Source: Devosia indica (GTDB taxonomy: Bacteria; Pseudomonadota; Alphaproteobacteria; Rhizobiales; Devosiaceae). From it: a DNA stretch of 64,000 nucleotides. The notes under the pieces are model-generated. The model did no database searches. It saw nothing but the letters and a program-made list of their open reading frames with translations, and had not been told where the DNA came from. Shown piece after piece: positions 1 through 64,000 of this stretch. The position numbers were made by a program, and so were the translations under genes. Numbering within the stretch: the stretch's first letter is position 1; every line of letters begins with the position of its first letter. Location: contig NZ_PYVZ01000002.1 of assembly GCF_003056405.1 (NCBI RefSeq), forward strand, positions 1-64,000, read 5' to 3'.

Positions 1-99
1 ACTGAGGGCCAAATCACCAAGCTCAAGCTCGTCAAGCGTCAGATGTATGGCCGCGGCAAGATCGATCTGTTGGAAGCACGGCTCATTGGTGCACCTTGA
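1..99 (+). pseudogene. ISL3-family transposase, C-terminal remnant
   Basis: The first 32 codons are open from the window edge and end in TGA at 97-99. The peptide contains TEGQITKLKLVKRQMYGRG followed by a DLLEARLIGA ending, which I recognise as the C-terminal signature of ISL3-type transposases. Only this tail is visible, so whether the gene upstream is intact cannot be told. The bases after the stop (about 108-140) resemble those after the second ISL3 remnant near 18,120, as expected for the right end of an ISL3 element. The two fragments are clearly diverged, so they come from different ISL3 elements. Confidence 0.7.
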
Positions 100-132
100 T
101 GGCCAGCACCAAATCTGCGCCAGAGCCAATTT

Positions 133-252
133 TGCACGCCGAAACACATCTGTGAGGCGCTCGGTGTGTCTCGCTCAGGCTTCCGTGTCTGGCTCAACCG
201 CTCGAGGATTCGTCAAGCCATTGACAAATTCAGCACAACCTATCGTTTTTGA
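133..252 (+). pseudogene. possible IS3-type orfB N-terminal scrap
   Basis: One frame, ending in TGA at 250-252, reads HICEALGVSRSGFRVWLNRS. This resembles the start of IS3-family orfB proteins (typically C..LGVSRSGYYAW). It has no start codon, no partner orfA and no remaining catalytic domain, so if real it is a decayed fragment next to the ISL3 tail. The match is short and could be coincidental. Confidence 0.3.
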
Positions 253-348
253 TCATGTAAATTCGTTCCAACTAATCGTTTTTATCTCCAAACTCACGGT
301 GCTATCCCTACGTCAACTCGGCACATAGTCCGAGAGGGAGAGCTCAGC

Positions 349-723
349 ATGAACGAATTGGTCATCGGCCTTGATCACATCGATATCGTGGTCGGAGACA
401 CGGAGATCGCCGCGGAATTTTTCGCGAAGCTCGGGTTTTCCGTCGTCAGGCGCCTGGGAGATGGCCGCGGTTCGATCGAGCTGCGTTTTCCGGGATCGGA
501 CATCATCCTTGAGCTGACCCCGTCGCTGCGCGCCGACGGCAGCCGCCTGCCCCTCGGGCTCAGGCATATGGCGTTGCGGTGTTCGGATCTGGATGCGGCC
601 GTCAGCGCCTTCACGGCAGCCGGTCTCGCCATTCCAGAAGGCCCGCGTCTTGTCGCCGCCACCGGCCGTCGCGTCGCCAACACCACCATGCCTGACAATC
701 AGGTTTTGCAGTTTACCGAATAG
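349..723 (+). CDS. VOC-superfamily (glyoxalase/dioxygenase fold) protein
   Basis: A 124-residue protein with one vicinal-oxygen-chelate module pair. The pattern of metal-ligand candidates is H10 (LDHIDIVV), E55 (ILELTP), H73 (RHMAL) and E124, the last residue. This is the usual His-Glu-His-Glu layout of metal-dependent VOC isomerases, lyases and dioxygenases. A GAGAGGGAG stretch precedes the ATG. It is the first gene of a tight same-strand cluster: galB-like starts 13 nt after its stop, followed by galC-like and the tctCBA transporter. Context suggests an isomerase or ring-cleavage accessory step feeding the 4-oxalomesaconate route, but the sequence alone does not fix the substrate. No membrane or signal segment is seen. 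Confidence 0.85.
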   Translation: MNELVIGLDHIDIVVGDTEIAAEFFAKLGFSVVRRLGDGRGSIELRFPGSDIILELTPSLRADGSRLPLGLRHMALRCSDLDAAVSAFTAAGLAIPEGPRLVAATGRRVANTTMPDNQVLQFTE

Positions 724-736
724 TCCGGAGGAATCC

Positions 737-1459
737 ATGCAGGAAAATCAGAAGTCCCTTGTCGTCGTCAGCGCCCATGCAGGCGATTTCGTGTGGCGGG
801 CGGGTGGCGCTATTGCGTTGCATACCAAGACACTGGGCTATCGTGCCGTCGTAGTCTGCCTGACCTGCGGCGAGCGCGGCGAATCGGGCCAACTCTATAC
901 CGATGCCAGCGTCACGGCCGAAAAGGTGCGCGAAATCCGCCGCGCCGAGGCGAAGGCCGCGGCCGAGGTGCTGGGCGCCGAAATCCATTTCCTCGACGGC
1001 AAGGACTATAATCTGGAGGTCACGCAGGACATGCGTGACCGGACCGTGGATATCCTGCGCGACGTTCAGCCCAACTTCATCCTGACCCATCCCGCTGCGG
1101 ACCCCTCGAACTGGGACCATGTGAAGGCCTATCAGTTTGCCCTTGAGTGTCGCATGGAGGCGCAGGCGCATGGTCGCCCAGGCGGCCACATCATCGGGGC
1201 GCCACAGGTTTATCAGTTCGAGCCACATCAGGTCGAACTCTGCAACTTCGTGCCCGATACGCTGCTCAACATCTCATCGGTCTGGGATCTGAAATGGGAA
1301 GCGATGCAGAAAATTCCTGGCCAGTCGAGAATGTGGGCCTATTACAAAAATCTGGCCGAGCAGCGCGGCAACACGGCCGGACGCCGCACCAAGGGCGCAC
1401 CCATCACCCATGCCGAGGCCTTCGAGAAGGTCTTTCCCACCACCCTGACGGAGCTCTAG
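737..1459 (+). CDS. galB: GalB-like 4-oxalomesaconate hydratase (PIG-L fold)
   Basis: A 240-residue PIG-L/LmbE-fold metalloprotein. Instead of the usual AHPDD motif it has SAHAGDFVWRAGG, the variant I associate with GalB, the zinc-dependent hydratase that converts 4-oxalomesaconate to 4-carboxy-4-hydroxy-2-oxoadipate in gallate/protocatechuate 4,5-cleavage. Metal-ligand candidates are H14, D17 and the downstream H118 and H128 (HPAADPSNWDH). FEPHQVELCNF near residue 165 and the AEAFEKVFP tail also fit GalB. The ATG at 737 follows a GGAGG 5 bases upstream; a longer frame extends into the VOC gene but has no better start. The next gene encodes the enzyme for the next pathway step, which supports the call. 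Confidence 0.82.
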   Translation: MQENQKSLVVVSAHAGDFVWRAGGAIALHTKTLGYRAVVVCLTCGERGESGQLYTDASVTAEKVREIRRAEAKAAAEVLGAEIHFLDGKDYNLEVTQDMRDRTVDILRDVQPNFILTHPAADPSNWDHVKAYQFALECRMEAQAHGRPGGHIIGAPQVYQFEPHQVELCNFVPDTLLNISSVWDLKWEAMQKIPGQSRMWAYYKNLAEQRGNTAGRRTKGAPITHAEAFEKVFPTTLTEL

Positions 1460-1461
1460 TC

Positions 1462-2121
1462 ATGGCGCCAGGATTTCGCATTGTCGACCTCGCGCAGCGG
1501 ATCGATCCCGCGCTAGTCGATGCCTTCAGGGGCATTGCAACGTCCCATGCCAGCGACAGCATGAACCGCCATACGGGCATGTTCGGTCTCCATCGCTATC
1601 ACAAGCGGGGCTATCTGGCGGGAACGGCCTTCACCGTGCGCACCAGCCCGGGCGACAACCTGATGATCCACCACGCCATCGACCTCGCCCAGGCCGGCGA
1701 TGTCATCGTGATCGACGGCGGCGGCTTCCCCAATCAGGCGCTACTGGGTGAGCTGATGGGACGCCAGGCGCAGAAGAAGGGCATTGCCGGCTTCGTTGTC
1801 GATGGCGCGATCCGGGACATCGGGTGGTTCGACGACTTTCCTTGCTATGCCCGTAGCAATACCCATCGCGGGCCCTACAAGACCGGCCCCGGCGAAATCA
1901 ATGTGCCGGTGACCGTGGGCGGACAGGTCGTGATGCCTGGCGACCTAGTGATCGGCGACGAAGATGGAGTGCTGGCAATATCCCGCGCGGATGCGCCAGG
2001 CATTCTCGAACTGGCCCGCCAGAAGGCAGCGGCCGAAGAGGTGACACGCAGCCAGATCGAGGGCGAAGGCCAGGATCGCAGCTGGGTGGCCCGCGCCCTC
2101 AAGCAGGCCGGCCTGACTTGA
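1462..2121 (+). CDS. galC: 4-carboxy-4-hydroxy-2-oxoadipate aldolase (RraA/HMG aldolase fold)
   Basis: A 219-residue RraA-family protein that begins 2 nt after the galB-like stop. Conserved blocks include GDVIVIDGGG (residues about 75-85), ALLGELM, and KKGIAGFVVDGAIRD, in which D114, R118 and D119 are the substrate- and metal-site residues of class II pyruvate aldolases of this fold. Family knowledge: GalC/LigK/ProA enzymes split 4-carboxy-4-hydroxy-2-oxoadipate into pyruvate and oxaloacetate and also decarboxylate oxaloacetate. Its position directly after the galB-like gene makes this assignment more likely than a plain RraA regulator or demethylmenaquinone homologue. Cytoplasmic; no signal peptide. 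Confidence 0.82.
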   Translation: MAPGFRIVDLAQRIDPALVDAFRGIATSHASDSMNRHTGMFGLHRYHKRGYLAGTAFTVRTSPGDNLMIHHAIDLAQAGDVIVIDGGGFPNQALLGELMGRQAQKKGIAGFVVDGAIRDIGWFDDFPCYARSNTHRGPYKTGPGEINVPVTVGGQVVMPGDLVIGDEDGVLAISRADAPGILELARQKAAAEEVTRSQIEGEGQDRSWVARALKQAGLT

Positions 2122-2189
2122 TTTCAGATTGGCCCCTGCGGCAGGACGAGCCGCAAGGGCCGGAGCATACTGCAAAGGAGGAGAAACAG

Positions 2190-3140
2190 ATGCAGCTTTC
2201 AAAATTCGCACTGGCGGGCATCATGCTCTGCGCCAGCACGAGCATGACCCTGGCCCAATACCCCGAACAGCCGATCATCTTCATCCTGCCGGTTTCCGCT
2301 GGGGGTGCTACCGATGTGGCCGCCCGCACCTATGCGCCACATCTGGCCCAATGCATCGGCAAAAATGCCACCATCGTGGTCACCAACATGCCCGGCGGCA
2401 ACAGCGTCGTCGGAATCAGCGCCGTCGCCGCTTCCCCTAAGGATGGCTTGGCCTTCGGTGCCCTCAACATGCCCAATCTGGTCACCACCACCATTACTGC
2501 CGAGCGCAGCTACACTGTCGACAGCTTCGACTTTCTGGGCAGTGTCGTCGGTTCCACCTCGGCCTTCTCCGTTGCCACGGGCAGCGACATCCAGACCCTG
2601 GCCGATCTGGTGGCCAAGGCAAAGCAAGGCAAGGTCCGCGTCGGCGTCGGCACGATCGGGTCGGACGACCACCTGGCCTTCCTGCGCTTCGGTCGAGCCG
2701 CCGGCATATCCTTCGACTTCATTCCCTTCGGTGACGAGGCACGGGCGCGCAACGCCCTTCTGGGTGGCAATGCCGATGTGATCGGCATGTCGGCCAATGC
2801 GGCCCTCGCTTTCAAGGACGAAATCCACGTCCTGGGCGCGGCGGCGGAAGAGCGCCTGTCCTATGCGCCAGATATTCCAACCTTCAAGGAACAGGGCTAC
2901 GATCTGGTTTCGGGGTCCATGCATGCGCTGGGCGTCCCCAAGGGCGTTCCTGAGGACGTCCTGCAAATCCTGCGGGACTGTGTCGACAGTCTTGAAACCA
3001 ACGAGACGTTCCTGGCCGAGGCGACCGAAAGAAATCTGGCGCTGAAGTTCCTTGACGCCGAAGAACTGGTTTCGGCTATCGAAGCGGAAGATGCCGATTT
3101 GCGCGCGATCTGGGAAGATACCCCCTGGCAGCCGCAATAG
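2190..3140 (+). CDS. tctC: tripartite tricarboxylate transporter substrate-binding protein (TctC/Bug type)
   Basis: A 316-residue periplasmic binding protein of the TTT family. A signal peptide (residues 1-22, ending around TLAQYP) is followed by the family hallmarks PVSAGGATDVAAR near residue 35 and MPGGNSVVG near residue 70, the loops that grip carboxylate groups. AAAGGAGGAG just upstream decides the ATG at 2190; the open frame runs further upstream but has no ribosome site there. It precedes the membrane partners tctB and tctA. The family binds citrate, other di- and tricarboxylates and some aromatic acids. Given the neighbouring enzymes, a 4-oxalomesaconate-like tricarboxylate or its aromatic precursor is the plausible cargo (inference). 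Confidence 0.9.
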   Translation: MQLSKFALAGIMLCASTSMTLAQYPEQPIIFILPVSAGGATDVAARTYAPHLAQCIGKNATIVVTNMPGGNSVVGISAVAASPKDGLAFGALNMPNLVTTTITAERSYTVDSFDFLGSVVGSTSAFSVATGSDIQTLADLVAKAKQGKVRVGVGTIGSDDHLAFLRFGRAAGISFDFIPFGDEARARNALLGGNADVIGMSANAALAFKDEIHVLGAAAEERLSYAPDIPTFKEQGYDLVSGSMHALGVPKGVPEDVLQILRDCVDSLETNETFLAEATERNLALKFLDAEELVSAIEAEDADLRAIWEDTPWQPQ

Positions 3141-3149
3141 CGTTCACCG

Positions 3150-3181
3150 GCCGGGCCCAATCTGCCAGGATTTGGCCCGGC
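3150..3181 (+). terminator. intercistronic hairpin after tctC
   Basis: GCCGGGCC and GGCCCGGC form an 8-bp GC stem around a 16-nt loop, with further A-T pairing beyond a mismatch inside the loop. It starts 9 nt after the binding-protein stop and has no U-run, so it fits a partial attenuator or an mRNA 3'-end stabiliser that boosts tctC over tctBA better than a full terminator. Confidence 0.55.
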
Positions 3182-3201
3182 AAACCGTTGCGAGCGAGAC
3201 C

Positions 3202-3669
3202 ATGAACTTCCGCAATATCATCGGCGCCATCGGCTTTGGTCTGGTAGGTGGCTATGCCTACTACAAGGCCGGGGACTACCAAGTGGGCGGCGCCAACGTG
3301 TTTCCCCAGATCGTTGCCGGCGGCATGGTCCTTGGTTCCGTATTGATGCTGCTTGCCGAGGGGCTGAGCCGTACCACCCCAGCCGATCCCGATGAAACGC
3401 TCGAAGAGGGGCTCGACGCGCTGGGGGGCAGGATGGTGCTGGCCATCGCCATATCGCTCCTGTTCGTCCTGCTGATCCCGATGATCGGCTTTGCCACGGC
3501 GAGTTTCATTCTGATCCTTGCCGGATGCTGGACGTTCGGACTGCGCAACCCCGTCGCCGTGCTGGCCGGGGCTCTCGGCTTCGCAATCGTCGTGCCGTGG
3601 GCATTTCAGTATTTCCTCCATATCCGGCTGCCGCCAGAACTGTGGAGCATCGTGCTCGCCGGCTCCTAA
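3202..3669 (+). CDS. tctB: TctB small membrane subunit of TTT transporter
   Basis: A 155-residue protein with four hydrophobic segments (about residues 5-22, 35-55, 78-100 and 108-140) and an acidic stretch DPDETLEEGLDAL between the second and third. This matches the small TctB subunit, which pairs with TctA to form the sodium- or proton-driven permease. It lies between tctC and tctA on the same strand. The ATG at 3202 was chosen as the first methionine before the first membrane segment; the open frame extends upstream through the hairpin and is not expected to be translated. TctB sequences are poorly conserved, so the call relies on size, topology and position. Confidence 0.82.
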   Translation: MNFRNIIGAIGFGLVGGYAYYKAGDYQVGGANVFPQIVAGGMVLGSVLMLLAEGLSRTTPADPDETLEEGLDALGGRMVLAIAISLLFVLLIPMIGFATASFILILAGCWTFGLRNPVAVLAGALGFAIVVPWAFQYFLHIRLPPELWSIVLAGS

Positions 3670-3788
3670 GGCGAAAGCCGCGGCTGAAACATGCGTGAAG
3701 ACGGACTGAAGCGCCGTGCCAATCCGCAGGACAACGAAACGCTGACGCGCGCTGCGCAAGATGGTGCGGCCTATCGAGGAGTGATCCC

Positions 3789-5267
3789 ATGGACATCGTT
3801 ATCGAGACACTTGGCGCCGTTTTCGCTCTGAAGCCGTTTCTCGCGCTGGTAATGGGCGTCGTTCTGGGCATTTTCATCGGCGCGCTGCCCGGCATCAGCG
3901 CGACCATGGGTGTGGCGCTGGTACTGCCCTTCACCTATGGCCTGGACCCCATGTCGGCCCTGGGCCTGCTGGCCGGCATCCACAATGGCGCGTCCCAGGG
4001 CGGCGCCATTCCATCCATCCTCCTGCGCATTCCGGGCACGCCGGGCTCGGTCGTCACCACCTGGGACGGCTATCCGCTGGCGCGCAGGGGGGATGCCGGC
4101 GCCGCCATTCAGCTGGCTGCGGTGTCCTCGGCTGTCGGCGGCATGATCGGTGCGGCAACGCTCGGCATCGTCGGGCCATCGCTGGCCGCCGTCACCCTGT
4201 CCTTTGGTCCGCCAGAAATGTTCTCCATCGCGATCTTCGGCCTGATCTGCGTTTCCGTCCTGATGGGCCCGGATCTGCTCAAGGGACTTCTTGCCGCACT
4301 GCTCGGCCTGCTGCTGGCAACGGTCGGCTTCGACGACGTCACCGGCTATGAGCGGTTCAGCTTTGGTATCCCCCAACTGGCGCCAGGTCTGTCCGAACTG
4401 GCCGTCATGATCGGTCTGTTTTCGCTGCCTCCGGCGTGGGAGATCGCCCGCAGTTTGGAGGGGAGCGCTCAGCTCGACAGCGTCAAAATCGTCGTTCGCA
4501 AGGGCGTCTGGACTGTCCGCCAGGTCTGGCGCAGCTGGGTGCGCGCATCGGCCATCGGCGTAGGCCTGGGCGTGCTGCCTGGCTCTTCAGTAGGCGCCTT
4601 CCTCGCCTACGCCGCCGAAAAGGCGGCTTCAAAAGAGCCCGAGACCTTCGGCAAGGGGTCCGTGCAGGGACTGGCCGCCGCCGAGTCGGTCAACAATGCC
4701 GACAATGCCGCGGCCATGATACCGGCGCTGACGCTGGGCATACCGGGCAGCGCCATCGCGGCCATGATGCTGGGCGCCTTGGTCATTCAGGGGCTTCAGC
4801 CCGGGCCGCAGCTTTTCCGTACGAATCCGACCATCGTCTACGGATATACCCTCCAGATGTTCGTGGGCGCGCTGCTGCTCATCGTTCTGGGCGGCGCCAT
4901 GGCCAGCAAGGTCTACTCTCAGGTCCTGCGCCTGCCGCAGACCATGATCATGTTCATGGTGATCGCCATGACCGCCCTGGGCGCCTATGCCTCCGCCAAC
5001 GAGATGTTCCCGGTATGGGTCGCTTTCGGCTTCGGCCTTGTCGGGATCACACTACGGCGGCTGGGTTTCCCGGTGGTGCCGATCATCATAGGCCTGGTTC
5101 TGGGCAAGCAGATCGAATTCAACTATCAGGTCTCGACGATGATGGGCGACGGTTCGCCCGCGATCCTGCTGCAACGACCGGTGAGTGCGGCAATCCTGGT
5201 CGCCGCGGCCGCGCTATTGCTGTTTCTCGGTGCAAGGCGTATCAGCAAATGGCGCAGCGCGACTTGA
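3789..5267 (+). CDS. tctA: TctA large permease subunit of TTT transporter
   Basis: A 492-residue, strongly hydrophobic protein with about 12 membrane segments. It shows the duplicated TctA signature: GALPGISATMGVALVLPFTY (residues 34-53) with NGASQGGAIPSILLRIPGTPGS following, and a second-half repeat with AAESVNNADNAAAMIPALTLGIPGS. Length is typical of the family (about 500). It sits 119 nt after tctB with AGGAG before the ATG. Together with TctB and the periplasmic TctC it forms a secondary active importer. The LysR gene begins 8 nt after its stop, so regulator and transporter are probably co-transcribed. Confidence 0.93.
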   Translation: MDIVIETLGAVFALKPFLALVMGVVLGIFIGALPGISATMGVALVLPFTYGLDPMSALGLLAGIHNGASQGGAIPSILLRIPGTPGSVVTTWDGYPLARRGDAGAAIQLAAVSSAVGGMIGAATLGIVGPSLAAVTLSFGPPEMFSIAIFGLICVSVLMGPDLLKGLLAALLGLLLATVGFDDVTGYERFSFGIPQLAPGLSELAVMIGLFSLPPAWEIARSLEGSAQLDSVKIVVRKGVWTVRQVWRSWVRASAIGVGLGVLPGSSVGAFLAYAAEKAASKEPETFGKGSVQGLAAAESVNNADNAAAMIPALTLGIPGSAIAAMMLGALVIQGLQPGPQLFRTNPTIVYGYTLQMFVGALLLIVLGGAMASKVYSQVLRLPQTMIMFMVIAMTALGAYASANEMFPVWVAFGFGLVGITLRRLGFPVVPIIIGLVLGKQIEFNYQVSTMMGDGSPAILLQRPVSAAILVAAAALLLFLGARRISKWRSAT

Positions 5268-5275
5268 CCGCATCC

Positions 5276-6295
5276 ATGCCGGGAGCGCTCGACGCACGAT
5301 GGTCAGGATCGGTGTTGGACACGAAAAAGGTCGATACCGGCGCGGTTCCGGAAACCGCTGCCACTGAAAGCGACGACAGGGTATCCGGCCTGGGGCGGTC
5401 GCTGCTGAGCATAAAGCAGATTGAGGCGTTCTACTGGAGCGCTCTGCTTGGTAGTTTTGTCGCCGCTTCCCGGCGCCTCAACACCACGCAATCCAATATT
5501 TCGAAGCGCATTCAGGAACTGGAAACGACCCTTGGCATCCTCGCCTTCGATCGCTCCAGAAGAAGCATACGCCTCACCCAGAAGGGTGAAGAGGCGATGC
5601 AACTCAGCGAGACGCTGCTCAAGGCACATATGCGGCTGTCAAGTGTCGGCAGCACGGCAAGTCACCTGACTGGGCGTTTCCGCCTCGGCACCACCGAGGC
5701 CGTGGCGCTAACCTGGCTGTCCCAGTATCTGTCCGCCACCACCTCGAAATATCCCGGTGTCATCCCCGAGCCGCGCATTGCCACGACACAGGAGCTCAAT
5801 CTGGCGCTGCAGCGCCGGGAAATCGACCTGCTGATCGGAACGGCAGCGGACATCGATCCCGGTTTCGCCACGGTTACGCTCGCCCATATCGAAAGGGCCG
5901 TCATGGCCAGTCCTAAACTTGGACTGAGCGGTCGCCGCCTTACACTGGAGGAACTGGCGCAGGCACCGACCATCAGCCAGACGTCGGACTCGGCTAGCCA
6001 AAGGCGCATGCTGCGCCGGATGAGCGACCTGGGCCTCGAACCCAATGTCGTCATCAGCTGCGCCAGTCTCAGCACCCGTGCCCGAATGGCCATAGCCGGG
6101 ATCGGCATTGCGTATCTTCCCAGGGATGTGTTCAGCGCCGACTTGGCGGCGGGTCGGCTCGAAATCGTCGATACAGATCTCGAACCCATGCCTCTGCACT
6201 ACGTCGCGGCACACCGCAACGATGCCATAAGCCCAGTCGCCGCGATCTTTGCGCAGGTGGCAACTGAATACTGCAATTTTCGCACCGCCATTTGA
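5276..6295 (+). CDS. LysR-type transcriptional regulator with extended N-terminus
   Basis: A LysR regulator (339 residues from this start). The winged-helix domain begins only around residue 45 (LLSIKQIEAFYWSALLGSF, then AASRRLNTTQSNISKRIQEL), followed by the two-lobed effector domain to the end. The extra 40 or so N-terminal residues are unusual. Alternatives are an ATG at 5249 overlapping tctA or a GTG at 5312, and none has a strong ribosome site, so the true start is uncertain. It is last in the VOC-galB-galC-tctCBA cluster and in the same direction, suggesting autoregulated control in response to the tricarboxylate or aromatic substrate. The IS5 element begins about 140 nt downstream. Confidence 0.85.
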   Translation: MPGALDARWSGSVLDTKKVDTGAVPETAATESDDRVSGLGRSLLSIKQIEAFYWSALLGSFVAASRRLNTTQSNISKRIQELETTLGILAFDRSRRSIRLTQKGEEAMQLSETLLKAHMRLSSVGSTASHLTGRFRLGTTEAVALTWLSQYLSATTSKYPGVIPEPRIATTQELNLALQRREIDLLIGTAADIDPGFATVTLAHIERAVMASPKLGLSGRRLTLEELAQAPTISQTSDSASQRRMLRRMSDLGLEPNVVISCASLSTRARMAIAGIGIAYLPRDVFSADLAAGRLEIVDTDLEPMPLHYVAAHRNDAISPVAAIFAQVATEYCNFRTAI

Positions 6296-6375
6296 TACGC
6301 CGGCGAAGAGGCGCGGCAGCGACCTTTGCAGGCCCGGCACTGAAATTTCGCGTTTGTGACCTCCGCTCGTATCTG

Positions 6376-6437
6376 AGGGGAAGATTTGCGCACCTACAGC
6401 AACGTAGATAGGCGCTGCAATAGCTGGGAGAATTCTA
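6376..6437 (-). pseudogene. coding remnant sharing a PAIxxPIYxAxGA motif with 18,286-18,372
   Basis: On the minus strand the bases next to the IS5 insertion read PAIAAPIYVAVGAQIFP. The second copy near 18,300 on the plus strand reads PAITVPIYLAAGAPLLF. Over 41 aligned bases about 31 match, and most differences fall at third codon positions, so both look like pieces of related former genes. I do not recognise the family. The IS5 element cuts directly into this stretch. Confidence 0.4.
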
Positions 6438-7216
6438 GGTCCTGTTGACATAAGTCGGCATCCATAGCTTTGCGGCGGCGCGTGCCAGGAAGCCAAGGAA
6501 TGAGATGGCGGTCTTGTCGTATCGAGTTGCGATGCGCCGGAACTGCTTGAGCTTGTTGAACATGCGCTCGACCCGGTTACGGTCCTTGTAGGCACGGTAG
6601 TCGCAGGCGATAGCCTCTTTGCGGTTGGCCTTGGGCGGGATGACCGGCAGAATCCCCTTGAGCAGCAGGCTGGCGCGGACATCGTCGCTGTCGTAGCCCT
6701 TGTCGGCCAGCATCAGCCTGGGCTTGGCGACAGGCAAGGCGATCAGGTCATCGATGGCCTTATAGTCGGAGGCTTCGCCGCCAGTGAGGACGAAGCCAAG
6801 AGGGCGTCCCTGACCGTCTGCGCGGGCGTGGATTTTGCTCGTAAAGCCGCCGCGGCTTCGACCAAAACCCTCCTTATGAGTCCCCCTTTTGCGCCCGCTG
6901 CCTGAGAGTGGCCGCGCACCGTGGTGCTGTCGATCATGTGCTGCCAGTCGTCGGTGAGCCCAAGCTCGACCAGCGTTTCCAGCAAGGCGTCCCAGACCCC
7001 TTGCTCTGCCCAGCGGCGGAACCGGACATAGACCGAATTCCACTTGCCATAGCGCTCATGCATGTCGCGCCAGGGGCAGCCGACCCGCAACACATAGAGC
7101 ATTCCGTTCAGAAAGCGCCGGTTGTCTAGGGCTGGCCGAGACCATCGACCACGCTCGGCCGGCAACAATGCCCCTACCAGCGCCCACTCATCATCAGTCA
7201 GATCGCCCCGAGCCAA
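6435..7216 (-). CDS. IS5-family transposase (two frames, -1 frameshift)
   Basis: Two overlapping frames make one DDE transposase. Frame 1 (7216 down to about 6882, from a TTG) carries DLTDDEWALVGALLP, the DUF4096-like N-terminal domain. Frame 2 carries the catalytic part: GRSRGGFTSKIHAR, LADKGYDSDDVR and a C-terminal YKDRNRVERMFNKLK. The frames join at an AAAAGGGGG run (6882-6890 on the plus strand): a -1 slip there turns GAKGG directly into THKEGFGRSRGG, the continuous sequence of intact relatives. The stop codon TAG is completed by flanking DNA (6435-6437), outside the element. The gene looks functional, but its upstream region is separated from its left terminus by the inserted IS110-type element, so mobility is doubtful. 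Confidence 0.85.
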
Positions 7217-7318
7217 AACTGCCTCCTCTGAAAGGAAGCCTGATGATGTGGACGCCCCCGCAGAGACCGGCGCTATGTTGTCGGTCAGTCACCCGAAGCA
7301 GGAAGAGGAGCGTTTACG

Positions 7319-8341
7319 ATGACGATCACAACGATTGGGCTGGATCTAGCGAAGAGCGTCTTTCAAGCACATTGCGTCGACGAGACCGGTGCTGCGGTTC
7401 TGATGAAGAAGCTACACAGGAAACAGATGCTGCCTTTCTTCTCGAAGTTGCCGCCATGCCTGATCGGTGTGGAGGCCTGCGGAACAGCGCACTATTGGGC
7501 ACGAACGCTCGCCGCAATGGGGCACGAAGTTCGCCTGATTCCGCCTTCCTACGTGAAAGCGTACGTAAAGCGTGGAAAGAGCGACGCGCTGGATGCCGAG
7601 GCCATCTGCGAAGCCGTACAGCGGCCAACAATGCGGTTCGTGCCAGTCAAGACGATCGAGCAGCAGGGCATTCTTATGACCCATCGCGCCCGATCCCTTC
7701 TCGTTCGGCAACGGACCATGCTCGCCAACGCCCTGCGTGCCCATCTTGCAGAGCTGGGCCACGTTGCCAACCCCGGCATTGGCAACCTCGCCAAGCTGGC
7801 CGAGCAGGTGATAGCTGACAGGAATGCCTTGCCATCCTACGCCCGTACGGCGTTTGAGATATTGATCCGCCAGATCATGGCCGTCGGCGCAGAGATTGCG
7901 GAACTGGATCAGCAGCTTGCAACTTGGCATACCGAGAGTGAGGCCAGTCGTCGACTTGCCGCGATCCCCGGCCTGGGCGTGATCACGGCAACAGCAATAG
8001 CTGCAACCGTTACGGATGCCGATCAGTTCTCTTCAGGCAGGCAGTTCGCCGCATGGCTCGGTTTGACACCGCAACAACACTCAACCGGGGGAAAAACCAG
8101 ACTTGGCGGGATCTCCAAGCAAGGCGACCGATATCTGCGCCGATTGCTCGTCGTCGGGGCCACCGCAGTCATGCGCCACATCAAGGATAAGCCAACGCCG
8201 ATGGCGGACTGGATCAGGAAGCTCTCCGAGAAAAAGCCCTTCCGGCTCGTCTCGGTGGCCCTTGCTAACAAACTCGCCCGGATCGCTTGGGTCGTGCTGA
8301 CCCGCAAGGAGGCATATCACCCTTACGCCCATTTGACCTGA
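7319..8341 (+). CDS. IS110/IS1111-type DEDD transposase (recombinase)
   Basis: A 340-residue protein. The N-terminal RuvC-like DEDD domain shows GLDLAKSVFQ (first Asp about residue 9), GVEACGTAHYW (Glu about residue 52) and KRGKSDALDAEAI (Asp pair about residues 85-88). The C-terminal Tnp_20 domain shows IPGLGVITATAIAA and FAAWLGLTPQQHSTGGKTRLG, which carries the conserved Ser/Thr region thought to act as nucleophile. Length is typical and no stop or frameshift interrupts it. GAGGAG precedes the ATG. Related IS110 recombinases are guided by an element-encoded RNA that pairs with target and donor; see the right non-coding end. The copy appears intact and possibly active. Confidence 0.92.
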   Translation: MTITTIGLDLAKSVFQAHCVDETGAAVLMKKLHRKQMLPFFSKLPPCLIGVEACGTAHYWARTLAAMGHEVRLIPPSYVKAYVKRGKSDALDAEAICEAVQRPTMRFVPVKTIEQQGILMTHRARSLLVRQRTMLANALRAHLAELGHVANPGIGNLAKLAEQVIADRNALPSYARTAFEILIRQIMAVGAEIAELDQQLATWHTESEASRRLAAIPGLGVITATAIAATVTDADQFSSGRQFAAWLGLTPQQHSTGGKTRLGGISKQGDRYLRRLLVVGATAVMRHIKDKPTPMADWIRKLSEKKPFRLVSVALANKLARIAWVVLTRKEAYHPYAHLT

Positions 8342-8416
8342 TCACCCCAGGTCACCCGAAATGGTAATGGCAGTCGATGATGAGTAACGATCGAGCCAAT
8401 GGTGAGACCAACCCGT

Positions 8417-8525
8417 CTGATTCAATGCGCTTCCACGCGCGGCAGCCTGTTTAGGGACCTCACCGGCGGATTTCCATCAGGGCCAGCGGCAGTACGTATG
8501 CCGCATAAACAGGCCGGACATATGA
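8417..8525 (+). ncRNA. candidate guide (bridge/seek) RNA in the right end of the IS1111-type element
   Basis: The 240-nt tail downstream of the recombinase has no plausible gene but clear structure. At 8417-8434 it reads CTGATTCA, four bases, GCTTCC. This matches the complement of the pre-insertion target (CTGATTCA, TCAG, GCTTCC) at 14 of 18 positions, with the mismatches only at the centre. Next, GCCTGTTTA (8445-8453) pairs perfectly with TAAACAGGC (8506-8514) and encloses the hairpin GCGGCA/TGCCGC (8486-8504). ACATATGA (8518-8525) then repeats the sequence across the element's right border (8578-8585). Known IS1111 elements encode their guide RNA at this end. Exact RNA ends and strand are inferred. 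Confidence 0.6.
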
Positions 8526-8769
8526 CAGCAACCGATCAAACCCGCCCCGACAAAATGCCCTTGCCAAGGGGGCGTCCACATATGAATCAGTCAGACAGCG
8601 ATTTGGGAATCCCTTTTGTCAACACAGCCTAACTGCGCCTGAGTTCGCATGGACGCCATATGTAATCGAGGTGACGATGCGGTCGAGCATAGTGTGATGC
8701 CTGACCATCCATCTTTTATGAAAGCAACCGGCACTCTATCGCGTGCGGTAATGATCCATGCGTCGGCAG

Positions 8770-9540
8770 CTAAAGACTTGTGTCCATAAAAGCATTAATT
8801 CGGCGACATGTCGCCAGGAGTTCCTCGGCGACATTTTCCTGTCGAGGCTCCAGGTCTTCAACAACGCCGAAAGCGACGAGGAGCAAAGAGATCTGGCCGA
8901 AGGCATCGAAGATGGGCGCAGCGAAGGTCATGACGCCCGGCGTGTATTCTGCCCGGCTGATGGCAAAGCCGCGCTCGCGTGTCCGGCTTATCTCCTCCTG
9001 CATTCGCTCGCGCGACATAACACTGGTGGGCGTTCGCTCCAACGGCACCCATTCATCAAGCAGCTTGTCGGACAGGGCTGGCTCGGACCAGGCGAGGCGG
9101 ACGCGGAACTGGGCCGTCGAATCATGGGCGAAGCGATGGCCGACCGGCACGCTGACCCGGAAGCCCTTGCCCTCGTCCGCCCGGTCTACCACCACGAAGC
9201 TGCCATCGGCATCGATGCGGCTGAGCACGCAAGTTGTGTTGATCTGCGCCGAAAGGCGCACGAGCTCGCCATGCAGGAATCCGTTGGTGGAGCCCTGCCG
9301 GGCGACCAGCCCCGAGACATCGGTCAATAGGCGCGAGGCCAGGGCATAGACCCGGCGCTGCTCGTCATAAGACACCCAGCCCGCCGCCAGCAACGTCTTC
9401 ATGATGTTGTGGCAGTGACTCTTGGTCAGGCTTAGTTGGATGGACAGCGTGTGCAGGCTCGCTTCGAGACCGGTCTGACCGTTCAGATACCGAACGATCG
9501 CGATCGCCTTGTCCACGGCGGGAACTAGTGAGGTCGTCAA
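8770..9540 (-). CDS. IclR-family transcriptional regulator
   Basis: A 256-residue IclR regulator. An N-terminal winged helix (VPAVDKAIAIVRYLNGQTG, then LSIQLSLTKSHCHNIMKTLL) is followed by the GAF-like effector domain (VVDRADEGKGFRVSVPVG to the C-terminus). The frame is open further up, to a TTG at 9591. The TTG at 9540 is preceded at good distance by AGGAGA (9547-9552) and gives the usual IclR length, so it is preferred. The gene is divergent from the TRAP transporter operon, and a palindrome lies just before dctP. The likely role is repression or activation of uptake in response to the imported compound. Confidence 0.88.
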   Translation of the reverse strand: MTTSLVPAVDKAIAIVRYLNGQTGLEASLHTLSIQLSLTKSHCHNIMKTLLAAGWVSYDEQRRVYALASRLLTDVSGLVARQGSTNGFLHGELVRLSAQINTTCVLSRIDADGSFVVVDRADEGKGFRVSVPVGHRFAHDSTAQFRVRLAWSEPALSDKLLDEWVPLERTPTSVMSRERMQEEISRTRERGFAISRAEYTPGVMTFAAPIFDAFGQISLLLVAFGVVEDLEPRQENVAEELLATCRRINAFMDTSL

Positions 9541-9584
9541 TGCCGGTCTCCTATTGCGCAGCAATTCCCAGATTAACCCATGTC

Positions 9585-9616
9585 TTGACAAGCCCGTCCT
9601 TGGGCCTGCATATTAT
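9585..9616 (+). promoter_or_regulatory. probable promoter of the TRAP operon
   Basis: A consensus -35 box TTGACA (9585-9590) is followed by TATTAT (9611-9616) at 20 bp, or by CATATT at 18 bp. It lies between the IclR gene and dctP and points towards dctP. Confidence 0.5.
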
Positions 9617-9629
9617 TCACAGAATAACA

Positions 9630-9643
9630 TTCTATATATAGAA
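9630..9643. promoter_or_regulatory. palindromic operator candidate for the IclR regulator
   Basis: TTCTATATATAGAA is a perfect 14-bp palindrome directly before the dctP ribosome site (AGGAGG at 9645-9650). GAATAACATTC, an overlapping inverted repeat, lies just before it. The position, between promoter and start codon, suits repression by the divergent IclR protein. Confidence 0.5.
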
Positions 9644-9656
9644 CAGGAGGAATTCT

Positions 9657-10640
9657 ATGTCCAGATGGTCCAAGATCGGATTGGCGACCGCCGTGGCGCT
9701 GAGCGGCACCATGGCGGCGCTGCCGTCCCAGGCGCGCGAGCTCAAGCTCGGCCACACCTATGAAACGAGCCATCCCATGCATATCGCAGCGGGGCATGCG
9801 GCCGAGCAATTCGCCGCATGCACTAATGGCGAGCACTCAATTACGATTTATCCGGTGTCCCAGCTCGGCACCGAGAACGCTATGAACGAGCAGGTTCGTT
9901 TCGGGGGGATCGATATAATCCTCACCGGGCAGGTGTTTGCCTCGCAGGCCTATCCGCCGCTCGCCATCGGCGCGGCGCCGTTCCTGTTCAACGATCAGGA
10001 CCATGCTCTGCGCTACATGACCAGCGATGTGTTCAAGGAACTCTGGGATGGTTGGAACCAGGCCTCTGGCGCCAAGATCATGTCGGCTGGCTTCTTCGGC
10101 GCTTTTAACATCACCTCGAACACGCCGATAGAGACACCCGATGACATGAAGGGACTCAAGGTGCGCGTGCCTGATACCCCGATCTATCTGGCCTTCCCCA
10201 AGGCGGTGGGCGCCAATCCCACGCCCATTCCGTTGCATGAGGTCTATCTCGCCCTGCAGCAGGGCGTGGTCAATGCCTCGGCCAATCCGCTGCACATGAC
10301 CTATGCAACCAAATTCTACGAAGTGCAGGAATACGCCAATCTCACCGGCCACATGATGGAATACATCCTGTGGGTGGCTGCCTCCTCGACGCTGGATTCC
10401 CTCTCGCCGGAGCACCAGGCCTGCCTGCAGCAGAGCGCGGAGGCCTTTGGCATCGAATCCACCGAGGCCATCGTATCGCAGGAACAGGGCCTGCGTGCCG
10501 AGATGACGGAAAAGAACCTCATAAATTTCGTGAACCCGGATATCGAAGCGTTCCGTGCAGCGACCGAAGGCGCGGTGGAGGAGCTCTCCAACACGCTCGG
10601 TGTTGAAGCGGACACCATAGCCCGCATACGGGCGCTCTGA
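9657..10640 (+). CDS. TRAP transporter substrate-binding protein (DctP family)
   Basis: A 327-residue periplasmic binding protein with an N-terminal signal peptide (cleavage about residue 26, after SQA). The DctP core includes LKLGHTYETSHPMHIAAGHAA near residue 28, MKGLKVRVPDTPIY around residue 167 (its arginine normally salt-bridges the carboxylate of the ligand), and NPTPIPLHEVYLALQQGVVN. A perfect AGGAGG fixes the ATG. It is followed immediately by the DctQ and DctM subunits. The imported substrate is probably an organic acid or a related small compound handled by the cyclase and amidase downstream. Confidence 0.92.
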   Translation: MSRWSKIGLATAVALSGTMAALPSQARELKLGHTYETSHPMHIAAGHAAEQFAACTNGEHSITIYPVSQLGTENAMNEQVRFGGIDIILTGQVFASQAYPPLAIGAAPFLFNDQDHALRYMTSDVFKELWDGWNQASGAKIMSAGFFGAFNITSNTPIETPDDMKGLKVRVPDTPIYLAFPKAVGANPTPIPLHEVYLALQQGVVNASANPLHMTYATKFYEVQEYANLTGHMMEYILWVAASSTLDSLSPEHQACLQQSAEAFGIESTEAIVSQEQGLRAEMTEKNLINFVNPDIEAFRAATEGAVEELSNTLGVEADTIARIRAL

Positions 10641-10648
10641 AGCTGGGA

Positions 10649-11128
10649 GTGGCGAGCGTGCAGAAAGCTCTCAAGCTGCTGCTCGGCGAGGTGGAGGACG
10701 GCATCGGCACGATGCTCGTCCTCGCCACCTTCGCCGTGATGCTGGCGGGCGTGGTCTTCCGCTACGTGTTTAACGACAGCCTGACCTGGTCGGAGGAATT
10801 CTCGCGCTACGCGCTGGTGATGATGACCTTTGTCGGCATCGCGACGGGATTTCGCAAGCAGGTGCATATCCGCATCGATGCGCTGCTCAACATGTTTCCG
10901 CGCTGGGCGCGTCCGCTCGAGATCTTCGGGCTGGTCGCCTCGATCGCCTTCCTGGGCTTCCTCATCGTGCAGGCGGTGCAATTGTCACGCGTGCTCGGCT
11001 CCTCGCGCAGCGCGGCGCTGAACATGCCCATATCCTGGCTCTATATCGCCGTTGCCGCCGCCCTGGTGGTGGGCCTGCTGCGCGCCATCCAGGCGCTCGT
11101 GGCGCAATTCAAAGGCGTTTCCGAATGA
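10649..11128 (+). CDS. TRAP transporter small permease subunit (DctQ family)
   Basis: About 159 residues with four membrane segments (roughly residues 25-45, 60-80, 95-115 and 130-150) and the DctQ motif LTWSEEFSRYALVMMTFVG in the first half. The frame opens with GTG at 10649. A second GTG at 10658 has GGGAG at better spacing and may be the real start, shortening the protein by three residues. Its stop overlaps the dctM start (ATGA), so the two subunits are translationally coupled. It bridges the periplasmic DctP and the DctM channel. Confidence 0.88.
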   Translation: MASVQKALKLLLGEVEDGIGTMLVLATFAVMLAGVVFRYVFNDSLTWSEEFSRYALVMMTFVGIATGFRKQVHIRIDALLNMFPRWARPLEIFGLVASIAFLGFLIVQAVQLSRVLGSSRSAALNMPISWLYIAVAAALVVGLLRAIQALVAQFKGVSE

Positions 11129-12399
11129 TCGTTCTGTTTGCGGCCCTGGCGCTGCTCCTTTTGGCGGGCGTGCCGGTCTTCGTCGCCATCGGCGGCGCAG
11201 CGGCCATCTATATCCTGCTCAACGGCATCAATCCCATCATCGTCATCCAGCAGATGGTGGCCGGACTTGACAGCTTCACCCTACTTGCCGTGCCCTTCTT
11301 TATCCTGGCCGCCAACCTGATGAACCGGGCTAACGTCACCGACCGGCTCTACAATTTCGCCCATGCCATGGTCGCCCATTGGCGCGGAGGGCTGGGGCAT
11401 GTGACCATCTATGGCAGCCTGCTTTTTTCCATGATGAGCGGCACGGCGGTGGCCGATGCGGCGGGGCTGGGCGCCATCCAGCTCAAGGCCATGCGGGCGC
11501 GCAACTATCCCGACGGGTTCTCGGTCGGCATCACCGGTATCTCGTCGCTGCTGGGCCCGATCATGCCGCCGAGCCTCGCGTTGGTCGTCTATGGTTTCGT
11601 CGCCAATGTCTCGGTTGGCCAGTTGTTCCTGGCCGGCGCGGTTCCTGCCTTCCTCTGCGCGGTGGCCCTGCATCTGTCGGTGATCTATTTTGCCCGCCGC
11701 CGCGGCATGCCCACAGAGGCGCGCCGCGGCTGGGCCGAGCGCCTGCGCTCCTTCTGGTTCGCCATTCCGGCGCTGCTGACCCCGGTCATCATCATCGGCG
11801 GTATCCTGGCCGGCGTCGCCACCCCCACGGAAGCGGCGGCCATCGCCAGCATCTATGCGCTGTGCCTGGGCGTCTTCGTCTATCGCAGCCTCGACCTCAA
11901 GACGATCCTGTCCACCCTGCGCGAAACCTTCGAGACTACGTCGACCCTGATGATCATGGTGGCCGGCTCGATCATCTTCGGCTGGGTGCTGGTCCGCGAG
12001 AACGCGGCCCGCGATTTCGCCCTGCTCATGCTGAGCGTGGTGAGCGAGCCCTGGCAGGTCATGGCCATCCTCATCGCCATCCTGCTCGTCGCCGGCATGT
12101 TCCTCGACACCATCGCGGTGATCCTCATCGCCGTGCCGATCTTCGCGCCCGTGCTGGCACAGTATCAGATCGACATGGTCCAGTTCGGTATCGTTATGGT
12201 GCTCTCACTGATGATCGGCATGACCACGCCGCCCATAGGCATCATCACCTTCGTTATGTCCCGCATATCGGGCATGGGCTACATGGCCACCTTCCGCGCC
12301 TGCGCGCCATTTCTGGTGTCGGTAGTTGCGGTGATGCTGCTCGTCGCGGCCGTGCCGCAAGTCGCAACAGCGCTTCCGTCCCTATTCACCCCTTCCTGA
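11125..12399 (+). CDS. TRAP transporter large permease subunit (DctM family)
   Basis: A 424-residue, highly hydrophobic protein with about 12 membrane segments. Family signatures visible are DSFTLLAVPFFILAANLMN (residues about 50-70), MSGTAVADAAGLGAIQLKAM, GPIMPPSLALVVYG and IGMTTPPIGIITFV near the C-terminus. It overlaps dctQ by 4 nt. This subunit forms the sodium-coupled transport channel with DctQ. Length and topology are normal. Confidence 0.93.
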   Translation: MIVLFAALALLLLAGVPVFVAIGGAAAIYILLNGINPIIVIQQMVAGLDSFTLLAVPFFILAANLMNRANVTDRLYNFAHAMVAHWRGGLGHVTIYGSLLFSMMSGTAVADAAGLGAIQLKAMRARNYPDGFSVGITGISSLLGPIMPPSLALVVYGFVANVSVGQLFLAGAVPAFLCAVALHLSVIYFARRRGMPTEARRGWAERLRSFWFAIPALLTPVIIIGGILAGVATPTEAAAIASIYALCLGVFVYRSLDLKTILSTLRETFETTSTLMIMVAGSIIFGWVLVRENAARDFALLMLSVVSEPWQVMAILIAILLVAGMFLDTIAVILIAVPIFAPVLAQYQIDMVQFGIVMVLSLMIGMTTPPIGIITFVMSRISGMGYMATFRACAPFLVSVVAVMLLVAAVPQVATALPSLFTPS

Positions 12400-12426
12400 T
12401 CCTTCTCCAACGAATACGGTTTCCCA

Positions 12427-13122
12427 ATGACTAAAGTCGTCGACCTCAGCGTCAGCATCGAAAACAACATGCCCGCGCACAAGAACATGCCGCGCCCGGT
12501 CTATCTCGAATGGATGACCCATGAGAGCTCGAGCGCCATGGAGCAGGGCACGCCGGATGACCTGTTCACCTCGGCCATAGAATTCATGGGCTTCGTGAAC
12601 CATGTGGGCACGCATGTGGACGCCTTCTTCCACACCGACCCGCAGGGTGCGCCCATCGACGAGATGCCGCTCGACATGTTCTTCGGCAAGGCGGTCTGCT
12701 TCGATCTCACCCATATCCCCGATCTGGGCGATATCGACGTCGCCGACCTGGAGGAGGCAGAGCGCAAGGTGGGTGTCAAGGTAGACGGCCATATCGTGCT
12801 GCTAAATACCGGCCTGCATGCGCGCCACTACCCCAACGACTCTGTGATGTACAACAATCCCGGCCTCACCGCCGCAGCCACTCACTGGCTGGCCGATCGC
12901 GGTTCGAAGCTGCATGGCGTCGAAGGACCGTCCTCGGACCGCCCGAACTGGAAGGAATTCCCCAGCCACCGTGTGTGCCGCGACCGCAAGATCACCCATG
13001 TGGAATGGCTGTGCAATCTCGAGGCACTGGTGGGCAAGGGCGAGTTCCAGTTCTTCGCGGTCCCGCTGCGTATGTCGCGCGGCTCGGGATCACCCGTGCG
13101 CGCCTTCGCCGTGCTCGACTAA
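12427..13122 (+). CDS. cyclase-family metal-dependent hydrolase (kynurenine formamidase/isatin hydrolase fold)
   Basis: A 231-residue protein of the cyclase family (PF04199 type). The defining motif is NHVGTHVDAFFH at residues 58-69: H59, H63 and D65 are the metal ligands, and H69 lies in the active site. The family's usual proline (HxGTHxDxPxH) is replaced by phenylalanine. Members hydrolyse formamides, cyclic amides such as isatin, or related carbonyl compounds. It follows the TRAP subunits by 27 nt and precedes an amidase, suggesting hydrolysis of an imported amide or lactam. The exact substrate cannot be read from sequence. Cytoplasmic, no signal peptide. Confidence 0.85.
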   Translation: MTKVVDLSVSIENNMPAHKNMPRPVYLEWMTHESSSAMEQGTPDDLFTSAIEFMGFVNHVGTHVDAFFHTDPQGAPIDEMPLDMFFGKAVCFDLTHIPDLGDIDVADLEEAERKVGVKVDGHIVLLNTGLHARHYPNDSVMYNNPGLTAAATHWLADRGSKLHGVEGPSSDRPNWKEFPSHRVCRDRKITHVEWLCNLEALVGKGEFQFFAVPLRMSRGSGSPVRAFAVLD

Positions 13123-13184
13123 GCGCTTCACTCGAAGGCGGTCGCCTTTCGGGCCGTCCTCACGCATTCCGGGAGATTACCACC

Positions 13185-14597
13185 ATGACCTCCGATCCCA
13201 TCTGGCGCCGGGATGCTACCGGTCTTTCCGATTTATTGGCCTTGGGTGAGATTTCGCCGAGCCAGGTGCTAGACGTCTATCTCGCGCGGATCAAGGCCCT
13301 GGAGCCGCGGCTCAATGCCTTTGCGCACCTCGATATCGAGGGCGCCCGTGTTGCGGCCGCGTCGGCCGACGAACGGCAGCAGCGCGGGGAGCGGCTCGGG
13401 CCGCTCGACGGCATCCCGGTCGTCATCAAGGACAATCTCTATGTCGCCGGGCAGCCGGCGAGTTGGGGCAGCCATCTCTTTGCCGACTTCGTTCCCGAGC
13501 AGGACGATATCTGCGTCGCGCGCCTACGCGCCGCCGGCGCGGTGATTATCGGCAAGACCAATACGCCCGAATTCGCGCTTTCGGGTCATACCACCAGCCC
13601 GCGCTTCGGCACCACGCGCAGCCCCTGGGATACCTCCCTCACCCCAGGCGGCTCCAGCGGCGGCGCCGCCGCCGCCGTGTCGGCCGGACTGGTGCCAGTG
13701 GCCATCGGCACAGATGCAGGCGGTTCGATCCGCACCCCTGCCGCCTATACGGGACTGCTGGGGCTGCGGCCGGCCAATGGCCGGGTGCCGCGGCGCCACG
13801 GCTTCCCGCCGATGGCCATCGACTTTCAGGCCATCGGTCTGCTTGCCCGCACTACGCGCGATATCGCGCTATTGCTCGATGTCATGGGCGGGTCCGATCC
13901 GCGCGATCCGGTGTCCATGCTGGTGCCGCCCATGGCGGACGTACCGCGCGCAGCGCTGCGCATCGGTTGGTTCGACCAAGTTGGGGACGAGCGTTCCGAC
14001 CCGGAGGTCGCCGCTTCATTGGCGGCGGTGCTGGAGCAGATCGGCGGGCTTGGCCACGCGGTGCGGCAGGTTTCCCCACCTTTCGATCTGGCGCAATTAC
14101 GCTCCGTCTGGCCCCTGCTAAGCGCCGCCGGTGTAGCCCGGGTGGCGCGGCGCGATCCGCAATGGCGCGAGAAACTCTCTCCGGCTATGGCGGAGCTCGC
14201 CGAAAAAGGCCTCGCCCTGCCTGCCGCAGATTATGTCGATGCCTTGGACCGCCTGCAGACTTTCCGGGCCGATGCTTCGGCGCAATGGGGTGAATACGAC
14301 CTGCTGGTGACGCCGACCACACCAGCGCCAGCTTGGCCGGTGGATCAGGATGCGCCGGCCCTCATTGGCGGTCGTCCTGGAAATGGAGATACGCAGGGCA
14401 TGTTCTGCGGGTGGGTCAATGCAATGGGTTTCGCCGGGCTTTCGATGCCGGGACCGGCCCATTCGGATGGGCGACCAATTGGTATTCAGCTTGTCGCCCG
14501 TCCCCCGGGGGACCGACTGATTGTCAGAATGGCCGCAGATTTGGAACGCCTTACGGCGTGGCACGACTGCTGGCCAGCGCTTGCAATGTCGGTTTAG
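13185..14597 (+). CDS. amidase (amidase-signature family)
   Basis: A 470-residue amidase-signature enzyme. The Ser-cisSer-Lys triad is visible as K82 (PVVIKDN), S157 in [17 protein letters not shown], and S181 in [11 protein letters not shown]. Length is typical. The ATG at 13185 follows GGGAG; the frame continues upstream into the cyclase gene but has no good start. Members hydrolyse carboxamides to acid plus ammonia. As last gene of the IclR-linked TRAP cluster it probably finishes breakdown of the imported amide. An IS3 remnant starts 87 nt after the stop, so any further operon genes may have been displaced. Confidence 0.9.
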
Positions 14598-14763
14598 GTG
14601 AGGAAGGGGTCGTTTGCGGGGGAGGGCGAAATCCTACGCTAAGCCGAGGACGCACTTTTTGTCTCCCGCGGAGGTGCCATGATTGACGTGCCCCCGCCAA
14701 TTCGGACCATTCTGAGCTGGAATTTTCCAGTTATGATCCCTGACCGGGAGATGGAGAGTTCCG

Positions 14764-15030
14764 ATGAAGGCATCGAAGTTTTCTGAGGCGCAGATCGCGT
14801 TCGTCCTGAAGCAGGCCGAGGACGGTACGGCAGTGGGTGAGGTCTGCCGCAAGGCGGGGATTGCCGAAGCCACGTTCTACAACTGGCGTAAACGCTATGC
14901 CGGGCTAATGCCCTCGGAGGTGAAGCGATTGCGTCAGCTCGAGGAAGAGAACGGCAAGCTGAAGCGCCTGGTCGCCGATCTCAGCCTGGACAAAGCCATG
15001 CTGCAGGACGTCTTGGCAAAAAAGCTCTGA
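14764..15030 (+). CDS. IS3-family transposase OrfA
   Basis: An 88-residue HTH protein of the IS3/IS407 type: FSEAQIAFVLKQAEDGTAVG, then GIAEATFYNWRKRYAG (helix-turn-helix) and a C-terminal leucine-zipper-like helix ending LDKAMLQDVLAKKL. GAGATGGAGAG lies before the ATG. The A-run AAAAAAG at 15018-15024 is a classic -1 slip site that would fuse it to OrfB. With OrfB truncated, the element cannot move by itself. Confidence 0.85.
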   Translation: MKASKFSEAQIAFVLKQAEDGTAVGEVCRKAGIAEATFYNWRKRYAGLMPSEVKRLRQLEEENGKLKRLVADLSLDKAMLQDVLAKKL

Positions 15031-15575
15031 AGCCTGCCCGCCGGCGCCAGCTTGTCGATGTGGTGAGGGAGACCTGGAAGGTGTCGGTGCGTCGGGCCTG
15101 CGAAGCCCTGCGGATTGATCGCTCCCTCTACACCTACAAGTCCAAGCGCGGCGAGCAGGCCGACCTTAAGCTCAGGATCAAAGAGATCTGCGAGACCCGG
15201 GTCCGATACGGGTATCGGCGTGTGCATGTCCTCTTGCTTCGGGAAGGGTGGCCAATCAACATGAAGCGAACCCGTAGGCTTTACAACGAGTTGGGACTAC
15301 AGCTGCGCAACAAAACACCAAAGCGACGGGTGAAGGCCAAGCTCAGGGAGGACCGAACGGATGCCACCCATTCCAACCAGATCTGGGCGATGGACTTCGT
15401 GCATGACCAGTTGGCCACCGGCCGGAAGCTGCGCATCCTGACCATCGTCGATACCCATTCCCGCTACGCGCCGGCCACCGATCCGCGGTTCAGCTACCGT
15501 GGTGAAGATGTTGTGCAAACGCTTGAGCGGGTCTGCCAGGAGGTGGGTTATCCGAAGATGATCCGGGTGGACAAC
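15018..15575 (+). pseudogene. IS3-family transposase OrfB, truncated
   Basis: From the slip site onward the -1 frame reads KKALKPARRRQLVDVVRETW, continues through YGYRRVHVLL and KTPKRRVKAKLRED, and enters the rve integrase core (IWAMDFVHDQLATGRKLRILTIVDT, then SYRGEDVVQTL). The first catalytic Asp (MDF) and the second (RVDN) are present. The sequence departs from the family right after RVDN, so the catalytic Glu and about 90 C-terminal residues are lost. It is inactive. Confidence 0.85.
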
Positions 15576-15609
15576 GTCCTATGTCAGGAGGCGAAACTGA
15601 AGATCGGGC

Positions 15610-17130
15610 AGCAGGTCTCGGTACGGGAGTTTGCACCCGCTGTCTGGTCATCGTCAATCCAGGCGGCTTCCACCGGCATGGAGGAGCTCTCTGCCATAAC
15701 AAACAAAGGGTCCAGCGGACGCGCCGTGGCCCTGACCGTCCTTAAAACGAGATGCAGATCCAGATGGAAGACCCAAGCATTATCTACAGGGTCGCGCTTT
15801 GCGCCCTCACGGCAGCACGGAGAGGGGTTCTCCCACCTGGCACCGGCCCCTCAAAGTAGGGACGGTAATCGGAACCGCTTTTGACGACGGCGTGGACGAC
15901 ACGGGCCATCTTGGCAGTAATAGCGGTGAGCGCCTTGCGTCGCAGATCCGGGTTGTCCCGATCGCGAGCGATGTAGCGCTCGAACTTTTCGCGGAAGCCA
16001 TTCTCCCGCTGGCGGATGGCCACCTGGGCAGCGAGCCACAGCGTGCGGCGCAGCCGGGCATTGCCATACTTGGAAAGCATGGTGCGGCCGCGGAAGGTGC
16101 CTGACTGGTGCGTGGACAGGTCCAGGCCGCAGAACTTGAGGAACTGGCGGTGATGGCCGAAGCGACGGATGTCGCCAGCCTCGGCGATGATGGACAATGC
16201 ATTGATTGGTCCAATTCCGGGGATCTTGCGCAGGTGCTGATAATCTGCGCTCTGCGCCAACATGGTGTCTGCCATCTTCTCAACCACATCGCGTTGTCGG
16301 ATCAGGCTGCGTACTTCGGCCAGCACCATGCGGAACATGGTGATCGCCGACGAATCGAGCGGGATGGGCAGCGCGATTGAGGTGCTGGCCGCCTGGTAGA
16401 TATCGGCCAGGAGCGTCGCCTTCGATACCTTGCGACCCACCACTTTCCAAGAAGCCTCGATGAACGCCGCCTGGTCCATCGCGGTAATGCTGGCAGGGGT
16501 GGGGAACAACTCTAGGAAAGCAAAGAACCAGTCACTGCGGCTGTTTTGGCGGAAGCGCTCGATCTCAGGAAAATAGAGTGGGAGGTAGTGAGTCTGGACC
16601 CGGAGCAAGATCTCGGTCTTGGAACGCGAGATCGCTTCATGGGTCTTGGATAGTTCCTGCACGTCATTGATCCCGGCCGCCAGCGGGTCGTGATAGTGCT
16701 GGGTGGCGCCGATCCGCAGCATGTGCAGGATCACCTGAGCATCCTTGGGGTCATTCTTGTCCCAGCTGTTGTGCAAGGCCTCCCGCGTGCGGGCGGCCGC
16801 CATTGATGATACCAACCGTACATCGAACCCCGCCTGGATCAGCCGCCAGGCGATGGGCCGATGATAGTTTCCAGTAGCCTCAAAACCGCAGATCACCGTC
16901 TTGCCAGTCTCGGCCAGCAAGCCAATCAGACGATCATGGTCATGGCGGGTGTTGAGAATCGAGAGTTTGCGGCGGCGTTGCCGGTCAGGAAACTCAATGA
17001 GAACTTCGTTGCGTGCCTTGGCGATATCGATCGCTACCAGCACGGCGCCCAATGGCGTAATCTGCTTGGTGGTCATGGTCGGTCAGTCTCCAAAACGAGG
17101 CGTTGAACACCTCCACTTTAGAGACCTGCT
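15610..17130 (-). mobile_element. second IS110-family element
   Basis: AGCAGGTCTC (15610-15619) and its complement GAGACCTGCT (17121-17130) form a 10-bp inverted repeat around the transposase gene, as in IS1111-type elements with short, often subterminal repeats. In the element's own orientation the left non-coding part is about 54 nt and the right part about 174 nt. It sits between a truncated IS3 element and the stump of an ABC ATPase gene. True ends may lie a few bases outside the repeats. Confidence 0.6.
15784..17076 (-). CDS. IS110-family DEDD transposase
   Basis: A 430-residue IS110-type recombinase, longer than the 340-residue copy at 7319 and only distantly related to it. The DEDD domain shows LVAIDIAKARNEVLIEF, VICGFEATGNYHRP (Glu) and SWDKNDPKDAQVILHML (Asp pair). 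The C-terminal Tnp_20 domain shows IPGIGPINALSIIAEAGDI and FCGLDLSTHQSGTFRGRTML. No internal stop. The 174-nt stretch after its stop could hold a guide RNA, but I could not find a convincing target match there. Confidence 0.9.
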   Translation of the reverse strand: MTTKQITPLGAVLVAIDIAKARNEVLIEFPDRQRRRKLSILNTRHDHDRLIGLLAETGKTVICGFEATGNYHRPIAWRLIQAGFDVRLVSSMAAARTREALHNSWDKNDPKDAQVILHMLRIGATQHYHDPLAAGINDVQELSKTHEAISRSKTEILLRVQTHYLPLYFPEIERFRQNSRSDWFFAFLELFPTPASITAMDQAAFIEASWKVVGRKVSKATLLADIYQAASTSIALPIPLDSSAITMFRMVLAEVRSLIRQRDVVEKMADTMLAQSADYQHLRKIPGIGPINALSIIAEAGDIRRFGHHRQFLKFCGLDLSTHQSGTFRGRTMLSKYGNARLRRTLWLAAQVAIRQRENGFREKFERYIARDRDNPDLRRKALTAITAKMARVVHAVVKSGSDYRPYFEGPVPGGRTPLRAAVRAQSATL

Positions 17131-17149
17131 AGCCGGCCATGGCCACGCA

Positions 17150-17734
17150 AAGCGGCGCGCCTGCGCAACCCTGGCCAGCTCCGCCGCGCCGCTTCCCGAT
17201 GTGTTACGGCAGCGCATTGCCATTGCCACCGCGCTTATTTCCAATCCCAAGCTCATAATCCTTGACGAGCCGGTGTCGGCGCTTGATGTGTCGATCCGAT
17301 CCCAGATCATGAACCTGTTCAAAGATATCCAGGAGGAGTTCGGCGTTAGTTACCTGCTTGTTGCGCACGATTTGGCCACTACGCGCTATCTCGCAGATGC
17401 TGTTGCGGTAATGTATCTCGGTCGCATCGTGGAGTATGGGCCTTCCGAGGAGATATTCTCCAATCCGCAGCATCCCTACACGCAGGCGTTGTTTTCTGCT
17501 GCATTGCCCAGCGAGCCAGGCCGCCAAAATGACGAGATCATTCTCGAAGGGGAAATGCCCTCGCCACTAAATCCGCCCTCCGGCTGTCCTTTCCATCCAC
17601 GCTGCCACAGGAAGATCGGGGCCATATGCGAGGACGAGCGACCAAGCTACCATGCTGTTGGCCAAAGCACATTCGCGGCCTGCCACCTTCTTCACAGCAA
17701 CGGCATAGCTGCGCCCGATGCCGCAAACTGTTGA
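17150..17734 (+). pseudogene. oligopeptide-type ABC transporter ATPase, N-terminus lost
   Basis: Only the C-terminal part of an OppF/DppF-type ATPase remains. It begins around RQRIAIATALISNP, just after where the LSGGQ signature should be, then has the Walker B ILDEPVSALDVS, the H-loop LLVAHDLATTR, and the C-terminal oligopeptide-transporter domain with HPYTQALFSA and CPFHPRCHRK. The Walker A, Q-loop and signature motif are missing. The IS110-family element lies immediately upstream and the reading frame before RQRI makes no sense, so the gene was cut by the IS-associated deletion. No partner permease genes are nearby. Confidence 0.85.
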
Positions 17735-17924
17735 TTGTCGACAAAATTTGCCCTTGGGATTGTTATCGCTAGCCATAGCAAGGGATGACTTCTCAAAGTC
17801 AGAAGCGATCCTTGTCTCCGCGTTCGATGTGAATGTACCCGAGCTCGTGGTGGGCCGCGCCACCACCGACGATTTCCCGTCCATGATCTGATCCAAGCTA
17901 ACAAAGAAACTGGGGGATTGATTG
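17735..17924. other. gap without recognisable gene
   Basis: Between the broken ABC ATPase and the ISL3 remnant I see no convincing coding sequence, RNA or terminator. Confidence 0.5.
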
Positions 17925-18123
17925 CAGGCGGCAAAACTCCGTCTCGTGCGCACATTTGCCAACGGTGTCGACAAGGGCATGGCCGCCGAAAAATGCGATC
18001 ATCCCCCGTTGGTCAAGTGAGCAAACGGAAGGGCAGATCACACACCTGAAGCTTGCCAATCGGCAAATTTACGGGCGCGGGCAGCTCGACCTGCTGCAGG
18101 CACGGTTGATCGGAGCTGCATAG
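17925..18123 (+). pseudogene. ISL3-family transposase C-terminal remnant, frameshifted
   Basis: One frame reads LRLVRTFANGVDKGMAAEK. The next frame continues NAIIPRWSSEQTEGQITHL, on through NRQIYGRGQLDLLQARLIGA, and ends in TAG at 18121-18123. Together they match the end of ISL3 transposases, where a WSSGQTEGQI-type motif follows the helical region, so one frameshift near 17,990 and loss of the N-terminal domains make it a pseudogene. The first bases after the stop resemble those after the ISL3 tail at the window start. Confidence 0.75.
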
Positions 18124-18285
18124 CGTTGGCTTCAGCAAATATGCGTCAGAGACAAATTTGGTCCGGTATTAAAGAGCTTGTCGCCAGAAGCCGTCCGTCC
18201 GCAAGCGGCCCCATTTTTGTCATTGGCCAAGCGAGTTGGAATGTTAGGGTGGCGGCCCAAAAGCTGCCGCTCATCGGTCCAAGAG

Positions 18286-18372
18286 AAGCAAAATTTCCCA
18301 GCAATTACAGTGCCCATCTATCTCGCAGCGGGTGCGCCATTACTGTTCCAACCTGCGAACTTTCCCCTGTAG
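18286..18372 (+). pseudogene. short coding remnant with PAIxxPIYxAxGA motif
   Basis: This frame reads FPAITVPIYLAAGAPLLF and ends in TAG at 18370-18372. It parallels the minus-strand fragment at 6376-6437, with mostly synonymous or conservative differences. No start codon or complete domain is visible. The rest of 18,373-18,673 holds nothing I can support; an open frame at 18,332-18,730 has no family features. Confidence 0.35.
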
Positions 18373-18673
18373 CGACGCTGCCGCGGTGTGGCCGGGCCGT
18401 GGTTTGCGGCAGATGGGTATTTACCCGAGTGGGCGCTCATATCTGCGGGCGTATTGGAAACTGCGGGAAGATAGCGGTTACGCCGTTGCCGTGAGTTATC
18501 GTGATCACGTCGAGTATGACACGGGCGTGCCGGTTTCACCGGGCGTTTGGTCGACCGTGGACAGATGGCAGACCTTGCGCCGATTTCTGGTGTGGCGGGA
18601 TCCTGGCCTGAAATTTACGGCTGTCCGGTCGCTTGGAGGGCAAGGCTTCTTGGCAATGCCTGGATCGAAGTTG

Positions 18674-19684
18674 CTATGGGGCGGGCAAGGTGGTGCGCGG
18701 GTCAACCGGTACGCCATCGTGTGCGGCTGAGGCCTTGATGGCGTCCCATAGCCGGGCGAACTGCACGCCATTGGCGACGGTGGACGGGTTTTCCAGGGTG
18801 CCGCTGCGCACGGCCAGAAAGGTCTGCATCGGCGTGGCGCGCGTTTCCTGCGTCTCGCGTTGCCCGGCGACGCCATCGCGGGAAATCTGCCGCCAGCCGC
18901 CCCAGGCGTCGATGGCAACAATGGCCTGCGAATAGAAGAAGGTGATGGACGAGGCACATCCATCCGGGCCTTCGCCGGCCGCATTGAGGGTCACGAGGGC
19001 GCCGTTTTCAAGCCGACCGGCCACGGCCGCCGCCAGATCCACCGCGATACCGCGATTGTCCATATAGGCCGAGAGGCGGGTGAAGGGGCTGTCAGCCAGG
19101 ATGCAGACCGTGTTCATCATATGCGCGCCGGTATCGAACATGAAGCCACCGCCCGAAATCTCCGGCACCTGCTTCCAGTTGCCGGCATAGCTGTCTTTCC
19201 AACCCTCCCAAATGGTGGCCGAGACGCTGACCAGCTCGCCGAACTCACCGGCCTGTGCCCGTCGGCGGGTGTCGTGCACCAAAGGTGACAATCCGCCCTG
19301 AAAGGCGATGACGACGGTCTTGCCGGTGCGGGCCTGTTCCGCCTGCAGCGCCAGTGCCTCAGGCACGGTAGTCACCATCGGCTTTTCCAGCAACAGGTCG
19401 AGCCCAGCGGCCAACACAGCCAGCGCGTTCCCGGCATGAAAGGCGTGTGGGGTCGAGACATAGACCGCGTCGAGGTGTCCCGCCTCGGCGGCCAGCATGG
19501 CCTCGGCGCTCTCATAGGCGCGCGGCGCCGCGGCACCGGCGGCCACGCAGGTGGCGGCGAACCGGTCGCGGGAGATTTCACTGACTTCTGCCATGGCGTC
19601 GATGGAGACCTCAGCCATGCCTGCCCAGCTTCGTGCATAGTCCGCCGCCTTGAGGCCTGCTCCGATCACGCCCAGTCTAAGCAT
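18674..19684 (-). CDS. Gfo/Idh/MocA-family oxidoreductase
   Basis: A 336-residue NAD(P)-dependent dehydrogenase. The N-terminal Rossmann motif is LRLGVIGAGLKAADYARSW. The cofactor-binding LLEKPMVTTVPEAL, at about residue 97, provides the EKP signature of the Gfo/Idh/MocA family. The C-terminal part is the usual alpha/beta substrate domain. GAGGAGGAAAC precedes the ATG. Members oxidise or reduce sugars, inositols and derivatives. It is transcribed with the HAD-fusion gene upstream of it (34 nt gap) and close to a LacI regulator and Dpp-type importer, so a role in breaking down the imported glycan or glycoside is likely. Confidence 0.88.
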   Translation of the reverse strand: MLRLGVIGAGLKAADYARSWAGMAEVSIDAMAEVSEISRDRFAATCVAAGAAAPRAYESAEAMLAAEAGHLDAVYVSTPHAFHAGNALAVLAAGLDLLLEKPMVTTVPEALALQAEQARTGKTVVIAFQGGLSPLVHDTRRRAQAGEFGELVSVSATIWEGWKDSYAGNWKQVPEISGGGFMFDTGAHMMNTVCILADSPFTRLSAYMDNRGIAVDLAAAVAGRLENGALVTLNAAGEGPDGCASSITFFYSQAIVAIDAWGGWRQISRDGVAGQRETQETRATPMQTFLAVRSGTLENPSTVANGVQFARLWDAIKASAAHDGVPVDPRTTLPAP

Positions 19685-19718
19685 CGTTTCCTCCTCAAAT
19701 CCGATGGTACAGTGTCAG

Positions 19719-20987
19719 TCAGGCCAGGGCGGGATTGTGCCGGGCGCGCGCCATCTGTCGCTCGATTTCCGCCAGCAGTCCAGGGAGTTCACCCGGGGTG
19801 CGGATGGTATAGCGCGGCACTTCGCCTGCATGGGCTGGAATGCGGCTGCGCCGATGTGACCAACTCTGCCAGATGCTGATGATACCGAGCTGGTTGGCGC
19901 CGCCAATGTCGCGCTCGAGATGATTGCCGACCATGACAACGCTGCCAGCATCATCGGGCCCCAAGCCCATGCCCTTGAGCGCGGCCTCGAACATGCGGCG
20001 GTCCGGCTTCTGGCAGCCTTCGGCCTCCGAAATCACCTTGACCTCGAAATGCGGGTGAATGCCATGGCCCCCAAGAATGGTCTCGAAGCTGCGCACGCGC
20101 CCATCGGCGACGAGTGCCAGGCGATAGCCTTCGGCGGCGAGGGCCTCGACCATTTCCAGGGCTCCGGGGATCAGATTGGCCTTGATGACATAGCCTTCGT
20201 CGTCGAAGATTTCCGTGCCTTCATCGACCAGCGTGTCGCCGCTATCGAGAAAGACGGCCTTGAGCAGCGGTTGTTCGGCGCGGATTTCGGCCAGGATATC
20301 GTGCACCCGGCCAGGGATCCATGCAGCCAGCTCATCCCAGGACATCATTTCGACCTTGCCCAGGTCCAGGCTTTGTCCAAAGCGGAACACGGGCGCGAAG
20401 GCGCGCGCCTGCAAATAGCGCTTTACCGCGCGATGGTCGGCGGCGCTGACCGGGCCAATGGCATCGCGGAACATGTCGTTGATCAGCAAGCCACCGCGGC
20501 CGGCCAGCTCAACGCAGCAGATCTCGGTCAATTCGCGGGTCTTGTCCTGCTCTGCAGCGGTTGCTGTAAAGGCATGCTTACCCGGCGTCGAGACCAGGGT
20601 GATCCGGCCGTCGACCAGAGGCAGGGCGCCATCGGGCCCGGACATGGCGAACTTGCCGCCATGGGCGCTGGCTTCGACACCAACGATCCGGTCGGCGCCG
20701 TCGAGCTTGAGCCAGATATGCTCAAGCTCATAAAGGTGCTGCACATCCCAATCCCACCAGATGGCATATTCGATCACCCGCTCAACATTGCCCTCGAAGG
20801 TGATGTCCAGTTGAGACGACGGCGAGCGGCCCGGAGCATCGAGAATGCTGATGCCCACGCGGCTGGGCAGGAAGGGTTCATTGTCGGAAAACAGCAGTAC
20901 CGGCGCCAGGCGCCGGGCCAGCGCGAGACCCGCGGTGGAGGGCAGGGTGGCGACGGGCGCTGCCGCGGCCCGGACTGTAGACGACAT
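19719..20987 (-). CDS. HAD-family hydrolase fused to an uncharacterised N-terminal domain
   Basis: From the ATG at 20987 the protein has 422 residues. The C-terminal half is a HAD phosphatase: motif I AVFLDSGDTLVDEG (about residue 245, the nucleophile DxG), a helical cap, motif II-like LVADGR, a Lys in CQKPDRRMFEAAL, and motif IV VVMVGNHLERDIGGA. The first 230 residues are not HAD. They are rich in aromatic residues (YAIWWDWDVQHLYELEHIW, then VEASAHGGKF), which loosely recalls Vps62-like domains, but I cannot name them. The open frame extends to a TTG at 21038, but that codon lies inside a LacI operator, and the extension only mimics a signal peptide. It is probably co-transcribed with the oxidoreductase. 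Confidence 0.75.
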   Translation of the reverse strand: MSSTVRAAAAPVATLPSTAGLALARRLAPVLLFSDNEPFLPSRVGISILDAPGRSPSSQLDITFEGNVERVIEYAIWWDWDVQHLYELEHIWLKLDGADRIVGVEASAHGGKFAMSGPDGALPLVDGRITLVSTPGKHAFTATAAEQDKTRELTEICCVELAGRGGLLINDMFRDAIGPVSAADHRAVKRYLQARAFAPVFRFGQSLDLGKVEMMSWDELAAWIPGRVHDILAEIRAEQPLLKAVFLDSGDTLVDEGTEIFDDEGYVIKANLIPGALEMVEALAAEGYRLALVADGRVRSFETILGGHGIHPHFEVKVISEAEGCQKPDRRMFEAALKGMGLGPDDAGSVVMVGNHLERDIGGANQLGIISIWQSWSHRRSRIPAHAGEVPRYTIRTPGELPGLLAEIERQMARARHNPALA

Positions 20988-21022
20988 GAGAATGATTCCG
21001 GCTGAAGTGAACAGGCAGCGTC

Positions 21023-21038
21023 TTGTAATCGTTTTCAA
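21023..21038. promoter_or_regulatory. LacI-type operator upstream of the HAD-fusion gene
   Basis: TTGTAATCGTTTTCAA is a near-palindrome with a central CG. It matches the complement of the site at 22221-22236 at 15 of 16 positions. It lies 35 nt before the preferred start of the HAD-fusion gene and 70 nt after the LacI stop. Confidence 0.7.
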
Positions 21039-21107
21039 CTTCCCGGCGCAAGATAGTGTCGCCGATTTCTTCTCACCATGCGTGCAAGCGAAAGAAAGCC
21101 GAGCGGC

Positions 21108-22154
21108 TCAGGGCAAGGCGCGGGTCGAGTCGCGCCGGATCAGGGCGTTTTCCAGCACGACCTGACGCGGCGTGCGCACCGTGCCGCGCATGTGCTCGAT
21201 CAACGTTGTGGCGGCGATGCGCCCCATCTCCTCGATCGGCTGGGCGATGGTGGACAGGGTTGGGAACGTAACCGAGGATTCGAGCACGCCATCATAACCC
21301 AATATGGAGAGGTCTCGCGGCAGGTCCAGTCCAAGTCCGTGGGCCGCGTGCATGACACCGATCGCCAGCATGTCCGTGGTGGCAAAGATCGCCGTCATAT
21401 CCTTTTCAGCGGTGATCATGGCGCGGCCGCATTCGAGGCCTACCTCGAAACTGGAGGTCTCGGTAAAGGCGGGTGAAAAGACGATCTCCACATCGGTGGC
21501 CAGATCCTGCGCGGCCTGGCGAATGCCGCGCACGCGTTCGCTGCCTACATCAGTGCCGCCACCCTGTTGTGCCACGGCGCCTGCAATGACGCCGATGCGG
21601 CGATGACCAAGCTCGATCAAGTGCCGCATACCCTCGTAACCACCGGAAAAATTATCGCAAACCACTGCGCTGATGGATGCCAGGCGGGGTTTCATGTCGA
21701 CAAAGGTCACTGCCACGCCACGGTCGCGAAGGGCATTGGCGCGGCGGATGGTGCGGGCGGTGGCGCCCGATGGGCGTATGATGATGCCCTGAGCCCGCAT
21801 CTCCATCATGGTGTCGAGATAGGCTTCCTCCCGGTCCGGATCACCATTGGTGGAGCACAGCAGCACGCGGTAGCCCTCATCGAACATTGTGGTCTCGATG
21901 GCATAGGCCAGGGCGCTGGAAAAGGGGGTGCGTTGCTGGCGCAGCAGCACCCCCACAATATTGGACTGCTGGGTGCGGAACGAGCTGGCCAGGCCGTTTG
22001 GCTTGTAGCCGAGTTCGGCAATGGCCTTGTTGACCGCCTCCCGGACAGCGGGGCGGACATGGGCATAATCATTGACGACACGGGAGACGGTGGCGATCGA
22101 CACATTCGCTGCCTTGGCCACGTCCTTGATCGTTACCACGCCTTTTCCCTTCAT
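21108..22154 (-). CDS. LacI-family transcriptional regulator
   Basis: A 348-residue LacI/GalR repressor. The N-terminal HTH is VTIKDVAKAANVSIATVSRV with the hinge helix at about residues 50-60 (KPNGLASSFRTQ). The periplasmic-binding-protein-like core follows, with GVLLRQQRTPFSSALAYAIE and a C-terminal LSILGYDGVLESSVTFPTLS. An upstream GTG at 22175 would add seven residues; the ATG at 22154 is preferred because the HTH follows directly. It lies between two almost identical operators, one before the HAD/oxidoreductase pair and one in the divergent region before the Dpp-type importer, so it probably controls both. Confidence 0.9.
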   Translation of the reverse strand: MKGKGVVTIKDVAKAANVSIATVSRVVNDYAHVRPAVREAVNKAIAELGYKPNGLASSFRTQQSNIVGVLLRQQRTPFSSALAYAIETTMFDEGYRVLLCSTNGDPDREEAYLDTMMEMRAQGIIIRPSGATARTIRRANALRDRGVAVTFVDMKPRLASISAVVCDNFSGGYEGMRHLIELGHRRIGVIAGAVAQQGGGTDVGSERVRGIRQAAQDLATDVEIVFSPAFTETSSFEVGLECGRAMITAEKDMTAIFATTDMLAIGVMHAAHGLGLDLPRDLSILGYDGVLESSVTFPTLSTIAQPIEEMGRIAATTLIEHMRGTVRTPRQVVLENALIRRDSTRALP

Positions 22155-22220
22155 GTTCGAAGTGCTGGAAATCACACCACAATTGGCCGTTCCGACACCA
22201 GAAGCATTTCTATGTTGTTT

Positions 22221-22236
22221 TGAAAACGTTTACAAG
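22221..22236. promoter_or_regulatory. LacI-type operator between lacI and the importer
   Basis: TTGAAAACGTTTACAA is a 16-bp near-palindrome (one mismatched pair) with the CG centre typical of LacI-family operators. It lies 67 nt before the LacI start and 122 nt before the divergent substrate-binding-protein gene, so one bound dimer could affect both. Confidence 0.7.
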
Positions 22237-22357
22237 ATACCGTCGTGATATTGAAACGCATGGGCCGTAGAGCTGCCGACCGGATCCGCCGCGAGCGGGA
22301 TGGTTCAAGGACCAGCCGGCGCCCGGAGGAATGTCTTTCATGTTGGAGGGAAACCCG

Positions 22358-24334
22358 ATGCAGAATCGTGTCTATCATCTCGGCCGCCGTATGGCCGGGA
22401 CGACCTTGCTGCTGGCCGCGACGGCGCTGCCATCCATGGCACAGGACAATGCGGCCATGTGCCCTGGCGGCTTTGGTCAAGCCCCACAGCTCCAGGCCAT
22501 GGTTGATGCCGGCAATTTGCCGCCAGTCGCCGACCGTCTGCCGGTTGAGCCGCTGGTGGTGCAGCCCGCTGACGGCATCGGCAGCTATGGCGGCCAGTTC
22601 ATCGATAGCTGGGGTGGCGGCAATGTCGCCGATTTCCGCCAGTTCGGCTATGATCCTCTGGTGCGCTGGAGCGTTGACGGTTCGACTGTCGAGCCCAATA
22701 TCGCCAAGGGCTGGGAAATCAGCGAAGACGCGACCAGCTACACCTTTTTCCTGCGTGAGGGCATGAAATGGTCCGATGGCCAGCCCTTCACTGCTGACGA
22801 TATCGTCTTCTGGTGGGAGCGTGTCGAGAACAACCCCAAGGTGATGACCGGCGGCCCGCGCGGCGAAATGCTGAACAATGGCGGCAAGCCAACCGTCACA
22901 AAGGTGGACGACTACACTGTTACCTTCACCTATGAGCAGCCGAACGGGCTGTTCCTGCAGAACCTGGCCGGTCCCTATGGCCAGCGCGTCGTCATGTTCC
23001 CCAAGCACTACATGGAACAGTTCGACATCGACCTGAACCCTGAAGGCGTGGCCGAGATGATGGCCGAGGCGGGCGCAACTGACTATGCGGCCTGGTGGAA
23101 GGGCAATGTCGGCTCCTATGGCGATGCTTCACAGTTCAACAATCCTGAGCGTCCGACCCTTCTGGGCTGGATCGGCCAGGACTCCATCCTGGGCAAGGAG
23201 CGCGTCACTTTTGTGCGCAATCCCTATTACTTCAAGGTCGATCCCGACTGCCAGCAGCTCCCCTATATCGACGAGCGTGTCTGGACCCTGGCGGCCGATC
23301 CCGAAGTGACGTTGCTGCAGGCGGTGCAGGGGCAAATCTCGATGTCGCCGCGCAATGTCTCGACACCGCAGAACCGCGCCGTCTTCTTCGACAACCAGGA
23401 AGCGGGCAATTACCACCTCGTGCCGGCCACGAGCTGCGACTACAACACTGCCGTGCTGGGCCTGTCGGTGAACCATCCCGACCCGATCAAGGCAGAGGTG
23501 TTCGGCTCCAAGGATTTCCGCGCCGGCCTTTCACATGCCATCAATCGCCAGGAAATCATCGACACGGTCTATCTGGGGCAGGGCGAACCCTTCCAGCCCG
23601 CTCCGCTGCCTGGCTCGCCTTTCTACAATGAAGCGCTGGCCAAGGAATTCACCGAGTTCGATCTCGCCAAGGCCGCCGAATATCTCGACAAGATCGTGCC
23701 CATGGGGCCTGATGGCGTGCGCCTTGGCCCCGACGGCAAGCCGTTCAGCTTTGCCATCGACATCAATGCCGACTTCCGTCCTGACACGGTCGACGCCTAC
23801 CAGCTTATCGAGCGGACCTGGAAGCAGGTGGGGCTCGACGTCACCATCAATTTCCATTCCGACGAGTTGTTCGGCAATGCCCGCGCCCGGCCGGACTCGG
23901 ATGGTGCCGTCTGGGTTGGCGAAAATGGCTGTGGTCAGCTCCCGCTGGTCAATCTGGGCCGCTTCATGAACGACTATGGCTATTGGAGCCTGGGCAACTG
24001 GTCTGGTTGGGCCGCCTGGGACATCAAGCGCCTCAATCCGGATGCAGAACTGCCCGAAGGCTGGACCCCGGTCGAACCGCCGGCCAATGTGCAGCGCCTC
24101 TACGAACTGCGCTCCATCATCCCGACCACGGTTGGCGAGGAACAGGCTGCCCTGATGGGTGAATTCACCGACCTTCTGGCCGAGGAATTCCTTACCATCG
24201 GCATCGCCACACCAGCGGGCTTTTATCGCTCGGTCAAGAACGAGGTGCACAACGTGCCTGAAAGCCTGATCGAAGGTTGGCTCTATCCGGGCCCGGCACC
24301 GATCAACTTCGAGACGCTCTACATCGCGCAATAA
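22358..24334 (+). CDS. Dpp/Opp-type ABC transporter substrate-binding protein (SBP_bac_5)
   Basis: A 658-residue periplasmic binding protein of cluster C. A signal peptide spans about residues 1-28 (ending SMAQ). The SBP_bac_5 features are YGGQFIDSWGGG, FLREGMKWSDGQPFTADDIVF, and a long C-terminal lobe. GGAGGG seven bases before 22358 decides this ATG over one 27 nt earlier. It is about 100 residues longer than peptide binders such as DppA, which is common in cluster-C proteins that bind oligosaccharides. The LacI regulator and sugar-type enzymes next door also favour a glycan substrate over a peptide (inference). Confidence 0.9.
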   Translation: MQNRVYHLGRRMAGTTLLLAATALPSMAQDNAAMCPGGFGQAPQLQAMVDAGNLPPVADRLPVEPLVVQPADGIGSYGGQFIDSWGGGNVADFRQFGYDPLVRWSVDGSTVEPNIAKGWEISEDATSYTFFLREGMKWSDGQPFTADDIVFWWERVENNPKVMTGGPRGEMLNNGGKPTVTKVDDYTVTFTYEQPNGLFLQNLAGPYGQRVVMFPKHYMEQFDIDLNPEGVAEMMAEAGATDYAAWWKGNVGSYGDASQFNNPERPTLLGWIGQDSILGKERVTFVRNPYYFKVDPDCQQLPYIDERVWTLAADPEVTLLQAVQGQISMSPRNVSTPQNRAVFFDNQEAGNYHLVPATSCDYNTAVLGLSVNHPDPIKAEVFGSKDFRAGLSHAINRQEIIDTVYLGQGEPFQPAPLPGSPFYNEALAKEFTEFDLAKAAEYLDKIVPMGPDGVRLGPDGKPFSFAIDINADFRPDTVDAYQLIERTWKQVGLDVTINFHSDELFGNARARPDSDGAVWVGENGCGQLPLVNLGRFMNDYGYWSLGNWSGWAAWDIKRLNPDAELPEGWTPVEPPANVQRLYELRSIIPTTVGEEQAALMGEFTDLLAEEFLTIGIATPAGFYRSVKNEVHNVPESLIEGWLYPGPAPINFETLYIAQ

Positions 24335-24343
24335 GTGCGGTCC

Positions 24344-24379
24344 GGCCGGCCCCGCCCACTCCCATCGACGGGGCCGGCC
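24344..24379 (+). terminator. intercistronic hairpin after the binding-protein gene
   Basis: GGCCGGCCCCG (24344-24354) pairs perfectly with CGGGGCCGGCC (24369-24379) around a 14-nt loop, and AGTTTCTT follows. It starts 9 nt after the stop of the binding-protein gene and 98 nt before the permease, fitting a partial terminator or RNA-stabilising hairpin within the operon. Confidence 0.65.
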
Positions 24380-24477
24380 AGTTTCTTGACGACACGCGGT
24401 GCCACGCCCTTCCTTTTCAAGGGTCTCTGCGCTCCCGGCTCAGCAAGAGTGCGTGGCACACCGCAAAGGAGGTGAAG

Positions 24478-25470
24478 ATGGGACATTTCATGTTGCGGCG
24501 GATGCTCTATGCGCTTCCCGCACTGATCGCGGTCTCGATCATCTCCTTTCTGGTCATCTCCATTCCGCCGGGGGACTTCATTACCCGCACCGCCGAGTTG
24601 CGCGCGGCGCAAGGCGACATCATGCCCCTGGCCGAGCAGGAGGCCATGCGCCGTGCCTATGGGCTGGATCAGCCGATTCCGCTGCAATACTGGAACTGGA
24701 TCACCGGTATCGTGACCCGAGGTGATTTCGGGTATTCCTTTGCCTTCAACCTGCCGGTCAAGGATGTCATCTGGCCGCGCATGGGCCTGACTATCGTATT
24801 GTCGCTGGCGAGCCTGTTGTTCATCTGGGCCGTGGCCATCCCAATCGGCATCTATTCGGCCGTGCGCCGGTATACGGTTGGCGACTATGTGGCAACCTTT
24901 CTTGGCTTTTTGGGGCTGGCTGTGCCGAATTTCCTGCTGGCGCTGGCGGCCATGTACATCGCCTTTGCCGGTTTCGGGCTCAGCGTGGGCGGCCTGTTCT
25001 CCCCCGAATATGTCGAGGCGCCCTGGAGCTGGGAACGGGTGGTAGATCTGCTGGGCCATCTCTGGCTGCCCATGATCGTGCTTGGCACTGCCGGTACCGC
25101 CAGCGTTATCCGCATCATCCGCGCCAATCTGATTGATGAATTGCACAAGCCCTATGTCACGGCCGCGCGCGCCAAGGGCAAAGGTGAGTTTGCGCTGTTG
25201 ATGAAGTACCCGGTCCGCCACGCGCTCAATCCCTTCGTGTCCGGGCAGAACGACATCTTCGTCGATATCGTATCGGGTGGCACAATCGTGGCCATCGTCA
25301 TGGGGTTGCAGACCACCGGTCCCCTGCTGCTCGATGCCCTGCGCACCCAGGACATGTATATGGCCGCCAGCTTCATCCTGATGCTCAGCGTGCTGGTGGT
25401 GCTCGGCACCCTACTCAGCGATTTGCTGCTGGCATGGCTCGACCCGCGCATCCGCTATCAGCAGGGGTGA
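24478..25470 (+). CDS. Dpp/Opp-type ABC permease, first subunit (DppB-like)
   Basis: A 330-residue permease with six membrane segments and the large loop of DppB-type subunits (AVSIISFLVISIPPGDF near residue 20). The EAA motif region reads TAARAKGKGEFALLMKYPVRHALNPFVS. AAGGAGGTGA ends 3 nt before the ATG and fixes the start; the frame runs further upstream through the hairpin. It works with the next gene as the heterodimeric channel. Confidence 0.93.
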   Translation: MGHFMLRRMLYALPALIAVSIISFLVISIPPGDFITRTAELRAAQGDIMPLAEQEAMRRAYGLDQPIPLQYWNWITGIVTRGDFGYSFAFNLPVKDVIWPRMGLTIVLSLASLLFIWAVAIPIGIYSAVRRYTVGDYVATFLGFLGLAVPNFLLALAAMYIAFAGFGLSVGGLFSPEYVEAPWSWERVVDLLGHLWLPMIVLGTAGTASVIRIIRANLIDELHKPYVTAARAKGKGEFALLMKYPVRHALNPFVSGQNDIFVDIVSGGTIVAIVMGLQTTGPLLLDALRTQDMYMAASFILMLSVLVVLGTLLSDLLLAWLDPRIRYQQG

Positions 25471-25474
25471 GGCC

Positions 25475-26623
25475 ATGAGTACAATAGACGACATCACCGG
25501 CCAGATTGCTCCCTCCGCCGCCAAAGACCAGCATGGTCGCGGCTATGACGGGCACTGGGCGCTGGTCTGGCAGAAATTCCGCAAGCACAAGCTGGGGGTG
25601 GCCGGAGGCATTGTGGTCTTGCTGGCCTATTTCGTGGCGCTGGTGCCTGAGTTTCTCGCGCCGGTGACCCTGGAATCCTACATGCCGGCCTATAGCTATG
25701 CGCCGCCGCAGCCGCTCCATTGGGGGCGCGACGATGGCGAGGGCTGGCGCTTTGCCCCACATGTGAACGCCTACAACTCCGTCATAGATTACAATTCCGG
25801 ACGGCGGCTGTTCGAGGAGGATGTCGAGGCCCCGGTCTATGTCGGCCTTTTCGTGCGCGGCGAGAGCTATCGTCTGCTTGGGCTGATCGAGAGCGACATT
25901 CACCTGTTCGGTCCGATCGAGGCCGGACAGCCCTTCTTCATCGCCGGCGCCGACCGGCTGGGTCGCGACATATTGAGCCGCACCATCTACGGCACCCGCA
26001 TTTCCATGACCATTGGCCTTGTCGGCGTGGCGCTGAGCCTGGTCTTCGGCATTCTGATCGGCGGCATTTCAGGTCTGTTCGGCGGGGTGGTGGATAACCT
26101 GATCCAGCGGCTGATCGAGTTCATCCAGTCCGTGCCCTCAATTCCCCTCTGGATCGGCCTTGCTGCGGCCATTCCACAATCGGTGCCGCCGCTGCAGGTC
26201 TATTTTCTTATCACCATCATCCTCTCAGTGCTCGGCTGGACCAGCCTGGCGCGGGTGGTGCGCGGGCGTTTCCTGGCGATGCGCAACGAGGACTTCGTCA
26301 AGGCGGCGCGGCTCGATGGCTGCGGGCCGGTCCGCATCATCTTTCGGCACATGCTGCCCAGCTTCCTTAGCCACATCATTGCGGTGGTGTCGCTGGCCAT
26401 TCCAGGCATGATCCTGGCCGAAACTGCTCTCTCCTATCTCGGCATCGGCCTACGGACGCCGATCGTCTCCTGGGGTGTGCTGCTGCAGGAAGCACAGAAT
26501 GTGCGCACGATCGCCGCCGCACCCTGGCTGCTGCTGCCGGGCGGTGCCGTCATTGTCGCGGTGCTGGCACTGAACTTCCTCGGTGACGGTCTGCGCGACG
26601 CTGCCGACCCCTATTCGGACTGA
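25475..26623 (+). CDS. Dpp/Opp-type ABC permease, second subunit (DppC-like)
   Basis: A 382-residue DppC-type permease. It begins with a cytoplasmic tail and one membrane helix (LGVAGGIVVLLAYFVALVPEFLA), followed by a long periplasmic stretch of about 130 residues, longer than in classic DppC. The five-helix transport domain then follows, with the EAA loop VKAARLDGCGPVRIIFRHMLPS. It starts 4 nt after the DppB-like stop. The extended periplasmic segment has a counterpart in the second Dpp-type cluster at 56,649, suggesting both belong to the same oligosaccharide-type subfamily. Confidence 0.93.
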   Translation: MSTIDDITGQIAPSAAKDQHGRGYDGHWALVWQKFRKHKLGVAGGIVVLLAYFVALVPEFLAPVTLESYMPAYSYAPPQPLHWGRDDGEGWRFAPHVNAYNSVIDYNSGRRLFEEDVEAPVYVGLFVRGESYRLLGLIESDIHLFGPIEAGQPFFIAGADRLGRDILSRTIYGTRISMTIGLVGVALSLVFGILIGGISGLFGGVVDNLIQRLIEFIQSVPSIPLWIGLAAAIPQSVPPLQVYFLITIILSVLGWTSLARVVRGRFLAMRNEDFVKAARLDGCGPVRIIFRHMLPSFLSHIIAVVSLAIPGMILAETALSYLGIGLRTPIVSWGVLLQEAQNVRTIAAAPWLLLPGGAVIVAVLALNFLGDGLRDAADPYSD

Positions 26624-26627
26624 TCGC

Positions 26628-28718
26628 ATGCAGCCTCAAAATCTCGCCGAAATCCGCAATCTCGACATCGCCTTTGCCGATGTACGCGTGGTGGAAGGTC
26701 TCGACCTCGACATTCCCGCGGGCAAGACCTTGTGCCTGGTCGGCGAAAGTGGCTGCGGCAAGTCGGTCACCGCCAAGGCCCTGTTGCAGGTCATCGATCA
26801 TCCCGGCCGTGTCGCCGGTGGCGCCATCCGTTTCCGCCAGGGGACTGGCAATGAGATCGACATCGCCGCCACCCCGCCCCGCAGCGCCGCCATGCGCGCC
26901 TTGCGCGGGGCCGACATTGCGTTGATCCATCAGGAGCCGATGAGCTTTCTCTCTCCGCTCTACACCATCGGCAACCAGATTGCCGAAGCCCTGACGCTTC
27001 ACCGCAAGGTCAGCAAAGCCCAAGCGCGGCAAGCCGCCATCGCCATGCTGACTGAGGTGGGCATGCCCGATCCGGAGCGGCGCGTCGACAGCTATACGTT
27101 CCAGCTTTCGGGCGGCCAGCGCCAGCGCGCCATGATCGCCATGGCCCTGATCAACCGGCCGCGGCTGCTGATAGCCGATGAGCCCACCACGGCGCTGGAC
27201 GTGACCACCCAGGCCAATATTCTCGATCTGATGCGTCGCCTGCAGGCCGATAGCGGCATGTCGATGCTGTTCATCACCCACGATCTGGGCGTGGTCGCCG
27301 AAATCGCCGACGAAGTGGCGGTGATGTATCTGGGTCGCATTGTCGAACGCGGCCCGGTGGATGAAGTGCTGGGCCATCCGCAGCACCCCTATACACAGGG
27401 ACTGCTTGCCTCGATGCCCCGGCTCGATGGCGACTTCAATGCGCCGCTCCAGGCTATCCCGGGCATGGTGCCACCGCCGGTCCGCAAGCCTTCCGGTTGC
27501 GCCTTCCACCCCAGATGCAGCCGCGCGCTCAAGGGCATTTGCGACAAGATTGAGCCGCTGCAAATCGCCACCGGGCCGGATCGTCAGGTCGCATGCCATG
27601 CCTTTGGCGCCGAGGCCGCTCGCTTTGCCGTGCCGCCTGAGCAACCGCAAAAAGCCGGCCTCGCCGGCGCGTCTGATCCAAGCCGACAACCATCTGGCCG
27701 CGCGCTCCTTGAGGTTGCGCATCTCGACAAGCACTTTGCCGTCCGCGCCGGTTTTTTCCAGCGCAGGATCGGCGCCATCCGCGCCGTCAACGATGTCAGT
27801 TTTGACATCTTCGCCGGTGAAACCCTGGGCCTGGTCGGTGAGAGCGGCTGTGGCAAGTCCACGCTCGGCCAGACGATTGTGGGCCTCCATACCGCCGATG
27901 GCGGCGACATGACCTATACGCCCAGGAATGGCATGCCCGTCGATCTGCGCAGCGCCCGCGGTGCGGTGGCACGGCAGCTCAAGACCGATATCCGCATGGT
28001 GTTCCAGGATCCCACAGGGTCGCTCAATCCGCGCATGCGTGTGCGTGATATCATTGGGGAGGTGCTGCAGGTCAATGGTGTCGCCAAGCCTGAAATCGAA
28101 GTACGGGTGCAAAAGCTGCTCGCTCGCGTCGGGCTCAGCCCGGACTATGCCGAGCGCTATCCACATGCCTTCTCGGGTGGCCAGCGGCAGCGTATCGCCA
28201 TCGCCCGCGCCCTGGCGTCCAATCCGCAACTGGTGATCGCCGACGAGGCAGTGTCGGCGCTCGATGTGTCGGTGCAGACCCAGATCATCAACATGATGCG
28301 CGAATTGCAGGCCGATCTGGGCCTTACCTATCTCTTTGTCAGCCATGACCTGGGCGTCGTTGCCAATATCAGCGATCGGGTCGCGGTGATGTATGCTGGC
28401 CGCATCGTCGAGATCGGACCGACCAACGCCATCTTCCGATCGCCGCGACACCCCTATACCGAGGCACTGCTTGCTGCCATTCCCGGTCGCCACCAGCGCG
28501 GCGGGGCGGGTCGCATCCGCCTGGAAGGGCATGTGCCCGATCCGGCTCATCCACAGCCGGGATGTGCCTTCGCAGATCGGTGCCGGTACGCGCAACATGC
28601 ATGCCGCGAAGCGCCGCCGCCAATGGCTGGTACGCAGGAACACGGGTTTGCCTGTATCCGGGCGGACGAGCTGACCTTGCGCGCCGTTCACCAAGAGCGC
28701 GCGCTGGAGTCTGCCTGA
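26628..28718 (+). CDS. fused DppD-DppF-type ABC ATPase (two nucleotide-binding domains)
   Basis: A 696-residue protein joining two oligopeptide-type ATPases that are usually separate genes. Domain 1: Walker [11 protein letters not shown] at residue 39, signature LSGGQRQR at 160, Walker [12 protein letters not shown], and a C-terminal zinc/Fe-S-like cysteine region ([16 protein letters not shown]). Domain 2: Walker [11 protein letters not shown] at about residue 405, signature FSGGQRQR, Walker [12 protein letters not shown] and a second C-terminal extension with [11 protein letters not shown]. The ATG at 26628 lies 4 nt after the permease stop. It energises the importer encoded upstream. In the second Dpp-type cluster (57,787-59,878) the same two ATPases are separate. 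Confidence 0.93.
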
Positions 28719-28902
28719 GCCAAGCGAGGCGCCCCAATTGGTCATATCCATCCAGCGCGCCTAGATCGGACAGGGTTCAGGCGTCCCGTCCATGGGCAGA
28801 ACCAGCATCAGTTGCCGAAATGATGGCTCTTGATGAACGCAGAGGGAGGTCCGGAACCATGAACAGCCTTGGCGAGGCTTGACACTGTCCATATCTGCGG
28901 GG
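28719..28902. other. short gap between convergent genes
   Basis: No gene, recognisable RNA or strong terminator hairpin is seen in this stretch between the fused ATPase and the minus-strand phosphatase. Confidence 0.5.
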
Positions 28903-29709
28903 TCAGGCTTGCGCTGTCCTGCCCACAATCTTCTCCAGGATTTGCGAAATCTGGGGCGCACAGGCAAAGACATCGCCGCGTCCATAAAGGCCGGTTTCGG
29001 CAACGAAGTCGTTGGTCACGCCACCGGCCTCTGACACGAGCAGGAGCCCCGCAACGCAGTCCCAGGAATTGAGCAGCGGCTGGAAATAGCCCACATAGTG
29101 ACCCGCCGCCACATGGGCCAGGGTCAGTGCTGTCGAGCCATTGCGCATATAGGACCCGCCAGCCGCCAGCAGGCGTTCGATGATGCCGCCGAGTTGGGCG
29201 CTGTAAACCGCATTGCTGCCGCCAATAGCGGTGAGGCCATCGGCAATTACGGCGCGGGGATGGACCCGGATCGGCGTGTCGTTGCGCCAGGCGCCTTCGC
29301 CCAAGGCTGCCCAGTACAGGTGGTCGCGACAGGCGTCATAGGTAAGGCCGAGGACCGGCACACCGTCCTCGATCAGTGCAATCACCACGCACCAGGTGGG
29401 CAGGCCGTAGAGAAAGCAGCTCGTGCCATCGATGGGATCGATGACCCATTGCCAGGTGCTGCTACCTTCGTGCCTGCCATACTCCTCCCCGACCAGCCCA
29501 TCGCAGGGAAACTGTTCCGCGATGGCCGTGCGGATCAGGCGTTCGACATGGGTGTCGGCTTCGCTGAACAGGTCCTGGGCCGTGCGCTTGGCCTGCACGT
29601 CAAGCGTGTCGTAGCGGCCGAAGTAGTCGAGGGCGACAGACCCGGCCCGGCGAATAATGGTCTTGGCCGCGTTGAGGCGGTTGGCGCGTTCGCGCGCTTT
29701 ATTGGTCAT
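28903..29709 (-). CDS. inositol monophosphatase-family phosphatase
   Basis: A 268-residue member of the IMPase/FBPase/CysQ fold. Metal-site motifs are GLVGEEYGRHEG (Glu), VIDPIDGTSCFLYGLP (the DPxDGT core) and NSWDCVAGLLLVSEAGG (WDxAAG-like, with Cys-Val in place of Ala). The family removes phosphate from inositol monophosphate, histidinol phosphate, PAP or similar. As the last gene of a long minus-strand operon after an ABC importer and a tandem glycerophosphodiesterase, inositol phosphate or glycerol phosphate is the likely substrate (inference). It begins 11 nt after the LacI stop. Confidence 0.87.
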   Translation of the reverse strand: MTNKARERANRLNAAKTIIRRAGSVALDYFGRYDTLDVQAKRTAQDLFSEADTHVERLIRTAIAEQFPCDGLVGEEYGRHEGSSTWQWVIDPIDGTSCFLYGLPTWCVVIALIEDGVPVLGLTYDACRDHLYWAALGEGAWRNDTPIRVHPRAVIADGLTAIGGSNAVYSAQLGGIIERLLAAGGSYMRNGSTALTLAHVAAGHYVGYFQPLLNSWDCVAGLLLVSEAGGVTNDFVAETGLYGRGDVFACAPQISQILEKIVGRTAQA

Positions 29710-29720
29710 CTTGCTGCTTG

Positions 29721-30755
29721 CTAAGTGGGATCGGAGGCGCCGGTCGTGCCGCGGCGGATGAGGGTCACCGGAATGACGACATGGGGCTGGGCCGCCTCGG
29801 GATCTTCAAGGCGCCTCGAAAGGGCCGTGATGGCCGCGTCGGCGACGGATTTGGGATCCTGCCGGACAGAGGTGATGTCATAGCTGCGCCAGGCGGCCTC
29901 GGCGATATCGTCGCAGGCGATGAGCTTGATATCCTCGGGAATGCGCAGATCGCTCAAGCGCCGAAAATGGTCAAGAAAGCCAAGGGCCATGAAATCGTTG
30001 ACGCAATAAATGCCGTCAACGGCAATGCCGCTTTCAGCAAAGGCTTCGGCTGCCTCGGCCCCTCCGCCATAGTTCTGCACGGCGCCCTGGAAGTCGCCGG
30101 CAATGTCCAGCCCGAGTGCACGGATGGTCGCGATAAAGGCCGCCTTGCGCTGCCCGATAGTGTGGGACGCGCGGCGCTGGCTGACGATACCTATGCGCTT
30201 GCAGCCGATAGTGGCCAGTTCTTCCGCTGCCAGGCGGCCGGCCGTTGCCGTGTCGATGGAAACATTGGACACATGGGTGCCCACTTCAGGTTTGTTGATC
30301 AGCACCAGAGGCACGCCATAGGCGGCGCATTCCTGAGCGATCTCGGCTGGCGGAGTATCCGAGGTCACGATGGTGCCGGTGACATTGTAGTTGAGCATCA
30401 TGTCGATGAGATAGCTTACATCTTCGCCAGGCTCGGTGGGCAGGAGCAACGGACGAAAACCGAGCGTTGCGAGACCGCGGGCCAGGAAATCCACGGTGCG
30501 CGCGCGCAGGGAATTGTCCATGTCCGAGACGATCAGGGCGACCAGATTGGTGCGCTGCTGGGACAGGCCGCGGGCGAGGAAATTGACGCGATATCCAAGG
30601 GTCTTGGCGGCCGAGATGACCTTTTCGCGGGTTGCCGGGGCAACGCTGGCGCCGGCTGTGAAGGTGCGGGACACGGCCGAACGCGAGACGCCTGCCAGCA
30701 AGGCGACATCGTCTGAAGTGGGTACCCGATTTGGCCGCTCGTCCTTGTTGCTCAT
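29721..30755 (-). CDS. LacI-family transcriptional regulator within the GDPD operon
   Basis: A 344-residue LacI repressor. The HTH is TSDDVALLAGVSRSAVSRTF, the hinge helix FLARGLSQQRTNL, then the sugar-binding-type core with LINKPEVGTHVSNVSIDTATAG and a C-terminal IKLIACDDIAEAAW. The ATG at 30755 overlaps the preceding GDPD stop (ATGA), the usual coupled arrangement. A GTG two codons earlier is possible but less likely. It lies inside the operon between a glycerophosphodiesterase and a phosphatase, so it probably senses a sugar, inositol or polyol phosphate from that pathway. Confidence 0.9.
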   Translation of the reverse strand: MSNKDERPNRVPTSDDVALLAGVSRSAVSRTFTAGASVAPATREKVISAAKTLGYRVNFLARGLSQQRTNLVALIVSDMDNSLRARTVDFLARGLATLGFRPLLLPTEPGEDVSYLIDMMLNYNVTGTIVTSDTPPAEIAQECAAYGVPLVLINKPEVGTHVSNVSIDTATAGRLAAEELATIGCKRIGIVSQRRASHTIGQRKAAFIATIRALGLDIAGDFQGAVQNYGGGAEAAEAFAESGIAVDGIYCVNDFMALGFLDHFRRLSDLRIPEDIKLIACDDIAEAAWRSYDITSVRQDPKSVADAAITALSRRLEDPEAAQPHVVIPVTLIRRGTTGASDPT

Positions 30756-32215
30756 ACCCACCTGTCCAGTCCGGCCTGCCGGCGGAATGCGGCAAGCAAG
30801 AGATCTGCCCTGTCGAGATTGATCATGGGCGGACGCAAGGCAACGATCTTATCGAATATTTCCGGATCATCCCCGAAATATTGCATCATCGGCACGATGT
30901 TCAGACGTTCTGCGGCCGGTGCATCCTGTTCATAGCGCTCGGCGTGGATTTCGATGAGGGCGGGGTCCAGATGTGCCTTGAGCGCCTGAAGATCAGCATA
31001 GCCAGCACCATTCGACTTGATGCGCGCGGTCGGCGAAAGCGCGCGGATCTTGATGTGCAGGGCGTGATTGCCGGACCAGTGGAAGCAATCGCGGGCGAAA
31101 TCCATCTCTTCAACCAGGGCGAGAATCTTGACCGGATCGGCGCTCTTGTTCTCGATATACATCTGGCGGCCGTAGGACTGGCAGAGATCGATCATTTCGG
31201 CCAGGGTCGAAATTCGCTCGCCGGCAAAATGGGGCGAGAACCATGAGCCGGCATCGAGCTGACGCAGTTCCGCCAGCGTGTGATCGGCCACCCTGCCGGT
31301 ACCATTGGTGGTGCGCTCAAGCGTTGCGTCGTGGATGACGACGAGTTCGCCATCGGCGCTTTCGCGTACATCGAGCTCAAGAAAGGCACAGCCCTGATCC
31401 AGGATCAGCCGGGCCGCCGCCATGGTATTCTCGGGAGCAAAGTGATTGGCGCCGCGATGGCAGACGATCTGCATGCCGCCGATATCGACCCGGCTGCAAC
31501 CACCCATCAATTCGGGCTGGTTGGTGCAGATGCCCAGGCTCGGCAATTTGAGCAGGTCGTCAAGAACCGGTTTGCGCTCCTCGTGCCAGAGGACCAGGCC
31601 GAGGCCGTGCTGTTGCATTCGGGCCAGAAGCGCGGCGGTCACCAGATCCTGGGGGCGGTCGCCGCCACGTTCCCAGCACAGATGAGCGACGTCTGCGCCC
31701 GATTGTTCGGCGCGCTCGAAGGGGTCGGCGCCAAGCGGCACCAGTATCGAGACAGGATAGGGGCAGTCCGCTGCGATCATATCGCGGACTTCACCAATAC
31801 TGAAACTGCCAAGGCCAGCGCGGCGGAAATCGGCAGACCGCAAGCGCGATATGGCAATGCGCCCCGCACCGGCGGCCTTGATCTCGATATAGAGGGCCTG
31901 GTCGAGATCCCTCGCCAGCGAGATCACCTCATCAAGGGTCGGCAGGTCGGGTGCAACCTGGCGGATCTCGGCCAGGCGCATCTGTGCGATCGTTCCCGGA
32001 ACACCAAAGATGCGTTCCAACCCGGCATCATGGCAGACGACCGGTTGGCTATCGGCCGTGAGCTGCACGTCGATTTCCCACATGTCGGCACCAAGGGCGG
32101 CGGCCACATTGAAGGCTTGCAACGTGTTTTCCGTCGCGTGCTGGGATGCGCCGCGATGGGCGATACAGAGCGGGCGACCGTCCGGCCGGGCTGGAAAGGG
32201 AATGGTGTTGCGCAT
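30752..32215 (-). CDS. tandem glycerophosphodiester phosphodiesterase (two GDPD domains)
   Basis: A 487-residue protein with two GDPD TIM-barrel domains in tandem. Domain 1 (about residues 12-240): IAHRGASQHATENTLQAF, then MWEIDVQLTADSQPVVCHDA. Domain 2 (about 250-487): IVCHRGANHFAPENTMAAAR, then FLELDVRESADGELVVIHDA and LERTTNGTG. Each keeps the HR, ENT, ExD and HD residues that bind metal and catalyse cleavage of glycerophosphodiesters to glycerol 3-phosphate and an alcohol. Domain 1 has LERIFGVPG where LERTTNGTG is usual, so the halves may differ in substrate. A typical GDPD is one domain of about 250 residues. It follows the Ugp-like ATPase by 5 nt. Confidence 0.9.
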   Translation of the reverse strand: MRNTIPFPARPDGRPLCIAHRGASQHATENTLQAFNVAAALGADMWEIDVQLTADSQPVVCHDAGLERIFGVPGTIAQMRLAEIRQVAPDLPTLDEVISLARDLDQALYIEIKAAGAGRIAISRLRSADFRRAGLGSFSIGEVRDMIAADCPYPVSILVPLGADPFERAEQSGADVAHLCWERGGDRPQDLVTAALLARMQQHGLGLVLWHEERKPVLDDLLKLPSLGICTNQPELMGGCSRVDIGGMQIVCHRGANHFAPENTMAAARLILDQGCAFLELDVRESADGELVVIHDATLERTTNGTGRVADHTLAELRQLDAGSWFSPHFAGERISTLAEMIDLCQSYGRQMYIENKSADPVKILALVEEMDFARDCFHWSGNHALHIKIRALSPTARIKSNGAGYADLQALKAHLDPALIEIHAERYEQDAPAAERLNIVPMMQYFGDDPEIFDKIVALRPPMINLDRADLLLAAFRRQAGLDRWV

Positions 32216-32220
32216 GTAGC

Positions 32221-33279
32221 CTAAACCGCCTGCCCGGTGGCGTCGAAGGCAAGGAGTTTTTCAGCGTCGAGCGGCCAGGCGACCTTGTGGCCGAGCGCCA
32301 CATCCTCGCGCGCCGGCTGGATGGAACGCAGAACGACACCGTCCGCAAGGGTGACGTCGAACAGGGTTTCGCGGCCCTGTGGCTCGACAAAGGTGATGGT
32401 GCCCGAGACCTGACTTGCGCCGGCAGCGCCGAAATGTTCGGGGCGGACGCCCAGGCTCAGCGGCGTGTCGCCGGGGATGTTGGCGAGACGGGAGGGCAGG
32501 GGGAGGCCGGCACCACCATTGACGATGAAGCGACCGTCGCCGCTGGCCTTGCCTTCGAGCATGACGATGGGCGGGTTGCCCAGGAACCCGGCCACGAATT
32601 TGTTGACTGGGGCGCGATACATGTCGGTGGGGGTTGCGATCTGCAGGATCTCGCCCTTGTTCATGATGGCGATACGATCGCACATCGACATGGCTTCGAC
32701 CTGGTCATGGGTGACCAGAATGGCGGTAATGCCGGTCTCGAGCTGGATGCGGCGGATTTCCGAGCGCATTTCGAGGCGCAGCTTGGCATCCAGATTGGCC
32801 AGCGGCTCATCGAGCAGCAGCACGTCGGGCTTGCGCACCAGCGCCCGAGCCAGCGCAACGCGCTGCTGCTGGCCGCCGGAGAGCTGCGCCGGCCGGCGGG
32901 CCAGCAATTCCTCGATATGGGTCAATTCGGCAATGGCGCGCACCTCGCGCTCGATCTTGGCCTTGTCGTCGCCGCGTACCGAGAGCGGGAAGGCGATGTT
33001 CTCGGACACGGTCAGATGCGGGTAGAGCGCATAGTTCTGGAACACCACGCCCACATTGCGCTTCTGGCTGGGCACATTGCTGACATCGCGGGTCCCGAAC
33101 AGGATCTGCCCGCCGTTGATGCGGTGGATGCCACAAATGGCAAACAGAGTTGTCGACTTGCCGCAACCTGAGGGGCCGAGCAGGGCCAGCATTTCGCCGT
33201 CCTCTACCGTCAGGTTCATCTTGTCGATGACGGTCATGTCATCGAAGGTCTTGGTGAAATCCTTGAGGGTGACTTGCAT
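32221..33279 (-). CDS. CUT1-type ABC transporter ATPase (UgpC/MalK-like)
   Basis: A 352-residue MalK/UgpC-type ATPase. Walker A is GPSGCGKSTT (about residue 37), the Q-loop region VVFQNYALYPHLTV, signature LSGGQQQRVALARAL, Walker B LLLDEPLANLDAKLR and the H-loop TAILVTHDQVEAM. The C-terminal TOBE-type regulatory domain has LGVRPEHFG. The ATG at 33277-33279 overlaps the permease stop; the frame extends upstream inside that permease gene but is not used. It energises the importer encoded at 33,279-36,840. Confidence 0.93.
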   Translation of the reverse strand: MQVTLKDFTKTFDDMTVIDKMNLTVEDGEMLALLGPSGCGKSTTLFAICGIHRINGGQILFGTRDVSNVPSQKRNVGVVFQNYALYPHLTVSENIAFPLSVRGDDKAKIEREVRAIAELTHIEELLARRPAQLSGGQQQRVALARALVRKPDVLLLDEPLANLDAKLRLEMRSEIRRIQLETGITAILVTHDQVEAMSMCDRIAIMNKGEILQIATPTDMYRAPVNKFVAGFLGNPPIVMLEGKASGDGRFIVNGGAGLPLPSRLANIPGDTPLSLGVRPEHFGAAGASQVSGTITFVEPQGRETLFDVTLADGVVLRSIQPAREDVALGHKVAWPLDAEKLLAFDATGQAV

Positions 33280-34103
33280 CAGCCTTTCGTGCCTCCGCCG
33301 AAAATGTTCATCAGCCGGTTCTGGAACACCGCAAACAGCACGAGGATCGGCAGGGTGTAGAAGAGCCCGACGGACTTGAAGAGGTTGAAATTGTAGGTGG
33401 TGGAATTGGGGTCCGAGACCACGTTGAGATAGGTGGACAGCACCTGGAAATTGGCCGATGGCGCCAGGATCCGGGGCAGCATGAATTCGCTCCAGCCATC
33501 GATGAAGGCGAAGATGCCCAGCGAAAGCAGGCCCGGCGTCACCTGGGGCAGGATCAGGCGGCGCCAGACGGTGAAGCGGCTGGCCCCGTCCTGCACGCCG
33601 GCCATTTCGATTTCCCAGGGCACCTGGTCGTAGAAGCCCTTCATGATCCAGACGCCAAAGGGCAGCATCAGGCTGGCCTTGACCAGGATCACGCCGATCA
33701 GCGTGTTGTAGAGCCCGGCAAACTGCAGCACGAGGAACACGCCGATGATCAGGGTTACCGAGGGAAAGGCGTGCATCACCATGATGCCGGAAAGGAAGAA
33801 GCGGCGGAACGGTAGATTGAGCCGGGAAATGGCGTAGCCAGCGGTGGAGGAAACGGCCAGAACGATCACCACCATGGTGGTGGCAAACAGGAACGTCGTG
33901 GCCGTCGGGCCCCAGACGTCGCCCGTCACCGAAGCGTCCCAGAGGAACCGCCAATGGTGAAAGGTGAACTCATTGGGAATGAGAGACCCCGGCGGGGCAT
34001 TGGTGAAGGTATCTATGACGAGGAAGAGATACATCACCGCCAGCGGGGCACTGAGTATGCCGAGCAGGGCGTAGATAGGCCAGGCGGAGAAGTTGCGGGT
34101 CAT
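33279..34103 (-). CDS. CUT1-type ABC permease (MalG/UgpE-like)
   Basis: A 274-residue permease with six membrane segments. The EAA motif region reads EIEMAGVQDGASRFTVWRRLILPQVTPG, the coupling loop that contacts the ATPase. A short N-terminal helix, SAWPIYALLGILSAPLAVMY, starts the protein. It lies 9 nt after the MalF-like permease and overlaps the ATPase start. Function: half of the translocation channel. Confidence 0.92.
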   Translation of the reverse strand: MTRNFSAWPIYALLGILSAPLAVMYLFLVIDTFTNAPPGSLIPNEFTFHHWRFLWDASVTGDVWGPTATTFLFATTMVVIVLAVSSTAGYAISRLNLPFRRFFLSGIMVMHAFPSVTLIIGVFLVLQFAGLYNTLIGVILVKASLMLPFGVWIMKGFYDQVPWEIEMAGVQDGASRFTVWRRLILPQVTPGLLSLGIFAFIDGWSEFMLPRILAPSANFQVLSTYLNVVSDPNSTTYNFNLFKSVGLFYTLPILVLFAVFQNRLMNIFGGGTKG

Positions 34104-34112
34104 CTGCGGCTC

Positions 34113-35426
34113 CTAGAATTCGATCCGCGGCTTGTTGACCAGCTCGTCGAACCGGAACATGCGCAAGTAGAGGATGGACAGAACCAGGCCGACCGCGACC
34201 AGAATCAGCGCCATGGCGGCGCCCATGCCGTATTCGAGATTGCCGGTGTAGTTGTTGAGCGCCGTGTTGAAGGCCTCGAGCGCCCAGACCGTGGTCGTGC
34301 TGCCCGGGCCGCCATTGGTGGTGAGCCAGATCTGCTCATAGGAGGAGAGCAGGGAGAGCGTCTGGTAGGAGGTGACAAACAGGATCGGCCAGCGCAATTG
34401 CGGCAGGATGATCTGGCGGATCTGCTGCCAGCGACTGGCGCCGTCGACTTCGCTGGCCCAGAGCTGCTGGATTGGAATAGCGCGCAGGGCACCTGAAAAC
34501 AGGATCATGCCGAAGGATGCACCGACAAAGCCGTTGACCAGTATGATTGTCGCCCAGGCCGTGGGTACCGAACCTTTCATGTAGTTGAAGGCGGGCAGCC
34601 CGAGCTGCTCGGCGATGACATAGAGAAAGCCATTGTCCCAGGTGAACCACTTCCACATGACTGCATAGAGGACGACAGGCGTGATGCGCGGCAGCAGCCA
34701 GAGCACGCTGAAAAAGCCTGCGCCGGTCTTGGGCAGATAAAAGGTGGTGATGGCCAGGAACAGGCCGACAAATACGTTGAAGGCGAGTGTCGCGGCGACA
34801 TAGAAAACGGTGTTGAGGACGATGCGGATGGTTTCGGGCCGATCCAGCAGGGTCTGGAAATTGCCGCCATCGATCCAGCGCCAGCCGGTATAGCTGGCTT
34901 CGGCAATGGTGCTGATGGTTTCGGCCGGCGCGTCGGGCGCCATGCTGGTGATCGCGGCTTCCATGTCGGCGCGGCTGGCATAGCGGGTATTGAGGATCGA
35001 GCGCTCGAACGGTTCGGTGGCAAGCTTGAGCTCGCGAATGCGGGTCGGGCGCGAAGGCAGGGATTTGAGCGCGGATTCGAAGCTGCGTGCGTCCTCGAAG
35101 TTTTGGCCCATAAGCCGGGCTTCGATTTCGCCGAGGAACCGAGGTTCGACGCCGGCATCGGCAGCGGCTGCCAGCGTTTCGGATGTCACCGAAAAACTGG
35201 CTTCACCCAGTGCCGTGATGACGTCGTTGTCAATTCCGGCATTTCCCAGGTCCCGCAGCAGGTTGCCGGTAATGACGTGAGAGCCGCCGGTGATGCCGGT
35301 CGCGGTGCTCATATTGGTGAAGGCGAAGACAGTCGTCAGCACCACGGGCATGAGGAAGAAGGCAAAGAGCAACGCAAGCGCCGGGCTGACGAAGCCCAGG
35401 CCTAGAAGGCTGGTTCTGGTGCGCAT
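34113..35426 (-). CDS. CUT1-type ABC permease with large periplasmic insertion (MalF-like)
   Basis: A 437-residue permease, about 140 residues longer than a usual UgpA-type subunit. TM1 (ALALLFAFFLMPVVLTTVFAF) is followed by a roughly 190-residue hydrophilic insert (about residues 45-230) before the remaining membrane segments, which carry the EAA loop ASEVDGASRWQQIRQIILPQL. E. coli MalF has an analogous P2 loop that clasps the binding protein; whether this insert does the same is inference. The ATG at 35426 is preceded by GGAGA. Frames further upstream cross the intercistronic hairpin. Confidence 0.9.
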   Translation of the reverse strand: MRTRTSLLGLGFVSPALALLFAFFLMPVVLTTVFAFTNMSTATGITGGSHVITGNLLRDLGNAGIDNDVITALGEASFSVTSETLAAAADAGVEPRFLGEIEARLMGQNFEDARSFESALKSLPSRPTRIRELKLATEPFERSILNTRYASRADMEAAITSMAPDAPAETISTIAEASYTGWRWIDGGNFQTLLDRPETIRIVLNTVFYVAATLAFNVFVGLFLAITTFYLPKTGAGFFSVLWLLPRITPVVLYAVMWKWFTWDNGFLYVIAEQLGLPAFNYMKGSVPTAWATIILVNGFVGASFGMILFSGALRAIPIQQLWASEVDGASRWQQIRQIILPQLRWPILFVTSYQTLSLLSSYEQIWLTTNGGPGSTTTVWALEAFNTALNNYTGNLEYGMGAAMALILVAVGLVLSILYLRMFRFDELVNKPRIEF

Positions 35427-35447
35427 GAGAACAGTCTCCAACGGGAT

Positions 35448-35473
35448 CCCGGGGCGCTGCATGGCGCCCCGGG
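35448..35473 (-). terminator. intercistronic hairpin between binding protein and permease genes
   Basis: CCCGGGGCGC and GCGCCCCGGG form a perfect 10-bp GC stem with a 6-nt loop (35448-35457 and 35464-35473). It lies between the stop of the substrate-binding-protein gene (35485) and the MalF-like start (35426). No U-run follows on the minus strand, so it probably acts as an mRNA stabiliser or partial attenuator. Confidence 0.65.
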
Positions 35474-35484
35474 CATATTGGCGG

Positions 35485-36840
35485 TTAGCGGACGATGATC
35501 TTGTCGCCCAGGGCCGAGGTGACTTCGGCTTCCAGAGCGTTGACGGCGTCTTCAACCGAGACGGTGCCAGTCCAGGAAGCTTCAAGGTTCTTGAACATCG
35601 CGGTCCAGTAAGGGCCGAACTCGACGTCGTTGGGGATGGCGGTCGCATGCGGCAGGAGCTCGGTGGTGGCAATGCCGGCCCAGCGGTCATTGGCAAACAG
35701 CGGGATCGATGCCTGAGCGTCGCTCAGGGCCACTTTGCCCGACTTGACGGCGTGCAGCGCGTTGAAGCGCGGCTCGGAGGCGATAGAGATCAACTCCGCA
35801 GAGATCGCTGCATCGTCATCGGTACCGGCGTTGGAGAGCAGATAGACCAGCGGATGGCTGATAGTGTTGGCCTTGCCGTTCTCATTGCCAGCGGGGATCA
35901 GGCTGTACTGCATCTGACCGAAGAAGTCCTCGAGACCCCATTTGGTCTGCCACTCCGAAACAGTCCAGGTGCCGGCATGCCAGAAGCCGGCCTGATCGTT
36001 GGCAACGGCTTCGTGGAAGGCATCCCAGGTCGAGCCGAGATGAGTGGCCGGCACTACGCCGGCGTCGGCCGCATCAACGAAGAACTGGAACATGTCGGTC
36101 ATGGCCTGCTTGTCGAGAACGAGCTTGCCGGTTTCCGCGTCGACCATTTCGCCGCCGAAGCTGATATAGAACTGCCAGTAGTCCGGGCCGTTGCTGGGGC
36201 GTGGCACGAAGCCCTTGCCCGCTTCGACGACACCGGCGTCCTGCATCTTCTTGGCGTCGTCGATCATGTTGTAGAGCGTGTATTCACCGCTCGCGACCTT
36301 GCCAGGCAGGGCCTCGATGTCGGCATCGGTCCAGCCAATGGCCTTGAGATTGGCTCGGGAATAGAAGAACGGGCGCGACTCGGCATCCTGCGGAATGCCC
36401 CAGACAACCCCGTCATAGCTGGTGATGTCATAGAGGTTGGGGTAAATCGCGTTGAGCGGCCAAGCGTCGAAGTCCACATAGTCCTCGACCGGGCGCAACA
36501 GGCCGGACTGCGACCACGGGCCGATGTCTTCATGGCCGGAAATGATGATGTTGGGCGCATTGCCCGCTTCGGCAGCCAGGGTCACGGCCTGCTTGAAATC
36601 GTCCCAGCCGGACCAGGCCTGGGTTTCGACGGTGATGTTGAGCTCTTCGCCGCGGATTGCGGCTTCACGTTCGAGAATATCGGCCGCCATGACGATGTTG
36701 TCGTAGCGGTAATTGCTGGTGTCACCGGTGCCGCCGGCCCACACGGTGATGGTGTAATCCTCGGCCTGCGCGGCAAGCATGGTGCCCGAGAGCAGCATTG
36801 CCGTGGTGGCGAGCAGTTTCGTCGTCTTGAGAATGGTCAT
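35485..36840 (-). CDS. CUT1-type ABC substrate-binding protein (SBP_bac_1)
   Basis: A 451-residue family-1 binding protein. The signal peptide covers residues 1-26 (ending LAAQAEDY). The mature part starts YTITVWAGGTGDTSNYRYDN and has the two-lobe pattern of sugar/glycerol-phosphate binders, including GVVWGIPQDAESRPFFYSRANL and a C-terminal hinge region. It is the first gene of the operon that ends with GDPD and IMPase genes, which points to a phosphodiester such as a glycerophospho-sugar or glycerophosphoinositol, although a plain sugar is possible. A 16-bp perfect palindrome lies 36 nt upstream of the start. Confidence 0.9.
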   Translation of the reverse strand: MTILKTTKLLATTAMLLSGTMLAAQAEDYTITVWAGGTGDTSNYRYDNIVMAADILEREAAIRGEELNITVETQAWSGWDDFKQAVTLAAEAGNAPNIIISGHEDIGPWSQSGLLRPVEDYVDFDAWPLNAIYPNLYDITSYDGVVWGIPQDAESRPFFYSRANLKAIGWTDADIEALPGKVASGEYTLYNMIDDAKKMQDAGVVEAGKGFVPRPSNGPDYWQFYISFGGEMVDAETGKLVLDKQAMTDMFQFFVDAADAGVVPATHLGSTWDAFHEAVANDQAGFWHAGTWTVSEWQTKWGLEDFFGQMQYSLIPAGNENGKANTISHPLVYLLSNAGTDDDAAISAELISIASEPRFNALHAVKSGKVALSDAQASIPLFANDRWAGIATTELLPHATAIPNDVEFGPYWTAMFKNLEASWTGTVSVEDAVNALEAEVTSALGDKIIVR

Positions 36841-36876
36841 GTTTGAAGCCCCGATAATGCGTCGGATGGGATGTCA

Positions 36877-36892
36877 TTGCACGCGCGTGCAA
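36877..36892. promoter_or_regulatory. perfect 16-bp palindrome, LacI operator candidate
   Basis: TTGCACGCGCGTGCAA reads the same on both strands and has the CG centre of LacI-family operators. It lies between the substrate-binding-protein start (36840) and the upstream LacI gene (37138-38157). Either that regulator or the in-operon LacI at 29721 could bind here. Confidence 0.7.
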
Positions 36893-37137
36893 ACATGTCT
36901 TTACGGGGTCGTTGTGACAGGCAAATTACAGGGGTGTGAGAAAATGACGTCGGTCATGGGCCGTGTTGCCCAATGCCGCTCCGGGAAACCGAGGCGTCGA
37001 TTTATTGACTGCAGATAGCGACGAGGCGAGGTCTGGAAGTTTCCAGAGCATGGGTCAGCCGGGAGGGCGCCGCTTGCAGCCCGGAGCGCGTGCGGCGTGG
37101 CGAGGATCGGCCGCGTGCTGGTTCGTGTTTGGAGATA

Positions 37138-38157
37138 TCAGTTCCGTCGATGCGTGCTTTCCCTGACGATCAGTTCGGGGTCGATCAGGGTGACACTGGG
37201 CTCGGGCAGGGCGCCTTCAGTGCCGATCAATTCAATCAGGCGGGCCACGGCCAGGTCGGTTACCAGCCGGATTTCGTAGTTGACACTGGTCAGTGGTGTC
37301 GCGGCGTGTTCGGCGAATTCGATATTATCGAAGCCGACAATGGCGACGTCCTCGGGGACGCGCAATCCGTTCTTCTGTGTCCAGCGCAGGGCGCCGATGG
37401 CAAGGGAGTCGTTGGCAGCGAACACGGCCGATGGCCGCTGGGGGAGACGCATCAGCTTGTCCATGGCCCAGTAACCGCGAATGACCGAGTGCCCTTGCGG
37501 ATCGGCCGAGAGCTGAGGATCAACCGCGATATTGGCCTCATGCAGGGCCGCGTCGTAGCCTTCGCGCTTTTCATGATTGCCCAGGGGATTGGCGCTATCG
37601 ATGATGCCAATCCGCTTGTGCCCGATATCGATCAGGTGGCGGACGGCCCGATAGGCGCCGCGCCGCTCGTCGACCGAGACTGCATCGACCCCGGCATCGG
37701 GGTCGGCTACGAGCAGGACCACCGGATAATTGGCGCGACGCAATTGCCGGATGTGATCGAGCTCGCGGTGGCTGCGCGGATAAATCAACATGCCATCCAC
37801 CTGGCGGGACTGGAACATGGCAATGACCCGCTTTTCCTCGTCCAGATCATTGTTGGAGGTGGCAAACAAGGTGGAATAGCCCCGCTCGGCCAAGGCCAGC
37901 TCGATGGACTGGGCTGCCTGGGTCAGGGCCGGGTTGGTGATGTCGGTCAACACCAGCCCGATGGTCTTGGTCTCACGGCTGACCAGGGACTTGGCCACCT
38001 GATTGGGCATGTAGTTGAGATCACGCGCCGCGTCGCGGATGCGCATGGCGGTGTCCTCGGGAATGCGGGGACTGCCGCGCAAGGCCAGACTGACCGTGTT
38101 CACCGAGAAACCGGTCTTGTCTGCAACATCCTTCAGTCGAACAATCGGTCTGCCCAA
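37138..38157 (-). CDS. LacI-family transcriptional regulator upstream of the Ugp-like operon
   Basis: A 339-residue LacI regulator: HTH VRLKDVADKTGFSVNTVSLALRG, hinge MPNQVAKSLVSRETKTIG, then the ligand domain with LALAERGYSTLFATSNNDLD and VAIVGFDNIEFAEHAATPLT. The frame begins with TTG at 38157, with GGGGGA about 9 nt before it; no ATG lies before the HTH, so TTG is accepted. It is on the same strand as, and about 300 nt upstream of, the importer operon, with the perfect palindrome in between, so it is the most likely repressor of that operon. Confidence 0.9.
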   Translation of the reverse strand: MGRPIVRLKDVADKTGFSVNTVSLALRGSPRIPEDTAMRIRDAARDLNYMPNQVAKSLVSRETKTIGLVLTDITNPALTQAAQSIELALAERGYSTLFATSNNDLDEEKRVIAMFQSRQVDGMLIYPRSHRELDHIRQLRRANYPVVLLVADPDAGVDAVSVDERRGAYRAVRHLIDIGHKRIGIIDSANPLGNHEKREGYDAALHEANIAVDPQLSADPQGHSVIRGYWAMDKLMRLPQRPSAVFAANDSLAIGALRWTQKNGLRVPEDVAIVGFDNIEFAEHAATPLTSVNYEIRLVTDLAVARLIELIGTEGALPEPSVTLIDPELIVRESTHRRN

Positions 38158-38194
38158 GCTACGCTGTCCCCCATTCTGCGATCGATTGAATGGA

Positions 38195-38635
38195 TTATGC
38201 GTGCTCTTGGTGCAAGCGGCGAATGGCCTGCAATTGCAGGCAATCCTGCGCCATCTCCATCAATTCGATCCGGTTCCCGTCCGGGTCCTCGATCCAGGCC
38301 TGGCGATTGCCATCAAGGCCCGGCTTGATCTCGGAGGTCAGGGCAATGCCGGCCGCCTTGATCCGTTCGGTCGTGCCCTCCAGGTCCTCAATCGTGAAGC
38401 ACATGTGGTTTACGCCATTGGCATTCCAGCCCGGGGCACGGTCGTTTTCGGCGCCGGGGAAGATCTCGAGATACTGATCATCGGTGATGCGCAGGTAGAC
38501 CAGCCAGGTCTCGCCATTGTCGTGCTTGAGGCGCAACATTTCCGGAAAGCCGAGGCGGTCGCGATAAAAGTCCAGCGACCGGTCCAGATCGGTGACCTTG
38601 ATCGCCACATGGCCAATGCCGACAACACCAAGCAT
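38195..38635 (-). CDS. VOC-family protein (glyoxalase I-like)
   Basis: A 146-residue VOC protein. Metal-ligand candidates follow the glyoxalase pattern: H9 (IGHVAIKV), the Glu of QYLEIFPG, H in GVNHMCFTI and Glu in DPDGNRIELMEM. AGGAGG precedes the ATG (38633-38635). Similar proteins isomerise or cleave small carbonyl compounds. Its role here, between an aldo/keto reductase and a LacI regulator, is probably carbonyl detoxification or a sugar-derived intermediate step (inference). The last 20 residues (LQLQAIRRLHQ) go beyond the VOC fold. Confidence 0.85.
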   Translation of the reverse strand: MLGVVGIGHVAIKVTDLDRSLDFYRDRLGFPEMLRLKHDNGETWLVYLRITDDQYLEIFPGAENDRAPGWNANGVNHMCFTIEDLEGTTERIKAAGIALTSEIKPGLDGNRQAWIEDPDGNRIELMEMAQDCLQLQAIRRLHQEHA

Positions 38636-38749
38636 AATATCCTCCTGACCCTTCAGGTCGTTATGAACAAAGTCAGTCTCGCTGACATTGTGTGATCGTT
38701 AATACGTCGCGTCATGGCAGTTTGAATTTGGCGTGTCAACGTGCCGAAG

Positions 38750-39562
38750 CTAGTCCCAGTCCGGCCCCCAGTCGGGTGCGATTGCCCGCAGATTGCGATC
38801 CCGAGTCTCGATCAGCGCAATGTCTTCAGGTGACAATTTCAGGTGCTGGGCTGCAAAATTGGAGACAATTCTCTCGCGCTTTCCGGAGGTTGGGATGGCT
38901 GCATAGCCCTTGGCCAGTTCAAAGGCGAGGGCGAGCTGCTCGGGGCTGGCATCATAGCGGCGCGCGGTATCGACCAGTACCGGATCGTCGCCCAGTCGCC
39001 CGTGCGCGATCGGTTGGTAGCATGTCACCATAATGCCGTGATCGACACAGTACTGCGCCAGTTTTTTGTTCTGAATGAATGGGTTGAGTTCGACCTGATT
39101 GGTGGCAATGCGGCCTTCACCGGCAATCGAACGGGCTTGGTCAAGCAGGGCGATGGTAAAGTTCGAGACCCCAATGAACCTAGTCAGTCCACGATCCTGC
39201 GCGTCCAAAAGGGGCTCAAGATAGGCTGCCAGCGGCTGGGCGCCATTGGGGGAGGGCCAGTGCAGCAGGGTTAGATCCACCTGATCGACTCCCAGATGGG
39301 ACAGGCTGGTTTCCAGTGATGGAAGCAGCTTGCCTTCGGCATAATTGTCCGTCGAAATCTTGGTGGTCAGGAAGATCTCGGCACGCGCCAGGCCTGATTG
39401 CACGAGTGCTGTTCCCACTTCGGTCTCGGTGTCATAGGTCTGCGCGGTGTCCAGATGGCGGTAGCCTGTTTCCAGCGCGCATAGGATCGCTTCGATGCCT
39501 TCGGCCTTCCAGCGCCCATAGGTTCCAAATCCGAGGCGCGGCATAACTTCTTGTAGTGTCAA
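38750..39562 (-). CDS. aldo/keto reductase
   Basis: A 270-residue AKR with the full catalytic tetrad: D38 and Y43 (GYRHLDTAQTYD), K68 (LTTKIST) and H101 (LLHWP). NADPH-site features include GVSNF and the late IPTSGKRERI. The start is TTG at 39562, chosen because GGGGAGGA lies 8 nt before it; an ATG six codons later has no comparable site. It reduces aldehydes or ketones, possibly sugar derivatives. It lies upstream of the VOC and LacI genes on the same strand and diverges from the CUT1 importer at 39,733. Confidence 0.88.
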   Translation of the reverse strand: MTLQEVMPRLGFGTYGRWKAEGIEAILCALETGYRHLDTAQTYDTETEVGTALVQSGLARAEIFLTTKISTDNYAEGKLLPSLETSLSHLGVDQVDLTLLHWPSPNGAQPLAAYLEPLLDAQDRGLTRFIGVSNFTIALLDQARSIAGEGRIATNQVELNPFIQNKKLAQYCVDHGIMVTCYQPIAHGRLGDDPVLVDTARRYDASPEQLALAFELAKGYAAIPTSGKRERIVSNFAAQHLKLSPEDIALIETRDRNLRAIAPDWGPDWD

Positions 39563-39635
39563 ACTTAATTCCTCCCCAAGCCGTGACTTTCGATGTCTTC
39601 AGGTGCGCGCTTGCTGCATTTTTCCACTTGGCCAG

Positions 39636-39665
39636 TTGACGTTCGGGGAACTATGCCTCTAGATT
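39636..39665 (+). promoter_or_regulatory. probable sigma70-type promoter for the CUT1 importer operon
   Basis: TTGACG (39636-39641) and TAGATT (39660-39665) are separated by 18 bp, about 70 nt before the start of the first permease gene. The AKR gene diverges from the same region. Confidence 0.45.
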
Positions 39666-39732
39666 AACGCTAATACAACACCCGGAAGAGAACTCTGAAC
39701 ACAGGGGCGGCCGGGATATTGGGAGGAGTTTC

Positions 39733-40617
39733 ATGCGCTGGAGCCGCATTGCGCCCCAACTTGCTCTGACGCCGGCCCTGGCCATCACGGCCGTGGCCTT
39801 TGTCGGGTCAATTGGCTGGACCATTTATCTGTCCTTCACGCGCAGCCGCCGCCTGCCCGAATATGGCATCGACTGGTCAGAATGGGGCCGTCAGTATGAC
39901 CGTCTGTTCCGCGATGCCGGCTGGGAAATATCGCTCCGCAATTTGATCGTGCTCGGCCTGGGCAGCGCGCTGGCCATTGTTTTCGGCTTCATTCTCGCGG
40001 CCATGATCGACAAGGAAAAGCGCGGCGAAAGTTTCTTTCGGACGGTTTTTCTTTATCCGCTGGCCGTCTCGCTGATCGTTACCGGTGCCGCCTGGCGCTG
40101 GATTCTCAATCCCACGCTGGGTGCGCAGAGCTTCCTGCGCAGCCTGGGCTGGGAGGTCGATTTCAACTGGCTCGCCCAGGGTGATACGGCCATGTACGCC
40201 ATCATTCTCGCCTCTGTCTGGCAGTCGGCCGGTTTTTACATGGCGCTAATGCTGGCGGGACTGAAAGGGATCAACACCGAAATCTGGAGCGCGGCCAAGC
40301 TTGATGGCGTGCCGCTCTGGCGGGTCTACCTCGAAATCATCATCCCGATGATGAAGTTCACCTTCATCACCTGCGCCATCCTGCTCTCACTTGGCGTCAT
40401 CAAGGCCTATGACGTGGTCGTGGCCATGACCAATGGCGGACCGGGACAGAGCACCTGGGTGCCGGCTTATTTCACCATCAACGCCCTCTCGGCCAAGTCC
40501 AATCTTGGCTACGCCTCGGCGGCCGCAGTGATGATGCTGGTCATTACCCTGGTCGTCTTCATTCCATTGGTTGCCCTGACCGTGTGGCAACAGCGCAAGC
40601 GGGAGGCCGCCCGATGA
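39733..40617 (+). CDS. CUT1 sugar ABC permease (MalF-type)
   Basis: A 294-residue permease with six membrane segments and no large insert. The EAA region reads IWSAAKLDGVPLWRVYLEIIIPMMKF. GGGAGGAG precedes the ATG. It overlaps the next permease by 4 nt (ATGA). Proteins of this form serve glucose/mannose and related sugar importers. It is first in an operon that ends with sugar-metabolism genes. Confidence 0.92.
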   Translation: MRWSRIAPQLALTPALAITAVAFVGSIGWTIYLSFTRSRRLPEYGIDWSEWGRQYDRLFRDAGWEISLRNLIVLGLGSALAIVFGFILAAMIDKEKRGESFFRTVFLYPLAVSLIVTGAAWRWILNPTLGAQSFLRSLGWEVDFNWLAQGDTAMYAIILASVWQSAGFYMALMLAGLKGINTEIWSAAKLDGVPLWRVYLEIIIPMMKFTFITCAILLSLGVIKAYDVVVAMTNGGPGQSTWVPAYFTINALSAKSNLGYASAAAVMMLVITLVVFIPLVALTVWQQRKREAAR

Positions 40618-41549
40618 GCCAGGTTTCCGTTTCTGAACGCGCAGCCGCCGCCGGTGAAGTTCCCGTGACCCGCGCGCCCTATTTCGTGCGCAAGAAAAAG
40701 GGCATCACCCCGCGCTCTATCGCGGTGCTGGTCTTTCTCACCATCTGTGCCCTGTTCTTTTGTGTGCCGCTTTATGTGGTCGTGGTCACCTCGTTCAAGA
40801 CCATGGACCAGATCCGCGAAGGGGCGATCTTCACGCTACCCCATATCTGGACGCTGGAAGCCTGGGATCACGCCTGGAACCATGCCTGTTCGGGCATCAA
40901 GTGCGATGGGCTCAAGGTTGGCTTCTGGAACTCGGTATCGATCCTGTTTCCCTCGCTGATCCTGTCGATCTCTCTCGCCATGGTTACCGGCTTTGCTCTG
41001 GCCCTGTGGAATGTGCGCTGGGCCGGGGGCTTCCTGTTCCTGCTGTTCATCTGCGCCTTCGTGCCGTTCCAGATCATCATGTATCCGCTGATCGTGATGA
41101 CAACGACCACCAAGATCTACGGCACGCTCTGGGCCGTGGCGGTGATCCATGCAGTGCTGGCCATGCCGGTGCTGACCCTGATCTTCCGCAATTACTACAA
41201 GGATATCCCGACAGAGATCATGTCCGCCGCGATGATGGATTCGGGTTCGTTCTGGCGCATCTTCTTCGAGATCATCGTGCCCATGAGCGGCAATATCCTG
41301 ATCGTGGTGCTGATCCTGCAGATCACCTCGATCTGGAACGATTACCTGATCGGCGTGACCTTTGGCGGCCTGACCGGCCAGCCCATGACGGTGAACCTCG
41401 CCAATCTGATCACCATCTCCACGGGTACGACCAACTACGCCCACAACATGGCTGCAGCACTGCTCACGGCCATTCCACCCCTCGTCGTCTATTTTCTCGT
41501 CGGCAAGCTCTTCGTTCAGGGCGTGACCGCCGGCGCCATCAAGGGTTAG
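40614..41549 (+). CDS. CUT1 sugar ABC permease (MalG-type)
   Basis: A 311-residue permease. A cytoplasmic N-terminal tail of about 45 residues is followed by six membrane segments and the EAA loop IMSAAMMDSGSFWRIFFEIIVPMSG. The ATG at 40614 overlaps the stop of the MalF-type gene. A periplasmic loop, HAWNHACSGIKCDGLKVGFWN, contains two cysteines that could form a disulfide. It partners the preceding permease. Confidence 0.92.
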   Translation: MSQVSVSERAAAAGEVPVTRAPYFVRKKKGITPRSIAVLVFLTICALFFCVPLYVVVVTSFKTMDQIREGAIFTLPHIWTLEAWDHAWNHACSGIKCDGLKVGFWNSVSILFPSLILSISLAMVTGFALALWNVRWAGGFLFLLFICAFVPFQIIMYPLIVMTTTTKIYGTLWAVAVIHAVLAMPVLTLIFRNYYKDIPTEIMSAAMMDSGSFWRIFFEIIVPMSGNILIVVLILQITSIWNDYLIGVTFGGLTGQPMTVNLANLITISTGTTNYAHNMAAALLTAIPPLVVYFLVGKLFVQGVTAGAIKG

Positions 41550-41554
41550 TGCCA

Positions 41555-42652
<1,098 letters not shown>

Positions 42653-42678
42653 CCAACATCATTAGGGAGGAAACCAAG

Positions 42679-43917
42679 ATGTTGAAATCGATCCTGGGTG
42701 GCGTCACCGCTGCTCTCATGGTCAGCTCCGCGGCAAGCGCCACGGACCTGATCATCTACCACAACTGGTCATCGGGACCGGAAGTCGCGGCACTCAACGT
42801 CCTCAAGGATGGCCTGGAAGCCAAGGGTCACACCTGGACCGACATCGCCATTCCGCACAATACCGGTTCCAACGTGAACCTGATGAACCTGGTCACCGGC
42901 GGCACCCCGCCCAATGTGTTCCTCGAATCCAGCCCCGGCGTCTATCGCGACCTGGCCGGCCTCGGGCTCGCGCGGCCGCTGACGGAGTTCTTCACCGAAC
43001 AGGGGATCCTCGAACACTATCCCTCGTCCGTTGTCAGCTCGATCACGGTCGATGGCGAGATCATGAAGATCCCGACCGCCATCCACATCGACGGCATGGC
43101 CTATTACAATATGGAAGTGGCCGAGGCCGCGGGGGTCGATCCGGCCGCCTGGGATTCGCTCGATGCGATGTTTGCCGATTTCCAGAAGGTGCGTGACGCG
43201 GGCTATATCCCGCTCGCCATTGGTGGCCAGCAATGGCAGGTCGGCTATCTGGTGCACGCCCTGGCGGCAGCTACCGGTGGTCCGGAGTTCTACAATGCCG
43301 TTTATGGCGGCGAGCCCGATCCGTCTGTCATCGACAGCGCCGAAATGCGCACCTTGCTCGAAACGCTGCGCCGCTTCCAGCAGGAAGCCGATGAGGGCTC
43401 TGCGAACCGCGAATGGAATGTGACCACCAATATGGTGATCACCGGCCAGGCCCTGATGCAGATCCATGGCGACTGGATGAAGGGTGAATGGAGCGCTGCC
43501 GGAAAGACCGCCGGGACCGATTTCGGTTGTATCCAGATACCGGGCGCCAAGGCGGTGCCGGTGACCGTCGATAGCTGGGGCATCCTGGGTGGCCAGTCCG
43601 AAGAGGTGGACGCCGCCGAACTCGACTTTGCCGCGGTCGTGGCCGATCCGCAGATCCAGGCCGCCTTCGCCAGCGCCAAGGGCTCGACCCCAACCCGGCT
43701 CGATGCGCCCTCCGAAGTGCTCGATGCCTGCTCGGTCGAAGTGCTGCGCATTCTCGAAGATGCTGACCACCAGGTGCCGAACCCGCATTCGACGGTCGAT
43801 GCTGACTGGCAGAATTCGATCTGGGACGTCGTGTTCAACTTCTGGAGCGACCCGTCCATGAGCGTGGATGATGCCATCTCGCAGATTCAGGAAAACTACG
43901 AAACCATCCTGGGCTGA
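42679..43917 (+). CDS. CUT1 sugar ABC substrate-binding protein
   Basis: A 412-residue family-1 binding protein with a signal peptide (about residues 1-21, ending ASA-TDL). The mature start, LIIYHNWSSGPEVAALNVLK, and the later IPTAIHIDGMAYYNMEV and GGQQWQVGYLVHAL resemble glucose/mannose-type binders. GGGAGG precedes the ATG. Unlike the other importers in the window, the binding-protein gene comes last of the four transport genes. A 9-bp-stem hairpin follows its stop. Confidence 0.9.
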   Translation: MLKSILGGVTAALMVSSAASATDLIIYHNWSSGPEVAALNVLKDGLEAKGHTWTDIAIPHNTGSNVNLMNLVTGGTPPNVFLESSPGVYRDLAGLGLARPLTEFFTEQGILEHYPSSVVSSITVDGEIMKIPTAIHIDGMAYYNMEVAEAAGVDPAAWDSLDAMFADFQKVRDAGYIPLAIGGQQWQVGYLVHALAAATGGPEFYNAVYGGEPDPSVIDSAEMRTLLETLRRFQQEADEGSANREWNVTTNMVITGQALMQIHGDWMKGEWSAAGKTAGTDFGCIQIPGAKAVPVTVDSWGILGGQSEEVDAAELDFAAVVADPQIQAAFASAKGSTPTRLDAPSEVLDACSVEVLRILEDADHQVPNPHSTVDADWQNSIWDVVFNFWSDPSMSVDDAISQIQENYETILG

Positions 43918-43950
43918 TCTCCCTCTCCTCCTCCCAGCGACGTCTGGCGA

Positions 43951-43972
43951 CCCGGGGCCATTTGGCTCCGGG
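43951..43972 (+). terminator. hairpin after the sugar binding-protein gene
   Basis: CCCGGGGCC pairs with GGCTCCGGG (nine pairs, one G-U) around a 4-nt loop. It starts 34 nt after the stop and lies 30 nt before the VOC start, with no U-run. It is likely a stabiliser or partial attenuator separating transport from enzyme genes. Confidence 0.5.
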
Positions 43973-44001
43973 CCGCCCGGCACACGCCAACACAACGGAC
44001 T

Positions 44002-44487
44002 ATGAACATGGACAAGCGCCTGCTTGATGAAGACGAAGTGATGCAGATCTGCTTCGTCACCGACGATGTGGTCAAATCGGCCCAATGGTTTTCGGACCTG
44101 ACCGGCAAGCCTATGCCCCAGGAAGGCAGGGCAGCCGAGCCGGAGGAGGCCAAGGCCATCTACCACGGCAAGCCGGCCGAGGTCGGATGCCGGATCATGA
44201 TGTTCAAATTCGGCAATATCGATGTCGAGTTTCTCCAGCCCGGTCCGGAAAAGAGCGCCTGGCGCGACCTGCTCGAACAAAAAGGCCCCGGCTGCCACCA
44301 CATTGCGTTCCGCACCAGAAACCTTACCAAGCGCAACGCTTACCTTGAGTCCAAGGGGCACAAGCTGCTGCAGCGTGGCGAATTCGACGGCAGCCACGGG
44401 CGTTATGCCTATTACGACACGGTCAAGGATCTGGGCGTGATGGTCGAACTGCTCGAATTCGACAGCGACAAGGAAGCCCAGCCCTGA
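44002..44487 (+). CDS. VOC-family protein
   Basis: A 161-residue VOC-fold protein: MQICFVTDDVVKSAQWFSDL at the start, a central IDVEFLQPG, then CHHIAFRT and a C-terminal LGVMVELLEF. The first metal-ligand position is not a clear histidine (Q15 or C17 instead), so metal chemistry may be altered. The start may be the ATG at 44002 or 44008. It lies between the sugar importer and a sugar isomerase/epimerase gene. A role as isomerase or epimerase on an imported sugar acid is possible but not shown. Confidence 0.82.
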   Translation: MNMDKRLLDEDEVMQICFVTDDVVKSAQWFSDLTGKPMPQEGRAAEPEEAKAIYHGKPAEVGCRIMMFKFGNIDVEFLQPGPEKSAWRDLLEQKGPGCHHIAFRTRNLTKRNAYLESKGHKLLQRGEFDGSHGRYAYYDTVKDLGVMVELLEFDSDKEAQP

Positions 44488-44544
44488 CCTGCCCGAGGGC
44501 GTCGCGTGAAGGCGGCGCCTCCACATTTATAGCCGGAACGACCG

Positions 44545-45303
44545 ATGACCTACCGCAAAGCCTATCAGCTCTATTCTTCGCGCAATTTTCCGCCGCTGGC
44601 CGATCAGCTCCCAATTCTCAAGGATATGGGATACGACGCCATCGAACCCTGGTTGCCGGCATACGAAGCTGACCCGTCATTGTTCCGGCGCCAGCTCGAT
44701 GATGCCGGGCTTGATTGCTATGGCTTTCACATGCCGCTTGCGGGCCTCGTCGAAGAGCCGGACCGGTTCATCGACATCGCCCAGACCCTGGGCGCGACCT
44801 ATCTTATTCCCCCTTATGTGACGACCGAGGAGCGCGAGCCAACTGTCGCCTATTGGCGGGGGCTCGGCGAAAAGCTGGCGCGTGGCGCCGAGGCGGCGGC
44901 AAGGCATGGCCTGCAGGTGGCCTGGCACAATCACGATTTCGAATTCGTACCGCTTGCCGATGGCTCGCGTCCGATCGACCATATTTTCGATGCCGGTGGT
45001 CCGGGGGTGAAATTCGAGATCGACTGCGGTTGGATCGTCCGCGCGGGCGCGGACCCCGCGGCGGAACTCGAAAAATTCGCAGACCGGATCGTGGTCATCC
45101 AGACCAAGGATACCGCCCCGCTCGGCACCAAGCAGGATGATGGCTGGACCGCCACCGGCGACGGCATTATCGACTGGGCCGGGTTGGTTCCGCTGTTCCG
45201 CAAGACCAGGGCCGACCACATCGTCACCGAACACGACAATCCCAGTGACTGGCAGGCGTTCGCGCGTCGCTCGCTTGCGCATCTCAAGGCATTGGGATTG
45301 TAG
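44545..45303 (+). CDS. sugar phosphate isomerase/epimerase (xylose-isomerase-like TIM barrel)
   Basis: A 252-residue AP-endonuclease-2/xylose-isomerase-like barrel protein. Features are YQLYSSRNFPPLADQLPILK at the start, the metal-site segments VAWHNHDFEFVP (His, Glu), VKFEIDCGWIVRAG (Glu, Asp) and a late DHIVTEHDNP. The family interconverts sugars, inositols and keto-sugars. It lies in the enzyme block downstream of the CUT1 importer and is the likely core step of that sugar's metabolism. No signal peptide. Confidence 0.87.
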   Translation: MTYRKAYQLYSSRNFPPLADQLPILKDMGYDAIEPWLPAYEADPSLFRRQLDDAGLDCYGFHMPLAGLVEEPDRFIDIAQTLGATYLIPPYVTTEEREPTVAYWRGLGEKLARGAEAAARHGLQVAWHNHDFEFVPLADGSRPIDHIFDAGGPGVKFEIDCGWIVRAGADPAAELEKFADRIVVIQTKDTAPLGTKQDDGWTATGDGIIDWAGLVPLFRKTRADHIVTEHDNPSDWQAFARRSLAHLKALGL

Positions 45304-45351
45304 CCGCCGGAAAGGCGGCAGAAGTCGTATCGATCAAAAGAGGAGGACATC

Positions 45352-45912
45352 ATGGCCAAATCAACGGAAGCCCATTGGTCGCGACCCAATGGCATGCTGC
45401 CCAACAGCCGCTTCCCCCTTCTGGTTTACCGCGAGGGCGTTGCGGGTGGCGGCGAGGAGGCCGTGCGGGAGCGCTTTCGGGCCAATGGCTGGCTCAACAA
45501 TTGGCGCTATCCGGGTATCTATGACTATCCCCATTTCCACTCTACCACCCATGAATGCCTGGGGGTGGCGAGCGGCTGGATGGAGCTGGACCTGTTCGGC
45601 CAGGGCGGCAAGCGCATCAGGTTTTCGGCCGGCGACGTCGTGCTGATGCCTGCCGGGGTCTCACATGCCATGGTCGATCGGTCTGACGATGTCATGGTTG
45701 TCGGCGGCTATCCGGATGGGCGCGATTGGGACAATATCCAGGAAGACCACATCACCGAAGACACTCGGCGCGCCGCGGCCAAGCGCATCATGATGCTGCC
45801 CATTCCGGCGCGCGACCCGGTCTTTGGGGAGCCCCTGCTCGAATGGATCGATGCACCCTCATCGGTCGATGCCGATCTCAATGATTTCCGCGATGGTCTC
45901 GATCCGGTGTAG
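45352..45912 (+). CDS. cupin-domain protein
   Basis: A 186-residue single-cupin protein. The first cupin motif is YDYPHFHSTTHECLGVASG (two His and Glu ligands); the second, GDVVLMPAGVSHAMV, supplies the third His. AGGAGG precedes the ATG. Such small cupins act as isomerases, epimerases or dioxygenases, or bind metal only. It follows the isomerase/epimerase gene by 48 nt and precedes a beta-propeller gene, so sugar or sugar-acid processing is the most reasonable role. Confidence 0.82.
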   Translation: MAKSTEAHWSRPNGMLPNSRFPLLVYREGVAGGGEEAVRERFRANGWLNNWRYPGIYDYPHFHSTTHECLGVASGWMELDLFGQGGKRIRFSAGDVVLMPAGVSHAMVDRSDDVMVVGGYPDGRDWDNIQEDHITEDTRRAAAKRIMMLPIPARDPVFGEPLLEWIDAPSSVDADLNDFRDGLDPV

Positions 45913-45948
45913 GCCGCATCGCCATCCCCAAACCGCCCAGGACAGAAG

Positions 45949-46845
45949 ATGAGTTTCAAGTTCCCCCGCCGCGGCCGCAGCCTTGGTCAAGGCCAGCTGG
46001 CAAAGCTGACGATCATCGATCTGGATGGCAACCAGCAGGTGATTTTCATTGCCGATGAGGTGATCGAGGCGCCCAACTGGACGCCGGACGGCGATTGGCT
46101 GGTGTTCAATGCCGGCGGCAAGCTGTTTCGCATTGCCGTCAGCGGCGGCGAGCCGGAGATGATCGATACCGGCGAGCTGGCCGATCTCAACAACGACCAT
46201 GTGCTTTCGCCGGATGGGTCGACCGCCTATGTGAGCTCGGACGACGGCCACCTCTATGCGGTGCCGCTTGCCGGCGGAACGCCACGCCGGGTGTCGAACG
46301 ACCACGCCACGCCGCATCACTATTACTTGCACGGCATCTCGCCCGATGGCCGGACCTTGTCCTATGTCGCCGTCGAAAGTCCGGCAGGCGAGCGGATGGT
46401 CAATGTTTTCACCATTCCCGCCGCAGGCGGTCCGGACCGGCGGTTGACCAATTTGAGTGTGCCGAACGACGGCCCCGAATATTCACCCGACGGTACCTGG
46501 CTCTATTTCAATTCCGAACTGGCGGCTTCACAGCCCGGACATGCGCAGATCTTCCGCATGAAGGCTTTTGACGGGAGCGAGGTTGAACAATTGACGTTCG
46601 ACAGTCGGGTCAATTGGTTCCCACATATCTCGTCGGATGGCCAATGGCTGGCCTATCTGAGCTATCCCGAGGGCACGATTGGGCATCCGCCCGACAAGGA
46701 TGTGGAATTGCGCCTGATGGGATCGGACGGCGGTGAACACCGCGTATTGGCAGGTTTTTTCGGCGGGCAGGGGACGATCAACGTCAATTCCTGGGCGCCG
46801 GATAGCCGCCGCTTGGCGTTTGTTTCCTATCCAATGCTGGCCTGA
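45949..46845 (+). CDS. TolB-like/PD40 beta-propeller protein
   Basis: A 298-residue protein built of about six PD40/WD40-like repeats, each with a WSPDG-type turn: APNWTPDGDWLVF, HVLSPDGSTAYV, HGISPDGRTLSY, PEYSPDGTWLYF, PHISSDGQWLAY and NSWAPDSRRLAF. There is no signal peptide or membrane segment, unlike periplasmic TolB. Cytoplasmic relatives include oligogalacturonate-lyase-like propellers. Position at the end of the sugar operon fits an enzyme or ligand-binding role there. Substrate unknown. Confidence 0.8.
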   Translation: MSFKFPRRGRSLGQGQLAKLTIIDLDGNQQVIFIADEVIEAPNWTPDGDWLVFNAGGKLFRIAVSGGEPEMIDTGELADLNNDHVLSPDGSTAYVSSDDGHLYAVPLAGGTPRRVSNDHATPHHYYLHGISPDGRTLSYVAVESPAGERMVNVFTIPAAGGPDRRLTNLSVPNDGPEYSPDGTWLYFNSELAASQPGHAQIFRMKAFDGSEVEQLTFDSRVNWFPHISSDGQWLAYLSYPEGTIGHPPDKDVELRLMGSDGGEHRVLAGFFGGQGTINVNSWAPDSRRLAFVSYPMLA

Positions 46846-46897
46846 CGCGGCCGCTTTGGGGGAGTGGAAAGAAGGGCGTTGTGCCATTTGGGCCAAG

Positions 46898-48682
46898 CTA
46901 TGGGGTGCGAGAACCTACAGCTTGTATGCTTGGTGCCAGGGCGGACTGTGGCGGCAGGCGGAACCGGCAGGACTCCGCGGGCAGGTCCGGGACAATCTTG
47001 CTCAGGTCCGCGACGATCCGGTTATAGTAGGTGTAGTGAATGTTCGCATGGCGCAGGTCCTGGCAGACATTGTCGGCATAGCCGGGCTTAAGGCGTGTCA
47101 GGGCAGTCCAGGCCTGCATCGCCTCGTCCATCTGACCCGTGCCGGCATGGACTGCCGCTTTCATCAACCAGTATCGATAGTCGTTCGGCAGAGCCTGGGC
47201 ATCGATATAACCCAGGGCCATTTCCAGATCACCCGCGACGTAGCGTTCCAGCGCCAGCATGGCATAGCCCAGTGGACCAAGAGACGGGAGCTGGTCGAGA
47301 CCAGCCTCGATCAGAGGCAGGCCACTCTCCGCCATGCCTAGCGAAACCAGGGCCTTGCCGATCATCACCTTCAGACGCGGATCGCCGCTATAGCGCAGGA
47401 GCATTCTGTCAGCCAGATTTTGCAGCACCGTGAGTTGCCCGGCGTCATAGGCCGCGGCCAGTTGTGCCAGGTGTGGAAAGAAAGTCTCTGGTGAGATAGC
47501 GCTGGCGGTCGCTGCGGCCTCCTGCTGAAGCCTGCGAAAGCCGCTGGCATTCTCGCCCAGGGATGCGGCAAGCCGCCCCTGGCGGTGATAGGCCAGGCTC
47601 AGCAGAGCCCAGGCATGCCCGTTCCGAGGGTGATTGCGGACAACGCGTTCAAGGCATTCGGTCACACCACCGAGTATCATCTGATCATCCGTGAGAGCGT
47701 GGCGTTGTGCCCTTGCCATGCAGACGCTGTCGTCTTCCAGACCGGTGGGTTGCAGGCGGTCCAGGATAACCGGTATGGCGCCTTCGAGTCCGAGCAGTTC
47801 TGCCGAAACCGATTGCACGATGGCAGCGGCCCCGTCACCGCTTTCAAGGCTGACCCTGCGGTCCGAGGCCCACATGACCTGATTGGTGTGCATATCGGTC
47901 AGATACCAGCGGACTGCAGCGCGGTCGTCTTCCAGTCGCACATAGGTTGCCAAGGAGAATACGTGTTTTTCGGTCCAGCCGCTGCCCGAAATCTGGTCCG
48001 CTGATCTTTGCTCGTTCGGGGCACGCTGCGCATCGATAATGTTGACACCGTCATATCGCGTCATCTGCGCAATAATCTGGTCGCCGAGTACGCGCGCAAA
48101 GTCATCATCGGTGCTTCCTCCGGTCTCAAGGGGCTGCACGATGATCCAGACACGGCCCAGATTGCCATTGGTATCGGCGGCCGAAATCCGGGACCAGAAC
48201 ATCAGCGCCAGTAGAACCAGACCAGCACCAAGCAAGAGCGACGCCGGAAGGCGCCACCGGATTGGAACAGGCGTCTCCATACGCTGTGTCGAGACCGGCA
48301 GTCCCGGCGGGTCGGGTGTGTCAGAGGGCGGCTGGTGAAAATCGAACTGGGGGAAATAGTGTCCTTTGGGGAGGCGTATGACAACTCGGTGCTGGTCAGT
48401 TGTCTCATTGTAGTACTTGGCCAGGGCGCTCCGGAGGCGGTTGGCGGTGATACGCACGATCGGATCCTGCGTCGGATCAAAATCAGTGTCCTTGCCGAGG
48501 GCCTCGACCGCAACCGAATAGGACTTGATCCTGTCGGCACGCCCAGCCAGCGCCTCTTCCACGACATAGCGCAAGAACCGTTTTATTTGCTCGGCCTCGG
48601 AGAAGTATTCCGACTCGCAAATTCTGTTCAGCGCTTCGAGAATGTCTCTTTCATTCTCCGTCGCCTGGTTGGTTTGGGTCAC
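46898..48682 (-). CDS. membrane-anchored TPR protein with N-terminal adenylate-cyclase-associated/CadC-like domain
   Basis: A 594-residue protein. Residues 1-115 contain FLRYVVEEALAGRADRIKSY and DFDPTQDPIVRITANRLRSAL ending in LPKGHYFPQF, a conserved N-terminal module I know from alphaproteobacterial TPR/adenylate-cyclase-like regulators. One membrane helix follows (about 147-166, LPASLLLGAGLVLLALMFW), then a TolB-like alpha/beta region (RVWIIVQPLETGG to GLEGAIPV) and TPR-like helices to the end. The start is GTG with GGGGGA upstream. Topology suggests cytoplasmic sensing or DNA binding linked to a periplasmic TPR part. Function unknown. It converges with the propeller gene. Confidence 0.7.
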   Translation of the reverse strand: MTQTNQATENERDILEALNRICESEYFSEAEQIKRFLRYVVEEALAGRADRIKSYSVAVEALGKDTDFDPTQDPIVRITANRLRSALAKYYNETTDQHRVVIRLPKGHYFPQFDFHQPPSDTPDPPGLPVSTQRMETPVPIRWRLPASLLLGAGLVLLALMFWSRISAADTNGNLGRVWIIVQPLETGGSTDDDFARVLGDQIIAQMTRYDGVNIIDAQRAPNEQRSADQISGSGWTEKHVFSLATYVRLEDDRAAVRWYLTDMHTNQVMWASDRRVSLESGDGAAAIVQSVSAELLGLEGAIPVILDRLQPTGLEDDSVCMARAQRHALTDDQMILGGVTECLERVVRNHPRNGHAWALLSLAYHRQGRLAASLGENASGFRRLQQEAAATASAISPETFFPHLAQLAAAYDAGQLTVLQNLADRMLLRYSGDPRLKVMIGKALVSLGMAESGLPLIEAGLDQLPSLGPLGYAMLALERYVAGDLEMALGYIDAQALPNDYRYWLMKAAVHAGTGQMDEAMQAWTALTRLKPGYADNVCQDLRHANIHYTYYNRIVADLSKIVPDLPAESCRFRLPPQSALAPSIQAVGSRTP

Positions 48683-49330
48683 TCTCCCCCCTTATCGTAA
48701 GCCGCATTCGATTCAGGGTGCGTTGTTCGGGCTGTCGCCGTGTCGCAATTCAGAACAGACTGGGTTGGGCTCGATAGATCCTGCTTTTCAGAACAGCGAG
48801 AATTTTTGAAAATTTGTTTGCTGTTCGATACATAGTGCGCTTTTAGGTGATAAACCCACAGTTGTGATGTTCATAAGAATTCTTCTTAAACAAAAATAAA
48901 ATTGCCTCCATAGTGGAATGGCTTATGACGCGCTCGCATTGCTTGCGTTTGTTTGTTGTACAATACGTCATTTCGTTGGCCCCGGCTGTGGAAACTATAC
49001 GCAAACAACTGGCAGGGGCATTGCGTTGCGTCGAGTTCGTTACCGTTACATCGCTCGCAATACGTCCCAGTATTCCCGGGAAAAACTGGTGCTGTCGGCT
49101 CGCTGGATTTGCAGCGTGCCGGACTCGCCCAGGGTCTGGATCAAACAGCACGCCTGGGGTGGTCGGGATGCGATCCGGGCGAGCATGAAACGTCGCAAAC
49201 CTCCGTACATAACCGGCTATAACGTTTGCCGCGCGCTCATAAGCCTGCACGCTGAAGCCTGCCCTGGGGCCTGAACGGCCGTTGCCGTCATGGTCGATCT
49301 GGGCTTTGCGATTGCAAGGAGGCGTTGTCC
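48683..49330. other. AT-richer intergenic region, no gene recognised
   Basis: This 648-bp gap is less GC-rich than its surroundings, especially 48,780-48,960. Open frames in it (on both strands, up to 199 codons) show no family features. It must hold the divergent promoters of the TPR-protein gene and the Fis-type gene. An AGAATTCTT palindrome lies near 48,878. Confidence 0.5.
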
Positions 49331-50005
49331 GTGGCTGAAAAACTGTCCCTGTTTGGCTCCTATGGCCCCCACTCGGAAGGACGTGTCTTTGGACGCCGTA
49401 ATGCCGACACCGCATCAATGCCCACAATGCGTGTTTCGACATTTGGCAAGCGAGTGCGGCAGCCGTTCGAGCGCATATCGCTGCAACGGATTCGGCTTGG
49501 GCAGCTCCGGTCAGAGCTCATCCATGTGTTCGAAGATCCCGCTTTTCCGGGCGAGTCGCCGGAGTTCGTGCTGGTTGAAGCCGGCAACACACCGCGTTTG
49601 CTCATTGGCAGCAGGGCCCTGGTGGCCATTGATGAACAAACCGGGCAGCTGGTTTTCATCGAGACCTCGGGGGCGTCCGACACCACCGTAATAACGGCCG
49701 ACGACGACCGCCTGATCGATCATATTCTGGGTCATTTCACCAGCCAGGCGCCCGCCGACACGCCGCTGCGCGCCAGCAAGGCCGCCCGGAGCCTGGTTGG
49801 CCAGACGCTGCAGGATATCGAGCGGCACGTGATCCTGCAGACGTTGCGCCATTGCGGCGGCAACAGAACACGCACGGCCAGAATGCTTGGTGTGTCCCTG
49901 CGCACGGTCCGGAACAAACTCAGGGCTTATTGGCGCGAAAGCGAGTTGCCTGACGCCGACCGCCAAGAAGGTGCGGTGGCGAATGCAGACGAATGCCGGC
50001 CCTAG
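49331..50005 (+). CDS. orphan Fis-type (FlbD-like) DNA-binding protein
   Basis: The C-terminal 50 or so residues are a Fis/HTH_8 domain: SLVGQTLQDIERHVILQTLR, then GGNRTRTARMLGVSLRTVRN. This closely follows the DNA-binding end of FlbD and other NtrC-type activators, but there is no AAA+ sigma54-interaction domain and no receiver with phospho-Asp. The first 150 residues are unrecognised, including a beta-rich PEFVLVEAGNTPRLLIG and LVAIDEQTGQLVFIE segment. The GTG at 49331 is chosen because AAGGAGG lies 8 nt before it; the frame opens with TTG six bases earlier. It probably regulates nearby genes; partner and signal are unknown. Confidence 0.72.
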   Translation: MAEKLSLFGSYGPHSEGRVFGRRNADTASMPTMRVSTFGKRVRQPFERISLQRIRLGQLRSELIHVFEDPAFPGESPEFVLVEAGNTPRLLIGSRALVAIDEQTGQLVFIETSGASDTTVITADDDRLIDHILGHFTSQAPADTPLRASKAARSLVGQTLQDIERHVILQTLRHCGGNRTRTARMLGVSLRTVRNKLRAYWRESELPDADRQEGAVANADECRP

Positions 50006-50256
50006 CGAGTGTCCGGCTGGTTGTGTCAGGGTTGCCTGCAGTGCAATGCCCAAAAGCGACAGAATCGAGCAGTTTTCGCGCGTCAGGCAACGTCTACAAA
50101 CCCGAATTGAACCCCCGATGATACCGTTTGTTACTGGTGGCCAATGGTCATCGGCCCCTAGCGTTGCAGTGTGGCGCAGGTTCAGAAGCCAATTGCCGGC
50201 TTTCATCAATGAATGTGCTTCCGCGTAAAAGTAAAAGTTTCAACTGGAGGCCTGAA

Positions 50257-51099
50257 ATGAAACCGACTCTCCCAATTCTTACAGGGGCATTGGTCGCTGC
50301 CCTGATGCTGACGCCGTCGGCGTCGGCGCAATCTCTATTGGGGCTCGTTGGAGGTAGTGACAGTGGCGCATTGATAACGCTTGGTTCAGGCGAAGCTGGA
50401 GACAGCGGGCTGGTCAATGTGGGACTGGGTGGCGGCGACGGCAATGTCCTGGACGCCAATGTCGGTGGCGGCTCGGGTAGCGGTCTGCTGGATGCCAATG
50501 TCAGCAGCGGCGGCGATAGCGGCATTCTTGGGGTCGATGCAAATGTTGGCGGCGGGTTGGTCACGGCCGATGTCGATGTTGGCGGCAGTTCCGGCCTGCT
50601 TGATGTCGACGTCGATATTGGCGGGTCAGGCGGGTCCGATGGCCCCGGCGGACCTGGCGGCCCCGGCGGTCCTGGTGGTCCCGGCGGGCCTGGTGGGCCT
50701 GGCGGTCCCGGTGGGCCTGGTGGACCTGGTGGACCTGGCGGTCCCGGTGGCGATGGCGGTTCGGGTAGCTCTTCAAGCAATGGCGCCGGTGCGACGCGTT
50801 GCGTTGGTGCAGACCCTGAAGCTGCGCTAGCCCTGTTCAATCGTACGCCGGTGACCAGCCGTGAAGTCTCGAACTGGCATGGTGCAGGCGATGTGCAGGT
50901 CTTCCCCATCAAGCTGTGTGATCCGCAGCGTCGACTGTTGGCGGCAACGCTGTCGAACCACCCCAAGCTTGGTGTGCTGCAAACGTCCTTGATGACTGCA
51001 CCAACAATTTCGTCTGCCCTGACGCGGTCGGGCTATAGCCCGCGGGACGCCTTTGCGGTGGTTCGCAGCTTCAATCGGGTGACGATTTACGTGTACTGA
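50257..51099 (+). CDS. secreted glycine-rich protein with Gly-Pro-Gly repeats
   Basis: A 280-residue protein with a clear signal peptide (residues 1-25, ending SASAQ). Residues 30-125 are Gly/Asp/Val-rich with recurring DANV-like units (VLDANVGGG, LLDANVSSG, VDANVGGG, VDVDIGG). Residues 129-164 are 12 uninterrupted GPG triplets. A Ser/Gly linker leads to a C-terminal domain (about 175-280) with two cysteines and no family I can name. AACTGGAGG precedes the ATG. The layout suggests an exported surface or matrix protein. A 14-bp-stem terminator follows. Its closeness to the Fis-type regulator may mean co-regulation. Confidence 0.75.
   Translation: MKPTLPILTGALVAALMLTPSASAQSLLGLVGGSDSGALITLGSGEAGDSGLVNVGLGGGDGNVLDANVGGGSGSGLLDANVSSGGDSGILGVDANVGGGLVTADVDVGGSSGLLDVDVDIGGSGGSDGPGGPGGPGGPGGPGGPGGPGGPGGPGGPGGPGGPGGDGGSGSSSSNGAGATRCVGADPEAALALFNRTPVTSREVSNWHGAGDVQVFPIKLCDPQRRLLAATLSNHPKLGVLQTSLMTAPTISSALTRSGYSPRDAFAVVRSFNRVTIYVY
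50641..50748 (+). repeat. in-frame 9-bp tandem repeat encoding (Gly-Pro-Gly)12
   Basis: Twelve consecutive 9-bp units each encode Gly-Pro-Gly. Third positions vary between units (GGC/GGT/GGA/GGG, CCC/CCT), so the array has been stable long enough to diverge at silent sites while the protein repeat stayed exact. Confidence 0.9.
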
Positions 51100-51118
51100 C
51101 CGCTCCCTTGGCCAGTCA

Positions 51119-51150
51119 TCGTTCCCGCGCTGTCCCCAGCGCGGGAACGA
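51119..51150 (+). terminator. strong hairpin terminator after the Gly-rich protein gene
   Basis: TCGTTCCCGCGCTG (51119-51132) pairs perfectly over 14 bp with 51137-51150, with a 4-nt loop. It starts 20 nt after the stop codon. The following bases are only mildly T-rich (GGAAATTTCT). Confidence 0.75.
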
Positions 51151-51299
51151 CCCGGAAATTTCTCCCTGCCAACCGTCAGGACCTGCCGCGAAAGGCTAGA
51201 CATGTCCCGCAACGCTGTTTCCAGGCGCCGAAGCTGCCATGAACGTATCTGTGCCGCCGCTCCGGACAGGATGCGGCTGGCCTTCCAGTGGTGGCGGCC

Positions 51300-51947
51300 A
51301 TGACGGATCGTGATCGGTCCCCGCTCCGCGTGCTTGTGCCGGGCGTCTTCGTTCTTGCCGCCATCGCCGGATCGGCCTGGCTTTACAGCGAGACCCGGAA
51401 CACGCAACAGGAAGCGGCCTCGGAAATTGCGCAGCTCAAGCTGAGCCTGGAGCTCTATGGCCGACAATATACGGCCTCGGCGACCTCCATGTCCGAGCTG
51501 AACGCAACGCTGAAGGGGCTTGAGAGTCGCTTGGCGGGCCTCGAGGAAAACCTGGCTGCCCTCTCGGCGGCGCCTGGGGAATCTGTCGGCGCGCTGGAGC
51601 AGCGGTTGTCCGCGCTGGAAGACACGCAAGTTGAGGCGTCTGTCGAGGAGACGGTGGTCCCGCAGCCCGGTCCGGCCCCCCAGGCAACGGCAGCAGATAA
51701 TCGTAGCGATTGTGTCTCGCAGAACAGCCCATTCCTTGTGGCGGCGGGTGACATCTTTCCTGTTTGCGGGACCAGCGGCTGGGTTGCGGTGGCCGATGTT
51801 GGCGAGCAACGCATCTCGTTCTCGGATGGCAGCGGCGCTTATGTCGGGCGCTCCGTTCCATTGGCCGGCACCAACTGCACCCTTACAGTGCGCTCGGCCA
51901 ATGCGGCCTGGCTGGCCGGCTATGGCGAGCTGCAGGTCAACTGCTAG
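51300..51947 (+). CDS. single-pass membrane protein with coiled coil, function unknown
   Basis: A 215-residue protein. One membrane helix follows a short basic N-terminus (residues about 10-30, LRVLVPGVFVLAAIAGSAWLY). A Leu/Glu-rich coiled coil runs to about residue 110 (QLKLSLELYG, then LNATLKGLESRLAGLEENL and LEQRLSALED). After a Pro-rich linker comes a small C-terminal domain with three cysteines (SDCVSQN, FPVCGTSGW, TNCTLTV) plus a final Cys. The ATG at 51300 is taken; a GTG 12 nt earlier is alternative. I do not recognise the family. It probably has its periplasmic domain outside and may be an envelope accessory protein. Confidence 0.65.
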   Translation: MTDRDRSPLRVLVPGVFVLAAIAGSAWLYSETRNTQQEAASEIAQLKLSLELYGRQYTASATSMSELNATLKGLESRLAGLEENLAALSAAPGESVGALEQRLSALEDTQVEASVEETVVPQPGPAPQATAADNRSDCVSQNSPFLVAAGDIFPVCGTSGWVAVADVGEQRISFSDGSGAYVGRSVPLAGTNCTLTVRSANAAWLAGYGELQVNC

Positions 51948-52135
51948 CGCCAATTTCACACCCGGTCGGGTGAGCTGGCGAGCAGCGCCCAGCTTGAGGT
52001 GCTTCGGGCAATTCTTTCGGACTGGACCTGCGTGTATGCCGCGTCCAAGCAGGAAAGCCACGCAACACGGGTTGCGCATTGTGCCATCAGGACACATAGA
52101 GTCGCTATGGAACGCCATTTCCAGGGGAAGTCTGG

Positions 52136-53173
52136 GTGAACCGGAAAGTCGGGATCAAGGATATTGCCGCGCGCGCAGAGGTTGCGGCGTCCACAGTGTC
52201 CCATGTGTTGAACGGTACCGCGACAATTTCGCTGGAAGTGCGGGAACGTGTTCTGGGCGCCGCAAGGGAGTTGGGCTATCTGGCGCGGCGGCGCGAAAAG
52301 GCCACCATTGCCGTGCTGCGCAGCATCATGCTGGCCGTGCCGAGCGATACGCTGCCGAACAATCAGCACAACCTGTTCTCCTGGACACTGCTGAGCCGGC
52401 TGATGCGTGAGTGCGAGCGGCGGTCCATCCGGGTGCTGCCGATCGAGGTGGATACGCCCAATTTCAGCGGAGCCAAACTGGTCGAGCAGGCCCGGCAGGC
52501 CGAGGTGGATGGCATCCTGCTGCTCAGCGATGACCGGCCCGATCTGCTCAGGGCTATCGCGAGTTCCCGCATTCCGGCTGTACTGATGAACGGTGAAGAC
52601 CATGAGATGCAGATTGACAGCGTTACGCCCGGCAACCGGTTTGCTGCACGCTTTGCCACCAATTGGCTGATCAAGCAGGGGCATCGCTCGATCATGCACC
52701 TGACCTGGGAGGGGCGTGGTACGGTGCGACGGCGGCGGGATGGTTTTCTCGATGCGTTCCGGGCCAATGAATTGTCCCTCGAGACGGCCTATGTCCACTA
52801 TGCCGAAGGCTATTTTCCCGACATGGGTGCGGCCGCCATGCGGCGCTGGATCGACAAGCATGATGGTCTTGGCGGGGTGACGGCCATCTTCTGCGCGGCG
52901 GACAATCTGGCGCTTGGCGTTATCGGCGCCTTGCAGGAGGCCAATTATGCGCTGCCCAATGATATTTCGCTGGTCGGGTTTGACGGCGTGGCGCTGGGTG
53001 AATTCACCTCGCCCACACTGACAACGGTCAGCGTGCCGCTCGACTATATTGGCCTGGCGGCGCTCAACCTGCTGGAGCAGCGCATTGTCGCGGCGGACGC
53101 AGGGATGCCGGCCAACCGCCTTGAGCTGGGTTGCCGCCTGACCGTGCGCGGCAGCGTGCGTTCGCTGGCCTGA
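52136..53173 (+). CDS. LacI-family transcriptional regulator of the mannoside locus
   Basis: A 345-residue LacI regulator starting with GTG at 52136 (GGGGAAG upstream). The HTH is VGIKDIAARAEVAASTVSHVL with hinge YLARRREKATIA. The ligand domain follows, with IRVLPIEVDTPNFSGAKLVEQ and a C-terminal ISLVGFDGVALGEFTSPTLTT. It lies upstream of, and in the same direction as, the Dpp-type importer and glycosidase genes. Two palindromes in the 487-bp gap between them are its likely operators. Probable inducer: a mannoside or related oligosaccharide (inference from GH38). Confidence 0.9.
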   Translation: MNRKVGIKDIAARAEVAASTVSHVLNGTATISLEVRERVLGAARELGYLARRREKATIAVLRSIMLAVPSDTLPNNQHNLFSWTLLSRLMRECERRSIRVLPIEVDTPNFSGAKLVEQARQAEVDGILLLSDDRPDLLRAIASSRIPAVLMNGEDHEMQIDSVTPGNRFAARFATNWLIKQGHRSIMHLTWEGRGTVRRRRDGFLDAFRANELSLETAYVHYAEGYFPDMGAAAMRRWIDKHDGLGGVTAIFCAADNLALGVIGALQEANYALPNDISLVGFDGVALGEFTSPTLTTVSVPLDYIGLAALNLLEQRIVAADAGMPANRLELGCRLTVRGSVRSLA

Positions 53174-53433
53174 CTTCTGTCCAAGACAAGATTCGGCCTT
53201 GGGAAGGGGTGCAAATGCGCGTCTATGCCAAACAACCGCAGCCTGTTTGGCGGCACCGATACCCTTTTGCGCCGGTTCGCAGGCGTCGCTAAGTAACTGG
53301 TTGACGAATTTTTTCAGCCGGTTTCAGGGCCACTGGCGAAAACCCAGCCGTTTTGTAAGGCATTGAATCCCAAACCATTCTTGTATGGAAGCACGTACCT
53401 CAGATTGCGCCAATGCATCGCCGCGTCGCGGTA

Positions 53434-53456
53434 GTGCAAATTTTTTCGTATTGCAC
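53434..53456. promoter_or_regulatory. upstream LacI-type operator candidate
   Basis: GTGCAA and TTGCAC are arms of a 23-bp interrupted palindrome (53434-53439 and 53451-53456). The same TGCAA half-sites recur in the site at 53563. The surrounding gap 53,174-53,660 holds no gene. Confidence 0.5.
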
Positions 53457-53562
53457 TTGAGAAATTCAGCGGCAAGTATGGCCGCCGTCACGACAATGAT
53501 AGCCGAAAAACTAAGAAAATCGGCACTTGCTCATGGTCGTGTCGGGGAGAGGTGAGGGATCG

Positions 53563-53578
53563 TGCAAAAATTTTTGCA
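53563..53578. promoter_or_regulatory. downstream LacI-type operator candidate
   Basis: TGCAAAAATTTTTGCA is a perfect 16-bp palindrome 83 nt before the binding-protein start. It shares TGCAA half-sites with the site 130 bp upstream, so a looped or tandem repressor arrangement is possible. Confidence 0.65.
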
Positions 53579-53660
53579 TTCACTGCTGTCTGCCTCTCAT
53601 GGCTGAATGATGCGCTATCCCGCGGATGCGGTGTGTGGCGCTGGAGTTGAGGAGAAGTCT

Positions 53661-55562
53661 ATGAATGCCAAGAACTGGGTCGCGGCGATCGCCCTAGCGG
53701 CGCTGTCGTCAACGGCGATGGCCGGCTCGGCCTGGGCCTTCCAGGAAGCGCCCATGCTGACCGAAATGGTGGAGGCCGGGAGCCTGCCGCCGGTCGATGA
53801 ACGCCTGCCGGTCAACCCCACCGTGGTGGAAGCCCTGAGCGTGGGCGAATATGGTGGCACCTGGCGCCGCGCCTATAGCGGTCCGGGTGACCGTTGGGGG
53901 CCGACCAAGCTGATGGAAGAGCGCGTGCTCAAATGGACCGCGGATGAGGACGGCACCGCCGTGCTGACCCCTGGCTATATTGAGAGCTATTCGGTCAACG
54001 AGGATTCGACTGCGTTCACCTTCACCCTGCTCGAGGGCCTGAAATGGTCGGACGGCATGCCGGTGACGACCGAGGATGTCGAATTCTGGTATAACGACGT
54101 CTTCCTCAACCCCGCATTGGTGCCGACAATTGACCCCACCTTTGCCCCGGGCGGTGTGCCGCTTGAACTCGAAGTACAGGACGAGCGCACCTTTACCATC
54201 AAGTTCGCCCAGCCCTATGTCTATTTCCTGCAGATCCTGGCCAAGGACTCGACGGGCGAGCCCAGCCTTGACCGGCCCAGCTTCCTGTTCCCCAAGCACT
54301 ATCTGAGCCAGTACAACGACAAATATGCCAGCGAGGAAGAGCTCGCAGCGGCAGCAGAGAAGTACAATGTGGCGGCCTGGACTGATCTCTGGGGCTCCAA
54401 GGGCGCCCTGACCGGCTGGTGGAACAATCCGGATCTGCCGGTCATCACCGCCTGGAAGATCGAGACCCCGGCGCCAGCCGAAACTGTCACCATGGTGCGC
54501 AACCCCTACTATTATGCCGTCGACCAGGAAGGGAACCAGCTCCCCTATATCGATCGGATCGAGCACCGGCTGTTCCAGGACCCGGAGACGCTCAACCTGA
54601 TGGTGGCTCAGGGCCAGATCGACATGCAGGCCCGCTATATGGGTCTGGATAACTACACCTTCTACAAGGAGAACGAGGAACGCGGTGGTTATCACATCGT
54701 GCCGGGCCTGGACTCCAACGTGTGGTCGCTGGTGCCCAATATGAACACCACCGACGAGGTGTTGCGCGGGCTGTTCGAAACCGAGGCCGTGCGCCATGCC
54801 ATGTCGGTCGCGGTGGATCGCGAACTCATCAACGAACTGACGCAGTCAGGCCTTGCCAAGGAGTTGCAGACCGCGCCAGTGATGGGATCGCCCTATTACA
54901 GCGAGGAGCTGTCGACCCACTGGACGGAATATGACCCGGATCTGGCCAATGAACTGCTGGACGAAGCGGGCCTGAGCGAACGCGATGGCGCCGGTTTCCG
55001 CCTGCGGCCCGATGGGCAGCGATTCAGCCTGGTCGTGGAGGCCAATGACGCCGCCCATGCCAAGACGCTCGAACTGCTGGCTGAAAACTTTGCCGATATC
55101 GGCATCGAGTTCCTGCCCCGTGTGATCGACCGAACCCAGTGGGACAATAACCGTGCCAATAACGACTTCCAGATGCACTGGATTCCGTTTGACCGCCTGA
55201 CCTATGTGCCGGCTGATCCGCGCCGCATCATGGGCTCGGACGGTTACGCCAACCAGAGCTTCAAATGGTACAACACCGATGGTGCCGAAGGCATGGAGCC
55301 GAGCCCTGAACTGCAGCAGATCTATGATCTGTGGGACCAGGCATCGCAGTCGGCATCGGTGGAAGTTGCCGATGGCTACGTCTCCGAAATGGCGGAAATC
55401 TTCGTCAACCAGGGTTGGGTGATTGGTGTCTATGGCGCCGGTACCGTGGTCAATATCGTCTCGGACAAGATGCACAATGTGCAGGCTGACCTTGTGCAGG
55501 ACGACATCTTCCGCGGTGTGGGCCTGGCGCGCACCCAGCAGTTCTGGATGGAACAGGACTAA
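53661..55562 (+). CDS. Dpp/Opp-type ABC substrate-binding protein, mannoside locus
   Basis: A 633-residue cluster-C binding protein. Signal peptide residues 1-24 (ending SAWAFQ). SBP_bac_5 features: EYGGTWRRAYSGPGDRWGP, FTLLEGLKWSDGMPVTTEDVE, NPYYYAVDQEGNQLPYIDRI and a long C-terminal lobe. GAGGAGAAG precedes the ATG at 53661. It is related to the binding protein at 22,358 and, like it, larger than peptide-binding DppA. With a GH38 alpha-mannosidase downstream, oligomannoside or N-glycan fragments are the likely ligand. Confidence 0.9.
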   Translation: MNAKNWVAAIALAALSSTAMAGSAWAFQEAPMLTEMVEAGSLPPVDERLPVNPTVVEALSVGEYGGTWRRAYSGPGDRWGPTKLMEERVLKWTADEDGTAVLTPGYIESYSVNEDSTAFTFTLLEGLKWSDGMPVTTEDVEFWYNDVFLNPALVPTIDPTFAPGGVPLELEVQDERTFTIKFAQPYVYFLQILAKDSTGEPSLDRPSFLFPKHYLSQYNDKYASEEELAAAAEKYNVAAWTDLWGSKGALTGWWNNPDLPVITAWKIETPAPAETVTMVRNPYYYAVDQEGNQLPYIDRIEHRLFQDPETLNLMVAQGQIDMQARYMGLDNYTFYKENEERGGYHIVPGLDSNVWSLVPNMNTTDEVLRGLFETEAVRHAMSVAVDRELINELTQSGLAKELQTAPVMGSPYYSEELSTHWTEYDPDLANELLDEAGLSERDGAGFRLRPDGQRFSLVVEANDAAHAKTLELLAENFADIGIEFLPRVIDRTQWDNNRANNDFQMHWIPFDRLTYVPADPRRIMGSDGYANQSFKWYNTDGAEGMEPSPELQQIYDLWDQASQSASVEVADGYVSEMAEIFVNQGWVIGVYGAGTVVNIVSDKMHNVQADLVQDDIFRGVGLARTQQFWMEQD

Positions 55563-55576
55563 AGCCAGAAGACCCT

Positions 55577-55602
55577 GCCGGGACGGGTTCACCCGTCCCG
55601 GC
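55577..55602 (+). terminator. intercistronic hairpin after the binding-protein gene
   Basis: GCCGGGACGGG (55577-55587) and CCCGTCCCGGC (55592-55602) form a perfect 11-bp stem with a TTCA loop, 14 nt after the stop and 50 nt before the permease start. No U-run follows; a role in stabilising the binding-protein mRNA is likely. Confidence 0.7.
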
Positions 55603-55651
55603 TTGCCGTGGCGCCATGTGAGGATGGTGTCCGGCCCGGAGACCCCACACC

Positions 55652-56638
55652 ATGCTTGCATTCATCGGAAACCGCGCCCTGCTGGCGATTCCGACGCTGA
55701 TCTTCATCTCGTTCATTTCGTTCGTGATCATCCAGCTTCCGCCCGGCGACTACGTCACCGCCTATGCCGCGCAATTGCGCCATGCCGGCGAATATATTTC
55801 GCCGCTGCAGGAAGAAATGATGCGCGACCAGTTCGGGCTCAACGACCCGATGATCGTGCAGTATTGGCGCTGGATCAGCGATATCGTGCTGCGGGGTGAT
55901 TTCGGCTATTCGCTGGAGTGGAACGCGCCGGTCTCGACCCTGATCTGGGACCGGCTGATGCTGACCCTGGCGATCTCCTCGGCCAGCCTGGTGCTGACCT
56001 GGGCCATTGCCATTCCGGTCGGCGTCTATTCGGCCTCGCGGCAGTATTCGTTTCTAGATCACCTGTTCACCGTGTTCGGCTTTCTGGGCAAGGGCATTCC
56101 CGATTTCCTGCTGGCGCTGATCCTGATGTGGCTGGCCTTTGCATATCTCAACATGGATGTGGGCGGGCTGTTCTCACCCGAATTCCAGAATGCGCCCTGG
56201 AGCCTGGCCAAGCTCGGAAATCTCCTGAGCCATTTGTGGATCCCGCTGGTCGTCCTGGCGACGGGTGGTGCGGCCGGTCTGATCCGCGTCATGCGCGCCA
56301 ATATGCTTGACGAACTGGGCAAGCCCTATGTCGAAACCGCCTATGCGCAGGGCTTGAGCGAGGCTCGCGTGGTCTGGACCTATCCGGTTCGCGTGGCGCT
56401 CAATCCGTTCATTTCGACGGTCGGCTGGGCCTTGCCTGCCTTGTTCTCGGGCGACGTGATCACGGCGGTTGTTCTCAACCTGCCCACGACCGGGCCGCTG
56501 CTGCTGCAGGCGCTCAAGATGCAGGACATGTATCTCGCAGGCAGCTTCATTCTCATTCTCAGCGTCTTTACTGTCGTGGGCACGCTGATCTCCGACATTC
56601 TGCTTGCGTGGTTCGATCCGCGCATCCGCAACGCGTGA
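55652..56638 (+). CDS. Dpp/Opp-type ABC permease (DppB-like), mannoside locus
   Basis: A 328-residue DppB-type permease. First helix LLAIPTLIFISFISFVIIQL followed by PPGDYVTAYAAQLR; EAA region ETAYAQGLSEARVVWTYPVRVALNP. Six membrane segments, normal length. It is similar in layout to the permease at 24,478, supporting common origin of the two importers. Confidence 0.93.
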   Translation: MLAFIGNRALLAIPTLIFISFISFVIIQLPPGDYVTAYAAQLRHAGEYISPLQEEMMRDQFGLNDPMIVQYWRWISDIVLRGDFGYSLEWNAPVSTLIWDRLMLTLAISSASLVLTWAIAIPVGVYSASRQYSFLDHLFTVFGFLGKGIPDFLLALILMWLAFAYLNMDVGGLFSPEFQNAPWSLAKLGNLLSHLWIPLVVLATGGAAGLIRVMRANMLDELGKPYVETAYAQGLSEARVVWTYPVRVALNPFISTVGWALPALFSGDVITAVVLNLPTTGPLLLQALKMQDMYLAGSFILILSVFTVVGTLISDILLAWFDPRIRNA

Positions 56639-56648
56639 GGGATTGGCC

Positions 56649-57782
56649 ATGACCGATCAGACCATCAACTCGACCGCTGCGCCGGCCAAGGACCGCAAGG
56701 AAGATCTCTACACAGCAACGCCGGCGCAGCTCATCTGGCGCCGCTTTACCAAGCACGCCCTGGCGGTGGTTTCGCTGTGGTTCCTGGTCATTCTGGCGCT
56801 GTGCGCGCTGTTTGCCGACATGGTGGCGCCCTATGCACCGTTCGAGGTGCAGCGGCTGCGAACGCTGGCGCCGCCCACGGGCATCCACCTGTTCCATGAA
56901 GGCCAGTTTGTCGGCCCCTTCGTCTATGGCCTGTCGCGTGAGCGGGACGCGGAAACGGCGCGGGTTCTGTACGAGACGGACCCTGAAACCGTGCTGCCGA
57001 TCCGGTTTTTCCACCAAGGTGACGACTACAATTTCTTCGGCCTGTTCCAGTCCAATATCCATTTGTTCGGTGTCGATGACCGGCGGCAGCAGATCAATCT
57101 GCTCGGGACGGACGATCTGGGGCGCGACGTGTTTTCGCGCCTGATGCATGGCGGCCGGGTCACTCTATCGGCGGGGTTGATCGGGGTGATCTTCGCCTTT
57201 GTGCTCGGCCTGACCCTGGGTTCGATCTCGGGCTATTTCGGTGGCTGGATCGACAATTCGATCCAGCGCCTGATGGAACTGATCCGCTCGGTGCCCACGA
57301 TCCCCTTGTGGATGGGGTTGGCGGCGGCGCTGCCAATCGCCTGGGACCCCATCGTGGTCTATGTGCTGATTACGCTGATCCTGGCCTTGATCGGCTGGAC
57401 GCATCTGGCGCGCGTGGTGCGCGGGCAGTTCCTGGCCATCCGTAATGAGGACTATGTGATGGCGGCGCGCCTGGCGGGCGCCAGCGAATATCGCATCATC
57501 ACCAAGCACATGCTGCCCTCGATGACCTCCTATATCATCGCGGCACTGACCCTGGCGGTGCCGGAAATGATCCTGGGCGAAACCGCGCTGAGCTTCCTGG
57601 GGCTGGGCCTGCGTCCGCCCGTGGTGAGCTGGGGCGTGCTGTTGCAGGATGCGCAGAACCTGCGCTCCATCTCGCTGGCGCCCTGGTTGCTCTCGCCGGG
57701 TGCGGCGGTCGTCATGACCGTGCTCGCCTTCAACTTCCTTGGCGATGGCCTGCGCGATGCGGCCGACCCCTATGGGCAGTAA
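56649..57782 (+). CDS. Dpp/Opp-type ABC permease (DppC-like), mannoside locus
   Basis: A 377-residue DppC-type permease. Cytoplasmic tail, helix 1 (HALAVVSLWFLVILALCALFA), a periplasmic insert of about 115 residues, then the transport domain with EAA loop MAARLAGASEYRIITKHMLPS. The ATG at 56649 lies 10 nt after the DppB-like stop. The long periplasmic insert is shared with the DppC-like protein at 25,475. Confidence 0.93.
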   Translation: MTDQTINSTAAPAKDRKEDLYTATPAQLIWRRFTKHALAVVSLWFLVILALCALFADMVAPYAPFEVQRLRTLAPPTGIHLFHEGQFVGPFVYGLSRERDAETARVLYETDPETVLPIRFFHQGDDYNFFGLFQSNIHLFGVDDRRQQINLLGTDDLGRDVFSRLMHGGRVTLSAGLIGVIFAFVLGLTLGSISGYFGGWIDNSIQRLMELIRSVPTIPLWMGLAAALPIAWDPIVVYVLITLILALIGWTHLARVVRGQFLAIRNEDYVMAARLAGASEYRIITKHMLPSMTSYIIAALTLAVPEMILGETALSFLGLGLRPPVVSWGVLLQDAQNLRSISLAPWLLSPGAAVVMTVLAFNFLGDGLRDAADPYGQ

Positions 57783-57786
57783 GACG

Positions 57787-58821
57787 ATGAAAACATTTGA
57801 TATGCCCCAAGAGCGGCTGCTCGACGTCGACAATGTGCAGGTGCACTTTCCCTTGCGCGAAGGCCTGGTCAAGGCGGTCGATGGCGTCTCTTACCATGTC
57901 AACAAGGGTGAGGTGCTCGGCATTGTCGGCGAAAGTGGCTCGGGCAAATCCATCACCGCCCGCTCGATCATGCGTTTGCTGCCCAAGCGCGCGGTAGATG
58001 CGGGGGGCCAAGTGCGCATGCAACTGCGCTCCGGCGAGCAGTTCGACCTTTCGTCATTCGGCCGCAACAGCCGGGCGATCCGGCAGGTGCGCGGCAAACA
58101 TATTGGCATGATCTTTCAGGAGCCGATGACAGCGCTCTCGCCGGTGCACACCATTGGCGCCCAGATCATGCGCACCGTGCAGTTGCATATGGGGCTAAGC
58201 CGCGCCGCGGCGCGGGAACGCGCCATTGACCTGTTGGCCAAGGTGCAGATGCCGCGCCCCGAGCAATTGGTCGATGCCTTTCCGCATCAGCTTTCAGGCG
58301 GCATGCGCCAGCGTGCGATGATTGCGCTGGCCATCTCCTGCGATCCGGCCCTGTTAATCGCCGATGAGCCGACCACGGCGCTCGACGTGACCACGGAAGC
58401 GCAGATTCTCGAGCTACTCAAGCGGCTGCAGTCCGAGCTGGGCATGGCGATCATTTTCATCACCCATAATTTCGGGGTGGTTGCCGATATCGCCGACCGG
58501 GTGTCTGTGATGTATCTGGGGCGCATCGTCGAAACCGCCACGGTCGACGACATCTTCTATGCGCCCAAGCATCCCTATACCCAGGCCTTGCTGCGCTCCA
58601 TTCCCCGGCTGGGGGTGGATCAGGGGCGGCGGCTGCCGACCATTCCGGGCATGGTGCCCGATCCGTTCAGCGTGCCGCCGGGGTGTACCTTCAACCCCCG
58701 CTGCAGCCATGCCCTGTCAGGCCTGTGCGACACCCAGACCCCGCCGGAGAAGCGGTTCGGCAGCCAGATGTCGCGCTGCCATATTGCCGAGCAGTTCGCC
58801 CAGGAGCCCGTCCATGCTTGA
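57787..58821 (+). CDS. Dpp/Opp-type ABC ATPase (DppD-like)
   Basis: A 344-residue ATPase: Walker [11 protein letters not shown] (about residue 48), signature [15 protein letters not shown], Walker [13 protein letters not shown]-loop [13 protein letters not shown], and the C-terminal oligopeptide domain with [16 protein letters not shown]. It starts 4 nt after the permease stop and overlaps the next ATPase by 8 nt. Confidence 0.93.
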
Positions 58822-59878
58822 TGTTGCAACACAAAATGCTGGTCTGGCTCATGCCGACATGCCCGAAGATGCGTTGATCTCGGTTCGCAATCTCAAAAAG
58901 TATTTTCCCATTCAGGCCGGCTGGCTGAAAAAGACTGTGGGCCAGATCAAGGCCATCGATGATGTGACCCTCGATATCCGCAAGGGGGAAACCTTTGGGC
59001 TGGTGGGGGAATCCGGGTCGGGCAAGTCTACCGTGGCGCGGCTGATGCTGCGCGCCTATCAGTTGACCGATGGGCAGATCCTGTTCCGCCAGGCCGATGG
59101 CTCGGTTGTCGATCTTTCCGGCCTGACGGACCGGCAGATGCGCACAATGCGGCGCGAAATGCAGATGATCTTTCAGGACCCCTATTCCTCGCTCAACCCG
59201 CGCATGACCCTGCTGCAACTGGTGGGCGAACCGATGCTGATCCATGGCGTGGGCAGCCAAAGCGAGATCCGCGACCGGGTAGCCGAGTTGCTGCAAGTCG
59301 TCGGTTTGCGGCCCGAATATGTCAACCGCTACCCGCATGCCTTTTCCGGTGGGCAACGCCAGCGCATCGGCATTGCCCGGGCCTTGGCGCTCAACCCCAG
59401 CTTCATCGCGGCCGACGAGGCCGTCTCGGCGCTGGACGTTTCGGTGGCCGCGCAGAACATCAACCTGATGCAGGATCTGCAGGAAAAATTCGGGCTGACT
59501 TATCTGTTCATCACCCATGATCTGGGCATGGTCGAGCATATCTCGGACCGGGTCGGTGTGATGTATCTGGGCCGGCTGATGGAGACCGCGCCGACCGACA
59601 AGCTGTTCGCCAAGCCGCTGCACCCCTATACCGAGGCGCTGATGGCGGCAGTGCCGCAGCCCGATCCGCGTGGCAATCGCACGCGCAAGCGCGTGCCGCT
59701 CAAGGGTGAAATTGCCAATGCGGCCAACCCGCCCAAGGGGTGCAGCTTTCACCCGCGCTGCCCTTATGCCCAGCCAATCTGTGGCACGGACGTGCCGGCC
59801 CTGCGCGCTGTTGAAGGCGGACGCCAGGTGCGCTGCCACTTTGCCGAGGAGCTGTCGCTGACCGGTGTGACGGCTTAG
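58814..59878 (+). CDS. Dpp/Opp-type ABC ATPase (DppF-like)
   Basis: A 354-residue ATPase: Walker [11 protein letters not shown] (about residue 72), Q-loop MIFQDPYSSLNPRM, signature [15 protein letters not shown], Walker [12 protein letters not shown] and C-terminal GCSFHPRCPYAQPIC. The ATG overlaps the end of the DppD-like gene. Together the two ATPases correspond to the single fused protein at 26,628. Confidence 0.93.
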   Translation: MLDVATQNAGLAHADMPEDALISVRNLKKYFPIQAGWLKKTVGQIKAIDDVTLDIRKGETFGLVGESGSGKSTVARLMLRAYQLTDGQILFRQADGSVVDLSGLTDRQMRTMRREMQMIFQDPYSSLNPRMTLLQLVGEPMLIHGVGSQSEIRDRVAELLQVVGLRPEYVNRYPHAFSGGQRQRIGIARALALNPSFIAADEAVSALDVSVAAQNINLMQDLQEKFGLTYLFITHDLGMVEHISDRVGVMYLGRLMETAPTDKLFAKPLHPYTEALMAAVPQPDPRGNRTRKRVPLKGEIANAANPPKGCSFHPRCPYAQPICGTDVPALRAVEGGRQVRCHFAEELSLTGVTA

Positions 59879-59914
59879 GCGCCGCTGCGCCCAATATTGA
59901 CAAGGCCTTTTTTG

Positions 59915-62368
59915 ATGACCACCCCTCTTTTGACCATTCGCCGTGGGGACAGCCTGACCGCCTGGGCATTGTCGGCCGTCGAGGCGACTTGTTTTCCCGG
60001 TGTGCCGGCCCCCGCCAATGATCCGCAGGACTACAAATATATCAACGGGTTCGTGGATGTCGGGGATCTGCCTTGCCGCGTTGCGACCTGGAAGGACGTG
60101 GCGAGCCGCAGTGTTGCCTTGCGCACCGACTGGGCGGTCGAGGCGCTTTATCTGCCGGGCAATAACCGGCGGGTGGAGTTCAGCCAGTTCCGGCATCGGC
60201 CGACGCGGCTGGCGCGGTGGTGCCGCACGAAGGTGAGCAGCCCGGTCGACCGCTATTGCTCGTTTGACCTGCACACACGCGGCGGCGTGCATATCTGGGT
60301 CGATGGCGAATTGGCCGGGCGTTTTGAGCCATTCACCCGCAATGCCGATCAACGCAGCGTGGTCCACCTGCCCATCAAGGCGGGCGGCAGCGAGATCATC
60401 GTGCTCACGGAGGACATGGCCGAGCGGGACACCAACTGGTTCTTCGAGTTGGTGCTGCTCGACGATGTGGCGCTCAACGTCTATCTGCCGGGTGCGAGCC
60501 TCGGGGCGCATGTCGAGACGTTGCGCGGGCTCTCGACACAGGTTCGGACGCGCGGCGATGTGGTAACGAGTAAAGATGCGCTGACCCTTTTGTTCGACAC
60601 ACCGGCCAGCCTGCCGGTGCGTATTCGCGCCGTCATTGCCTCGACCTCGCACACCAAGGCCGTGTTGCTCGATGCCACCTATGATTTGCCGGCGGGCGCG
60701 ACCAAACTGGTGTTATGCCAGGGCCGGGACCTGCCGCAGGGCTATCACGATCTGCGGCTGACCTTTTCGGCGGGCGATAGCGTGGTCGAGCGCAATATCG
60801 GCTGCGCCATTCTACACCAGGTTTCGGCAAGCGCGCTTGGGGGCGATCTCCCCAGCCGCAAAGAACTGGCGCTCGAGAATGCCATTGCCCATGGCGAAGG
60901 CCGGATGGGGCTGGTCGTGGCACTTCTCGAAAGCGGCAAGGCCGACGATCCACGGATTGCCGGCATTATCGAGGAGACCTTGCTGGCCATGGCAGAACGG
61001 CGCGACTGCGCCGATTTCGTTGCCGTGCCTTTGCTCTGGGTCTGGATCCGCTGCCGCGATGCGCTGCCGGCTGCGCTGCAAACGCGTATTCGCCAGACCC
61101 TGCTCGGCTTTCGCTATTGGGTGGATGAGCCGGGCAATGACGTGATGTGGTTCTGGAGCGAGAACCACGCGCTGTGTTTTCACGTCGCACAATTGCTGGC
61201 CGGTCAGAGTTTTCCCGAGGACATATTTTCTGCCTCAGGCCGGATCGGGGCCGAGCAGGCGGAACTGGCTGTCGAGCGACTGGCGCGCTGGTTCGATGCG
61301 GTCGAAGAGGACGGGTTGGCCGAATGGAATTCGGCCGCCTATTACCCGGTGGATTTCATCGGGCTGCTGACACTGGCCGAGCTTGGGCCCGCAGACCTGG
61401 CGGAACGCGCCCGGGCCATGTGCGACCGGATCTTCACCATGGTCGCGCTGCACACGCTGGACGGCGTGCCAGCGGGATCGATGGGGCGGGCCTATGACAA
61501 GGAATTGCGCGCCGGGCCACTGACCGAGCTGGCGCCTTTTGCGGCGATCGCCTTTGGCAAGGGGTGGCTGAACAAGGGGGTGGCTTCGCTGCCATTGTTT
61601 GCCGCAGGCCGTTATGAACCGCCCGAGGGGCTTGAGCGCTATGCTTGGCCAGAGCCGGGACAGGTCGTTTCCGCGCGCTACCTGCAGGGCTATGGCCCGG
61701 CGGCTTCGCTGGGGCTCTACAAGACGCGCGCTATCCAGCTTTCCACCAATAGCGGCGCCAAGGCGGGCGGCTATGGTCATCAGCAGCATGTGCTTGACCT
61801 GCGCTTTGCCAGTCATCCCATGGCCCGCGCCTGGATCAACCATCCGGGCGAAGACGATCCCTGGGGCCAGCAGCGCCCGTCATACTGGGCCGGCAATGGC
61901 AGGCTGCCGCGCGTTGGCCAGCATGAAAACATCGCCCTGCTGCAATACCGGCTGGGGAGCGAGCCGCGTGTCGATTTCGCCCATGCCTATGCTGCCCGCA
62001 CAGGTCTGATCCACCACCACCATGGTGACACGCTCATTCTCGAGGGCGGGGATGGGCTCGTCGCCCTCAAGGCGACTGGACCGCTGCAGGCGATCACCGA
62101 GGGGCCTGCAGAGGGACTTGAATATCGTTGCAACGGACCGCTACAGGGGTGGGCCGCCATAGTTGCGCAAGGCGAATCCCTTGCCGATTTCATCGACCTG
62201 ATCGCGCAATGCCGGCTGCATTTCGACGGCGGAGACGCACTTGTGCTCGAAGGGCCGGGCCTGGCCAATCTGCGCCTCGACTGGGAACAGGGGCTGCTGG
62301 TCAATTCAATCCCGCAGCCGCTCCCGGCCTATGGCGTGACGCCAGACATCACGATCAGCACCCTTTAG
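59915..62368 (+). CDS. large uncharacterised protein, probable carbohydrate-active enzyme with alpha-toroid domain
   Basis: An 817-residue protein. The first 330 residues look beta-rich (FDLHTRGGVHIWVDGELAG and similar strands), like carbohydrate-binding sandwiches. The centre (about 340-600) is helical with DEPGNDVMWFWSENHALCFH followed by VAQLLAGQSFPED, a WSENH-type motif seen in (alpha/alpha) toroid glycan enzymes. The last 200 residues are again beta-rich. No signal peptide, so it is probably cytoplasmic. I cannot assign a GH or PL family. It lies 36 nt after the importer ATPase and 16 nt before the alpha-mannosidase, so it probably acts on the same imported glycan. The ATG at 59915 was chosen; a TTG 18 nt upstream is less likely. 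Confidence 0.65.
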   Translation: MTTPLLTIRRGDSLTAWALSAVEATCFPGVPAPANDPQDYKYINGFVDVGDLPCRVATWKDVASRSVALRTDWAVEALYLPGNNRRVEFSQFRHRPTRLARWCRTKVSSPVDRYCSFDLHTRGGVHIWVDGELAGRFEPFTRNADQRSVVHLPIKAGGSEIIVLTEDMAERDTNWFFELVLLDDVALNVYLPGASLGAHVETLRGLSTQVRTRGDVVTSKDALTLLFDTPASLPVRIRAVIASTSHTKAVLLDATYDLPAGATKLVLCQGRDLPQGYHDLRLTFSAGDSVVERNIGCAILHQVSASALGGDLPSRKELALENAIAHGEGRMGLVVALLESGKADDPRIAGIIEETLLAMAERRDCADFVAVPLLWVWIRCRDALPAALQTRIRQTLLGFRYWVDEPGNDVMWFWSENHALCFHVAQLLAGQSFPEDIFSASGRIGAEQAELAVERLARWFDAVEEDGLAEWNSAAYYPVDFIGLLTLAELGPADLAERARAMCDRIFTMVALHTLDGVPAGSMGRAYDKELRAGPLTELAPFAAIAFGKGWLNKGVASLPLFAAGRYEPPEGLERYAWPEPGQVVSARYLQGYGPAASLGLYKTRAIQLSTNSGAKAGGYGHQQHVLDLRFASHPMARAWINHPGEDDPWGQQRPSYWAGNGRLPRVGQHENIALLQYRLGSEPRVDFAHAYAARTGLIHHHHGDTLILEGGDGLVALKATGPLQAITEGPAEGLEYRCNGPLQGWAAIVAQGESLADFIDLIAQCRLHFDGGDALVLEGPGLANLRLDWEQGLLVNSIPQPLPAYGVTPDITISTL

Positions 62369-62384
62369 GGGCAGGACGAACGAC

Positions 62385-64000
62385 ATGCGTATCAAGAAAC
62401 TGGACCACCTTCTGCGTCGCCTGCGCGCGCATATCTTTACGGAGATCACCACGGAATTGCCGCTGCGCTTCCGGCGCGGCCTGCCCGAGCAGCGCGGCGA
62501 TATCGTTGGCGAAGATCCAAAGGGCTGGGAGGCGGTCGGTCCCGATCTGGTGTGGGGTGAGCCGGAGAGCTATTTCTGGTTTGCGACGCGTTTTGCCATG
62601 CCGGAGTCCGTTGACGGGCAGCGGGTGTTTCTCAAGGTCAATGCACAGTTCGGCAATACGCGTGGCCGCTCGGACCCGCAATGCCTGGTCCGGGTCAATG
62701 GGCGCATTGCCCAGGGCGCCGATGGCAATCACCAGGAAGTGCTGCTGAGCACTGCTGCCAAGGCCGGCGAAGAATTCGATATCCTGGTCGAGGCGGGCAC
62801 CATCGAGGATCGCCGGCAATATGGCATGTTGTTCTCGCTGCTGGCGCATGACGCACTGGTCGAGAAGGTGTTTTACGATCTATCCGTGCCGCTTGATGTG
62901 GCGCGCCTGCTGGCCGAGGATGACCCGCGGCGGCACCATATTCTCAAGCGGGTGGATGCGGCGCTGGCGCTGATCGATTTCCGGCCCGGCGATGCGGCAC
63001 GCTTTGCCGCCTCGCTCGAACAGGCCGAGGCGATTGCCGAAGAAATCTACGCGGCCGAGGATTTCGAGGACAAGCCGGTGATCACCGTTACCGGCCACAC
63101 CCATATCGATGTTGCCTGGCTCTGGCGCGTGCGCGAAACCCGCCAGAAGATGGCGCGCTCGATGTCGACGGCCCTGGCGCTGATGGAGCAATATCCCGAT
63201 TATCGCTTCATGTATAATCAGGGCGTGTTGCTGGATTACCTCGCCCAGGACTATCCCGAAGTGTTCGAGCGGCTAAAAGGGCAGGTCAAGGCGGGCAAGT
63301 TCGAGATCGAAGGGGCGCTCTGGCTCGAACCGGATGCCAATATCACCAGCGGCGAGTCGTTTGCCCGGCACATCCTGCATGGCGTGGCCTATCACGAGGA
63401 AACCTTCGGGGTGACGCCGCGCGTGTTCTGGCTGCCCGATACGTTCGGCTATTCGGCGGCCCTGCCGCAGATGATGAAGCTGGCTGATGTCGACATGTTC
63501 GTCACCCACAAGATGAGCTGGAACGACACCAACCGCATGCCCAACGAAACCTTTCACTGGCAGGGGATCGATGGCAGCACGGTGGCGGCCTATTTCATGA
63601 CCACCCAGCCCTATACCGCGACCGGTTTCGGCACGACCTACAATGCCGACATCAAGCCCACTTTCGTCATGGGCACCTGGAAGCGCCATGCCCAGCAGGC
63701 GCTCAACAAGGAACTCTTCATGGTCTATGGCCATGGCGATGGCGGTGGCGGGCCGACCCGCGAGATGCTGGAAAACATCCGCCGCATGGAAAAGGGCATT
63801 CCGGGCTGCCCCTCGATCCGGCATGAACATATGCGCCCCTATTTCGAGCGGTTGCTGAAACGCATGGCGAAGCGCCCCGACGACTATCCAACCTGGGTGG
63901 GGGAGCTTTATCTCGAGTACCACCGCGGCACGCTCACGTCGGTGGCCAAGAACAAGCGCAACAACCGGCTGGCTGAACAGGCGCTGCGCGAGCTCGAAGT
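62385..64000 (+). CDS. alpha-mannosidase (GH38), 3' end beyond window
   Basis: The frame is open from ATG 62385 to the window edge (538 codons) and is incomplete. An N-terminal domain of about 230 residues is followed by the GH38 catalytic start VTGHTHIDVAWLWRVRETRQ, with zinc-ligand candidates H238, H240 or D242. The nucleophile region FWLPDTFGYSAALPQMMK has D352, and VYGHGDGGGGPTREM follows at about residue 446. This matches class II alpha-mannosidases of about 1000 residues. They hydrolyse alpha-mannosidic bonds in oligomannosides or N-glycans. Without a signal peptide it should act in the cytoplasm on sugars brought in by the preceding ABC importer. Confidence 0.92.
   Translation, partial: MRIKKLDHLLRRLRAHIFTEITTELPLRFRRGLPEQRGDIVGEDPKGWEAVGPDLVWGEPESYFWFATRFAMPESVDGQRVFLKVNAQFGNTRGRSDPQCLVRVNGRIAQGADGNHQEVLLSTAAKAGEEFDILVEAGTIEDRRQYGMLFSLLAHDALVEKVFYDLSVPLDVARLLAEDDPRRHHILKRVDAALALIDFRPGDAARFAASLEQAEAIAEEIYAAEDFEDKPVITVTGHTHIDVAWLWRVRETRQKMARSMSTALALMEQYPDYRFMYNQGVLLDYLAQDYPEVFERLKGQVKAGKFEIEGALWLEPDANITSGESFARHILHGVAYHEETFGVTPRVFWLPDTFGYSAALPQMMKLADVDMFVTHKMSWNDTNRMPNETFHWQGIDGSTVAAYFMTTQPYTATGFGTTYNADIKPTFVMGTWKRHAQQALNKELFMVYGHGDGGGGPTREMLENIRRMEKGIPGCPSIRHEHMRPYFERLLKRMAKRPDDYPTWVGELYLEYHRGTLTSVAKNKRNNRLAEQALRELE

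What the first reader, a model, noticed from the sequence alone, without database searches (positions are those of the whole stretch)
8342..8581. IS1111-type element carries a structured right end whose segment matches its own insertion target
Seen: at 8417-8434 the tail reads CTGATTCA, ATGC, GCTTCC. The complement of the reconstructed empty site reads CTGATTCA, TCAG, GCTTCC, i.e. 14 of 18 with mismatches only over the insertion point. A perfect 9-bp stem (8445-8453 with 8506-8514) encloses another hairpin (8486-8504). ACATATGA at 8518-8525 repeats the element's right border (8578-8585). Known: IS110-family recombinases use an element-encoded bridge/seek RNA with target- and donor-pairing segments, placed in the right end in IS1111 types. 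Inference: this is such a guide RNA, caught with its target. In my reading both target arms pair with the same DNA strand, which may differ from the IS621 loop geometry and deserves attention.
Basis: partly seen in the sequence, partly recalled or inferred. Interest (0 to 1): 0.82.

Follow-up and report, generated by a model that had tools for sequence, protein, structure and literature searches.

The report
IS1111 element with its guide RNA
This is an ordinary jumping gene of a recently described kind that carries a small RNA guide choosing where it lands; the guide and the landing site can both be read here, but the guide reads the two halves of the site on opposite DNA strands, as already known, not on one strand as first thought.

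Summary
The finding is real but partly misread. Window 7241-8582 is an intact IS1111-type insertion sequence (340-aa DEDD transposase, 12-bp subterminal repeats, 7-bp and 3-bp extensions). It lies in the leader of an IS5-family transposase, without target duplication. Its right non-coding region encodes a seekRNA/bridge RNA. I located the guides by covariation over 67 elements and re-tested them on 16 held-out guides. The left-target guide is 8443-8449, matching the left flank plus core in the opposite sense. ACATATGA (8518-8525) copies the element's own right end, a likely donor guide: exact in 99 of 104 aligned rows, which include repeated copies. The guide order is that published for IS1111 seekRNAs. 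New member of a known kind; the added value is covariation support for a donor loop and a shared core base in IS1111 RNAs.

The parts
7241..8582 (+). whole IS1111-type element
   Evidence: sTIR search and empty-site comparison
7241..7247 (+). 7-bp left extension TGATGAT (left end; begins with core TG)
7248..7259 (+). left subterminal inverted repeat GTGGACGCCCCC
7319..8341 (+). DEDD transposase/recombinase, 340 aa; D9, E52, D89, D92 present in 88 of 88 aligned transposases; position 256 is T (S in 61, T in 26, R in 1 of 88)
   Evidence: Pfam PF01548/PF02371, NCBIfam NF033542 'IS110 family RNA-guided transposase'
8342..8567 (+). 3' non-coding region that encodes the RNA
8375..8380 (+). 5' strand of an internal helix with the probable right donor guide (partner 8474-8479)
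   Evidence: consensus fold of 67 elements
8401..8464 (+). target domain: P1 8401-8407/8458-8464 (7th pair A.C in the window), P2 8412-8414/8454-8456
   Evidence: compensatory changes, 56 sequences
8417..8424 (+). right target guide CTGATTCA, complementary to right flank +1..+8 (8 of 8)
8443..8449 (+). left target guide CAGCCTG = left flank -5..-1 plus core TG (6 of 7)
8473..8479 (+). probable right donor guide TCCATCA, complementary to the left end TGATGAT (5 of 7); also pairs internally with 8375-8380
8481..8515 (+). donor-domain stem GGCC 8481-8484/8512-8515 enclosing hairpin 8486-8491/8499-8504
8518..8525 (+). left donor guide ACATATGA = right end ACATA plus core TG and A
   Evidence: 99 of 104 aligned rows carry an exact copy of the last 5 bases of the right end
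8568..8579 (+). right subterminal inverted repeat GGGGGCGTCCAC
8580..8582 (+). 3-bp right extension ATA
7236..7240 (+). left half of the target (AAGCC), in the leader of the IS5-family transposase
8583..8590 (+). right half of the target (TGAATCAG), in the same leader

Best explanation
An IS1111-type insertion sequence whose downstream non-coding region gives a guide RNA of the seekRNA/bridge RNA kind. [quoted passage not shown] then a donor domain with a probable right-donor guide (8473-8479, for the element's left end), a GGCC-stemmed hairpin, and the left-donor guide (8518-8525, for the element's right end plus core). The transposase-RNA complex would pair the RE-LE circle junction with the site AAGCC|TGAATCAG in an IS5 leader and recombine at the NG core without duplicating the target. 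Shown here by sequence: element, empty site, guides, helices, co-changes of guide and site. Inferred: transcription, processing, circle intermediate, strand exchange, present-day activity.
For: Element ends, intact DEDD transposase and empty site. Covariation scan over 67 elements (effective number 45): 8443-8447 identical to target -5..-1 (z 7.4-8.6), and seven of the eight columns 8417-8424 complementary to the right flank (z 3.7-5.5; 8423 faces the nearly constant +2 and gives no signal, and 8417 peaks at +9, not +8). Permutation of targets among 43, 37 or 30 representatives: right guide z 13.5-17.6, left guide z 10.6-12.3, 0 of 5000 permutations as high; opposite-sense controls z 0.5-1.6. 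Held-out test, 16 distinct guides: z 9.6 and 6.5, 0 of 5000; opposite-sense controls z 1.9 and 0.6. 25-pair structure: 91.6% of cells paired, 22 of 25 pairs with double changes, slid versions 26-41%; RNAalifold finds the same five helices, differing by a pair or so at their ends. Left donor guide copies the right end exactly in 99 of 104 rows; the core base agrees between both left guides in 102 of 104, over T, A and C (rows include repeated copies of one element). Control outside the group: both IS4321 copies of plasmid R751 match the model (E 1.7e-12, 1.2e-11) and the same guide slots read their flanks, right guide 9 of 9 (by eye).
Against: No transcript, binding or transposition data. The left guide mismatches at -5 (C against A). 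The first base of the right flank agrees with the core base of the left target guide in only 77 of 104 rows, and the first base of the left end with that of the donor guide in 94 of 104. The scan also lists two artefact hits at z 5.8 that rest on about 2% of the weight. The right donor guide is confounded: its constant part also pairs inside the RNA. The 82-nt seekRNA that suffices for ISEc11 (PMC11187229) is too short to span the counterpart of 8401-8525, so the donor domain may not be needed in that form.
Confidence: 0.93

Rival explanations
1. One reading: one continuous guide 8417-8434 pairs with both half-sites on the same DNA strand.
For: 14 of 18 match at this one locus, reached by 6 of 5000 shuffles. 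In the held-out set the left-arm test gives z 2.5, with 52 of 5000 permutations as high.
Against: Over 43, 37 or 30 representatives the left arm gives z -1.9 to -2.0. GCTTC of the arm is kept in 10 of 12 rows of close relatives while their left flanks differ. The arm lies in a hairpin whose stem shows compensatory changes. The true empty site is 3 bases shorter, so the register is wrong.
Confidence: 0.02
2. The target match of the right guide is a DNA-level feature (the element carries a copy of its target captured on excision), not an RNA guide.
For: TGAATCA follows the right end in 12 of 12 rows of close relatives, so in that set alone guide and flank do not vary.
Against: In wider relatives guide and flank change together at fixed slots of a conserved RNA structure, and the two halves are read in opposite senses around a hairpin. 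RNA guidance is shown by experiment for other IS1111 elements (PMC11187229, parts 1-5 of 9 read).
Confidence: 0.03
3. The RNA has only a target loop; the likeness of 8518-8525 to the right end and of 8473-8479 to the left end reflects internal structure or end maintenance, not donor pairing.
For: 8475-8479 pairs with 8375-8379 inside the RNA in 54-64 of 65 sequences. A short seekRNA suffices for ISEc11 (PMC11187229). Ends and NCR are inherited together, so permutation z-scores for donor guides are inflated by kinship.
Against: 8518-8522 equals the right end in 99 of 104 rows across seven end variants, and is unpaired in the consensus. Position 8473 pairs with the left end in 41 of 65 but with the next internal base in 2 of 65. 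The core base agrees between both left guides in 102 of 104 rows. Durrant et al. predict donor-binding nucleotides in IS1111 RNAs (PMC11208160, passages read).
Confidence: 0.2

Closest known systems
IS1111-family seekRNAs (ISEc11, ISKpn4, ISPa11, ISPst6; Siddiquee et al. 2024, PMC11187229; main-text parts 1-5 of 9 read)
   Same: downstream NCR, sTIR, 7-bp and 3-bp extensions, no target duplication, top-strand complement 5' of bottom-strand match, natural redirection by changed guides
   Different: different target (IS5-family leader); donor guides, which the parts read do not describe, are supported here by covariation
IS621 bridge RNA (IS110 group; Durrant et al. 2024, PMC11208160; passages read)
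   Same: two loops, each with a left guide that pairs with the bottom strand and a right guide that pairs with the top strand; dinucleotide core included in the guides
   Different: RNA lies downstream, not upstream; guide order is right-then-left in both loops; core is NG (mostly TG) instead of CT; long sTIR
IS4321/IS5075 (IS1111 type; Partridge and Hall 2003, title seen in a reference list only)
   Same: also inserts into a conserved end region of another mobile element; the model R1 finds its RNA and the same guide slots read its flanks
   Different: 44-47 bits against 112 for the window; target is a Tn21-type inverted repeat (its sequence recalled), not an IS5 leader

Membership tests
IS1111 family | subterminal inverted repeats of 11-13 bp with 7-bp left and 3-bp right extensions | tested here: met
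   12 bp perfect, TGATGAT and ATA
IS1111 family | DEDD transposase of 330-350 aa with the GL-P----S(t)G motif | tested here: met
   340 aa; D9/E52/D89/D92; GLTPQQHSTG at 248-257
IS1111 family | long NCR downstream of the transposase gene | tested here: met
   226 nt at 8342-8567
IS1111 family | insertion without target duplication | tested here: met
   8 of 8 fetched empty IS5 leaders (of 58 records hit) align without gap at the junction; L101 is the empty form of the L085 site
IS1111 seekRNA | top-strand complement located 5' of the bottom-strand match | tested here: met
   8417-8424 then 8443-8449
IS1111 seekRNA | RNA co-purifies with the transposase; essential for movement | not testable with these tools
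   needs experiment
IS621-type bridge RNA (IS110 group) | upstream NCR, left guide before right guide, CT core | tested here: not met
   downstream, right before left, NG core
bridge RNA in the wide sense | second loop that reads the element's own ends | tested here: inconclusive
   right-end copy in 99 of 104 rows; left-end guide confounded by an internal helix
Rfam families | match at gathering score | tested here: not met
   0 matches in the whole window

The most novel reading that the evidence does not exclude
IS1111 seekRNAs are complete two-loop bridge RNAs in which both loops are permuted relative to IS621 (right guide, hairpin, left guide). One core base is kept in step in the left guides of both loops, and an internal RNA copy of the element's left end holds the right donor guide closed until the donor DNA displaces it. 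The long published RNA (145-170 nt) would carry both loops and the short one (70-100 nt) only the target loop.
Probability: 0.5. Interest if true: 0.55.

Novelty: new member of a known kind. Interest (0 to 1): 0.4.

Why it matters
RNA-guided IS1111 elements are candidates for programmable DNA insertion, and in the papers seen here the guide bases were worked out for only a few. The covariation gives base-by-base guide slots that also read IS4321. It supports a donor loop in this family, and it raises a testable conflict with the report that a short RNA suffices for movement.

Tried and rejected
Left arm 8429-8434 as a guide: no covariation over 43, 37 or 30 representatives, and GCTTC kept in 10 of 12 close rows whose left flanks differ. 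A held-out z of 2.5, 52 of 5000, is a result the other way; I take it for chance or shared composition, which I did not test further.

The 9-bp stem 8445-8453/8506-8514: 47.9% of cells paired, covariation below its shuffles. It is in the lowest-energy fold of the window RNA, so energy alone would mislead.

GATGATG near 8376-8382 as a same-strand donor guide: my first idea (note). Searches show that it is the internal partner of 8474-8479.

An outer helix 8362-8370/8558-8566 appears in the consensus, but its pairs hold in 41 to 65 of 64-67 sequences; left open.

The first chance test used a site shifted by one base (13 of 18); corrected.

Sampling and rows dropped. One search worked on 98 records (window and 97 loci). 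One search normalised 78 ends (window and its copy L001 included); four loci gave none, and loci with weak, masked or missing repeats, or with only part of the transposase, had been left out before. One search used 67 after I left out by hand L001, L024, L041, L049 and L073 (end-finding had clearly failed in the last four), and rows with identical NCR and flank or with flanks cut by a contig end. Alignment A1 has 56 of the 67 (each under 93% NCR identity to those kept before it). The held-out test left out seven distant rows with uncertain ends (L127-L132, L135) and one without ends (L125) before counting, and then kept one row per distinct guide with both flanks long enough. One search counts 104 rows, the 67 and 37 added ones, with repeated copies of one element among the latter.

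Full report
What is there. Window 7241-8582 is an IS1111-type insertion sequence. The transposase ORF is 7319-8341. It matches Pfam DEDD_Tnp_IS110 and Transposase_20 and NCBIfam 'IS110 family RNA-guided transposase'; the two solved chains found by sequence are ISCro4 and IS621 transposases. The subterminal repeats are 12 bp and perfect, with 7-bp and 3-bp outer extensions. D9, E52, D89 and D92 are present in 88 of 88 aligned transposases.

The insertion site. The element interrupts the leader of an IS5-family transposase on the minus strand. A search with the joined flanks found 58 plasmid records, 38 of them covering at least 80% of the query. I fetched 8; all 8 align through the junction without a gap and read TGAATCA there. 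L101 is the uninterrupted form of the site that the relative L085 occupies. So the site is ...GGAAGCC|TGAATCAG..., with no duplication.

Locating the guides. From 98 records (window and 97 loci) I had 78 normalised element ends and used 67 elements (effective number 45) for a scan of NCR columns against flank positions. The strongest signals were columns 8443-8447, identical to target -5..-1 (z 7.4-8.6). Seven of the eight columns 8417-8424 are complementary to the right flank (z 3.7-5.5); 8423, which faces the nearly constant +2, gives no signal, and 8417 peaks at +9 instead of +8, probably an alignment shift. Two hits at z 5.8 rest on about 2% of the weight and are artefacts. With one sequence per cluster (43, 37 or 30) and 5000 permutations of the targets, the right guide scores z 17.6, 15.7 and 13.5 and the left guide 12.3, 11.1 and 10.6, with no permutation as high.

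In the window the right guide is CTGATTCA, 8 of 8, and the left guide CAGCCTG, 6 of 7. In the close relatives L085-L094 the left guide reads CA[G/A]CT before the core, with T at target -1; the window has C in both places. L005 has G in both places at -2. These look like natural one-base redirections.

Why the one-strand reading fails. Its stem shows compensatory changes at all five positions, though the outermost pair is weak. GCTTC is kept in 10 of 12 rows (GCTTT in L091, GCCTC in L005), while the left flanks of the relatives read AGTCT, CATCT, CAGCT, CACCT, CGACT or CATGT. The left guide found by covariation is read in the opposite sense, so the two arms meet opposite strands. This is the published IS1111 arrangement (PMC11187229, main-text parts 1-5 of 9 read).

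The RNA fold. Over 56 sequences the five-helix structure is paired in 91.6% of cells; 22 of 25 pairs have changes on both sides, and slid controls pair in 26-41%. RNAalifold finds the same helices without being told, with small differences at their ends and one extra lone pair. Folding energy is not better than that of shuffles, so the case rests on covariation.

The donor side. 8518-8522 equals the last five bases of the right end in 99 of 104 rows, over seven variants of that end. The next base (the core) agrees with the core base of the left target guide in 102 of 104, over T, A and C. The rows include repeated copies, so these are not independent counts. The flanking DNA itself follows less closely: the first base of the right flank agrees with the guide's core base in 77 of 104 rows, and the first base of the left end with the donor guide's in 94 of 104. 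8473-8479 is complementary to the left end: permutation z 5.5-6.0, and 4.9-5.6 for its variable part; the right-end copy gives z 7.6-9.7. But the constant part of 8473-8479 also pairs with 8375-8380 inside the RNA, and element ends are inherited with the NCR, so this last guide is probable, not shown. Durrant et al. [quoted passage not shown] the parts of Siddiquee et al. that I read do not describe them. Apart from these papers, no title or start of abstract listed by my searches names an IS1111 donor loop; only open-licence PMC papers are held and the listed papers were not otherwise opened, except for passages of PMC11208158.

Independent control. The covariance model finds both IS4321 copies in plasmid R751 at E 1.7e-12 and 1.2e-11. 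Read by eye: right guide AAAACGGAA against flank TTCCGTTTT (9 of 9), left guide TATT before the core against TATT (with a mismatch at -5), donor guide ATAGA against right end ATAGA, and CTCATCA against the complement CTCATTA of the left end (6 of 7). A second IS1111 element of the own genome seems split over contigs C21 and C34. If the two parts are one element, its guides match its flanks at 7 of 8 and 4 of 5 (by eye). In genome G410 an 82% relative has six copies; all six right flanks begin TGAATCA, two of them ending there with the contig.

Verdict. It is a new member of a known kind. The most novel reading still open is that IS1111 RNAs are two-loop bridge RNAs with both loops permuted.

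Noticed in passing
window 15784-17076 (-): A 430-aa second IS110-family transposase ORF, of the longer IS110 type, overlaps the end of an ORF at 15060-15884 (+) that looks like an IS3-family orfB (label by eye). It may be another RNA-guided element inserted in an IS3 gene.
   Followed up: no
window 6435-7216 (-): The host IS5-family transposase is in two overlapping frames, as in IS5-family members that use a frameshift (recalled). The IS1111 element separates it from its terminal repeat and probably its promoter (inferred).
   Followed up: partly
L002 and L003 (own genome, contigs C21 and C34): A second IS1111 element whose two parts lie on different contigs, possibly interrupted by another insertion. 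Its RNA matches the model at 114 bits and its guides fit its flanks.
   Followed up: partly
G000:C45:100700-100789 (L110): Weak match to the RNA model (E 0.005); not examined.
   Followed up: no
window 8362-8370 with 8558-8566: Possible outer helix closing the whole RNA next to a TTGCCA present in the 12 rows; pairs hold in 41-65 of 64-67 sequences.
   Followed up: partly
transposase position 256: The S(t)G motif position is Ser in 61 and Thr in 26 of 88 transposases, Thr in the window.
   Followed up: no
L059 and L013: Two RNA-model matches on opposite strands in each locus, so a second element lies close by.
   Followed up: no
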